Shown piece by piece: positions 1-38,090 of a stretch of 38,090 nt of DNA. Under the pieces are notes generated by a model. It was not told the DNA's origin. It did not search any database and saw only the letters and a program-made list of their open reading frames with translations. The number at the start of each line of letters is the position of its first letter. Position 1 is the stretch's first letter. The DNA comes from a virus. A program made the position numbers and the translations under genes. The stretch lies in the IMG/VR virus record IMGVR_UViG_3300011115_000341, positions 1-38,090 of that record, one strand, 5' to 3'.

Positions 1-43
1 GGTCTTGTGCTTCATCCTCAAACTCGAAGTCTGACTCTGACAT
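1..43 (-). CDS. Scaffold-like gene, 5' fragment created by the circular cut
   Basis: The start codon and first 14 codons of the scaffold-like gene lie here on the minus strand and run off the left edge. The intact copy is at 37557..38006. This is not a second gene; it is the same gene seen twice because the linear representation overlaps itself. Confidence 0.9.
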   Translation of the reverse strand, partial: MSESDFEFEDEAQD

Positions 44-127
44 GACCCACTCCTTCTGCCCACACTCTGACCGGAGGGTTCAGAATGGCTGCAAATCTCA
101 CCCCTTTTAACGCATCGAAGACGGGGG
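1..127. repeat. Terminal direct repeat, left copy (circular-assembly overlap)
   Basis: Bases 1-127 are identical to 37964-38090 by direct reading. The length of 127 is a common largest k-mer of short-read assemblers, so this is best read as the overlap left when a circular or circularly permuted genome is assembled, not as a biological terminal repeat. The repeat covers the first 14 codons and the ribosome binding site of the scaffold-like gene and part of its leader. Removing one copy gives a circle of 37,963 bp. Confidence 0.95.
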
Positions 128-158
128 GCTTCCGATGGGTGTTCTGTTGAACACTTTC

Positions 159-189
159 AGTATACACACACCCACTATCGGTGTGTCAA
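159..189 (-). promoter_or_regulatory. Strong sigma70-like promoter for the capsid operon, with inverted repeat in the spacer
   Basis: On the minus strand a perfect -35 box TTGACA (184-189) is followed by TGTATA at 17-nt spacing (161-166) or TATACT at 19-nt spacing (159-164). The spacer contains the inverted repeat ACACACC-N7-GGTGTGT. Across the circle junction it drives the scaffold and major capsid genes after a leader of about 110 nt. The same GGTGTGTC/GACACACC block occurs in the promoter before the terminase gene (12844..12872), which suggests a shared late-gene regulator. The promoter is seen in sequence; the operator role is inference. Confidence 0.7.
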
Positions 190-194
190 GCACC

Positions 195-1232
195 CTACTG
201 GGCTTTACCAACCGAAGTAGCAATTGAGCCAGCATTCTCACCTTGTGTACGAGCAAACGAACCGCCACCCTGAAACTCGCCAACACGCAAACGTTGCCTG
301 CGTTGCAACTCCAACTCGGCCTGGGTGTCATAACCAAACTGTGAACCAACCAACTGACTTTGTGTCAAAGCGTTCTCACCTGCCATAGCGGTAGTGAGTT
401 CACCAAGTTTGCCAATGTTGCCAAAACCTTGTTGTGCTTGTGCTTCAGTAATACCACGGGCAGCCAACTCCTCAGCAGTAGCTTTAGATAACTGGATTCC
501 ACCAGATTCCAAACCTCTAGCAGCAATCTTTGCAGCCTGAGCCTGCTGTTGAAGCAACGGTTCGCCACGAGTAGGGTCAAGAAAATAGGCCGCCAAATGA
601 CCTTCGGAAACACCATACAAATCTTGCATCTGTCGACGCACTTCCGGATCAGCGTTCGCTACAGCGTTATAGCCGTTAGTAATACGCGATTGAAACTCTG
701 ATGGAGATACGTCACCTGAAATAAGTTTTGTGATGTCGTCATTTGTGTCGTAAAATCCTGCTGGTAAACCGTTGGAACGCACAACCTGTTTGTATTGATC
801 TTCTAAGCCGATGTATTCGCTTGGGGAAAGTTCAGGTAAACCTGCTTTCATGCGGGCATCGTTTGCTTTGAATCGTTCTTTGTAGGCAGGTTCATTTCTG
901 ATTGAATAAATTAACGCTTGTGGGTTGGTGACATCAACCAAACCGCTTGTGTAATTACCCCATAACACGTCACCCAAAGCATCCAAACCGTACGACGCAA
1001 GAACGGCTTTGATGGTGTTTCGAGCATCAGGGTTGGGAGAAAATGCGGATGTTGATGAACTAGAAGTTGGAACATCTGGAATTACTGGGGTGTCTGGAGT
1101 TACTAAGGTGTCTGGAGTGGTTCCGTACCCAGGGTCCATTGGATAGCGACCCTGTGGATCACGCAAGTCTTGTGGAATGCCAACACCAGCATTAAAATCT
1201 GCTGCGTTAAAAGCAAAGCTCATGTCACTCAT
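195..1232 (-). CDS. Candidate internal/ejected virion protein (345 aa)
   Basis: Not recognised by name. Residues 1-70 are low-complexity, with Pro-Asp-Thr repeats and a Ser run, then the chain becomes mainly helical and rich in Ala and Gln. The C-terminal part (about 215-345) is Gln/Ala rich, as in proteins that thread through a portal. It contains a segment of the type hydrophobic-IRNEPAY-RF that resembles segments in the upstream 512-aa protein. It overlaps that gene by TAATG and is the last gene of the block terminase, portal, 121 aa, 1690 aa, 272 aa, 512 aa. Position and composition suggest a DNA-ejection or internal core protein; function is inference. Confidence 0.6.
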   Translation of the reverse strand: MSDMSFAFNAADFNAGVGIPQDLRDPQGRYPMDPGYGTTPDTLVTPDTPVIPDVPTSSSSTSAFSPNPDARNTIKAVLASYGLDALGDVLWGNYTSGLVDVTNPQALIYSIRNEPAYKERFKANDARMKAGLPELSPSEYIGLEDQYKQVVRSNGLPAGFYDTNDDITKLISGDVSPSEFQSRITNGYNAVANADPEVRRQMQDLYGVSEGHLAAYFLDPTRGEPLLQQQAQAAKIAARGLESGGIQLSKATAEELAARGITEAQAQQGFGNIGKLGELTTAMAGENALTQSQLVGSQFGYDTQAELELQRRQRLRVGEFQGGGSFARTQGENAGSIATSVGKAQ

Positions 1233-2770
1233 TATTTGACCTTTCCGAATGCTTTAGCAATAGCCAAACCAATACTTGTTGCATCCTGATTAGCCTGCTG
1301 TGTTTGCTGATAGCCAAACGTTGGATCAGATTTCAGTTTTGTTACCCAATCAGTTAAAGACATTTGACCAGTATCTTTTGTACCAAAAGCAATCTGCCAT
1401 TTAGGGTCATTAACAAAATCAACTTTGCCTGGATCAAGTTCAAGTGTTTTGGCGGCATAGTTTCTATAGTTAGCAAAAATGTCATCCAACGAAGCACCCG
1501 CATCAATTTGATCTGATAACTGCTGATACTGACCTTTGGCTACACGCTGCGCTTTTTGCACAATCGAATCTTTGCTTGATGTAACACCGTTATACATGCC
1601 GCCAGTTAATGCTGCTTGCACTTCAGCATCAGAAACAAGATAACCGTATGCTCTAGCAGCTTGCCGTATTGCGTCAGCATCAGCACCTTGCAAAGCATTT
1701 TTGGCTGTAACAGGATTAGCAAAATCTGTTGCCATAGAAGTTTTACGCAACGAATACTGGTATACGGCTTGTTTAAGTCCCGTACCTGTCAGACCTGATC
1801 GTGCCGCGGTTCGCGCCAATTCTGTTAAATCGGTTTCGGAAAGTCCAGCGTCAGCATAATCTGAGGCGATGGAACGTCGAGCAGACTCAATGAGTTCTTT
1901 CTGTTTCGGTGCGCCTGACCCGTCAAACTCATATTGTTTTTGAGATACGTTCCCATAATAAGCGGTACCTTTAATTTTGGCTTGTATTTCATCAACCGTG
2001 TAATTATTTGTTACAGCATCTTTTAGCACTTGAACAAAATCTGCACCAAAATGATCTACAACATTTTGTGTAGTCCAATCAGCATAGGCGGTATATGTTT
2101 TTGCAAACTCATCCAACCATGCTGTATCGGATACTGGTGCTTTAGTTTTTTGATATTGCTCACGCAACAGTTTCCTGTTCGCAGGAGTATCAGTAAGTTT
2201 TTGTGCGGCCAACTGTGTATCAACATACGTTTTTTGATCCGCGGTAGATTGCTTGGATACGGCAGTTGAATCAGTTGTTTTTGATAAGTCATTGTTGGAA
2301 CTTGAAGAAACGGGGGTAGCCATATCCGACAACTGTGGACCTATGTAACCTTTTGGGCCAATTGTTGCTTTGGCAGGAACAACAGTATTTTGTGCAACAG
2401 TACCATCCGTTGCTGTGTTTGCTGGTTTTCCAAGAATAATACTTACTATGCGTTTTGTTTCTTTTTCTATAGGAAGTTCCACTCCAGTTAAAGGAACATA
2501 CGCTTTTGCTTTTTGTTCAAGAACCATAGACAGTGCTGACTGTCTTGCAACAATATCTTTTTGTTTCGCAATAAAAGAGTTACGCAAATCAGAAAATTGA
2601 AAAAGGTCCTGTTTTTTTCCACGAACATTTACATTGTCTGATTTGAGATTTCGTGTATAGCCGTTTTGAAGGTCTAATGTAATTTGTGAAAGTTCATCCT
2701 GTAATGCAGACAAGGTTTTGTATCCATCAATAATTCCGACAGATTCGTATTCTGGGTAAGTGGTAGCCAT
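1232..2770 (-). CDS. Candidate internal/ejected virion protein (512 aa)
   Basis: The start is taken at ATG 2770, which follows the upstream stop codon by one base (TAATATG); a TTG at 2782 in the same frame would overlap. The protein is polar, with Gln-, Ala- and Thr-rich stretches and helical segments. Two short motifs recur: TVDEIQAKIKGTAYY in the middle and SLTDWVTKLKSDPTFGYQQT near the C terminus. They resemble a segment in the following 345-aa protein. No enzymatic motif was seen. It sits in the portal-proximal block of large helical proteins, so an ejected virion component is plausible, not proven. Confidence 0.6.
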   Translation of the reverse strand: MATTYPEYESVGIIDGYKTLSALQDELSQITLDLQNGYTRNLKSDNVNVRGKKQDLFQFSDLRNSFIAKQKDIVARQSALSMVLEQKAKAYVPLTGVELPIEKETKRIVSIILGKPANTATDGTVAQNTVVPAKATIGPKGYIGPQLSDMATPVSSSSNNDLSKTTDSTAVSKQSTADQKTYVDTQLAAQKLTDTPANRKLLREQYQKTKAPVSDTAWLDEFAKTYTAYADWTTQNVVDHFGADFVQVLKDAVTNNYTVDEIQAKIKGTAYYGNVSQKQYEFDGSGAPKQKELIESARRSIASDYADAGLSETDLTELARTAARSGLTGTGLKQAVYQYSLRKTSMATDFANPVTAKNALQGADADAIRQAARAYGYLVSDAEVQAALTGGMYNGVTSSKDSIVQKAQRVAKGQYQQLSDQIDAGASLDDIFANYRNYAAKTLELDPGKVDFVNDPKWQIAFGTKDTGQMSLTDWVTKLKSDPTFGYQQTQQANQDATSIGLAIAKAFGKVK

Positions 2771-2771
2771 A

Positions 2772-3590
2772 TTATGAAACAATGCTCATAGCAGCATCAA
2801 TAGCCTTTCTGAATTGGACACCCTTTTCGGCGTTACCTTGCAACTTAGATACTTGCTGTTCAGCAGCAACAGACAACGATGGTGCATCCATTTTGCTTGA
2901 AGCACGATCAATCTGTTGTTTTTGTATCGCCGCAATAGCAGTATCAACATCATCTTTGGTCATAGTCCGACCCAACTTGTCTAGCGAAGCCTGCTTAATG
3001 TATGCGCCAATATCTTCCGAAGAAGTAACCTTGACCCGTGTTCCGCCACCACCACCAGAATATACGGCAGGTGCAGCAGCAAGATCGCCCAACAACGACC
3101 GCCACGTATATCCTTTAGAGTTTGCATAACCCAAAAATTCTTTCCATGCGGTTCGATCTTTAGCAACAGGAACACCAGAGGATGCTTTACCACCACCATA
3201 AAAACCGCGAGATTGCAACAAACTAAGAATGCCGAACCGTTCACCATCTTTCAATGAATACAACTCGTCATAAACATCTGTTCCCGTGGAAGAAAGATCA
3301 TAAGGTTGACGAACAATTAGCCTGTTTTGATCTACAAGATATTCGCCTGAATAGTTCATGGCAGAAGTTCCAGGATATTTACCAATTTGTGAAGACAACG
3401 CAGCCTGCTGTTGTGGATCAAGTTTGTCGCTGATACCAACAACTATTCGTTTTTGATACGGAAATGTTGCACCAAATTTACCTGTTGAAGACGTAAAATC
3501 TAAACCGGCACCTTGTTCCGCCATAAATTTATCAAACGCAGACGTAGAAGTATCTGTTGCGTTGGGGTCAACTGGTTCCTTTGCTGTCAT
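2772..3590 (-). CDS. Candidate virion protein with an LGR-type helical motif (272 aa)
   Basis: A 272-residue protein whose start overlaps the stop of the 1690-aa gene by TAATG. A Gly run around residue 175-180 separates an N-terminal mixed domain from a helical C-terminal part. That part contains TSSEDIGAYIKQ-LDKLGRTMTKDDV, a pattern I associate with phage structural and tape-measure-like proteins (seDl...lGR.lt..E). The C-terminal 50 residues are predicted helical. No catalytic residues were recognised. Probable virion or ejection protein by context. Confidence 0.55.
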   Translation of the reverse strand: MTAKEPVDPNATDTSTSAFDKFMAEQGAGLDFTSSTGKFGATFPYQKRIVVGISDKLDPQQQAALSSQIGKYPGTSAMNYSGEYLVDQNRLIVRQPYDLSSTGTDVYDELYSLKDGERFGILSLLQSRGFYGGGKASSGVPVAKDRTAWKEFLGYANSKGYTWRSLLGDLAAAPAVYSGGGGGTRVKVTSSEDIGAYIKQASLDKLGRTMTKDDVDTAIAAIQKQQIDRASSKMDAPSLSVAAEQQVSKLQGNAEKGVQFRKAIDAAMSIVS

Positions 3591-6500
3591 TATTCAACTT
3601 CCGATGCTAATAGACGATCATAAATACGGGCAAAACTTGGCTCACTAGCAGACAAGGCCATACCGTATGCAGCAAGATTATCACGCAGAGCTGTAGCAGA
3701 CTTGGCAGACCTAAAACCTTGCTCTGATACACCAGACATTTTGATTGCTTGCTCACGGGCAACCAAGTATTCTTTGATTGCTTTAGCGGTTGGCTGATCC
3801 GAAACACGTTGATCAAACACAAGTTTCTTTAGTTCGACAATATCGTTATAGTATTTACCAACCTCAAACTCTGCGTTTAACGGGAAACCTGGGTAACGAC
3901 TATTCAGGTAGGTACGGTATTTGCGCAACAAAGCTTTGCCATCAGCGTTTGGGTTGGGACCGATACGTTTGCGGGCATCAGCATATTGTGCTGAACCTAT
4001 GCGTTCTTGCGAAATTTTAATCAACTCGTCATCAGTTAAACGTTTGCGTTCACCTGTATCCAACTGCCGAGCAAACACCGTAAAGTTAAAATCCGATCCT
4101 GTTGGTGCTAAGTAACGTGAAGTTTCTGGGTATGCCGATAAAAGATCGCCGTTCTTCCGTTCCCAATCACCGTAGACACCGCTCGCCTCCAACCCAGGCT
4201 TTAACGCCTGTGTTTTGGAACCCATATATAGTTCAATTTCGTCACCATATAAAGCCAACATTCGTGGAATGGCGTTCGTGTAGCCAATTTTTGGGTCTGC
4301 CTGCATGTCGTGTAATTCTTTTACGAGATCGCTTGCAAAACGATCACCCTGTTTGGTTGCCACTTTGAACTCTGAAGCACCCGAAGTAGGACCAAAAAAC
4401 TGTGACAAAGCTCTAAAACCAGCTAAGTAACGCGCTTTAACTTTTGCTTCATCTTTCAATTGTTGCAAATCGTTCACATCATTAAGATCATATTTACCCG
4501 AAGCAGACAAAGCCTGAACTGTCTCCATGTAAGTATTTGCGTAAATGCCAGTCAAATCTGATTTGTTTGCTTCCAACGCATTAACCATTTTTTGTCCCCA
4601 CTGAGGAAATGGGTTCAAACCTTCAGCGACACCTTGACGACCATACGGCAAAAGAATCTTGCTAATAAAATCTGTTTCAGGGACATCAGGAAGCAATTTG
4701 CTTACAGCAACCTGAACTACGGGGCCAACAGCGGGGTATGCGTTCATTCCTTGCGATAGACGCTTTACTGGAGCAGTCAAAGAAACATCTAAACCGGTAA
4801 ATACTTTTGCTACAGTCCCAGAACCAGGGAACGCAAACATTTGTTGGTTTGTGATCGGATCACGATAAAAGAATCCTCGACCGTCATTGTCTGGGTCGGC
4901 GTTAGATGCGCCAGTGTAAATGCGTTGCGCTGAACGGCTATGTCCCCAAAAAGATAATGGGCTTTCGGTCAACAATCCTGTATATGTTCCTAAAACTTCT
5001 TTCCATGCGGAAGCAAAAGGCATGATAATACGCAACGAGTCTTCCAAGTTTGTTTTAGATGAGGCATCGTAAAGAAGTTCTTTTACGCCAGTGATCGCAA
5101 CATGTTTTGCATAGTCATCAAGTTCTGCAATAGTCACATCTCCAGCAGTTTTAGCTGATGCCCTCAAACTTTTTACCAAAGTTTTGCTACCCATATATTT
5201 TTCTGGGGTAAGACCAACATCTGATGCCGCTTTTTCTAGTTGAAGCAAAAACTTTTGTGCTTCTTCTGGAGCCAAACGATCAACATGTTTTGCCACTTCG
5301 CGATAATAGTATTCACGAAACACTGGGGATCGTTCAAGTTTTCTAGTAACAGCATTGTTCAAATGATTAAAAATAAAATCCGTGGCAGCATCCATTGGTG
5401 CCATCATTTTTTCTAATGCTCCAGCATCACCAGCTGCGCTTTTCTGTAATTCGTATTTTGCTACAGGAGGCAAACCAGTTTTAGTTTTTTCATCATAAAG
5501 AGGCTGTTTTTGAATTATTTTTTGGGTTTTACGTGTGCCACGACCGTGATGAGCAAACGCATCTTCGTTGTCTACTTGCTGGACTGTAGCCAATGCGTCA
5601 GGATGTTCAATCTCGAAACGGAACACATCTTCAGACATTGGGTCAATCAACACTTCGTGAGTTACAGCATCTTCAAGTTTTGTAATAACACCAATGTTGT
5701 TTTCGCCCACCTTGACCACTGAGCCAACACGTAGAGGTGCATCAGTTTCGGCGTTAACAAGGTCGGTAAGTTTTGTTTGGAAAGCAGGGATTACTTTTCC
5801 AGCGCGTTGTTGTGCAAGTTTTTGGGCAGAAGCAATCTCTGATTCGGTGCGACGTATTTCGGCCAATAGTTCGTTGTAATTTTTTGAACCTTTTTTAACT
5901 TTAGAAAGTTCTTCTTTTAACGATTTAACCACCCCACCCAAATCAGTTGCGGCTTGTTTCGCATCTTTCGCTGCGCCTGGTGTAGCACCATAGGTCGCTG
6001 GTGTTTTGTTGAACGCGTAAACAAATTGAACTTCAGGAAGGTTGCCTGTCAGCATTTGATTGTTGTCAACATAAAACGAAAATGCGTACTGACGATAATA
6101 TGCGTTTCGTTCATTTTGTGGCAACGAAGCCAAATCAACTGGTGGATGGCGCAAAATTTGCCCTTCCGAATTTCTATACTCCCAACCAGATAAAGCTGCA
6201 TCGTGTATTTGTTTTTGTATTGCTTCGTCTTTTCTAATTACGTTAACAATTTTGTTTGCTGCTGCCTGTCGTGCTTCTTCGGTGGCACCACCGTGTTCCA
6301 CAAATGTTTGGTTGACAATCTTTCCCAAAGTATCGCTGTACTGCCTGTAGCCATTTTGTGACACGGCATGAGTGTGGCGAAGTGGGTCAGCCTCACGGGA
6401 TACGGTAACAAAACTTCCAGTGTTCTCCATGTGGTCGGCAATTGAGACATTACCAACACCTTGTTTTCCGACACCATAACTCAAAACATCTCGAAGGTCT

Positions 6501-8662
6501 TTTGTCAAATCTTCTACAGTTACAACACCTTCAGCAACCTCCTTGCCTACACGTGGAGCGTTACGAACATTTGCCACCTGCTCTAACCGCAAAGTCATCT
6601 TTTTTGATGAACCCAAAACGAGGTTTATGTATTCCCACGGATGATTCATTAAAGCCGGTAAATCGCTAAATGCCATACGAACTTGGGCATCAATAGAGTT
6701 GCGAACAGCAAAACCACCTGTGGCTAACGCCATTGGTTTCCACACTCGGTTTTGCAAAGTGTCCATAAACGCAATAGCAGCTCGTTGTTCTGGTGTGGCA
6801 ATTCGTTTCATCACGTTACGTACCAAATCGCTTTGTTGTGATTTAAGTTCGTTAATCGTATCCACTACATCTTCTGGTTTGAATTGCCTTCCAGCTAGTT
6901 CTGCAATTTGTTTGCCAAGTTTGTCGTATTGTTGTTGATCAATAATTTCTGTTACTTGAACTGGATGGATGGTTCGAGCAGAAGCAAATGACAAACCTTT
7001 ATCAATACCAAGTTTATTGAATGCTTCCCCAAAAAGTTTTCCGCGTGTTAAGCGACGCACTTCGCGTAAATCTGGAAGAACATGGGTTCGATCTAACATT
7101 TCAACAAGTTGCATAGGTGAAGTAATGGCAAGTTTTTCTCCACCCATTTCTGCCATCAATTTTTCTAGTTCATCAATCGTGTTGTAATTACGATTAGTGT
7201 TTCTAACAAATGCACCAAACCCGTTGTCTGTAGGAAAACCATCACGGTTAACTAAGTACAAACGCATTTTTTCTACGCCTTCACGAACATGTTCGTAAAG
7301 CATGTCAACAGATTCTTTTGGTATACCATCACGTTCAAACGCTGTACCAAGAATTGCGTGAAATGTATCTAGGGCTTGTTTGCGAGCAACATCCGAGCCT
7401 GCCGGAGTGAATGATCGCATCATGTCGTTAGCAACGGTTTCAATAGTGTCGGGGGCTATGCCAGCTGTACGCAACCAGGAAACAGCAGACTTGACAGCAT
7501 TGTTGTTGTCTTGTGTGGTCCCGTGCATAACAATGGCGGCTTTTCCCATTGTTGTGAAATATCGTGATTTGCGGATACCGTCAATCAGTGGCATACGTTC
7601 AACCAAAAAGTCGCCTATTTGAGATTTGATACGCAACCCTTGAATATCTCGAATATCTTGTGGCAGTGCTTCTCCAGCAATAGTCCAACCTGTAGCCAAA
7701 ATTGATTTTACTGCTTCAGGATTTTTTGCGTCAGCCAAAGCAGTAATAACTTCGTTTGGTAAACCTTGCAAATTCATGTCTTCGGCAATACGTAGCGGAC
7801 TTGTTTCTGCTGTTAAACGGTCAACCAACGTGACCATTCGACGATTGCTTCCCATGAATTTTGCAAGTTTGCTTTGATCTAAACCATATTCAGACAACCC
7901 TGCTGTTATTCCTGCTTCGGAATGCAACGCAGCCCTTAATCCAACTGCTTCTGCTTCGGAAAGTAATGGCACCAAATATTTTGCTTTAGTCGCATATTTA
8001 GCAGCGGCCATAATATCTTTTGTTGGATCAAATTTCAGCATTACCAACGCATCAATAACACCAGACAAAATGTTGTACGGCTTAGAGTTGGGTTTGAAGA
8101 TCAGGTTTGCCGACCCTCGACCAACCGTGTATGCAGAACCGTTGATTGTGCCACGATATTTTCGTGCGCGTTCTGCTTGCACATCCATTAACTGTTTGCC
8201 AACAACATATCCAGAACCTTGTAATTCTGGGTTTTCTATCATTGAACCAAGCGTTGTTGATTGGAACCAGCCGTCAACATTTTTGTTGCTATCAAAAAAT
8301 TGTCCGACACCACCTTGAACAAACTCTGGGATAAACTGTAAACCTGCTTGTGACCATCGAGCAGAAGATTTGATTGGATCAACAATATGTTTTTGTATCC
8401 AATTACCTTCAGGTTGTGGCGATGCTTGATCTACGGCAATTCGTTTAGCGTTCATTACGCCAACAGCATCAACTGCTTGATCACTTGCACCAGATTTTGC
8501 TAATGAAACAGCATGATCTGGTTGAATCCATCCTGCTCGAACCTTAATTTGTTGCAACCGTGTCACTTGTTCTGGTGTCATAGACGGTATGACCGCAGGT
8601 TGTGTGGATTGGTTTAACGAATTTTGGTTTGTTACAGCATCAAGTTGGTGTCCAAGTGGCAT
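3590..8662 (-). CDS. Giant 1690-aa virion protein, probable ejection/internal protein
   Basis: This single reading frame takes up about 13 percent of the genome. I recognise no enzymatic signature: there are no clear T7- or N4-type RNA polymerase motifs, no lysozyme motif and no protease triad. The chain is mostly helical and polar, with a strong coiled-coil candidate in the SLKEELSKVKKGSKNYNELL region (about residues 900-960). That is followed by a small beta-rich segment (RVGSVVKVGENNIGVITKL) resembling an SH3-like fold, and a conserved-looking helical block IIMPFASAWKEVLGTY about two thirds along. It overlaps both neighbours by TAATG, so it is translationally coupled to the portal operon. 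In podophages the very large helical virion proteins are usually injected with the DNA or act as internal core; that is the best hypothesis. A large polyvalent protein is an alternative. Confidence 0.6.
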   Translation of the reverse strand: MPLGHQLDAVTNQNSLNQSTQPAVIPSMTPEQVTRLQQIKVRAGWIQPDHAVSLAKSGASDQAVDAVGVMNAKRIAVDQASPQPEGNWIQKHIVDPIKSSARWSQAGLQFIPEFVQGGVGQFFDSNKNVDGWFQSTTLGSMIENPELQGSGYVVGKQLMDVQAERARKYRGTINGSAYTVGRGSANLIFKPNSKPYNILSGVIDALVMLKFDPTKDIMAAAKYATKAKYLVPLLSEAEAVGLRAALHSEAGITAGLSEYGLDQSKLAKFMGSNRRMVTLVDRLTAETSPLRIAEDMNLQGLPNEVITALADAKNPEAVKSILATGWTIAGEALPQDIRDIQGLRIKSQIGDFLVERMPLIDGIRKSRYFTTMGKAAIVMHGTTQDNNNAVKSAVSWLRTAGIAPDTIETVANDMMRSFTPAGSDVARKQALDTFHAILGTAFERDGIPKESVDMLYEHVREGVEKMRLYLVNRDGFPTDNGFGAFVRNTNRNYNTIDELEKLMAEMGGEKLAITSPMQLVEMLDRTHVLPDLREVRRLTRGKLFGEAFNKLGIDKGLSFASARTIHPVQVTEIIDQQQYDKLGKQIAELAGRQFKPEDVVDTINELKSQQSDLVRNVMKRIATPEQRAAIAFMDTLQNRVWKPMALATGGFAVRNSIDAQVRMAFSDLPALMNHPWEYINLVLGSSKKMTLRLEQVANVRNAPRVGKEVAEGVVTVEDLTKDLRDVLSYGVGKQGVGNVSIADHMENTGSFVTVSREADPLRHTHAVSQNGYRQYSDTLGKIVNQTFVEHGGATEEARQAAANKIVNVIRKDEAIQKQIHDAALSGWEYRNSEGQILRHPPVDLASLPQNERNAYYRQYAFSFYVDNNQMLTGNLPEVQFVYAFNKTPATYGATPGAAKDAKQAATDLGGVVKSLKEELSKVKKGSKNYNELLAEIRRTESEIASAQKLAQQRAGKVIPAFQTKLTDLVNAETDAPLRVGSVVKVGENNIGVITKLEDAVTHEVLIDPMSEDVFRFEIEHPDALATVQQVDNEDAFAHHGRGTRKTQKIIQKQPLYDEKTKTGLPPVAKYELQKSAAGDAGALEKMMAPMDAATDFIFNHLNNAVTRKLERSPVFREYYYREVAKHVDRLAPEEAQKFLLQLEKAASDVGLTPEKYMGSKTLVKSLRASAKTAGDVTIAELDDYAKHVAITGVKELLYDASSKTNLEDSLRIIMPFASAWKEVLGTYTGLLTESPLSFWGHSRSAQRIYTGASNADPDNDGRGFFYRDPITNQQMFAFPGSGTVAKVFTGLDVSLTAPVKRLSQGMNAYPAVGPVVQVAVSKLLPDVPETDFISKILLPYGRQGVAEGLNPFPQWGQKMVNALEANKSDLTGIYANTYMETVQALSASGKYDLNDVNDLQQLKDEAKVKARYLAGFRALSQFFGPTSGASEFKVATKQGDRFASDLVKELHDMQADPKIGYTNAIPRMLALYGDEIELYMGSKTQALKPGLEASGVYGDWERKNGDLLSAYPETSRYLAPTGSDFNFTVFARQLDTGERKRLTDDELIKISQERIGSAQYADARKRIGPNPNADGKALLRKYRTYLNSRYPGFPLNAEFEVGKYYNDIVELKKLVFDQRVSDQPTAKAIKEYLVAREQAIKMSGVSEQGFRSAKSATALRDNLAAYGMALSASEPSFARIYDRLLASEVE

Positions 8663-9027
8663 TAAAGTTCATTTCCGTACGAATCCACCAAATCTAAAAG
8701 ATCATCTGAACCATACATTTGTGCAATAGCACGAATTTCTGATATAGAGTTTGATTGTTGCGAACGTGGAATTGGGATTCCTGCCGCCATAGCGTTTGGT
8801 CCTGCACCAAAGTTTGCGCCTGCTGTAATTGGTTCTTGTGGGCGTTCTGTTGGTCGGACAAGAGAACCCATGTCTCCTGGAATTGACCGTTGTGCTTGCG
8901 GCATGGCAGCAGTTGGTGATGATCCCATTGGTACTGCTTTTTGTGCGTCTGCTAATGCTTTGATACCACCGTATTCTGGGGTCATCGCAGATGAGTTCAG
9001 ATCAGTTCGTTGAGCGTATGCTGGCAT
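8662..9027 (-). CDS. Small portal-adjacent protein (121 aa), unknown
   Basis: A 121-residue protein rich in Ala, Pro, Gly, Met and Gln, with a disordered first two thirds and a short amphipathic C-terminal helix (SISEIRAIAQMYGSDDLLDLVDSYGNEL). Its ATG overlaps the portal stop (TAATG) and its own stop overlaps the start of the 1690-aa gene. The composition resembles the low-complexity Gly/Pro/Met/Gln tail at the C terminus of the portal just upstream, so it may be a portal-binding peptide or a linker protein. No family recognised. Confidence 0.55.
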   Translation of the reverse strand: MPAYAQRTDLNSSAMTPEYGGIKALADAQKAVPMGSSPTAAMPQAQRSIPGDMGSLVRPTERPQEPITAGANFGAGPNAMAAGIPIPRSQQSNSISEIRAIAQMYGSDDLLDLVDSYGNEL

Positions 9028-10817
9028 TATTGTCCTACTGGTGCTGGTTGAGGTCCGCCACCTGATTTAAGTTGTTCCAATAATCCTTGTATACCACCAG
9101 GACCTTGCGGTGCAGCAGCAGGTTGTTGTGCGCCCATTCCTGGCATGGCTAGTCCTGGCATTGTTTCTGGTGCGCCTGCTGGTGCTTGTGCTGCTTGTCG
9201 GTCTTTAGCCCGCTGGTCTGTCCGTTTAACAGCGTCGAATAGTGGTACGTCTTGTTCGACAACAAGTTTGGTGAGGTATGCCAAATCTTCTGGCTGATAC
9301 GGGCCTTCAGGATTCGCAGCCTGCTGTTGTATGGATGATAGTAACGCAGCTTCAACTCCTTCTGCGATAATGCGGTCGTGTTCTAGGTCAGGGTCGGATA
9401 TGAGTGGGTCCGCTTCACGCGCTGATTCTTTACTCATTAAGCCCGTACCGAGCCGCTGACCTAAACCTACGATCAAACTGTTTACGTCTGATCCTGCCGC
9501 CGAATATGCAACATAGTGGAAGTCTGTTTGCCAAATTTTGTTTGGCTGATATGTTTCCATGCCAACAGTTTGTTTGGATGACATGTAAAAAGTTTTTGTT
9601 TGATTACCCCAATACGCTTTTTCGATTGCAATAGCAATCTTGTCTTCTGCGTATAGTGATTGTTCAAAGGTTGCTTGTGCTTCTTGTACACGGAAGTCAA
9701 CGGTTGCTGATAGGACTGATTCGCCACGGCGACCGGTACGAATGTTTGATCCTGATTCGCCACCGAACTCGGCAGGGATTGCACCTTCTAAACGTTCTTG
9801 ACGTTCCAAACGATCTAGTGCGGTATCGGTTTTGTAGCCTGGGTTGAGTTGCAATTGTTGAATGTCGCCACCTTTAACAATACCCAACTGTCCTTGTTTG
9901 CCGTTAGCTACCTGCATGATTTCAGGGTTTTCTCCTGGTCGTGCAATCAAATATTCTTCAGGGAAAATGCCGCGCTCGATAGCAATTTCAGTTAATGCTT
10001 GTAGTCGTGCGCGTGTGTAGTACATGCCCATCACACCGTCAAACTGGCCGCGTGGCTTGTCTAGGGTGATGCGGTTTGCTACAACAGCCAAAGGCATATT
10101 TGTGCGGTTAGGAATGTACTCGATGGTGAGTGCTTCAATACCAGCACGTTCTGATGCGTTTAAGGTTGGGTTGTCTTCTGCACCAAGAACCACTAGGTGG
10201 ATGCACTCTGGTGAAACATATTCGAGCATCGTGTATTTGGTTGAGGCATCAACTTTGCCCATGCGTAGTTTGCCCAACACTAAGTCACCATAGTTTTGTA
10301 TCAGGTAGGTTGCTGTGGCTTTGTAGGTAAAGATGCAGTCTTCTGGAACTGGATTATCTGGGTCATCAGTGAACGCAGGGTAGGTGTCTAGTGGGTTGCG
10401 TACAGTCCATGTTGGCATCAAAGTTTTGAAATCAGGTTTAAGTACAACAGCCGACTGTGAGTAACCGAGAAGGTGTCGTGCGCGTCGACGCATTTTCATT
10501 TGCATACGGTTATGATCCCAAATGGACATCATGGCGCGTTTGCGCATTTTGGCTGTGGACTTTGAACGGTCTGAGCCTTCTTTAACTGGAGGAAAATATG
10601 GGGATGGCATTGTTGATGCAACACGCATCGACATTTGATCCAACCCTTGTACCAACAGGTTTGCTACAGATGCTTTAGCGTTCTTGTCTAGTTCGTTTAG
10701 CGGTACGATCACGTCACCGTTGGCTAGGTCGCGTACACGGCGCATTTGTTCCTGCAAAGGACCCTGCGCTCTGCGCCTCTGCTCATAGAGAGCAACGATT
10801 TCTTCAGTGGTAAGCAA
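9027..10817 (-). CDS. Portal protein
   Basis: About 596 residues, a usual length for portals. It lies directly after the terminase large subunit and has the typical make-up: a basic N-terminal region (EQRRRAQGPLQEQMRRVRDLANGD), a conserved-looking patch SMRVASTMPSPYFPPV, a central alpha/beta body, and a low-complexity Ala/Gln/Pro/Gly C-terminal tail of about 80 residues. The dodecameric portal forms the DNA entry vertex and anchors the terminase and tail adaptor. Start choice: GTG at 10823 overlaps the AGGAG ribosome binding site (10823-10827), whereas TTG at 10817 lies 5 nt downstream of it, so TTG is preferred. Confidence 0.8.
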   Translation of the reverse strand: MLTTEEIVALYEQRRRAQGPLQEQMRRVRDLANGDVIVPLNELDKNAKASVANLLVQGLDQMSMRVASTMPSPYFPPVKEGSDRSKSTAKMRKRAMMSIWDHNRMQMKMRRRARHLLGYSQSAVVLKPDFKTLMPTWTVRNPLDTYPAFTDDPDNPVPEDCIFTYKATATYLIQNYGDLVLGKLRMGKVDASTKYTMLEYVSPECIHLVVLGAEDNPTLNASERAGIEALTIEYIPNRTNMPLAVVANRITLDKPRGQFDGVMGMYYTRARLQALTEIAIERGIFPEEYLIARPGENPEIMQVANGKQGQLGIVKGGDIQQLQLNPGYKTDTALDRLERQERLEGAIPAEFGGESGSNIRTGRRGESVLSATVDFRVQEAQATFEQSLYAEDKIAIAIEKAYWGNQTKTFYMSSKQTVGMETYQPNKIWQTDFHYVAYSAAGSDVNSLIVGLGQRLGTGLMSKESAREADPLISDPDLEHDRIIAEGVEAALLSSIQQQAANPEGPYQPEDLAYLTKLVVEQDVPLFDAVKRTDQRAKDRQAAQAPAGAPETMPGLAMPGMGAQQPAAAPQGPGGIQGLLEQLKSGGGPQPAPVGQ

Positions 10818-10857
10818 ACGCACTCCTAAATATGAGAATTAGTACAAAGATACCATA

Positions 10858-12834
10858 CTAAATCCAAGACGGTCGCCACTGTTTCGGCGGTGCAACACCT
10901 TGTCGAAGTTTCGGTGCATGAAGTTCAGCAAACCAATGTGCCATCACAAGGTCAGTACCCGATTTTTTGTCTCTAGTCCACGAAGACATCTCCTCAATGA
11001 ACGCCAAAGTTTTCCAGTTCTCGCGCATAGTCGGCAAACGTATCTGACCGGTACGCCACAAGTTAGGTAACAACGCTTCCACACCCAAGTTTTCGTCTAG
11101 TTTGTTGCGGCTAGTGGTGTGAGGGATCACGTTGACTGTATGTAATGCCTGCCATTTGCGAACAAAATCGTGTGCCAACAAGAATCGTTGTGCTGCGTTC
11201 ACTTCTACAATCCAATGGGAGATTGGGTACCCGTATTCAAACGATCTGTTTTGCCATTCTTCCATGATCCCTGAATAGCTGCGCCCCGAAATGTCATATC
11301 CGAGTAAACCTTCTGCTGTGAGTTTGATTCGTTCGCAGTCAATGAGGAACCGCAGGTTTGTTTCAGGTTGATATATCCACCATTGGATAGCCCAAAACAT
11401 TGTTGGTGACGGATCAACCGAAGCAATCGAAATGAGTGGTGGCTGCAAGTTTGGTGGGATATGTCCTGGTCTACGATCATTGTCAATACATCCTGGATAC
11501 ATCACCCCGTCAGGACCAACACCACCAGTAGCCCACACCCGTTCAATCAGATAGTTGCCTTCAGCTTGATCTTCTTGCTGATACACCACAGCAAATTTCG
11601 CAGGATTAGAGTGCTTCACATACGACAAGTCTTTCCAAGACAGGCGGTACGGGTCAAGTAACGGGCCTTCAGGCCACGCAACAGCCGTGTTGCGTTTAGA
11701 CAGTTTACCTGTGTCTAGTTCTTCGTAATACGCTTTGTAGATGAGGTGGTGGTACTTGTGCTTTTTGAGGGGTTCTTTTTCTTCGGAGATGTCGGTGGTG
11801 TCTGACCCGTCGTAGTTGTCTTCGAAATCTTCGTACGTGATTTTGGAGAGGCAGTGCGCGTAGAGGTCAAGAGGTCCGAGTCTTTGTCCGATGACTGCGA
11901 GAAGGCCGCCTGGGTCGACGCGAGCTTCTGCCATGGAGTCCCATCGTTCAATAAGTTTATCTCGCGCCGCACTTTCTTTAGCATTTTCCGGACTCGCAAC
12001 GTCGTCAAATAGGCAGAGATCCGCACGGTGGCCAATGAACTCAGACTCGATACCGTAAGCACTAACAGTAGGTTCTTTGTTGTCCAGTCCACCCATGTCC
12101 TCCTGTTCGACAATAAATTCTTCGGCTCTCCACAGACTACCACTTGTTGACGGCTTAAACCTACCAAAATCTATGGCAAGACATGCTTCAGCTTTGATAG
12201 CTAACCCTTTGTCTATCAGAATTGGGTCAGGGTCTAAAGGAAACTGGCGTTCTAAGGTTTCACGGATGCGACGCGAATACATTTTTGCCAACGCTTGTGA
12301 CACGGAACCGATCATCACACGAATCTTGCGGTTCTTTACAATCTGCCACACAGCCACATCATGGAACAGGGTTGATTTGCCTGCACCTGGGGGACAGTTC
12401 AACACCACAAACTCTTTATCGTCGTTATACAGCCATGCTTCGATCTGATATGCGGCATCAACCTGCCACGGTGAAGGGACACGACCCAAATAGCGTCTAC
12501 GGAAATAATCGAAATCGGTTAACGCCCGTTGCGCTTCAGGTTTCAAACGGTCATACGGAATAACCGGTGGCAAATCGGACACATCCATAACTTTCTGCCA
12601 TTGATCTGCTTGTACGCCACCTTCTTTTTTGCGTACTTTAGCCCCATCTAAGTTTGCTAACTCTAATTCTGCCTTTACCTTGCGTTTTTTAGAGTCCCAT
12701 TTTTGTGCAGTGTTGATATGCACACCAGCAATTTTTGCTGCATCTTTAATCGACATGCCTGATGCACGTGCCTGCCAAAAACGGGCTACATCTTGTGGCG
12801 GTATTTGTCGTCGCCCTGATCTTCCAGCAGTCAT
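10858..12834 (-). CDS. terL: Terminase large subunit with N-terminal helix-turn-helix
   Basis: ATP-driven DNA packaging motor and headful or end nuclease. From ATG 12834 (658 aa), the Walker A motif is CPPGAGKST (about residues 147-155), Walker B is LCLFDDV (273-279) and a coupling-like segment VIGQRLGPLDLY follows. The RNase H-like nuclease has acidic residues in ASVDPS (about D474), IVEVNA (E544) and GTDLVMAHW (D628). Residues 14-50 form a helix-turn-helix (ARASGMSIKDAAKIAGVHINTAQKW) of the kind normally found in terminase small subunits. No separate small subunit was seen, so DNA recognition may be fused to the motor. GTG at 12852 is an alternative start but lies inside the candidate -10 box; ATG 12834 would be leaderless. 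Confidence 0.9.
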   Translation of the reverse strand: MTAGRSGRRQIPPQDVARFWQARASGMSIKDAAKIAGVHINTAQKWDSKKRKVKAELELANLDGAKVRKKEGGVQADQWQKVMDVSDLPPVIPYDRLKPEAQRALTDFDYFRRRYLGRVPSPWQVDAAYQIEAWLYNDDKEFVVLNCPPGAGKSTLFHDVAVWQIVKNRKIRVMIGSVSQALAKMYSRRIRETLERQFPLDPDPILIDKGLAIKAEACLAIDFGRFKPSTSGSLWRAEEFIVEQEDMGGLDNKEPTVSAYGIESEFIGHRADLCLFDDVASPENAKESAARDKLIERWDSMAEARVDPGGLLAVIGQRLGPLDLYAHCLSKITYEDFEDNYDGSDTTDISEEKEPLKKHKYHHLIYKAYYEELDTGKLSKRNTAVAWPEGPLLDPYRLSWKDLSYVKHSNPAKFAVVYQQEDQAEGNYLIERVWATGGVGPDGVMYPGCIDNDRRPGHIPPNLQPPLISIASVDPSPTMFWAIQWWIYQPETNLRFLIDCERIKLTAEGLLGYDISGRSYSGIMEEWQNRSFEYGYPISHWIVEVNAAQRFLLAHDFVRKWQALHTVNVIPHTTSRNKLDENLGVEALLPNLWRTGQIRLPTMRENWKTLAFIEEMSSWTRDKKSGTDLVMAHWFAELHAPKLRQGVAPPKQWRPSWI

Positions 12835-12843
12835 TGTGGTGCT

Positions 12844-12872
12844 ATCATACACCCTGTTGGTGGGTGTGTCCG
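12844..12872 (-). promoter_or_regulatory. Candidate late promoter for terminase, leaderless start
   Basis: Minus strand CGGACA (12867-12872), 17-nt spacer, TATGAT (12844-12849), then 9 nt to ATG 12834. Transcription would begin about 2 nt before the ATG, giving a near-leaderless mRNA; no Shine-Dalgarno sequence precedes the ATG. The spacer carries ACACCC-N7-GGGTGT, resembling the operator-like repeat of the capsid promoter at 159..189. The GTGTATGAT block recurs at 36450-36458. Confidence 0.55.
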
Positions 12873-12925
12873 TAGAGATAGTTTCGTCGGGTTACTAACT
12901 CCGGTTCTCCCCTCGCCCACCAACA
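12855..12925. repeat. 10-bp inverted repeat flanking 51 nt upstream of terminase
   Basis: TGTTGGTGGG (12855-12864) pairs perfectly with CCCACCAACA (12916-12925). The left arm overlaps the terminase promoter spacer. A near-copy of the left arm (GTTGGTGG-TGTGTC) occurs at 13667-13680, at the end of the clamp-like gene. It could be a paired binding site for a regulator or terminase, or a stem in RNA. A tRNA was considered and rejected. Confidence 0.6.
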
Positions 12926-13022
12926 TTAAAAACATCTGCTACACTCTCCAACACACTCGTCGGGATGACGACACACAAACACTTCACGGTCGTACCCTCG
13001 TTGCACAGGGCGGGACAATCAT

Positions 13023-13158
13023 CCACGGAAACGTGGTTCGATGAACTATTAACATAGATCAAGCAGCGAGCTGAACGCCATCTCAGCAAAACTTAAGGTG
13101 TCGGCTAAAACTCTTAGCTACGGCGACCTGCTCCTTAGAGCGAACCGTGGGGGGAGCA
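13023..13158. other. Cluster of potential hairpins (structured DNA or plus-strand RNA candidate)
   Basis: On the plus strand: CCACG-GAAA-CGTGG (13023-13036, perfect stem with a GNRA tetraloop); GCTGA...TCAGC near 13070-13088; GCTAA-AACTC-TTAGC (13104-13118) nested in GGT-GTCG...CGGC-GACC (13097-13128, one bulge); and TGCTCC...GGAGCA (13129-13158). The GNRA loop exists only on the plus strand. Individual 5-bp stems occur by chance; the density is what draws attention. No known RNA family recognised. Confidence 0.35.
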
Positions 13159-13319
13159 AACACCATCACAATCATTGGCCGCCATCACCCCAAGAGATAC
13201 ACATTTATGTATATATCTCCCAACACGATACAAAACCAAAACCACACACAGAAGTCAAACAACCACCCACCTCCCAAAGCGGGGGTTTGAACACGCTGAG
13301 TGACCAACAAAACCAAACA

Positions 13320-13347
13320 TTGACAAGACGAATAATAGATATATAGA
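13320..13347 (+). promoter_or_regulatory. Weak candidate plus-strand promoter at the composition switch
   Basis: TTGACA (13320-13325), 16-nt AT-rich spacer, TATAGA (13342-13347). It points into the GT-rich gene-free stretch and toward the antisense side of the clamp-like gene. No plus-strand gene follows. The AT-rich DNA may instead be a duplex-unwinding element. Confidence 0.3.
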
Positions 13348-13595
13348 GGGGGCGGCTGGCTCGGCAGACCCCCAGTTGTGGTTTGGTGGTTTGGGTGTTT
13401 GGTGTGAGTGGTCAAGTCCTGCCGGCTTGGTGGTTTGGTACGGTTTGGCCTGCTGAATAGGTGGGGGTATCCCGATACGGCGCGGCAAGTTGGGTGCCAG
13501 CTGCGGAAAAGTAAGGTTCGGCGGTGATTGCCTAGCTCGTGGTGGTGGTGTTTGTGGTGGTGGTTGGGCGTGTTTTGACTTGTGGCCGAATAGCA

Positions 13596-13629
13596 CAATG
13601 CCCGCCGGCGGGGGGGCTGGCGGGCATTG
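13596..13629 (-). terminator. Strong GC hairpin downstream of the clamp-like gene
   Basis: CAATGCCCGCC (13596-13606) and GGCGGGCATTG (13619-13629) form a perfect 11-bp stem with a 12-nt loop, starting 35 nt after the stop codon of the gene at 13664. There is no T tract on either strand, as is common for hairpins following actinobacterial genes. It probably ends or protects the early transcript. Confidence 0.6.
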
Positions 13630-13663
13630 GTGGCCGATCTTGTCGGCGGGGGTGTTGGTGTTG

Positions 13664-14287
13664 CTAGTTGGTGGTGTGTCGTCGTGTTGGCATTACTAAT
13701 ACTTGCGTTGTGCTGGTTCGTGTTGTGATCGTGTAGATGACTGGCTTGGTGGGTGTGCTGTAGTTGGTGAGTGTTACGGGTTGGTCGTTGTTGGCGGCCT
13801 GTTTGGTGGTTTTGGCTAGTCGTTCGAGTTGCCACGCGGCCAAGCTGAACGGTTCGAACGTGTCTGGTGTTGTTGTTTGTGCTGTTGTCCATATTGCGGC
13901 TGTGTTGGGTGTTTCGTGTTGTGGGTTGTTGCCGGTGTGGGTTTGGCCTGCGGTGGTGGTGAGTGTCCACGCTTCCGGCGTGGCTGTCAGTGTGGCGGTC
14001 ACTTGGCTGGCGTGTTTTCCCGCTAGTTTGGCTGCTGCTGTGAGTGCTTTGGATACTTCGGCGGCTGGCAGTGTGAACTTGTCCGGTGTTGTTGTGATCT
14101 GTTCGCCGGTGGTGTGTTTTACTGCTGCGTAACTGTCACAACACTCGAACACTTGACCGGTGATCGTGGCCAGTTGTAGAGCCTGCTTGTCGGTGCTGGC
14201 GTATGGTGTGACGATTGCGAACACTTGCGCGAGGTTTTTTAGTGTGCCGGTGATCTGTCCTAGTTGGGTTTTTTGGTCGTTGCTCAT
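13664..14287 (-). CDS. Divergent sliding-clamp-like (DnaN/beta-type) protein
   Basis: A 207-residue, Thr- and Ala-rich protein with beta-clamp-like features: FTLPAAEVSKALTAAAKLAGK (about 71-91) resembles the helix of a clamp domain, FEPFSLAAWQLERLAKTTKQA (about 143-163) the next one, and the chain ends in TQVLVMPTR, matching the LIMPxR end of bacterial clamps. The length suggests two clamp domains, not the three of DnaN, so it could assemble as a trimer like PCNA or T4 gp45. It would tether a DNA polymerase, presumably the host enzyme since none is encoded here. ATG overlaps the upstream stop (ATGA) and follows AAGGAGAACAGCACA. It is the last gene before the gene-free region. Assignment is by pattern, moderate. 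Confidence 0.45.
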   Translation of the reverse strand: MSNDQKTQLGQITGTLKNLAQVFAIVTPYASTDKQALQLATITGQVFECCDSYAAVKHTTGEQITTTPDKFTLPAAEVSKALTAAAKLAGKHASQVTATLTATPEAWTLTTTAGQTHTGNNPQHETPNTAAIWTTAQTTTPDTFEPFSLAAWQLERLAKTTKQAANNDQPVTLTNYSTPTKPVIYTITTRTSTTQVLVMPTRRHTTN

Positions 14288-14490
14288 TGTGCTGTTCTCC
14301 TTGTTTGTTGGGTTGTTGTTTTTCGTGCGCGGTTGCGCTCGATCTGTGCGCGCCGGCGTTTGATTAGTTCGGCGTTGGTGTATTTGGTGCGGGGTTTGCG
14401 GTGGCTCATCAGCTCGCCAACGATTGCGCCGGCGATAAATGGTGATGCCATGACTAGCGCGGTGAGTGGAATAGATGTAATTTCGGTCAT
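14284..14490 (-). CDS. Small single-pass membrane protein with basic tail (68 aa)
   Basis: One membrane helix (about residues 8-28, PLTALVMASPFIAGAIVGELM) is followed by a very basic cytoplasmic-type tail (HRKPRTK...LIKRRRAQIERNRARK). The positive-inside rule puts the tail in the cytoplasm. It could bind DNA or RNA at the membrane. No family recognised. It overlaps both neighbours by ATGA. Confidence 0.6.
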   Translation of the reverse strand: MTEITSIPLTALVMASPFIAGAIVGELMSHRKPRTKYTNAELIKRRRAQIERNRARKTTTQQTRRTAQ

Positions 14491-14894
14491 TGTGCCAGCT
14501 CGTCTAGATAATCGGCTAACACTGGGTAGTTGTAGCGGATAGTCGCTTGGTCGGTGCCGCTGTACGTTGTTACGGCCACTATGTGGCCGTCGTTGCTGTC
14601 GCGTGTGATCTCACAATGAGGGCCGCCACAAGTGCGCAAGATTTCCACGCGGGTATTGTTGCGGTCATCTGTGCGCAAGATTTTAAGTTCTAGTACTGTT
14701 TCGTTTAGGTATTGGTTTACAATGTCGTAAGCGTCGAGATCCATGTCTGCGCCTAATTCGCTTACTGCTTCGGCATAAGCTGCGGCGGTTTCATCGTCTA
14801 GCTCGTGGCCGGCGGTGAGTAGGAACTCTAGCGCGTCTAATTCTCTGCCAATATTTTGACAATAGTCGCGGGCTGTGTCTGTTCTGGTGTTCAT
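14487..14894 (-). CDS. Unknown acidic early protein (135 aa)
   Basis: Acidic N-terminal half with predicted helices (RELDALEFLLTAGHELDDETAAAYAEAVSELGADMDLD), then a beta-rich C-terminal half (VEILRTCGGPHCEITRD...HIVAVTTYSGTDQATIRYNY). A single C-GGPH-C pair might bind metal. It is the first gene after the promoter at 14946..14974, and its start lies 6 nt after a hairpin holding GGGAG in the loop. No family recognised. Confidence 0.65.
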   Translation of the reverse strand: MNTRTDTARDYCQNIGRELDALEFLLTAGHELDDETAAAYAEAVSELGADMDLDAYDIVNQYLNETVLELKILRTDDRNNTRVEILRTCGGPHCEITRDSNDGHIVAVTTYSGTDQATIRYNYPVLADYLDELAQ

Positions 14895-14900
14895 TGTTTT

Positions 14901-14914
14901 AGCTCTCCCAAGCT
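14901..14914 (-). promoter_or_regulatory. Translation-start hairpin, Shine-Dalgarno in loop
   Basis: On the minus strand AGCT-TGGGAG-AGCT, 6 nt before ATG 14894. The loop TGGGAG carries the ribosome binding site. An equivalent hairpin with the same loop but a different stem lies at 16980..16995, so the pairing covaries while the loop is conserved. Confidence 0.5.
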
Positions 14915-14945
14915 GTACGCCCGTTTATTTTTCGTGCGCTTTAGT

Positions 14946-14974
14946 ATTGTGACCTATTTTTTAGAGTTTGTCAA
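14946..14974 (-). promoter_or_regulatory. Early promoter, sister of 17021..17049
   Basis: Minus strand TTGACA (14969-14974), 17-nt spacer ending in ATAGGT, then CACAAT (14946-14951). The -35 box lies inside the last codons of the preceding 66-aa gene. It shares -35 box, spacer length and ATAGGTCA with the promoter at 17021..17049. It drives the 135-aa, 68-aa and clamp-like genes. Confidence 0.75.
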
Positions 14975-15161
14975 GTATTATTTTTATTTTTTTGCGGGGC
15001 ATTGTGGCGAGCTGTTGAGCTGTTGCCGCGTGTGCGGGGATTAGCGGCACGATCACGCCGGAACGAATGCCGGCGAGATAGTCGCGAGCGGCGGCGAGTG
15101 TGTCGAAGTGGCCAACAGTGAGTTGGCCGGCGGCGGTTTGTATTTGTATTAGGTATGTCAT
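14961..15161 (-). CDS. Small unknown protein (66 aa)
   Basis: Starts at ATG 15161, inside a 15-bp palindrome. The sequence suggests a compact beta-alpha fold (TYLIQIQTAAGQLTVGHFDTLAAARDYLAGIRSG) and a basic C terminus (MPRKKIKIILDKL). No family recognised. An upstream in-frame TTG (15191) is a poorer start. The palindrome over the start codon suggests that the gene is repressed, perhaps by its own product. Confidence 0.55.
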   Translation of the reverse strand: MTYLIQIQTAAGQLTVGHFDTLAAARDYLAGIRSGVIVPLIPAHAATAQQLATMPRKKIKIILDKL

Positions 15162-15165
15162 ACCT
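15151..15165. promoter_or_regulatory. Perfect palindrome over a start codon (operator candidate)
   Basis: AGGTATG-T-CATACCT, 7-bp arms around one central base, overlapping ATG 15161-15159 of the 66-aa gene and abutting TATACA on its upstream side. The size and symmetry fit a dimeric repressor site. It lies between the 66-aa gene and the outward-facing plus-strand promoter at 15185. Confidence 0.55.
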
Positions 15166-15184
15166 GTATAGAGCGTCTTTCGGC

Positions 15185-15213
15185 TTGACAATGTAAAGAC
15201 TATTTGCTATACG
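15185..15213 (+). promoter_or_regulatory. Strong plus-strand promoter with no gene behind it
   Basis: TTGACA (15185-15190), exactly 17 nt, TATACG (15208-15213). It is the best promoter-like match on the plus strand of a genome whose genes all lie on the minus strand. Predicted transcription would start near 15220 and reach the hairpin at 15284-15322 about 100 nt later, giving a possible short antisense or regulatory RNA. Confidence 0.55.
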
Positions 15214-15283
15214 AACATTTGTTTGTTTACTAGCCGGTAACTTTTTTGTGCTTTCGCGGTTAGTCGTGTTGTGGTGCCGGTAG

Positions 15284-15322
15284 CGGTAGTGGTGCCAGCT
15301 TGGGAGTGTGACACCACTACCG
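15284..15322. terminator. 11-bp GC-rich hairpin between small genes
   Basis: CGGTAGTGGTG (15284-15294) and CACCACTACCG (15312-15322), a perfect stem with a 17-nt loop, begins 8 nt after the stop codon of the minus-strand gene at 15330. It could end that transcript and also the plus-strand transcript from 15185. There is no T tract on either side. Confidence 0.55.
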
Positions 15323-15329
15323 GTACGTG

Positions 15330-15500
15330 TTAGCGGCGGTTTTGTTGGTGGCGGTAGGCCAAGTGTATGAATGGGTAGATCGAGATGAGCATTGTTGCCC
15401 ACCATAATCTGCCAGCGTTGGCACCTACTGTCACAACACATATTGCTGCGGTGATGATGATAGTGGTGGCGGTAGCGCGGAATATGAGACTGTCGGTCAA
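15330..15500 (-). CDS. Small membrane protein, TTG start (56 aa)
   Basis: TTG start overlapping the stop of the preceding gene. Two hydrophobic segments (FRATATTIIITAAICVVTVGA and RLWWATMLISIYPFIHLAY) make a two-pass membrane protein with a basic C terminus. No family recognised; it might be a small inner-membrane or exclusion-type protein. The start is uncertain because the ribosome binding site is weak. Confidence 0.5.
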   Translation of the reverse strand: MTDSLIFRATATTIIITAAICVVTVGANAGRLWWATMLISIYPFIHLAYRHQQNRR

Positions 15501-15700
15501 GAGTTTTCGCCGTTCTCTACGTCGAACGCTTCGACTTGCCACGCGCCTGCTTCTTCCATATCTAGCCCGTGATAATCTTTCAGTTGCCATATTGCGGTTG
15601 CTTCGGCTTGTTCTTCGTTCTCTGCGGTTACATTGGTGATGAGACTGAAGTAATCGCCTATAAACCGTACGCACCACTCTTTTTCGGTTATTGTTTTCAT
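15497..15700 (-). CDS. Small acidic unknown protein (67 aa)
   Basis: ATG 15700 has a good ribosome binding site (AAGGGG, 7 nt) and overlaps the upstream stop (ATGA). The protein reads as a mixed alpha/beta domain with aromatic residues (EKEWCVRFIGDYFSLITNVTAENEEQAEATAIWQL) and an acidic C terminus. No family recognised. Confidence 0.6.
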   Translation of the reverse strand: MKTITEKEWCVRFIGDYFSLITNVTAENEEQAEATAIWQLKDYHGLDMEEAGAWQVEAFDVENGENS

Positions 15701-15936
15701 TGGTTGTCCCCTTGTGTCAGGCAGTCTAGGTATAAGTTTTCTCGTTCGACTGATGAACAATCGTTATCCTCACACGAACACCAACCAAATATCGCTATCT
15801 GGCGTTCGTGCGTGAGGTCAAGTAGTTCAGACTGGAAATATGACCGTTGTGACGGGTTAGTTAGACAGTCGGCACATAGCTTGCCGGTTAGGTGGGGACA
15901 GAACCCCCATTGTGCTACAAATTGTTTTGTTTTCAT
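15697..15936 (-). CDS. Cys-rich small protein (79 aa)
   Basis: Six cysteines (C-PHLTGKLC-ADC and WCSC-EDNDC-type clusters plus LDC) suggest a zinc- or iron-binding mini-domain. Starts at ATG 15936, overlapping the upstream stop, with AAAGG 7 nt upstream. Overlaps the next gene by ATGA. Function unknown. Confidence 0.6.
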   Translation of the reverse strand: MKTKQFVAQWGFCPHLTGKLCADCLTNPSQRSYFQSELLDLTHERQIAIFGWCSCEDNDCSSVERENLYLDCLTQGDNQ

Positions 15937-16232
15937 TGGTTGGCCTTTATGTATTGCCAGAATGCGGGCGCGGTTGTGTCTTGTGACATGTAGTGGTCAC
16001 TATTTTCGTTGGCGTATTCGTTGCGTTCACTGTCGGTCATAGTTTCCCAAGCGTCACAGTCATCTTGTGACCAATCGGTGGTGCTGATTAGTGCTATGCG
16101 TGACGCGTCACCATACGTGTTTTGTTCGGTGTCGAGGTACAGGGTGTGTGGGTAGTAGTCGTTCATGCTGTCGGTGTGCCGGTTTCGACCAAATATTTCG
16201 TCGGTGAATTGTTGTAATGCATGTAAGTTCAT
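15933..16232 (-). CDS. Unknown acidic early protein (99 aa)
   Basis: A strongly acidic, Asp/Asn/Thr-rich protein with several aromatic residues (DWSQDDCDAWETMTDSERNEYANENSDHYMSQ). Its charge is reminiscent of DNA-mimic anti-restriction proteins, but no family was recognised and that is only an idea. Start ATG follows AAGGAGACAGCACA, a leader repeated at two other starts in this block. Confidence 0.55.
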   Translation of the reverse strand: MNLHALQQFTDEIFGRNRHTDSMNDYYPHTLYLDTEQNTYGDASRIALISTTDWSQDDCDAWETMTDSERNEYANENSDHYMSQDTTAPAFWQYIKANQ

Positions 16233-16408
16233 TGTGCTGTCTCCTTGTAGGTTGCGATTAGTGTTCGTTCATTCCAGCCGATAATTTCTGCTTCGTGGCT
16301 TGCTGTGATGTAATCCATAGCGCATACCCCGTCGTGGTTTTCGTCGTAGGTTTCTATGGCCACAACAAGTGTTATCTCAATAAGTTTTGTTGTTGCTAAC
16401 GCTTTCAT
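16229..16408 (-). CDS. Small unknown protein (59 aa)
   Basis: Begins at ATG 16408, overlapping the upstream stop and preceded by GGAGACAGCACA. The sequence starts with a beta-rich segment (KLIEITLVVAIETYDENHDG) and ends in KETAQ, because the ribosome binding site of the next gene is encoded in its last codons. No family recognised. Confidence 0.55.
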   Translation of the reverse strand: MKALATTKLIEITLVVAIETYDENHDGVCAMDYITASHEAEIIGWNERTLIATYKETAQ

Positions 16409-16563
16409 TGTGCTGTCTCCGTTTCGTGTTGTTGAGTGTGGTATTCCAAGTCATCAGTTTCCCAATAGACGTAGATCATGCCGCAAGTAGCGCATTCGGC
16501 ACAAGGTGTGCCAGCTAGTTGTGACCGGTAGTAACGCCAAGCGGGTGCTGTAGTGGTGGACAT
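16405..16563 (-). CDS. Small zinc-ribbon-like protein (52 aa)
   Basis: Begins at ATG 16563, overlapping the upstream stop (TAATG). It contains CAECATC (C-x2-C-x2-C), a compact metal-binding pattern, followed by an acidic segment. It also ends in ETAQ from the repeated start leader. Function unknown. Confidence 0.5.
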   Translation of the reverse strand: MSTTTAPAWRYYRSQLAGTPCAECATCGMIYVYWETDDLEYHTQQHETETAQ

Positions 16564-16979
16564 TATTTGACCGCCTTTACAGTCACAGTGCTACCAGTTG
16601 GGCAATCATGGTGACTAAGTAGAGCTGATAATTCGTTGGTTGTTTCGTCAAATTGCCACTTCAGTATGTAATCGCCGTTCACAGTCATAGCACGTACAAG
16701 TTCTTCCTGATCGGCAACAACAAAAGTTCCGCCAACAGTTCTATTCCATAGGCCAATGCCCTGAATAGAAAACTTGTAGCCATGCTTCCATTCTCCATGC
16801 ACCAAGTGTTCTTCTTCTTCAGTGAATAGCGGGGTTACTGATTCCGAAAAATAACAAACATCATCAGACCAACAACCCCAACATTCGGGGGATTCTTCCC
16901 AATCGCCAGTTTCTTCGTTGTAAATAGCACACGTACAAGACGTTGTTATCGTGCCTTTATGTATTTGTTTGGTTGTCAT
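16563..16979 (-). CDS. Cys/Trp-rich unknown early protein (138 aa)
   Basis: The first gene behind the strong promoter at 17021..17049. ATG 16979 is chosen because GGGAG lies 7 nt upstream within a hairpin loop. The N-terminal 50 residues hold a Cys/Trp cluster (SCTCAIYN...SPECWGCWSDDVCY), probably a metal site, and the rest is beta-rich (GYKFSIQGIGLWNRTVGGTFVV). No family recognised. The position suggests an early host-takeover protein, by inference. Confidence 0.6.
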   Translation of the reverse strand: MTTKQIHKGTITTSCTCAIYNEETGDWEESPECWGCWSDDVCYFSESVTPLFTEEEEHLVHGEWKHGYKFSIQGIGLWNRTVGGTFVVADQEELVRAMTVNGDYILKWQFDETTNELSALLSHHDCPTGSTVTVKAVK

Positions 16980-16995
16980 ACACTCTCCCAAGTGT
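16980..16995 (-). promoter_or_regulatory. Translation-start hairpin, Shine-Dalgarno in loop
   Basis: On the minus strand ACACT-TGGGAG-AGTGT, immediately before ATG 16979. Same loop as 14901..14914 with a different, still perfectly paired stem. It presents or occludes the ribosome binding site. Confidence 0.55.
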
Positions 16996-16997
16996 TC

Positions 16998-17012
16998 CCC
17001 CGTCAAGCGGGG
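16998..17012 (-). promoter_or_regulatory. 5'-leader hairpin next to the predicted transcription start
   Basis: CCCCG-CTTGA-CGGGG on the minus strand, expected to lie within a few bases of the 5' end of the transcript from 17021..17049. A 5'-terminal hairpin can stabilise mRNA. Confidence 0.4.
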
Positions 17013-17020
17013 CTGATAAG

Positions 17021-17049
17021 AGTATGACCTATCGCCGGCAGAATGTCAA
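17021..17049 (-). promoter_or_regulatory. Strong early promoter
   Basis: Minus strand TTGACA (17044-17049), 17-nt spacer ending in ATAGGT, CATACT (17021-17026). It lies 3 nt after the stop of the preceding 42-aa gene and drives the small-gene block from 16979 downward. Confidence 0.8.
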
Positions 17050-17052
17050 GGA

Positions 17053-17181
17053 TTATTTTGGGTAATTTTTTGCCCACACTTCGACAAGCATAGATAGATA
17101 GCTGTCGGTGTATTCGGCCAACGGATTATCGCCGGCACGGTACGGATCAGTGATGTCAAACAGTGACGGTTGATCGTTCAT
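17053..17181 (-). CDS. Small unknown protein (42 aa)
   Basis: Begins at ATG 17181, overlapping the upstream stop by ATGA, and ends just before the promoter at 17049. The sequence is acidic with conserved-looking DPY-AGDNP and a hydrophobic helix YLSMLVEVWAKNY. Short but has the same coupling signature as its neighbours. Function unknown. Confidence 0.5.
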   Translation of the reverse strand: MNDQPSLFDITDPYRAGDNPLAEYTDSYLSMLVEVWAKNYPK

Positions 17182-17501
17182 GCGCGCCGCCAAACACGGA
17201 TCGGGCGAGAATGACACGCTACACGCGCTGACGGTTGGTAGGTATCGGTAGGGCAGATCAGACCGTCAGCCGCGACTTGTCGAAGTACCGCGCCTATCGC
17301 CCGCGGTTCGTGTGGTATCGGTAGTGCAGCGTTTTCTAATGCCTGCCAAATGTTGTCGGTAGTGAAAGTATCGGTAGTGGTAGCGATTTGTACGATGACG
17401 TTGTAACAGGTTGTGAGCCATGTTTGGTCGGCGTTGTTGGTAACGGTAGCGATTGCCTGGTTTTTGGCTTCGGTAGCGGCGATGATGTCAAGTAGGTTCA
17501 T
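17178..17501 (-). CDS. Winged-helix DNA-binding-like protein (107 aa)
   Basis: Starts at ATG 17501 with GGAG nearby and overlaps the upstream stop. After an N-terminal helix, residues about 40-105 fit a winged-helix pattern: FTTDNIWQAL (helix), PRAIGAVLRQVAADGLI (recognition helix region) and SARVACHSRPIRVWRR (wing). Small proteins of this type are often found beside helicase-loader genes in phage replication modules. It may bind origin DNA or a replication protein. Assigned from pattern only. Confidence 0.55.
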   Translation of the reverse strand: MNLLDIIAATEAKNQAIATVTNNADQTWLTTCYNVIVQIATTTDTFTTDNIWQALENAALPIPHEPRAIGAVLRQVAADGLICPTDTYQPSARVACHSRPIRVWRRA

Positions 17502-17614
17502 TTTTTCTCCATTGGTTGTGGTCGGTGTTTGTTGTCGCATACGGGTGGTGCGCTGAGCCGGATGTAGGTGGTAATCGTTTGTTTGCATTGTGAGCAGTGC
17601 CAGGTTTGTTTCAT
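17498..17614 (-). CDS. Zinc-ribbon micro-protein (38 aa)
   Basis: ATG 17614 has a strong ribosome binding site (GGGAGGAAGC) and overlaps the upstream stop. WHCSQCKQT gives one C-x2-C knuckle and PPVCDNKH a possible second half. Probably a small metal-binding adaptor; function unknown. Confidence 0.5.
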   Translation of the reverse strand: MKQTWHCSQCKQTITTYIRLSAPPVCDNKHRPQPMEKK

Positions 17615-18009
17615 GCTTCCTCCCTGCATTGGCATGGTTTCACATAACCGTACGGGCGATCTAAAAATGTCATTGTGTAAAAAGTTTCGTATCGGTCTTC
17701 GTGTGTTTCGTCTGGTTCGTGTTCTTCTCTGCCTATGTCCCATCCTGTGTAGTCGCAAAGTTCGCAGCCGAACTGTTTTGCGATAACGCCTGAAACTTGT
17801 CGAAACATGTGGCGTACTTCCCCAATTGAGGCAGGGAACTTCGGTAATGATTCACACATTTTGAGTACGGCTTTAGCGTCGTCTTCTGATGCGTCAAGCA
17901 TGATGTCGTCACGAGTCCACGCAGATTTGAGTGTGTTTCGTGCGATATTGGTTGTTGGGAACAGGCCGCATAGCCGATCAATAAATAGTTCGATGTGTAC
18001 TGGTTTCAT
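17611..18009 (-). CDS. G39P-like helicase loader / replisome organiser candidate (132 aa)
   Basis: Residues 1-75 form a helical bundle ending in LPKFPASIGEVRHMF, similar to the N-terminal pattern of phage helicase loaders of the G39P type (kFpPsi-ev). The C-terminal part carries CELCDYTGWD and YVKPCQCR, which looks like a zinc finger split by a disordered acidic loop. The role would be to recruit the host replicative helicase to phage DNA. No helicase gene was found in the genome, so a host partner is implied. ATG 18009 has GAGGGG 6 nt upstream. Confidence 0.5.
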   Translation of the reverse strand: MKPVHIELFIDRLCGLFPTTNIARNTLKSAWTRDDIMLDASEDDAKAVLKMCESLPKFPASIGEVRHMFRQVSGVIAKQFGCELCDYTGWDIGREEHEPDETHEDRYETFYTMTFLDRPYGYVKPCQCREEA

Positions 18010-18027
18010 GTTGCCCCTCGGCTGTGT

Positions 18028-18243
18028 TTAGAGTTCTACACCTTGTGCGATGTGGGTTCGTAACCGTGAGATAACCGATTCGGCTTGTTTCATGGTTGCT
18101 TTGATTGCGTCAAGTTCTTGTGCTAACGATTCGGCTGCATCCATGTAACGGTCACGTTCTTCTTGTAACGCTTGGTTGGTGACAGCGAGCGCGTCTACAC
18201 GATCCTGCCAGTATTCTAATTCAAACTCTGTGTCGTTGCTCAT
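18028..18243 (-). CDS. Coiled-coil small protein (71 aa)
   Basis: ATG 18243 follows AAGGAG by 8 nt. Almost the whole chain is a continuous heptad-like helix (YWQDRVDALAVTNQALQEER...SLAQELDAIKATMKQAES). Overlaps the end of the WhiB gene by 23 nt. Probably an oligomerising partner protein; function unknown. Confidence 0.6.
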   Translation of the reverse strand: MSNDTEFELEYWQDRVDALAVTNQALQEERDRYMDAAESLAQELDAIKATMKQAESVISRLRTHIAQGVEL

Positions 18244-18508
18244 GTCGTATCTCCTTCCGTTGAGCAGGGGTTGACCCACCCCATACTCCATAATTTATAT
18301 TGTTTACTACAGCAAAGTCAAGGCATTCTTTTTTTGCGGTGCAATCAAAACAAACTTTTCGTGCTTCACGAAGTTTGATGTGGTTGATCGCTGCTTCTTC
18401 AAATTCCATAAAAAACATTTCGGTGTCTGCGCCTTTGCAATTTGCATCCTTTTGCCAACCAAAATCGTTGTCTTTTAGTTCAAGAAAAAATCCCTCTAGC
18501 AAACTCAT
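18221..18508 (-). CDS. WhiB-family iron-sulfur transcription factor
   Basis: A 95-residue protein with all family hallmarks: four cysteines (C24, C53, C56, C62 counted from ATG 18508; C-x28-C-x2-C-x5-C) that hold a [4Fe-4S] cluster, the GVWGG turn (74-78), and a basic C terminus (RKEIRHEQRHR) for DNA contact. WhiB proteins are confined to actinobacteria and their phages and act with the housekeeping sigma factor; phage WhiB proteins have been linked to host gene control and superinfection exclusion. ATG 18508 is chosen because it overlaps the upstream stop (ATGA); ATG 18523 is an alternative. It is a strong indicator of host phylum. Confidence 0.93.
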   Translation of the reverse strand: MSLLEGFFLELKDNDFGWQKDANCKGADTEMFFMEFEEAAINHIKLREARKVCFDCTAKKECLDFAVVNNINYGVWGGSTPAQRKEIRHEQRHRV

Positions 18509-19026
18509 TTCGTCGTATTCCATGGACTCCAGCCTGCCACATCGAACAGTAGTTTGCCAGCACGTAGGTTTGTTATCGGGTTCATCAGTTCCTCCTGGGT
18601 ACATACTCCCATGCGGACACAGACAATTGCAAATTGGGTACGCTTCAAATCCCAGTTGATACCGTTGATTTGTAGCAGACCGCTATCAGACGGGTGGGAC
18701 ATGGTTGCCATACGAATCAGGTTGCAATCTTTGTCCACGATTGAGCCGCCGATACGGGTTGGGCATCCGCCGGACTCTCGAAGGATGATCTCACCTAAGC
18801 GTTTCCATGTTTTTGGCGGCCATCCTGCTTGGGCAGCTAGTTCAGGTAGCCATGAAATGTCGCCGTGACGGAACACGATGTCGGTTTCAGACACCCTCTC
18901 AGACGCACGGACAGCCACGCTAAGAGGTTCAAGGGTTGGCAAAGGGGCTTTGGCTGCTGAAGCGAGGCTGCCGAAGGTGATAATCCCTACCATAGAAACG
19001 GCAAATAGCCGTACAAGGTTTCGCAT
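18505..19026 (-). CDS. Secreted lytic transglycosylase / lysozyme-like protein
   Basis: Sec signal peptide (residues 1-24/27; basic MRNLVR, hydrophobic core, ASA-AKA cleavage region) followed by a lysozyme-fold domain. The catalytic glutamate is probably E84 in IILRESGG, with the substrate-groove motif GLLQINGINWD at about 116-126 and a C-terminal NLRAGKLLFDVAGWSPW typical of SLT-type enzymes. Cys 88, 101, 136 and 142 could form disulfides outside the cell. It cleaves the glycan strands of peptidoglycan. It lies in the DNA-metabolism block next to WhiB, not in the lysis cassette. ATG 19026 follows AGGAG by 6 nt. Confidence 0.8.
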   Translation of the reverse strand: MRNLVRLFAVSMVGIITFGSLASAAKAPLPTLEPLSVAVRASERVSETDIVFRHGDISWLPELAAQAGWPPKTWKRLGEIILRESGGCPTRIGGSIVDKDCNLIRMATMSHPSDSGLLQINGINWDLKRTQFAIVCVRMGVCTQEELMNPITNLRAGKLLFDVAGWSPWNTTK

Positions 19027-19080
19027 TGGTGTCTCCTATCATAGCAAAAAGGTCGAGTTCCATACTGGTAAAGGGTTTTG

Positions 19081-19110
19081 CCCTCACACAACCCATGAAT
19101 CATGTGAGGG
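19081..19110. other. Hairpin in the gap before the transglycosylase gene
   Basis: CCCTCACA (19081-19088) pairs with TGTGAGGG (19103-19110), 14-nt loop, in the 139-nt gap between the resolvase stop and the transglycosylase start. No T run follows. It could be a processing or weak termination element for the upstream transcript. Confidence 0.45.
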
Positions 19111-19165
19111 ACAACAACACGCCTCAAAGAACTTAAAGAGACGCACCCTTGATGTTGTCGTTACA

Positions 19166-19501
19166 TCAGTATTCAGTAATGTTTAACAGCTTGATCAAAT
19201 CTTTTACGGTGAGTACCACGTACTGATCTTCGGCTTTACCATAGCCTCGACGTTTGGCAACCACAACCCCAACTTCTGCGTTGGCATTTATCCGTTCTGT
19301 TTCGGCTTCTTTCAGCCAGCCGGAGAAGTTGAGGGTGTTGTGGGATTTGCATTCAAAGACCAAGCGGTTGTCTACACCTGTGATGTCACCTTTGTCTAAC
19401 GCTCCTTGTAGGGCGCGTCGTTCACAGTTGGGATAGAACTGTTTGAGGTAGTCAACGATGAGTGTCTCGAAGGCTGTGCCTTTAGATTTGTTTTTGCTCA
19501 T
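19166..19501 (-). CDS. PD-(D/E)XK nuclease, Holliday-junction-resolvase type
   Basis: The 111-residue protein from ATG 19501 (AAGGAAAGG upstream) shows the core of the fold: E12 in GTAFETLIVDYL, D39 in KGDITGV, and E50-C-K52 in LVFECKSH, followed by helix LKEAETERINANAEVGVVVAKRRG. It is of a size typical for small phage resolvases that trim branched DNA before packaging. It overlaps the methyltransferase end by 20 nt. Confidence 0.75.
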   Translation of the reverse strand: MSKNKSKGTAFETLIVDYLKQFYPNCERRALQGALDKGDITGVDNRLVFECKSHNTLNFSGWLKEAETERINANAEVGVVVAKRRGYGKAEDQYVVLTVKDLIKLLNITEY

Positions 19502-20036
19502 CCTTAACCTTTCCTTCAACACCTTGCCACTCCCAAACTTGCAGCGCGTCTGCCAACCCGCCTGTGCCTGGAAAGATATCGTCAATCACGTCACCATCCT
19601 CGTAGCCAAGCATGGATATAACCCAATCAAAAAAGTATTTGGGTTTAGCACCAGGCAAACCTTTTCGCATGGCTATGCAACCGCTTGACCAGTCACGTGT
19701 CATTGGCCTGCGATGACGGACATCTCGACCATGCCACAGGATCACTGGTTCCCATGCGTACTGCACGGATACGTTCACCCTAATTTGGTGAAATGTTTTG
19801 GTCCACGCGCAGACACGCACATCTTCAGGCATGGCAGGCAACAACCATGCAAGGTCTTTAGGGTTACATGACAATGCCCAACCATCAGGGTATTCGGAAA
19901 CAAGTCTGTCCACTAAGAGCAGGTGTGCGTCTTTTGTGTCGTACTGTTCGGAGTTGTCGTGAAATGGTGCGTATCTTCGTTTGCCGTTGCCAAGATATGG
20001 TGGGTCGGCGTAAGCAAATTTCATGGGTTCGCTCAC
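19482..20036 (-). CDS. DNA N6-adenine methyltransferase (DPPY type)
   Basis: 184 residues with the catalytic DPPY (11-14) near the N terminus, the segment WEPVILWHGR (about 95-104), KPKYFFDWVISMLGY (131-145), and the SAM-binding DIFPGTGG (153-160). The order catalytic motif then SAM motif places it in the circularly permuted amino-methyltransferase group. It probably protects phage DNA from restriction or marks it. The start GTG 20036 overlaps the stop of the annealing protein (GTGA); ATG 20024 is an alternative. No cognate endonuclease is seen, so it is an orphan methyltransferase. Confidence 0.85.
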   Translation of the reverse strand: MSEPMKFAYADPPYLGNGKRRYAPFHDNSEQYDTKDAHLLLVDRLVSEYPDGWALSCNPKDLAWLLPAMPEDVRVCAWTKTFHQIRVNVSVQYAWEPVILWHGRDVRHRRPMTRDWSSGCIAMRKGLPGAKPKYFFDWVISMLGYEDGDVIDDIFPGTGGLADALQVWEWQGVEGKVKDEQKQI

Positions 20037-21010
20037 GGTGCGAGGATGCTGATGAGTTCTGATGCCTCTTTTTTGGTGAGATCATTGAACGAGGTGATAG
20101 TTCGTTTCGTGTGATCTGATGCCATAGACAATTGATCTTCTTTGCTGGTGATGCCTGCACCACCACATAACGCACGAAGTTTACCCAACTGTGGTGGTGT
20201 GGCTGGTGCGCCAGGTTCTTTGATTTGTGGTGTGCCATTGGCAGGGTGGTTGCTCCGTGATTCTTCGATCACTTCAGCCCCTACAAACAGGTCAACCACT
20301 TTGGCCAACACATCACCTACATCCAAGATTTGTTCGTTCGGATCAATTTGGAATGAGTCCACAACTTCTGGCTGTATCACAGGTTTTGGTGCAAACAACG
20401 CTGTTTTGGCTTTGGTGTATGCGGCACGTAGCAAATCCATATCGGATTCACGTAAAGCATCTAGGTTAACTCCGGCACTGTTGGCTACTTCGCGCCAATC
20501 TAATGCAACCTCGGCACATGCACCTTTGAACCGTTCAATGTTTTCTGCTGACACCAACGGGTTAGCGTCGGTTGCAGGTTTTGCCTGGGGTGCTGGTGCA
20601 GCTTTAGGCATAGGTTTCGTTGTGGGGTGTGGGTTGTCATCCCATTCTTGTTTAGTCCACAACGCAAGACAGATACCGAAACGCATCGCAGAGTTACGAA
20701 TAAAGTCTGAGATGAGTTCTTTCAACAGGTCAGGTTTGTTGTGCATAACTGATCCGATACCGAGTCGACGTACACCTTGCACGGTGAGCCAACCTGCCAT
20801 GTGTGCCATACCGTTTTCTACACGGTACGCAGGTAAACCGTTGGCATCAAACGCAACAGGTTCCCAAGTCCATTCAGGGTCAATCTCGATAAGCATTTTG
20901 GTGACATCGGCGTGACCTACGAAGTCAAGTTGCATCCCTGCTTTGGGTAGTTTGCCAACAATCTTTGGATCTGGCACACCATACTTTGCGAGTACTTCTT
21001 CAAGTTTCAT
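20033..21010 (-). CDS. Single-strand annealing protein (Rad52/Sak3-like candidate)
   Basis: 325 residues directly behind the YqaJ exonuclease, the position expected of the annealing partner of a two-component recombinase. The N-terminal domain (1-125) contains DFVGHADVTKMLIEIDPEWTWEP and GMAHMAGWLTVQGVRRLGIG, resembling phage Rad52-type proteins. A proline/alanine linker follows. The C-terminal 60 residues (PPQLGKLRALCGGAGITSKEDQLS...FNDLTKKEASELISIL) match the small helical tail common to actinophage annealing proteins. The exact subfamily is uncertain. Confidence 0.65.
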   Translation of the reverse strand: MKLEEVLAKYGVPDPKIVGKLPKAGMQLDFVGHADVTKMLIEIDPEWTWEPVAFDANGLPAYRVENGMAHMAGWLTVQGVRRLGIGSVMHNKPDLLKELISDFIRNSAMRFGICLALWTKQEWDDNPHPTTKPMPKAAPAPQAKPATDANPLVSAENIERFKGACAEVALDWREVANSAGVNLDALRESDMDLLRAAYTKAKTALFAPKPVIQPEVVDSFQIDPNEQILDVGDVLAKVVDLFVGAEVIEESRSNHPANGTPQIKEPGAPATPPQLGKLRALCGGAGITSKEDQLSMASDHTKRTITSFNDLTKKEASELISILAP

Positions 21011-21960
21011 TATTTGCTCTCCTTTGCTGTGATCCGCATAGTGCGGAAGGTTGATGTTTTCTTAAACTTTGCGTACAACGCTGGATGTTCTTTCTCAAAC
21101 TGTTTCGCATCAAACGAAGTACGTGACGAGTTCTTCCAGGTTACGACCTTCACTCCGTCAATTGCCCCGTACTCTGCGTCACCGAGCAGCATCCCTAATT
21201 CGCCTTGTAGTTGGTCGCGTACTGCTTCAGCAGATTTGATTTGTTCTTTGGCGATAGATAGACGCTCTAAAGTGTTGTATACCTCATGGCCCAAGACAAC
21301 AGTGTTCTCATATCCTTCGGGGTACAAAGCCGAAGCATTGTCGTAGGTGGGGTCAGCACCTTCCGGCATCATCCCCATGTCGATGAACCCCAAGAATTTG
21401 CGTACTGCGTCTATGTGTTGTTGGCGTTCGTCGGATGTGACGGTTTGTGTGTGGAATTGCAGTTGAAGATCGGAGTCAAAAACGATCCATGTGATTTCGT
21501 TTGTATCAGCGCAGATCGCTTGTTGTACTCCTTGCCATTTCCAATATGGGGGGAGTTGACCGTTCCACCTTTTGTTATAGGTTTTCAGTTCATAGATTTT
21601 ACCTGATAGGTCTTTGCCGTCAAGTGTTGCCATGAGGCGTACACCTTCTTCTTCGTAGCAGAACAGTTCTTGTGGTTCGCTGATGGTGACGTTCAGTATC
21701 TCTGATGCCCACAACATGAGTGGACCTTCAAGGATTGTTCCTCGACGCATCGCATCGTTTTGTTCTTTCGGCACGGGAGGTGTTTTTGCCAAAAGTTCTA
21801 CTGCGAGGTCGGCTGGTGTTGTGAATCGGTGTTCGTTGTGTACTACGGCAGCTACGGATGCTGTGATCCGTGCTAGACCGTCTTCGTTTTTCCATCGTGC
21901 GTTCAACCATTCTTGGCTGCCGTGTGGTGGCTTAGGTATTGTGTATCCGTGCTTGATCAT
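21010..21960 (-). CDS. YqaJ-type recombination exonuclease
   Basis: 316 residues with the lambda-exonuclease/YqaJ core: GSQEWLNAR (14-22), RITAS (31-35), GTILEGP (74-80), MATLDG (110-115) and YELKT (123-127), which give the PD-(D/E)XK residues E78, D114, E124 and K126. It resects double-stranded ends 5' to 3' for the annealing protein encoded next (TAATG overlap). It has its own promoter (21991..22019) and a good ribosome binding site (AAGGAG, 5 nt). Confidence 0.88.
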   Translation of the reverse strand: MIKHGYTIPKPPHGSQEWLNARWKNEDGLARITASVAAVVHNEHRFTTPADLAVELLAKTPPVPKEQNDAMRRGTILEGPLMLWASEILNVTISEPQELFCYEEEGVRLMATLDGKDLSGKIYELKTYNKRWNGQLPPYWKWQGVQQAICADTNEITWIVFDSDLQLQFHTQTVTSDERQQHIDAVRKFLGFIDMGMMPEGADPTYDNASALYPEGYENTVVLGHEVYNTLERLSIAKEQIKSAEAVRDQLQGELGMLLGDAEYGAIDGVKVVTWKNSSRTSFDAKQFEKEHPALYAKFKKTSTFRTMRITAKESK

Positions 21961-21990
21961 GGTTTCTCCTTGTCGGTGTTTTGTGACTGT

Positions 21991-22019
21991 ACTTTAGGGG
22001 TGTAACAGGGTTAAGTCAA
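21991..22019 (-). promoter_or_regulatory. Promoter for the recombination operon
   Basis: Minus strand TTGACT (22014-22019), 17-nt spacer, TAAAGT (21991-21996). The -35 box is coded in the last codons of the preceding gene. The leader to ATG 21960 is about 25 nt and contains AAGGAG. Confidence 0.6.
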
Positions 22020-22256
22020 GTCAATCGTTTGGATTGTTTGCACCATCGCCACCGGCACGTGTAGCACATGGTCTACATCGTTGTTGGGGGTTCGGGACTG
22101 GTAGATGGTGATGTGGCCTGGTTTGCAGTCTGGTAGCAGAAACCCTGCTGTGTGTACAAGGCAACCGTCTTGATCCAAGTTGTCTACTTGTGTCCATTGG
22201 TCGGTGCCTGAGTGTGCGTCTAGCCATGTGATGTGAACGAATGCGTGGTCAGTCAT
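22011..22256 (-). CDS. Small unknown protein (81 aa)
   Basis: ATG 22256 overlaps the upstream stop. The sequence suggests a small beta-barrel (HAFVHITWLDAHSGTDQWTQVD...KPGHITIYQSRTP...HVLHVPVAMVQTIQTID). The last codons contain the -35 box of the following promoter. No family recognised. Confidence 0.55.
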   Translation of the reverse strand: MTDHAFVHITWLDAHSGTDQWTQVDNLDQDGCLVHTAGFLLPDCKPGHITIYQSRTPNNDVDHVLHVPVAMVQTIQTIDLT

Positions 22257-22347
22257 CGTCTTCTACTCCTCGATCACCGCAGAACGGTTGTTGTGGGAGT
22301 GGTGTCTTGCATGGGCAAGGGTTGTTACGACGACCGAAGATAGTCAT
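22249..22347 (-). CDS. Cys-containing micro-protein (32 aa)
   Basis: Short frame coupled at both ends by ATGA-type overlap. It holds NPCPCK and FCGDRG, a small SWIM/SEC-like cysteine pattern. Because of its length it is only supported by coupling and composition. Confidence 0.4.
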   Translation of the reverse strand: MTIFGRRNNPCPCKTPLPQQPFCGDRGVEDDD

Positions 22348-22517
22348 TCTGGGTATTCGATCACTGACATATCGGATTGTGAATAATGGATGAGTCTGCC
22401 GTCTTTGCCGATACCTACCCATGTTGGGGCATCAGAGTCGCATAGGCAGCCTGTTAGTTGGTTTGGGTCGTGAACGATCACACCTTTGCAAGCGTTGCAT
22501 TTCACTTGGTAGATCAT
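22344..22517 (-). CDS. Zinc-ribbon-like small protein (57 aa)
   Basis: Starts at ATG 22517 overlapping the upstream stop (ATGA). CNACKG and GCLCDSD give two C-x1-2-C knuckles of a zinc ribbon, followed by a beta segment (WVGIGKDGRLIHY). Function unknown. Confidence 0.5.
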   Translation of the reverse strand: MIYQVKCNACKGVIVHDPNQLTGCLCDSDAPTWVGIGKDGRLIHYSQSDMSVIEYPE

Positions 22518-22690
22518 TGTTCGTCTGCTATCCACGGTTCAATCTCGTCTTCAGGTACATCAACAGCAAGCATGAAAGTATGGCCGTAGCGCACATCATA
22601 TTTGGTTTGCTGTCCGTCAACGATCACGGATTCAATAGTGCCTGATTCGTCGTCAACAATTACTTTGTCGCCAATGTTAAACAGTCTCAT
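22514..22690 (-). CDS. Small beta-rich protein (58 aa)
   Basis: ATG 22690 overlaps the stop of the coiled-coil gene. The chain MRLFNIGDKVIVDDESGTIESVIVDGQQTKYDVRYG has the alternation typical of an SH3-like or Tudor-like barrel, then an acidic tail. No family recognised. Confidence 0.5.
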   Translation of the reverse strand: MRLFNIGDKVIVDDESGTIESVIVDGQQTKYDVRYGHTFMLAVDVPEDEIEPWIADEQ

Positions 22691-22830
22691 ACCAGGCTCG
22701 CTCTGACATCACGAATCTGTTGACGCAATCGCTCAATTTCTGCTCTCAACTGTTTAATTTCTTCCATACGTTCAGCGATGATAAATGCTGCTGTTTCACG
22801 CTGATATAGCAACTCTTTCATTGAACTCAT
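22687..22830 (-). CDS. Coiled-coil micro-protein (47 aa)
   Basis: ATG 22830 overlaps the phosphoesterase stop (TAATG). Residues 20-42 (EEIKQLRAEIERLRQQIRD) form an ideal heptad helix. Probably an oligomerisation peptide or partner of its neighbours. Confidence 0.5.
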   Translation of the reverse strand: MSSMKELLYQRETAAFIIAERMEEIKQLRAEIERLRQQIRDVRASLV

Positions 22831-23885
22831 TACCATTTCTCCTTTTTGCGATCCATACAAAACACGGGTGCTTGTATGGTGATGTTTTTTTCGGGTGTTA
22901 CAACTGCCAACGCTTGCTGTGGTGCTTCGTGTGAAAAGCCCATGATCATCGCATACTCATCAAACCCTTTCAAACTGCCGTTGATAATCATTGACGGGGT
23001 GCTGATGTATTGATGCCAGTGACCCAACCATAGGGTGCTAAACGATTTTCCTGTAGCCAAATATCGACCCTGTTTCCTTGCACGCATACGCATGATCGGC
23101 GGATAGATACCACCAATACCGCCACCACCGGATACTTGGTCGCCGTGTGTGATGAGATGACCGTAATCATAAATTTGGATGAGTGCGTCAGCCGATTCGG
23201 GGATAGTGAATGTGACCCGTCGGTCTGCACGGAAATGGCGTTCAATCATTTTGGCTATCAACCAATCAAAGTTGGTGCGTACACGTTGTTTCATGCGCGG
23301 TTTGCGTGTAGTTCGACCGTGGTTGCCTACCACAGATACAACATGACATTTTTTGAATTCGTCTGTAAGTAACTGGATTGCTGCTGCTACCTGTTCAGAC
23401 CAGAACAGCAGTGAGCCGATCATTGTGTCTTCGTTGGTGAGTGCCAATTCTTCGTGGATGTCACCCGTAAAAATGTCTCCACCCAAAATGATTACCACAC
23501 CGTCATAGTTGACACCCGCCAAATAGTTGCGGGCAAGTTTGATCACGTTTTGTGTCCATCGTTCTAATCGCATTACAGCAATCTCACGGTTGTATGCGTT
23601 CAACCCTTCCATTTCATCGGGGTCAACGACCTCATCAAAGTGGGTGTCTGACAGCATGACAACAAGAGTGGCCGCAGACAGTTTCGGTTTTGCTGGTGCC
23701 AACCATGTTGGCGGTTGAATAGACATACCTTCAGCCAAATCAACTACCGATAACGCTCGTTCTAGTTCTTCAATTTTGCCTGTGAGCCTGGCGTTTTGGT
23801 TAGCAAAACTGTCACGTTGTTTGCGTACACGAATGAGGTCGGTGTCTACTGTTTGTTGTTTTAGTAGGTCATCAGCGAGCGACAT
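22830..23885 (-). CDS. Calcineurin-like metallophosphoesterase
   Basis: The 351-residue protein from ATG 23885 (AGGAG, 9 nt upstream) has the full two-metal signature: SDTHFDE (79-85), GGDIF (135-139), GNHGR (187-191), THGDQ (246-250) and GHWH (288-291). An N-terminal helix (15-50) looks like a coiled coil. Enzymes of this type hydrolyse phosphodiesters of nucleic acids or nucleotides; in phages they are often linked to DNA processing, and this one sits before the recombination operon. The substrate cannot be read from the sequence. Confidence 0.85.
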   Translation of the reverse strand: MSLADDLLKQQTVDTDLIRVRKQRDSFANQNARLTGKIEELERALSVVDLAEGMSIQPPTWLAPAKPKLSAATLVVMLSDTHFDEVVDPDEMEGLNAYNREIAVMRLERWTQNVIKLARNYLAGVNYDGVVIILGGDIFTGDIHEELALTNEDTMIGSLLFWSEQVAAAIQLLTDEFKKCHVVSVVGNHGRTTRKPRMKQRVRTNFDWLIAKMIERHFRADRRVTFTIPESADALIQIYDYGHLITHGDQVSGGGGIGGIYPPIMRMRARKQGRYLATGKSFSTLWLGHWHQYISTPSMIINGSLKGFDEYAMIMGFSHEAPQQALAVVTPEKNITIQAPVFCMDRKKEKW

Positions 23886-24135
23886 GTATGAGTTCTCCTC
23901 TACGGTATGCGTTGATCGAACCAACACTGATTCGGTGACCACGGTTTTCTAAAGCCCGACTGATTGCCGGTGCAGAAATAGTGTAGTCGTTTAGTGCAGC
24001 GAGAAGATCGGCTTTGTCTTGGGTTTCTAGTTTGTCAATGATTTGTAACAGCATTGGGATTCTGCCACTTACAGAGGAACTATTTTTTATTTCTTCCAGC
24101 AGACTTTGTTTCTCGGATTTTTGTTGCATTTTCAA
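23872..24135 (-). CDS. Small helix-turn-helix-like protein (87 aa)
   Basis: The TTG start at 24135 is preferred over ATG 24129 because GAGGGAG lies 6 nt upstream of it. The C-terminal half contains APAISRALENRGHRISVGSINAYRRGEL, which reads as a helix-turn-helix, after a helical N-terminal part. Overlaps the phosphoesterase gene by 14 nt. A DNA-binding role is plausible. Confidence 0.5.
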   Translation of the reverse strand: MKMQQKSEKQSLLEEIKNSSSVSGRIPMLLQIIDKLETQDKADLLAALNDYTISAPAISRALENRGHRISVGSINAYRRGELIHVAR

Positions 24136-24271
24136 CGTGCGCTCCCTCGATTGTTTTGTTGAGTTTTTCTATGATGTCCCACAGTTCGTCTGCTTGGTTT
24201 CGTGAGGGTGTGACCTTCAACAAACTGTCGCGGATGAGTGTGAGTTCAACGGTAGTGAATCCCCTCGCCAT
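24080..24271 (-). CDS. Small helical protein (63 aa)
   Basis: ATG 24271 has GAAAGG upstream. Helical and charged (TTVELTLIRDSLLKVTPSRNQADELWDIIEKLNKTIEG) with a basic C terminus (RETKSAGRNKK). Overlaps the next gene by 56 nt, in a different frame. No family recognised. Confidence 0.5.
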   Translation of the reverse strand: MARGFTTVELTLIRDSLLKVTPSRNQADELWDIIEKLNKTIEGAHVENATKIRETKSAGRNKK

Positions 24272-24296
24272 TTGCAAGCACCTTTCAATCGGTTTG

Positions 24297-24500
24297 TTAG
24301 TGCTTGGACCTTACATGGTCTGTGAGCGCGTTGTCAATTCTGTCTACTTTGTCTTCTGTCCGGTTCAAAGATTTGTGCATGGTACGCAAAATCCCTTGTA
24401 CTACTTGGTGATCTTTGTGGTTTTCTCTGCCTAGTTTGGCGACCACTATTGCTAACAGACTGAAAGCACCAGTAACACCAGCAGCCCAAACAGCATCCAT
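24297..24500 (-). CDS. Small single-pass membrane protein (67 aa), lysis cassette
   Basis: ATG 24500 lies one base after the endolysin stop codon. One membrane helix (DAVWAAGVTGAFSLLAIVVAKLG) is followed by a charged helix (HQVVQGILRTMHKSLNRTEDKVDRID), the layout of several holin or antiholin-like phage proteins. Third membrane protein of the lysis region. Confidence 0.6.
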   Translation of the reverse strand: MDAVWAAGVTGAFSLLAIVVAKLGRENHKDHQVVQGILRTMHKSLNRTEDKVDRIDNALTDHVRSKH

Positions 24501-24501
24501 G

Positions 24502-25029
24502 TCATACGGCTTTCGCAGCAACGAAGGCTGCAACCGCAGGAGGAACATGGTTTCCTTGTGTGTAGCGTATGTGCCACGGTTCGGATTGGACTTCGTGTGA
24601 GAAGCCGTAGAGGTGTTCATTCTCTAGCATCCATGCAAGTCTAGGGCCTGATGCTGATGCTACGTCTACTGCGATGCCGAGGTTATGCTGCGATTTTCCT
24701 GGTGTTGCGAGGCAAGCTTGACCTTTTTTTAAGTACCAAAGTTTTCCTTCAAAGTGGCGTGTGTCAGGGTTGCCTGTTGATTCAAGTTGATACCTTTGGA
24801 AGAACGCTTTGGTTTGGGATTCGAGTGTGCGATATGTGTCACCGCTACTGGTCGGTGTCAGTTTGATACCAGCATTTTCTGCGGCATCTACCATCGCTTC
24901 CCAAGCGTCAGCAGCACAATGATGGAGTGTGCCACCAACAGTTTTGCGTAGTTTGTCTGGGCTTAGTTTGCCTGGGACAGCGTTCTTTAGATGGTCACAA
25001 AGTTTGACCGGAACAACTGGATATGCCAT
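24502..25029 (-). CDS. Endolysin, M15 (VanY-like) peptidase
   Basis: 175 residues forming a complete M15 domain: zinc ligands H115 and D122 in SQHNLGIAVDVA, and H153 in EPWHIRY, with catalytic E150. It hydrolyses a peptide bond of the peptidoglycan stem or bridge. No signal peptide, so it probably depends on the holin-like proteins encoded directly upstream (25034..25434). No cell-wall-binding domain was seen. Follows the holin gene by 4 nt. Confidence 0.88.
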   Translation of the reverse strand: MAYPVVPVKLCDHLKNAVPGKLSPDKLRKTVGGTLHHCAADAWEAMVDAAENAGIKLTPTSSGDTYRTLESQTKAFFQRYQLESTGNPDTRHFEGKLWYLKKGQACLATPGKSQHNLGIAVDVASASGPRLAWMLENEHLYGFSHEVQSEPWHIRYTQGNHVPPAVAAFVAAKAV

Positions 25030-25033
25030 AGTT

Positions 25034-25270
25034 TTACTTGGCTGGTTTTGCGCCGAATGCGCTGTTGATTTCTTCCATTGTCAACTTGCCGTCAAGTGAG
25101 GCGGCTGCGAGTTTTTGGATTACGGCGGCACATGCGGCAAATCCTGCGAGTGCTGCTGCTTTGAACACGCTTAGTTCTGGAGCAAGAATGGCACTACCAC
25201 CAACGATAGCCAACGCTGAGGACAGGAACACTGCCACGATACGACCTGCGATGTCTTGTGCTTTCTTCAT
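25034..25270 (-). CDS. Holin-like membrane protein (78 aa)
   Basis: ATG 25270 has AAAGGA 7 nt upstream; longer readings are unlikely. Two hydrophobic segments (IAGRIVAVFLSSALAIVGGSAIL and VFKAAALAGFAACAAVIQKLAAASL) and a charged C terminus, immediately before the endolysin. It probably forms the membrane lesion that releases endolysin. Confidence 0.7.
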   Translation of the reverse strand: MKKAQDIAGRIVAVFLSSALAIVGGSAILAPELSVFKAAALAGFAACAAVIQKLAAASLDGKLTMEEINSAFGAKPAK

Positions 25271-25434
25271 TCTGATTCCTTTGTGCTGAGAGTTAAAGCT
25301 GCGTGAAGCACCAATGATACACCAACCACCCAGATCGCTTGCCGGAGCGTAGGCCCTGACAGGGTGATTAAGACTAAGCCTGTGCCTGCGTAGGTCCATG
25401 CGTTGTCTTTGATGAGGTTGGTGAGGCGTTTCAT
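25267..25434 (-). CDS. Second holin-like membrane protein (55 aa)
   Basis: ATG 25434 overlaps the stop of the PA14 gene (ATGA) and its own stop overlaps the next start. Hydrophobic segments WTYAGTGLVLITLSG and AIWVVGVSLVLHAALTL suggest two membrane passes. The pair with 25034..25270 looks like a holin/antiholin set. Confidence 0.6.
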   Translation of the reverse strand: MKRLTNLIKDNAWTYAGTGLVLITLSGPTLRQAIWVVGVSLVLHAALTLSTKESE

Positions 25435-27062
25435 TTCCGTTTTATCTTACTACCTGCTGCTGTGAGGGTTGTCCCTGCTGCGATGGCGATGAGGGTTCGT
25501 CGTTCTCCTACTGGGATGTTGGAGCCTGTTGGAACATAGTCGTCAAATCCGCCGAAGATGTCAATAGTTTTTTCGAAGGCTTTCTGGACTGCGAGGGGTG
25601 CGTTTTGGATTGCTGCTGTGAGTTCGGCTATCTGTGTTTCGTCTAGTTGTGCGACTTCGATGGTGGCAAAGATTTCTTCAGCCTGGTCTGAGGTGATGAC
25701 AGCCAATACGTCGGGGTTGGTGGCTAGGGCTGTGGCTTGGTCTGGTGTTACTGCGGTGGCAAGGATTTGGGTTATTAGTGCCACTGCTTCTTCGGGGGCT
25801 AGGTCTGCAATTGTGTCCACAACGGCGGTGAACTCCTCTTCCGTTAACGGTATAGATGTGTCACCAGCGTTTAGGAGGGCTTGTACGAGTTCGGGTGGTA
25901 ATTCGGCTATTAGTTCTATTGGGAGCGTGTCAAGCGTTTCTGGTGCGTCTGGGAGGGTGTCTGGTGGCAGAGGCATAGTGTCAGGTGGTTCAGGCATGGT
26001 GTCTGAGGGTGGTGGCATGGTGTCCACCACCTCAAGGATTGTGTCCACAATTTCGGGTGGCAGTTCTAAAGTATCTGGCGGGAAACTTACAATCTCAGGT
26101 GGCAAAGGGATTGGGTCTGGCACAACATCAGGACTAGGCTGAGGAAATGGGTCTGTTTCAATCTCTGGCGGAGGGGGCATTGTCTCTGGTGTGGCTGGTT
26201 CAACTATTTGTGGTAGGGGAACCGTTGCTGGCGGCTCTGGCATTGTTGGCTCTGGTAGGGGTGTGGAAACTGTTTCGGGTATCGTAGTTGTACTAGTCGA
26301 GGAGGTTGTTGATGTTCCATTGGGTACTTGTGGCAGGGTCGTTGTTGGTGTCGGGGCTTCTGTCGTTGTTGTCGTTGTTGTTGTTACTTGTGTTGTGGGC
26401 AGATTTGAAGAAGTAGTTGTTTGAGGTGTCGTAGTAGTCAAGGGGTTTGTTACAGGCACAGTCGTAGAGGGTGCAGTAGTAGAAGTGGTCGTCGTTGATG
26501 TCGTGGATGTTGTTGTGGTGTCCCATGATGTCTCCGTTGTAAAAGCCTCGTCAGGCACTATTGCCCAACCTGTGTTATCAATGTTCCAAGCCAACATTAC
26601 ACACGTTCCCCCACCGTTTTCGTACATCCAAAGGTCTAGTGGCTGGCTGCCTGCACTAATGTCTATCTCACCTGACTCGTAGGCTGAACAACCTTGGTCG
26701 CCCCAGTTGCCCCACTCGTTGCCGTCAATGTCAATGATGCCACCGTCATCTGATGCCAACCAAAACTCAATCGTGTCATGCACAGGTATCTCGATGAAGC
26801 CTGTCATATGCACCATAAACAAATCGTAAGTGCAATCCAAATAGGGTTCGCCGTCATAGGAACGGTTGATGTTGTTTTCCACTTCGCTACCGCATTCGGT
26901 ATAGGTGTTGTCTGACCGTGTTGGTGGTACAGAGTCAATCGTGTAGTAGGTGGTTTGTAGTCCTGCTACTGGTTCAGCGTTTGCCGATGGTGCGAATAAT
27001 GCCAGTATCGCTACAGGTGCAAATATTAGCCAACGAGTGTTACGCAATTGTAAATGAACCAT
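25431..27062 (-). CDS. Secreted PA14/Thr-rich/Pro-rich surface protein (543 aa)
   Basis: Modular exported protein. A Sec signal peptide (1-29, cleavage near ANA-EP) is followed by a PA14-like beta-domain (about 34-170) with [14 protein letters not shown] at 101-114 and several Cys, typical of carbohydrate-binding PA14 domains. A mucin-like Thr/Ser-rich linker (about 174-262), a Pro/Asp/Thr/Met-rich stretch with PPDTMP-type repeats (about 263-380), a helical acidic domain (381-500), and a C-terminal hydrophobic segment with a basic end (about 518-543, [24 protein letters not shown]) follow. The end resembles a cell-surface anchor, but there is no LPxTG motif (YVPTGS is nearest). It could be exported by the infected host, or be a virion adhesin. 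Confidence 0.7.
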
Positions 27063-27981
27063 TTGAGGTCCACTTGTAGACCGTATATGAACCTGTTGTA
27101 CTTGTGGTAGGGCTACCAGTTGTTGCAGAAATGCGTGAAGTATCAGAAGTCAACAACTTCAAATACGCAACACCACTTCCACCAGCACCACCACCCCAAG
27201 GATTACCGCCAGCACCACCCACACCACCATCACCACTATTGGCAGCACCAGAAGCACCAATGCTTAAATTGTTTGCATTTCCACCTTTACCAAACGTTAA
27301 CGATGTTCCAGTAAACGAAGTTGAGTAACCGCCAGTAAAAGAGTTATCAAATGTAAGCGTTCCAGTGGTTCCATTCGATGTCGAACCAGAACCACCAGTA
27401 CCAGCAGTACCAGCAGGATATCCAGCAGTTGAACCAACACCACCATTTGCTGTTACAACAGTTGAAGATGATGGGTTGACAACCAAAGAGGTATTGCCAG
27501 TTCCACCGCTACCAGAACCACCAGGACCTGCTGCACCACCCGTGCCAACAGTAACTGTATATGCGCCAGCAATTGCCGCAGCAGACGAAGAAATATGAAT
27601 ACCACCACCACCGCCACCAGGAGAAGTCTGACTAACAGAACCGTTGTTAAAACCTCCCGCACCACCACCGCCACCACCAACAACCATCAATTCAATGTTC
27701 GGGTAACTTAACGCCGTGCCAGCCACCGTGCCAGTGGCAGACTCATAACCGCTACGAGTGGTAGTAACCGTTACCGTTGAAGAATTGCCAGCAGTCAAAC
27801 CAGAAGCAGTAATGGTGCTAGTAGAAATCGAAACAAAACCAGCAGTAGTCGTAGCCGAATACGAATACGCTGCATCATAATTTGTTATTGTTGCAGTCCA
27901 ACCACCCACAGCACTAGTAGCAGACCCCATCGTAGGAGCCACACCTGAGTAGGTTCCTCCGCTACCACCAAGAATTTGCAT
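27040..27981 (-). CDS. Glycine-rich tail adhesin (313 aa)
   Basis: N-terminal beta-rich bacterial-Ig-like part ([22 protein letters not shown]...[15 protein letters not shown]), then a long Gly-rich domain from about residue 100 with [12 protein letters not shown] and [12 protein letters not shown], ending in [14 protein letters not shown]. Gly-rich lattices like this cap phage fibres and bind receptors. Starts 2 nt after the stop of the fibre gene at 27984. A second gene with such a domain is at 35000..36046. Confidence 0.7.
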
Positions 27982-27983
27982 AA

Positions 27984-28772
27984 CTATGCAACAACGTTGC
28001 CGAGAACGACAAACTCATTACTGGCAATACAAATCACCGTAGCCATCGCATATTGTGCGCGGGTCTTAACGCGAGAAGACTCACTGCGTAACGTCACACT
28101 AGAACCAGCAACAACCGTTACCTGACCTGCACCAGTTTGCAAAATGTTGATTTGGTCGCCAACAGAAAACACCGAAGCAGGAACGGTGAGAGTGGTGGTT
28201 GCAGCAAAAGTTACAACACGGTTAGCATCACCAGCAACAAGAGTATATGCGCTAGTAGTTCCAACGTTAATTGAAATACCATCCAACTTTGCTGAACCAA
28301 TCGCACGACTAGCAATACCAGCAGCAGCAACCTGACCCCATGCAACACCATTCGTTGCAGTTGAATCAGCCAACAACGCATACGCATTGGTGCCAACAGC
28401 CAAACGATTCAACGCCGACCCAGTAGTAACCAACAAATCACCCTTAGTGGTCAACTTTGCTACAAGCTCATTAGCCTCATCCGCATCATTAGCCGTAAAC
28501 ACCGGATAGATCGCCGCACCCGAAGCATGACTACTTGCGCTCGTATCATCCTGACCCCGAACCAAAGTAAGAGTTGAACCCGAAATAGTTGCACTGCACT
28601 TCTCCTCACTTGAAGTGCCTGGATCAATCACCACATAAAACGAAACACCAGCAGACCCAGGCCAGCCAGTTGTGGCAGCCAAAGAACAGGTGGTATCGGT
28701 TGTGTTGATACTTGACGTGATAGTTGTTGCTACCGCCGAACCTGCATATTGTCGTCGCGTAAATGCTGCCAT
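27984..28772 (-). CDS. Tail fibre protein (262 aa)
   Basis: Contains the familiar phage fibre block [38 protein letters not shown] (about 105-150), with beta-rich domains before ([16 protein letters not shown]) and after it ([22 protein letters not shown]). No ribosome binding site precedes ATG 28772; a -10-like TAAGAT (28782-28787) lies 9 nt upstream, the same layout as the terminase start, so a leaderless transcript is possible. Confidence 0.75.
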
Positions 28773-28779
28773 AGTAGGG

Positions 28780-30639
28780 CTATCTTACACTACGCATAAT
28801 AACAGTACAGGTTCCGTTCCAATCCCAAGCGTTATGGTTGTTGGCTGAGTCAACAGGTTGCCAACGGACATCTTCCACAATCACCGAGTAGGTGTATGCG
28901 TTTTCTTGGTAGGTGACAACGCGAGGGTTTTCTACAAGGTCACGCAAATATGATAGTTCTAGGTCAACATCAACGAAGTATTCAAACCCACGAATGTTTA
29001 GGTTGTGGTGAAGTAGTAATGGAACCGAGAAGATTTGTGAGCGCAACGGTGCAGCGTATGCTCGACCTAACCAACGGGTGACAGCAGGCCCAACGGTTGC
29101 GTCACTAGAAGAACGGGTTAAATCAAGTCGTGCCTCTGCTTCAAACACTTTGGATTCAAACCCGTCAAATGTGGACTCTAATGATCCTGCAACAGATTGT
29201 GTGCCAACGGAACGGAAGTCGCCTGAGTCGGCTGCAATAGAAATAGCGACAGTGCCGTTTAATGGTTCTGTGCGTAAATCCCATTTTGGAATAAACTTTG
29301 TGTCTGGTACACCCCAACGGTAAACACCTGAGTCAATAGTTCCTGAAGCAACAAGATTTGTGGAGTGTGGTCGGTATGCACCCAAACCTGAAACGGTGAA
29401 CACAACTTTGTTTCCAAACTCATGAATGTCAACAACAGTGCCTTGACCTGTGACCATCAAATCCGATGCGTAAGCAGGTTGGTTGGTAGATATTTGTGTA
29501 GCAATATTTAGACGACCAATACCTGTTGAGGTTGAATCGTAGTTTGTCCACCCAAAATAAATGTATTGTCCAATAGCAGCAAAAGCGTTAACAGATGTAC
29601 CTGTCTCGATCAGTGGACCAACGACAAGGTTGCCGTCACCATCCGATGAACAGAACCGCAACCCTGTCGTTAACCCAATGACAACGTAACCGAGGTACGC
29701 ATCGATTGTAGTCACAACTTCACCCATTGGCAACTCGGCTGCAACCGTAGGAATATCTAACGCTGTACCGTCAGCTTTAACAGCAGTCTTGTAAATCAAC
29801 GACTTGTTACCTGCGTAACCTGCGCAATAGATTTGGTTTTGTCCACCAGCAAATCCAACCCACGTAAAGTTTGTGTTCGGATGAGTGAATAATGCTGTTG
29901 GGTTGTTGGCTGATGAGCCTGGGGTGGTGGTGATGTTCCAAATCTTGTGCTTATCAGTTCCTTGACCTGCGACCATCAGACGACCACGAACATACGCCAA
30001 TACGCCAGCCTCAATACCGGTGATGTAGTTAGATGCTGCCGAAGTTCCAGCGTTGGTTTGATCTATGTCACCGTCAGCGTAAGAGAAGAACACGTTGTAA
30101 CCGTCAGAAGTAATGCTGTAAAGGTTTGACGCATTAGTGCTAGTTACCGTAGTGAAAGTTGACCAGTCGGATGTGTACTTAACGTTCTGCCCATCAGTAC
30201 CATAAATCCTGCTATTAGCAGTAGCCATATACAAGTTGGTGTTAGCCGAAGAATAAGCCTGTGTTGTATCGGAAAGCAACGACAACTTGCCCCGATCCCA
30301 AACATTTATACCTTTGCTAGAACGGAAACGGTATGCCTCAGCATCAGCAGTATCCGAATAAGTTTGACCTGCACCATAATGCCAAGACGACTGCGACCTA
30401 CGCCACAAACCTTGTGGGTTGATAGCTGCCTCACCAGGTTCAGTAGACTGGTCAACCGAATCACGAACACGCGCATCAAACTGCCGTGTAAACGCATTAG
30501 ATTTTGTATCAATCATGTACGGGCGACCGTTAACCGCTACAGGATAAATGTATGGAACAACCTGTGTGGAACCTGTACCAGAATAAAACGCTGGTGTTCC
30601 CCTAAAAGGAAAACTATTTTTTGTAATCGTTACAGCCAC
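28780..30639 (-). CDS. Tail nozzle / large tail tube-like protein (619 aa)
   Basis: Beta-rich protein with many short repeats of beta-propeller character (NLYMATANSRIYGTDGQNVKYTSD, NLYSITSDGYNVFFSYADGDID, QIYCAGYAGNKSLIYKT, YVVIGLTTGLRFCSSDGDGNL), and a C-terminal domain ending in VIVEDVRWQPVD...NGTCTVIMRSV. Size, fold character and position next to the adaptor candidate fit podovirus nozzle proteins (T7 gp12 type). The C-terminal part could also be read as a minor tail protein of a longer tail. GTG start. Confidence 0.55.
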   Translation of the reverse strand: MAVTITKNSFPFRGTPAFYSGTGSTQVVPYIYPVAVNGRPYMIDTKSNAFTRQFDARVRDSVDQSTEPGEAAINPQGLWRRSQSSWHYGAGQTYSDTADAEAYRFRSSKGINVWDRGKLSLLSDTTQAYSSANTNLYMATANSRIYGTDGQNVKYTSDWSTFTTVTSTNASNLYSITSDGYNVFFSYADGDIDQTNAGTSAASNYITGIEAGVLAYVRGRLMVAGQGTDKHKIWNITTTPGSSANNPTALFTHPNTNFTWVGFAGGQNQIYCAGYAGNKSLIYKTAVKADGTALDIPTVAAELPMGEVVTTIDAYLGYVVIGLTTGLRFCSSDGDGNLVVGPLIETGTSVNAFAAIGQYIYFGWTNYDSTSTGIGRLNIATQISTNQPAYASDLMVTGQGTVVDIHEFGNKVVFTVSGLGAYRPHSTNLVASGTIDSGVYRWGVPDTKFIPKWDLRTEPLNGTVAISIAADSGDFRSVGTQSVAGSLESTFDGFESKVFEAEARLDLTRSSSDATVGPAVTRWLGRAYAAPLRSQIFSVPLLLHHNLNIRGFEYFVDVDLELSYLRDLVENPRVVTYQENAYTYSVIVEDVRWQPVDSANNHNAWDWNGTCTVIMRSVR

Positions 30640-30641
30640 GA

Positions 30642-31526
30642 CTACACCCTGATCGTCAACGGATACTGTCTCGCAAGTTTTGCTGCTTCAGCAATAATAC
30701 GGTCACGACGCAAACGCATAATGTTGGTAAACGAATTAGACATCGAACCAGCAGGAACCTCATCAGAACGACGAGTATCACCCTGTGATTCAATAAAGTT
30801 ACGTTTCACTTCACGCACCGACAACATTCGTGCCATCACACCCATCTCCAAAATATCTTCCATAGTTTGAGGAACCAAACAAACCGACTGAATATCTGAA
30901 GCAGTAGTAGACGCACGAACAAAAGGGGCTTTGTATCGAACACGCAAAGTACCAGCCATAGATACCTCATCAAAAGTCAAAGCGAACCCTGACGCAAAAT
31001 CGGATGTAGGCAAATCCCGTGACAACCTGACCCCACGCAACACCGGATAATCTGACGACAAATAACGTAAACGGACATCAATCAAATCAATAATTGTTGA
31101 AGCACTCGTCAAGTTAACTTGTCGGTCAGCACCGTTGTAATCCACATCGGCAGACACGATACGGTACAAACCGTTCAACGGGCTAGACAGATCATCAATG
31201 TCTTGGTTTAACGCTTCCAGCATTTGTGCTTTAGGGAAACGAGGATTCAAAGTAACAATTGCTGTAGCAGTATGAGCAGCCGCAGTGGTTCCCAAATAGC
31301 CACGCTCAACCGTTACAGATTTAGAACCACTTGACGCTTCCCAAATGTAAACCAGTTCAGAATCAATCTCAAATATTGTGCCAGCACGAAGTCCACCCAA
31401 GTCATAGGTCATAACAAAAGAAGTATCCGAAGAAGATACAGTTGTCGCTAATTTATTTCGTTCCTCAATAGTTCCCGAAAGAAGTTGGCGATTGACCCGA
31501 TCCAGTAGTGCGCTGGCGGTAGACAT
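30642..31526 (-). CDS. Head-tail adaptor / tail tube A-like protein (294 aa)
   Basis: N-terminal beta part with FEIDSELVYIWEASSGSKSVTVERGYLGT (about 52-82), then a helical segment and C-terminal helices carrying ILEMGVMARMLSVREVKRNF...SFTNIMRLRRDRIIAEAAKLARQYPL. The helical end resembles portal-binding adaptor proteins of short-tailed phages, and it precedes the nozzle candidate. Annotated from pattern and context, not from a firm family match. Confidence 0.5.
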   Translation of the reverse strand: MSTASALLDRVNRQLLSGTIEERNKLATTVSSSDTSFVMTYDLGGLRAGTIFEIDSELVYIWEASSGSKSVTVERGYLGTTAAAHTATAIVTLNPRFPKAQMLEALNQDIDDLSSPLNGLYRIVSADVDYNGADRQVNLTSASTIIDLIDVRLRYLSSDYPVLRGVRLSRDLPTSDFASGFALTFDEVSMAGTLRVRYKAPFVRASTTASDIQSVCLVPQTMEDILEMGVMARMLSVREVKRNFIESQGDTRRSDEVPAGSMSNSFTNIMRLRRDRIIAEAAKLARQYPLTIRV

Positions 31527-31652
31527 TTATTTCTTTTTCTTGGCCTTCATTTTAGGCTTGCCGTATTCCATCATCTTCTCTTTTTTGCCTTCGCCTTTTT
31601 CGTGCTTTTTCATAGCACTCTTAGACTTGTACTTTTCGCCCTTCATAGACAT
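31527..31652 (-). CDS. Lysine-rich micro-protein (41 aa)
   Basis: About 45 percent Lys, with several Met and Glu residues (MKGEKYKSKSAMKKHEKGEGKKEKMMEYGKPKMKAKKKK). Stop adjoins the ATG of the adaptor gene. Probably a nucleic-acid-binding or capsid-associated basic peptide. One of a run of small basic proteins between 31.5 and 32.5 kb. Confidence 0.55.
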   Translation of the reverse strand: MSMKGEKYKSKSAMKKHEKGEGKKEKMMEYGKPKMKAKKKK

Positions 31653-31654
31653 GA

Positions 31655-31957
31655 TTACTTGCCTTTCTTATTGCGTTGAGATATTGCCTTGGCTTTTGCT
31701 TTGGCATCCGACTTGGAGGATGCCCCCCACGCCTGTAAAGATAGTAGCAGTCTCGTTGGCTCACCATTAGGTTTGCGTTCAGGACCAGGCATACTTCCCA
31801 TTCGAGCAAGGAAAGAAGCACGACGAGGGTTGTCACCAGACTTAACAGGTGCTTTAAGATTCATACCTTGTGCTTTAGCAGACGCACGACCTTTGGCGTT
31901 CAAACCGCCAGCAGGGTTCTTGCCTTCTTTGCGTTGCCAAGCAGCGGTCTTAGCCAC
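31655..31957 (-). CDS. DUF6321-like small basic protein (100 aa)
   Basis: Matches a pattern I associate with DUF6321 phage proteins: AAWQRKEGKNPAGGLNAKGRASAKAQGMNLKAPV (4-38), GDNPRRASFLARMGSM (41-56), GPERKPNGEPTRLLLSLQAWG (58-78), and a basic C-terminal tail. Function is not known; it is usually found among structural genes. Overlaps the Cys-rich gene by 8 nt. Confidence 0.65.
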   Translation of the reverse strand: MAKTAAWQRKEGKNPAGGLNAKGRASAKAQGMNLKAPVKSGDNPRRASFLARMGSMPGPERKPNGEPTRLLLSLQAWGASSKSDAKAKAKAISQRNKKGK

Positions 31958-32339
31958 GAGTAATCGGACCGTTCATAACCCAAGCATCACAAGTACGATC
32001 ACCAGCACACTTGAAATCAAAGATTTCACAGTAACCCAAGTTGGCTTTAGCGATCACTTGCTTGGACATGTTGCCTGGCTCGTCACCTAAACCTTTTTCG
32101 ATACAAGACTTCATTTGCGGGGTTTGAATAAACGCAGCACAGTTTTTGCAACGTGAGTTTTTAGCCATCTCAGGGGTGGTATTAAACAAACTTGCTTTTT
32201 TGCGCCAAAAGTCGGTATTAGAAAACGCAGGGTCAAGCGGACCATAGTTTGCCTTGTCAACCGCAATTTTACGATTCTTCAAATTGATCGTGATGTTTTG
32301 GGTTGCTGGAGGACAACCGTTAATAAGTTTCTCAGCCAC
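31950..32339 (-). CDS. Cys-rich protein, possible iron-sulfur or zinc fold (129 aa)
   Basis: Contains CKNCAAFIQTPQMKSC and GYCEIFDFKCAGDRTCDAW, seven cysteines in the second half arranged like small high-potential iron-sulfur-type phage proteins (GYCE-w-f-c-RtCd-W). GTG start overlapping the upstream stop by 8 nt. The role is unknown; neighbours are basic structural-block proteins. Confidence 0.6.
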   Translation of the reverse strand: MAEKLINGCPPATQNITINLKNRKIAVDKANYGPLDPAFSNTDFWRKKASLFNTTPEMAKNSRCKNCAAFIQTPQMKSCIEKGLGDEPGNMSKQVIAKANLGYCEIFDFKCAGDRTCDAWVMNGPITRG

Positions 32340-32502
32340 GTTTTTTCTTTTGCTTCATTCCGGCTTCGCTCATCGCAATAGCAACAGCCTGCTTACGAGA
32401 TTTGACAACAGGACCCTTTTTGGAACCTGAATGCAGTTTGCCAGCACCAAATTCGGTCATAACTTTGCCAACCTTTTTCTGTGCTTTAGTCTTTTTCATC
32501 AT
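32332..32502 (-). CDS. DUF6496-like small basic protein (56 aa)
   Basis: Carries KVMTEFGAGKLHSGSKKGPVVKSRKQAVAIAMSEAG, the pattern of DUF6496 phage proteins, flanked by Lys-rich ends. ATG overlaps the glycosyltransferase stop (ATGA). Function unknown; probably DNA- or capsid-associated given charge and place. Confidence 0.65.
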   Translation of the reverse strand: MMKKTKAQKKVGKVMTEFGAGKLHSGSKKGPVVKSRKQAVAIAMSEAGMKQKKKRG

Positions 32503-33623
32503 ACCAAAACTCCTGCTTTAAGTAGTACGTCGCGCACATTTAAGACTACACGATGTTTTATTCCTGGCAATAGTTCCACATGGTGTCCGCCGATGCTGGC
32601 TTGTATCCGTTTGGATACCTCAATCTCGCACATAGGTTCAAACGGTTTCCATGTTCCAGTGGATCGGTTGGTGGTTGGTTGCACGATTTGTAGCAACTGG
32701 TCGGCTGCTGTGTTCCAGTTGAACGCTGCTGTTTGTGGGGCTGTCAGGACTGCCTGACGACGGTACTTGTCACGCTTGTTGTATAGGTCTTTGATAGCTT
32801 CGGCAAGTGCTTCTGCGTCAGGTTCATCCCAGTCACCCATGTTCTTCCATTCACCTTTGCCAGTGGGAACACTGGTTGTGGGTATGCGATGGGTGGCAAG
32901 ATCAGCGAACTCTCGATGCCCATGAGCGTTAGACAGAATTGTTGGGATGCCAGCAGAAATAGCCTGTAATGGCATTAGCCCAAATCCTTCGCCACGGGAC
33001 ACCGACACAAACCCATCCATAGAACAAACCAAATCACGTTCCTGTTCAACAGTTAACCATTCACGATGAAACACCACATTCGGGTAATCCAAATCTTTTG
33101 GTGCAGACAGATGAGGTGGCACAATCTTAATGTGCAGTTCAGCGTCAGGTAGTTGCAACTTGTTGAACACTTCCAGCACCACATCTAAACCTTTGCGATA
33201 CCACTCCGAACCACCACACATGATCCGAAACTTGCCATCAGGTTTATCCTCAGACGGACACCAAACTTCACGATCCACACCCAACGGAATCATGTGAACA
33301 TTGTTGTGGAACTGGGAAAACAAATCAAAGTTGTGCATAGACGGAACAATTACTGTTTCAATCAAAGGCATATATTCATAGAACTCTGGTGGCAACCAGT
33401 TCGTTTCCCACATGGTCAACACCGATACCCGTTGATCATCAAACCAGCCTGTAATCAGATTGGGGCGTAACGCAAACACCACAGTTTCGGCACGGTCATC
33501 AAGTGTTACCTTTTCCGATAACGCTGTCTTTAACCCTTGTACCATTTTCCCGTAACCAATATGCGGGATGTTTACGCCTTCAACACTTAAAAGTCGGGAA
33601 GTATCCCTGATTCTGCCTGCCAT
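32499..33623 (-). CDS. GT-B (GT4-like) glycosyltransferase
   Basis: 374 residues with a GT-B layout: IPLGVDREVWCP (112-123), WYRKGLDVVLEVF (141-153) and the donor-site motif SRGEGFGLMPLQAISAGIPTI (209-229), where E212 is kept and the second acidic residue of the E-x7-E pattern is Q220. The C-terminal 70 residues (after about 305) look like an added small beta domain. Transfers a sugar from a nucleotide donor. In the middle of the tail block it is more likely to modify virion proteins (the Thr-rich fibres are good candidates) than DNA; this is inference. Confidence 0.8.
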   Translation of the reverse strand: MAGRIRDTSRLLSVEGVNIPHIGYGKMVQGLKTALSEKVTLDDRAETVVFALRPNLITGWFDDQRVSVLTMWETNWLPPEFYEYMPLIETVIVPSMHNFDLFSQFHNNVHMIPLGVDREVWCPSEDKPDGKFRIMCGGSEWYRKGLDVVLEVFNKLQLPDAELHIKIVPPHLSAPKDLDYPNVVFHREWLTVEQERDLVCSMDGFVSVSRGEGFGLMPLQAISAGIPTILSNAHGHREFADLATHRIPTTSVPTGKGEWKNMGDWDEPDAEALAEAIKDLYNKRDKYRRQAVLTAPQTAAFNWNTAADQLLQIVQPTTNRSTGTWKPFEPMCEIEVSKRIQASIGGHHVELLPGIKHRVVLNVRDVLLKAGVLV

Positions 33624-33871
33624 TTTTCTGTTGCTCTCGCTTCCACGTTTGCAGCACCATCAATCATTCTTGGTTGGATACCGTCTTGACGTAATCGTTT
33701 GTATGCGTCTAAGTCCTTTTCTAGCACACGATCCTTTTGCGCGATGGTTGCTGACCGTGATGACCCTGTACGGGTGGGCATAAGTTCTGCGCTAAATCCG
33801 ACTGCTGATACTTTGCATCCGAAACAACCCTCAACATCCAGGTCAGGATGTGTCTCTTGATGTTTGATCAC
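33587..33871 (-). CDS. Small unknown protein (94 aa)
   Basis: ATG overlaps the upstream stop (ATGA). Starts with HPDLDVEGCFGCKVSAVGFSAE, including a C-x2-C pair, then a charged helix (RVLEKDLDAYKRLRQDGIQPRMIDGAANVEARA). The pattern looks conserved among actinophage structural blocks, but I cannot name it. Overlaps the glycosyltransferase start by 37 nt. Confidence 0.55.
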   Translation of the reverse strand: MIKHQETHPDLDVEGCFGCKVSAVGFSAELMPTRTGSSRSATIAQKDRVLEKDLDAYKRLRQDGIQPRMIDGAANVEARATEKWQAESGILPDF

Positions 33872-34164
33872 GATATGTACGCCCCGTATCCTGCTGCTGT
33901 TAATGATGCTACCTCAGCGGCAGTCACCTCAATGTCATGCCCACCGTAGTACACCTTGATTACTGTTGACATGTTAGATGGTTGGTTCTCTGTGTATGAC
34001 AAGTCGGTTAGTTGAAACACATTTCGACCACGCGCTGTTGGCGCACGATGTCGGGCCAGTCTATTAGCAAGCCGTTGTTCCTCAGATAGACGGTTTCCTT
34101 TAACATCAAAGTCAGCTAAGAGTGGTGTCACATAATTGTCGGTTGGTGTACGAAATATTGCCAT
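33868..34164 (-). CDS. Small paralogue of the repeat fibre C-terminal module (98 aa)
   Basis: This protein is a stand-alone copy of the last 75 or so residues of the upstream 274-aa fibre: RLARHRAPTARGRNVFQLTDLSYT against RLGSYIKSNVRARNLYKLTDDSYT, and VIKVYYGGHDIEVTAAEVASLTAAGYGAYI against VKKVWYGGRDHFLTAAEQAELTADGYGAYI. The module probably docks a fibre or forms a small cap. It follows the fibre gene without a gap. Confidence 0.65.
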   Translation of the reverse strand: MAIFRTPTDNYVTPLLADFDVKGNRLSEEQRLANRLARHRAPTARGRNVFQLTDLSYTENQPSNMSTVIKVYYGGHDIEVTAAEVASLTAAGYGAYIS

Positions 34165-34988
34165 CAGGTTATGTATGCTCCGTATCCGTCTGCTGTGAGT
34201 TCTGCTTGTTCTGCTGCTGTCAAGAAGTGGTCACGCCCACCATACCAAACCTTTTTTACTTGACCTAGATCACGTTGGTCAACAATGGTGTAACTGTCAT
34301 CTGTCAGCTTGTAAAGGTTTCTTGCTCGAACATTACTTTTGATGTAGGAACCTAACCGGTTGGCTGCGTCTTTGTCGTTGAAGTATCCGCCAACATATTG
34401 GTAGGTGTATGGGACACGGAAAATGTGGGATTTGACCCATTCTGCTGGTACATAGTCACCTACACCTGTGCCCGTGCAGGCTCTAAACAATTCTCTTGCA
34501 CTAACCGTAGTTGATGTTCCCTCGCCCGAACCCGACGCAGTACGGAAGCGAGTGATGACCCGTGTCGCTGTTTGTGTGCCTGTGCCTGAGCCTGTAGCAG
34601 TGCGTGGTGCAACATGAAGTCCGAGTGTAGTGGATGTTCCTGTGCCTGCTCCTGTGGCTGCACGAAGTTTGACAATGACACGGTTGGCGGTTTGTGTTCC
34701 TGCGCCTGAGCCTGTGGCTGTTCTGACAGGGTTGATGTTCCATATGGCGGTGTCTGCGGCTGTGACTGTTCCTGAGCCGTATCCTGTACGAAGTACGCCG
34801 TGGACAATGGTGTTGTTGGATGTTCCTGTGCCTGAGCCTGTTGCAGTGCGTGGAGCAACATGAAGTCCTGTTGCTGTACCTGAACCTACGCCAGAACCAG
34901 TGGCGGCTACAGTGAATAGAGCCGTTCCGTTGTATGTGAGGTTGCTGGCGTTGTAAACAAAACTAGAGTTGTTGTATGCGGTAGCCAT
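34164..34988 (-). CDS. Repeat fibre protein with 20-residue beta-repeats (274 aa)
   Basis: Residues 27-178 consist of seven or eight repeats of about 20 residues around the unit RTATGSGTGT; the Arg that starts each unit falls at positions 47, 67, 89, 109, 129, 149 and 169. This regularity predicts a beta-solenoid or triple-stranded fibre shaft. The C-terminal domain (about 183-274) carries the KVWYGG...LTADGYGAYI module shared with the next gene. Probable tail fibre or spike. Confidence 0.7.
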   Translation of the reverse strand: MATAYNNSSFVYNASNLTYNGTALFTVAATGSGVGSGTATGLHVAPRTATGSGTGTSNNTIVHGVLRTGYGSGTVTAADTAIWNINPVRTATGSGAGTQTANRVIVKLRAATGAGTGTSTTLGLHVAPRTATGSGTGTQTATRVITRFRTASGSGEGTSTTVSARELFRACTGTGVGDYVPAEWVKSHIFRVPYTYQYVGGYFNDKDAANRLGSYIKSNVRARNLYKLTDDSYTIVDQRDLGQVKKVWYGGRDHFLTAAEQAELTADGYGAYIT

Positions 34989-34999
34989 TTGCTACCTAC

Positions 35000-36046
35000 C
35001 TAAAAGTAAGCAACAACATATATGACACCTGAACCGCCTGCACCACCCGCAACAGTACCGTTATTACCGCCTGCACCACCCGCACCTACTCCATATGCGT
35101 ATGTTGCTCCAGGGGATGTAATAATACAATCGACATATCCGCCTGCACCACCACCACCAGCAGCATAAGTTTGCAAACCATTTGAACCGCCTGCACCACC
35201 ACCACCACCACCCGTATTGGTTTTTCCTGCAAAACCACCCGTATAATTAGAACCACCTACACCCCTACCACCACCACCCAACGCAGAAGAACCACCGTTG
35301 CCAGCCATGTAGTCGCCGATACCCGCAGGGGCTGCCGCACAACCACCGTCACCACCAGAAATTGCAAGACCAGAAGCACCCGTAACTATTGTTGCACCAC
35401 CACCAGCACCACCACCATCGTTTACAACGCCACCCGAACCACCATTAGCGGTACCCGTACCAAAGGTTGTATTTCCACCAGCAGAACCAGCAGGCGTACC
35501 AGTATTAAATGGTGCGGCACCACCTCCACCGCCGCCAACCATTTTCAAAGATAGCCACCTTGCACCAGATGGAACAGTGTAAGTTCCGCTACCACTTGTA
35601 TAAACAGTTATTTGAGGCACCACGTTAATAACAGCCGTAGTTACAAATGCTGTAGTAGCAACAGCAGTTGTATTATTTCCAGCACTCTGTGTCGTAGCAA
35701 TAGTCCCAGTCGGGAGAGTTGGTGTGCCAGTAAAAGTTGGAGAAGCCAAGTTTGCTTTGAGATTATCTGCCGTAGTTACAAATGCTGTAGTAGCAATCTT
35801 TGTTGTACTATCACCAGCGGTTTGAGTAGTAGCAATAGTTCCAGTAGGAAGCGTTGGTGTACCAGTAAAGGTTGGGCTAGCCAACTTTGCCAACACAGGT
35901 GCAGCAGTAGTACCTATAGCCGCTTCAATAGCCTCAACAGCATCGTTAACGTTTGCGTGTTGAGCAGCATGGTCGGGACTATTAAGCCCATCCGTAGAAA
36001 GCGGATTAGTCAACGCATCAATAGAAGTAGGAAAATTTGTTGCCAT
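35000..36046 (-). CDS. Glycine-rich tail fibre protein (348 aa)
   Basis: N-terminal attachment-like segment (NSPDHAAQHANVNDAVEAIEAAIGT, 22-46), two tandem 44-residue repeats of LASPTFTGTPTLPTGTIATT...TTAFVTTA (about 55-94 and 99-138), a linker (TVYTSGSGTYTVPSGARW), and a C-terminal Gly-rich adhesin domain from about 170 with runs of 5-6 Gly. The organisation is that of a receptor-binding fibre. ATG 36046 has AGGAAGG upstream. Confidence 0.75.
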   Translation of the reverse strand: MATNFPTSIDALTNPLSTDGLNSPDHAAQHANVNDAVEAIEAAIGTTAAPVLAKLASPTFTGTPTLPTGTIATTQTAGDSTTKIATTAFVTTADNLKANLASPTFTGTPTLPTGTIATTQSAGNNTTAVATTAFVTTAVINVVPQITVYTSGSGTYTVPSGARWLSLKMVGGGGGGAAPFNTGTPAGSAGGNTTFGTGTANGGSGGVVNDGGGAGGGATIVTGASGLAISGGDGGCAAAPAGIGDYMAGNGGSSALGGGGRGVGGSNYTGGFAGKTNTGGGGGGAGGSNGLQTYAAGGGGAGGYVDCIITSPGATYAYGVGAGGAGGNNGTVAGGAGGSGVIYVVAYF

Positions 36047-36060
36047 TAAAGGCTACCTTC

Positions 36061-36429
36061 CTAATCGAGTGACAGCGTGAGAGAAGTGATTTGAAAAGTA
36101 TCGCCAGCGGTTACAGCCGCAGAAGTAGCCAAAGCACCAGTCCACAAACAGTTACCTGCAGTAGAAGCATCCCACATAGACCAATGCGTATACGTTTCCG
36201 TAGTTGAAACGTTAGTCCACTCAATGGTTGCTGAAGTAGCAATCGAACCCGACGCTGCAGTAGCCCAAGCAGCAGACTTACGTGTGGTTTCTGTAGCAGC
36301 AGAAGTCGTACCAGCCTCACCAGCATCAGCAGTATGCAACTTCACATACACAGTCGTTGGCATAGTCCACGCGGTCTTACCCGTGGTGTGCTCCAAAATC
36401 TTTAATTCTGCATAGTTAGAAATAGACAT
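36061..36429 (-). CDS. Phage tail fibre-type small structural protein (122 aa)
   Basis: Begins NYAELKILEHTTGKTAWTMPTTVYVKLHTADAGEAG and continues as a beta-rich domain (SATIEWTNVSTTETYTHWSMWDASTAGNCLWTGAL), a pattern common in small fibre-associated proteins of environmental tailed phages. First gene after the terminator, preceded by GAAAGG and a possible promoter. Structural role probable. Confidence 0.65.
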   Translation of the reverse strand: MSISNYAELKILEHTTGKTAWTMPTTVYVKLHTADAGEAGTTSAATETTRKSAAWATAASGSIATSATIEWTNVSTTETYTHWSMWDASTAGNCLWTGALATSAAVTAGDTFQITSLTLSLD

Positions 36430-36449
36430 ACAAACCTTTCGACAAAAAC

Positions 36450-36455
36450 ATCATA
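36450..36455 (-). promoter_or_regulatory. -10-like TATGAT after the terminator
   Basis: GGTGTATGAT on the minus strand matches the terminase promoter -10 context. No -35 box is visible because the terminator stem lies there; if active it would depend on the extended motif or an activator, and would restart transcription for the tail block. Confidence 0.35.
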
Positions 36456-36463
36456 CACCAAAC

Positions 36464-36511
36464 AAAAAAGTGGGGCGGCACCAAGGTCGAGGGGAACCTG
36501 GGCCGCCCCAC
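36464..36511 (-). terminator. Rho-independent terminator after the major capsid gene
   Basis: GTGGGGCGGC and GCCGCCCCAC (36470-36479 with 36502-36511) form a 10-bp stem, with a partly paired inner CCAGGT...ACCTTGG, followed by six T residues on the minus strand (36464-36469). It separates the highly expressed capsid genes from the tail block. The only classical terminator found. Confidence 0.92.
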
Positions 36512-36536
36512 ACTTTGTGGGACTAACTCAACCTAA

Positions 36537-37505
36537 TTAGGCTGCGTTTGCACCAATGCTTGATGCGCCTTCAATGCGACGCAACGAGGCTTCGCGGAAG
36601 CGACCGTAGCCACCCAACCAGTACCAACCGATTGGATTGAAACGCATGAGCGAATCAACCACAGGTCCACGAACAACCTTTGGAACAACACCGTTGCCAT
36701 CGATTGCTGAGTAAGCCTTAGCCAAAGCCTGACGGCCCATGATCAAGGTGCTGTAAACGTCAATCGTTCCAGTTGTGCTGGTTCCGTTTGATGCGTTGGC
36801 TGATAGTGGTGCGCGTGGTGTCTCAATGAAACGAACCGACTCAAAAGTGCCGATTTCGCCGTTGTAGATGTTTGCGGTGTCCACGTTGATATGAGGTGCA
36901 TTCCATGCAGCGTTTCCGGTTTCCTTGCGGAGATCGTACGAAACGTCTGGGTGAATGTAACCCATGTAGTAACCGTTGAAAGTTGCTACGTTTGCTGTGC
37001 GCAACGCGGCAGTTTGCTTACGGATGTCGTTTGCTGTCAAGATGGCATCAGCCTTAACTGTTACCGTGCTTGTTGGAACTGCTGCACCACCCGTAGCGTA
37101 AGCCACGTTTGTGCCTGCACCCAAAACTGCTTGAACAACCGTGTCAATGCTGCTACCAGCGTTGTAACCGATGAGGTTTGCTGCTGTTGCATCAACATCC
37201 AAGAATGCTGTTCCACGGAGTTTTGCAGTTGTAGCAACAGTGTTGCCGTATTCTGCAAGAGTTACCGTTACTTGTGCATCGCCCATTGTTGCAGGGGTGA
37301 GGTCAGCAGTTTCGCTGAGGGTTGATGTTGCCACTGACAGTTCGTTGAAGATGGTGAAAATCACCGACGAACCAGGCATAGCCTGATTGGTTGCTTGAAC
37401 GTCTGCTGCTTGGTCGAACAAGAGTTCTGAACGGAGAGCGAAATACGCCAACCGATCATACGCCGCCTGGTCAACTGATACTGAGCTTTGTTGTGTAATA
37501 GCCAC
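36537..37505 (-). CDS. Major capsid protein, N4-gp56 type (HK97 fold)
   Basis: 322 residues showing the N4-gp56 pattern: AAYDRLAYFALRSELLFDQ near the N terminus, VTVTLAEYGNTVATTAKL (about 78-95), NLIGYNAGSSIDTVVQAVLGAGTNVAYA (about 109-136), ANDIRKQTAALRTANV, YYMGYIHPDVSYDLRKETGNAAW and IYNGEIGTFESVRFIETPRAPL. It forms the icosahedral shell. GTG start with AAAGGA upstream; followed by a strong terminator, as expected for a very abundant protein. Confidence 0.85.
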   Translation of the reverse strand: MAITQQSSVSVDQAAYDRLAYFALRSELLFDQAADVQATNQAMPGSSVIFTIFNELSVATSTLSETADLTPATMGDAQVTVTLAEYGNTVATTAKLRGTAFLDVDATAANLIGYNAGSSIDTVVQAVLGAGTNVAYATGGAAVPTSTVTVKADAILTANDIRKQTAALRTANVATFNGYYMGYIHPDVSYDLRKETGNAAWNAPHINVDTANIYNGEIGTFESVRFIETPRAPLSANASNGTSTTGTIDVYSTLIMGRQALAKAYSAIDGNGVVPKVVRGPVVDSLMRFNPIGWYWLGGYGRFREASLRRIEGASSIGANAA

Positions 37506-37556
37506 TATGTTTCCTTTGGGATAGCCCCAAAAGGTAGTGCGCCTACTGGGGAGTGA

Positions 37557-38006
37557 TTAGTATTTTTCTGCTTCTGCTCTTGCCTGAGCCAGCAAAGCCA
37601 TCACTTCATCTGCGGATTTGGCACTGTTAATACGTTGCGAATAGTCAACCGGAACATCACTTGTCTCGCCTGCACGACTGGCCTGAGCCACCCGATTCCA
37701 TGCTTGCTCTTCAGCAACCACTTCTTTTTTCTGTGAAGGTATGAGACTTGCTTCTTCGGCTGCTGCACGGATTGCTTCGGCTGTAATCTCACCGTCGTAG
37801 CCTTTAACGAACCATTTGGCTGCTGCTGAATCAGGATCAACTCCTGCTTTAACAAACGCCAACTCTCGTTTAGCTGCTTCGGCTTCTTTGGCTTGCGCCT
37901 CTAGAGCCTTATTCCGATCCTCCAACTCGCGCATTCTGGCGCGGACTGGATTCCGTGTCGCTTGGTCTTGTGCTTCATCCTCAAACTCGAAGTCTGACTC
38001 TGACAT
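37557..38006 (-). CDS. Capsid scaffold-like protein (149 aa)
   Basis: Acidic, highly helical protein: acidic N terminus (SESDFEFEDEAQDQA), a coiled-coil (RARMRELEDRNKALEAQAKEAEAAKRELAFVKAG, about 23-56) and a charged C-terminal half. Size, charge and its place directly before the capsid gene fit a scaffolding protein. ATG 38006 has AAGGAG 6 nt upstream. The 5' end is duplicated at 1..43 by the assembly overlap. Confidence 0.7.
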   Translation of the reverse strand: MSESDFEFEDEAQDQATRNPVRARMRELEDRNKALEAQAKEAEAAKRELAFVKAGVDPDSAAAKWFVKGYDGEITAEAIRAAAEEASLIPSQKKEVVAEEQAWNRVAQASRAGETSDVPVDYSQRINSAKSADEVMALLAQARAEAEKY

Positions 38007-38090
38007 GACCCACTCCTTCTGCCCACACTCTGACCGGAGGGTTCAGAATGGCTGCAAATCTCACCCCTTTTAACGCATCGAAGACGGGGG
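37964..38090. repeat. Terminal direct repeat, right copy
   Basis: Exact copy of bases 1-127; see that entry. It includes the start of the scaffold-like gene and part of its leader. Confidence 0.95.

Follow-up and report, generated by a model that had tools for sequence, protein, structure and literature searches.

Portable RNA leaders with a ribosome-binding-site hairpin before two early phage operons, and a candidate antisense loop

Two early operons of the IMG/VR virus record IMGVR_UViG_3300011115_000341 (38,090 nt; this whole stretch of DNA is called the window here) are preceded by RNA leaders that appear to be portable. Each operon appears to open with a sigma-70-type promoter (P1 for operon 1, P2 for operon 2), followed by a first hairpin (hairpin I) and then, before the first start codon, by a second one (hairpin II) that carries the ribosome-binding site in its loop. 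From the comparison of related sequences we hold with moderate confidence that hairpin II is the switch point of these leaders and that, in the window's subgroup of relatives, an antisense loop is its best candidate ligand.

The recognised genes of the window (terminase, capsid, WhiB regulator, recombination genes) are all on the minus strand. The WhiB-family regulator (18221..18604, minus strand; PF02467, E 1.3e-17) is a hint of an actinobacterial host; when 396 genomes of that phylum were searched for the host, a single weak capsid match resulted. No annotated phages closely related by DNA were found, and the structural proteins match Streptomyces phages of the Immanuel3 group at ~27%. The first gene of operon 1 (16563..16979, minus strand) encodes 138 aa with no Pfam or PHROG match and that of operon 2 (14487..14894, minus strand) encodes 135 aa.

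Both ribosome-binding-site hairpins reported in the initial annotation were found in place. In hairpin II of P1 (ACACT-TGGGAG-AGTGT, 16980..16995, minus strand), the Shine-Dalgarno sequence (SD, GGAG) lies in the loop, directly before the ATG at 16979, and in that of P2 (AGCT-TGGGAG-AGCT, 14901..14914, minus strand) it also lies in the loop, before the ATG at 14894. The pattern CTTGGGAG has 3 matches in the window against 0.64 expected, a count reached in 2 of 100 shuffles. The window alone thus makes a modest case, and it is the relatives that put the hairpin, as judged from their sequences, far beyond chance. Across 25 distinct relatives, all five stem pairs show double changes, with 28 compensated cells. 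The covariation score is 0.677, compared with 0.172 in shuffled alignments (0/500) and at most 0.091 in slid ones; the first hairpin II sets were picked by exact core patterns and, in the scripts, at least 4 pairs, and the leader alignments A1 and A4 were collected partly with a pairing filter. The stems include ACACT/AGTGT, AACGCT/AGCGTT, GCACT/AGTGC and AGCT/AGCT as well as CCGT/ACGG, ACAGT/ACTGT, CTAGA/TCTAG and CTGAA/TTCAG, while the loop is UGGGAG in all relatives except L043 (UUGGAG). Pairing is therefore kept before the start codons of relatives while the stems change, and the earlier proposal that a conserved loop with compensating stems reflects selection on structure is strongly supported.

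Since these first sets had been picked by core pattern and pairing, the weightiest test is an independent set in which sites were scanned by hairpin I alone, without use of the SD hairpin. Of the distinct sites preceded by TTGACA, all 17 had hairpin II, and its loop was TGGGAG in 16 of them; the exception was again L043, with TTGGAG on an unchanged stem. At 210 viral loci, many of which had been retrieved using the motif itself, hairpins with 5 or more bp preceding an ATG had the loop TGGGAG 33 times and any other permutation of its letters at most once. Bacterial or prophage copies were sought in a genome scan that gave at least 119 matches to the promoter-core-ATG pattern; among the matches listed, 8 of 119 had at least 5 pairs; these are read as chance and served as the background level. 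With the closing pair swapped (ATGGGAGT), at least 5 pairs were seen in 4 of ~120 among the matches listed, the sole family member being the already known contig L016. Rfam covariance models gave no relevant match to the leaders. The covariation described marks hairpin II as an RNA structure that has been conserved.

Hairpin I is more diverse. That of P1 (CCCCG-CTTGA-CGGGG, 16998..17012, minus strand) lies near the predicted 5' end of the transcript, in a leader with a predicted fold of -14.8 kcal/mol; that of P2 (GCGC..GGCGT, 14917..14939, minus strand) was recognised from sequence and predicted fold. From the position of the -10 box, transcripts would start within a few nt of hairpin I. In 7 distinct relatives the P1-type hairpin I is 100% paired, with compensatory changes at 2 of 5 pairs, and the P2 hairpin I of relatives reads GCGC/GCGC, GGCC/GGCC or GGCCATT/AATGGCC. 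Judged by this pairing, hairpin I is also a conserved RNA structure, occurring in at least three unrelated sequence types, and it probably protects the 5' end of the mRNA. That both early transcripts would begin with two successive hairpins recalls the put sites of phage HK022, where such structures modify RNA polymerase for anti-termination. Put sites are sequence-specific, whereas hairpin I occurs in several unrelated sequences, and the position of hairpin II is linked to the start codon; we give this reading hardly any credit.

The promoters noted previously were likewise confirmed. P1 (17021..17049, minus strand) has the -35 box TTGACA at 17049..17044 and the -10 box CATACT at 17026..17021, and P2 (14946..14974, minus strand) has TTGACA at 14974..14969 and CACAAT at 14951..14946. 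Both have a 17-nt spacer ending in ATAGGT; the two spacers otherwise differ from each other. The TTGACA and ATACT-type -10 boxes are conserved in 17 aligned P1 sites, and the P2 -10 box of close relatives is TCTAAT. In the window, ATAGGTCA has 3 matches against 0.71 expected, reached in 5 of 100 shuffles and hence near chance, and shuffled sequences contain promoter-like sites at least as often. The occurrence of ATAGGT at both promoters had been taken as the mark of a common transcription factor and of a regulon at the DNA level. This part was not supported: among relatives, AGGT before the -10 box is seen only at P1 of the window's closest ones, and at P2 of relatives TATGATC occupies the position of ATAGGT, so the operator was rejected. 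A dimeric factor bound to the inverted arms of the hairpin fares no better, since the arms vary around an unchanging "spacer", opposite to what an operator would show, which argues for RNA. We consider a DNA operator of either kind very improbable.

The leader moves independently of the gene behind it, as judged from its distribution among viral contigs. With the first protein of operon 2 as query, seven viral contigs were found; the leader was present in six of them, in two before another gene just upstream, and L005 has an ordinary SD in its stead. About 40 distinct leaders came from exact-pattern scans of IMG/VR. It is common for one contig to carry both a P1-type and a P2-type leader, P1 first, and the order promoter, hairpin I, hairpin II, ATG is the same in all, with the ATG 4-11 nt 3' of the conserved 8-mer. 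Ten gene families are found behind them: three behind P1 (a phrog_5162-like family in 15 contigs, the window's own gene and a third), where the first slot of operon 1 holds a different family in most relatives, and seven unrelated ones behind P2, where relatives carry ArdA or other genes. In eight contigs the gene that follows the leader is the anti-restriction gene ArdA (PF07275, with E 3e-16 in L065). In L221, a distant element with an isolate-like IMG identifier, CACGT-TGGGAG-ACGTG precedes an ORF classed as ArdA-like on its motif and on a weak tblastn similarity to annotated ArdA. Because the leader persists while genes are swapped, with ArdA in eight contigs, the slot may also mark uncharacterised anti-defence genes.

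Structured leaders were also seen elsewhere. ArdA-bearing Gordonia and Streptomyces phages have structured leaders with an ordinary SD, and were set aside as a different motif. Strong hairpins precede many early genes of the Gordonia phages DatBoi and Daredevil and of Streptomyces phage Immanuel3 (L331-L333); an ordinary SD follows them, and in the two Gordonia phages they are often framed by repeated ATTGC...GTTGTC. In two phages with no detectable homology to the window, a promoter-like TATGCGA box stands before the gene (L259:6695, 7312, 8387 and 9256; L238:1906), followed by a terminator-like hairpin with a T-run, then stem-TGGGAG-stem and the ATG.

What hairpin II does can be approached from its predicted accessibility. 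In the leaders, the loop GGGA is predicted to be unpaired (0.95-1.0) and the ATG to be open (0.79-1.0), so that hairpin II would show the ribosome-binding site in a defined form accessible to the ribosome. These values, together with a hairpin I near the transcript 5' end and the fast, strong expression that would be required of ArdA and further genes presumed to be early, are compatible with a purely constitutive element in which the hairpins do no more than keep the mRNA stable and expose the SD, with no ligand and no switching. A merely accessible SD, however, needs no strictly paired stem; conservation of the loop extends past GGAG to an invariant first U, although AAGGAG-type sites with no hairpin serve other genes of the window; and the antisense loop described below is left unexplained. 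We regard a constitutive element as rather unlikely. Our preferred reading is instead that hairpin II is the point where a trans-acting ligand could compete with the 30S subunit, and the loop-binding translational control proposed at the outset is plausible.

Host CsrA would be one such ligand, repressing translation through a GGA displayed in a hexaloop over the SD, which is the recognition architecture of CsrA/RsmA hairpins. With GGA occupying loop positions 3-5, UGGGAG conforms to NNGGAN; the substitution seen in L043 (UUGGAG) affects a position that this motif leaves unconstrained. If the host is actinobacterial, as WhiB indicates, the protein may be available: 33 of the 149 genomes sampled from the phylum matched CsrA. 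For this reason the CsrA reading is kept; yet 116 of the 149 gave no match, the phage encodes no CsrA, each leader offers only one GGA loop, and the same loop occurs in the unrelated phages L238 and L259. Taken together we judge repression by CsrA improbable. An endonuclease cutting GGAG in the loop, and so switching early mRNAs off as RegB does in T4, would also act here. It is very unlikely in our estimate: RegB is known from T4-like phages, and PF10715 gave no match in the window, with the control likewise silent. T4 gene e-type initiation hairpins and RegB sites (PMC3014915) resemble the leaders in that local RNA structure would control the SD, with a block possible on read-through RNA; the leaders differ by exposing the SD in the loop instead of burying it in a stem.

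The sole candidate ligand found for hairpin II is not a protein but an RNA loop. An inverted repeat recognised from sequence (15284..15322, minus strand) lies directly 3' of the last gene of operon 1, and its apical loop CACTCCCAAGC (15308..15298, minus strand) is complementary to the SD hairpin of P2 and, over 8 nt, to that of P1. With its flanking TG it is complementary to CAGCTTGGGAG of P2 over 11 nt, that is, to loop and 5' arm. This loop is present in 10 contigs in all, the window's subgroup. It is complementary to the cognate P2 over 10-11 nt in eight of them and over 7-8 nt only in L203 and L250. The loop CAAGCT goes with P2 AGCTTGGGAG (window and L056; L001 via a G-U pair) and CAACGG with P2 CCGTTGGGAG (L002, L003, L025/L224 and L204; L202 via a G-U pair). 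The summed pairing energy with the cognate P2 was -211.8 against -190.5 after permutation (p=0.009 for 10 contigs, with relatedness ignored and few independent loop/arm switches behind the value), and no cognate preference was seen with P1 as partner (permutation p=0.28). In a stem-only scan for the inverted repeat, every contig returned had the CTCCCA loop, with rigid arms. Antisense complementarity thus exists in these alignments and partly co-varies.

These observations make the loop at the end of operon 1 a candidate antisense regulator of operon 2, to which it is genetically linked, the distance between loop and leader being only 327-476 nt in three checked contigs. Accumulating operon 1 RNA would then shut off operon 2, with a lesser effect on operon 1 itself. 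That expression of operon 1 turns operon 2 off through such a cross-operon RNA switch, with co-evolving partners, is a tentative proposal, which we rate as possible rather than probable. Alternatively, the loop could block operon 2 translation on read-through RNA. The U-run that usually marks intrinsic terminators is absent from the inverted repeat. It could not be a general ligand of the leaders, since it is confined to the 10 contigs and none was found in the GGCC-type group. The inverted repeat was also considered as a gene start on the plus strand, but no ORF begins just behind the plus-strand copy at 15299.

The nearest known kind to these leaders is the Start-Associated Sequence (SAS, GGGATAGGAGCCC) with the extended SAS (ESAS) of Cluster K mycobacteriophages (Pope 2011, PMC3203893; PMC11373665); SAS also occur in Cluster EF Microbacterium phages (PMC7302621). 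Described in 2011 with a role not known (PMC3203893), they are still called unclear in role by papers of 2020-2025. Their authors regarded the site as non-palindromic, its outer symmetry notwithstanding, and thought it doubtful that the ESAS repeats pair (PMC3203893; PMC11373665). The leader family works like SAS: in both, an element of actinobacterial phages sits at the ribosome-binding site just before the ATG, the genes behind it being unrelated and non-structural; the SD is flanked by outer arms that are complementary; and a predicted SigA-like promoter and an inverted repeat lie just upstream. The leaders were nevertheless not filed as SAS because sequence and copy number differ. The 13-bp GGGATAGGAGCCC, with up to 2 deviations allowed, is absent from the leaders, which have the arms ACACT/AGTGT and AGCT/AGCT and the loop UGGGAG in place of AUAGGAG; SAS number 11-19 copies per genome, against two CTTGGGAGAG copies in this 38-kb record. 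ESAS is a 17-bp inverted repeat containing the SigA promoter, whereas here the hairpin follows the TTGACA promoter without overlap. DUF3310 has been suggested as the SAS factor (PMC11373665); a search for it gave no match, with the control silent.

Because the stems of the leaders vary freely, they provide the covariation that SAS lack, and this reveals an RNA hairpin whose loop holds the ribosome-binding site. The arms of Cluster K SAS can be read likewise, and the leaders offer a testable model with a candidate ligand. In six Cluster K genomes, ATAGGAG with GGG/CCC arms occurred 88 times, besides 24 deviant sites. Most single deviations are uncompensated and unpaired; a few sites have wholly different arms and yet are paired (TCGG/CCGA and GTAC/GTAC in Pixie, CTGG/CCAG in Kratio, GGCC/GGCC in Aminay), which is suggestive of hairpins in Cluster K SAS. 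What is new here is the antisense loop of the window's subgroup, which pairs with the SD hairpin of operon 2. The Frpo/ssi leaders of plasmid anti-defence islands (PMC11541004) also place a structured leader before exchangeable genes such as ArdA; Frpo is a single-stranded-DNA promoter (PMC11541004), whereas the window has double-stranded promoters and RNA hairpins.

A further candidate structured non-coding RNA of ~250-350 nt (12850..13240, minus strand) was recognised by conservation and covariation in the stretch that separates operon 2 from the terminase large subunit gene, upstream of the latter. Its DNA identity is 84-89% in close and 72-79% in distant relatives. It comprises 7 local helices with 41 pairs, of which 23 show compensatory changes (shuffle mean 8.9, 0/500), and its covariation is 0.393 against at most 0.112 when slid. 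No match was found in Rfam 15 at E<=5 or in 396 genomes of one phylum. Its location would suit an RNA with a packaging, origin or regulatory role. A further TTGGGAGA lies 5' of it at 13223 (minus strand), followed by a GAGATATATACA..TGTGTATCTC hairpin, and both are conserved in L001 and L003.
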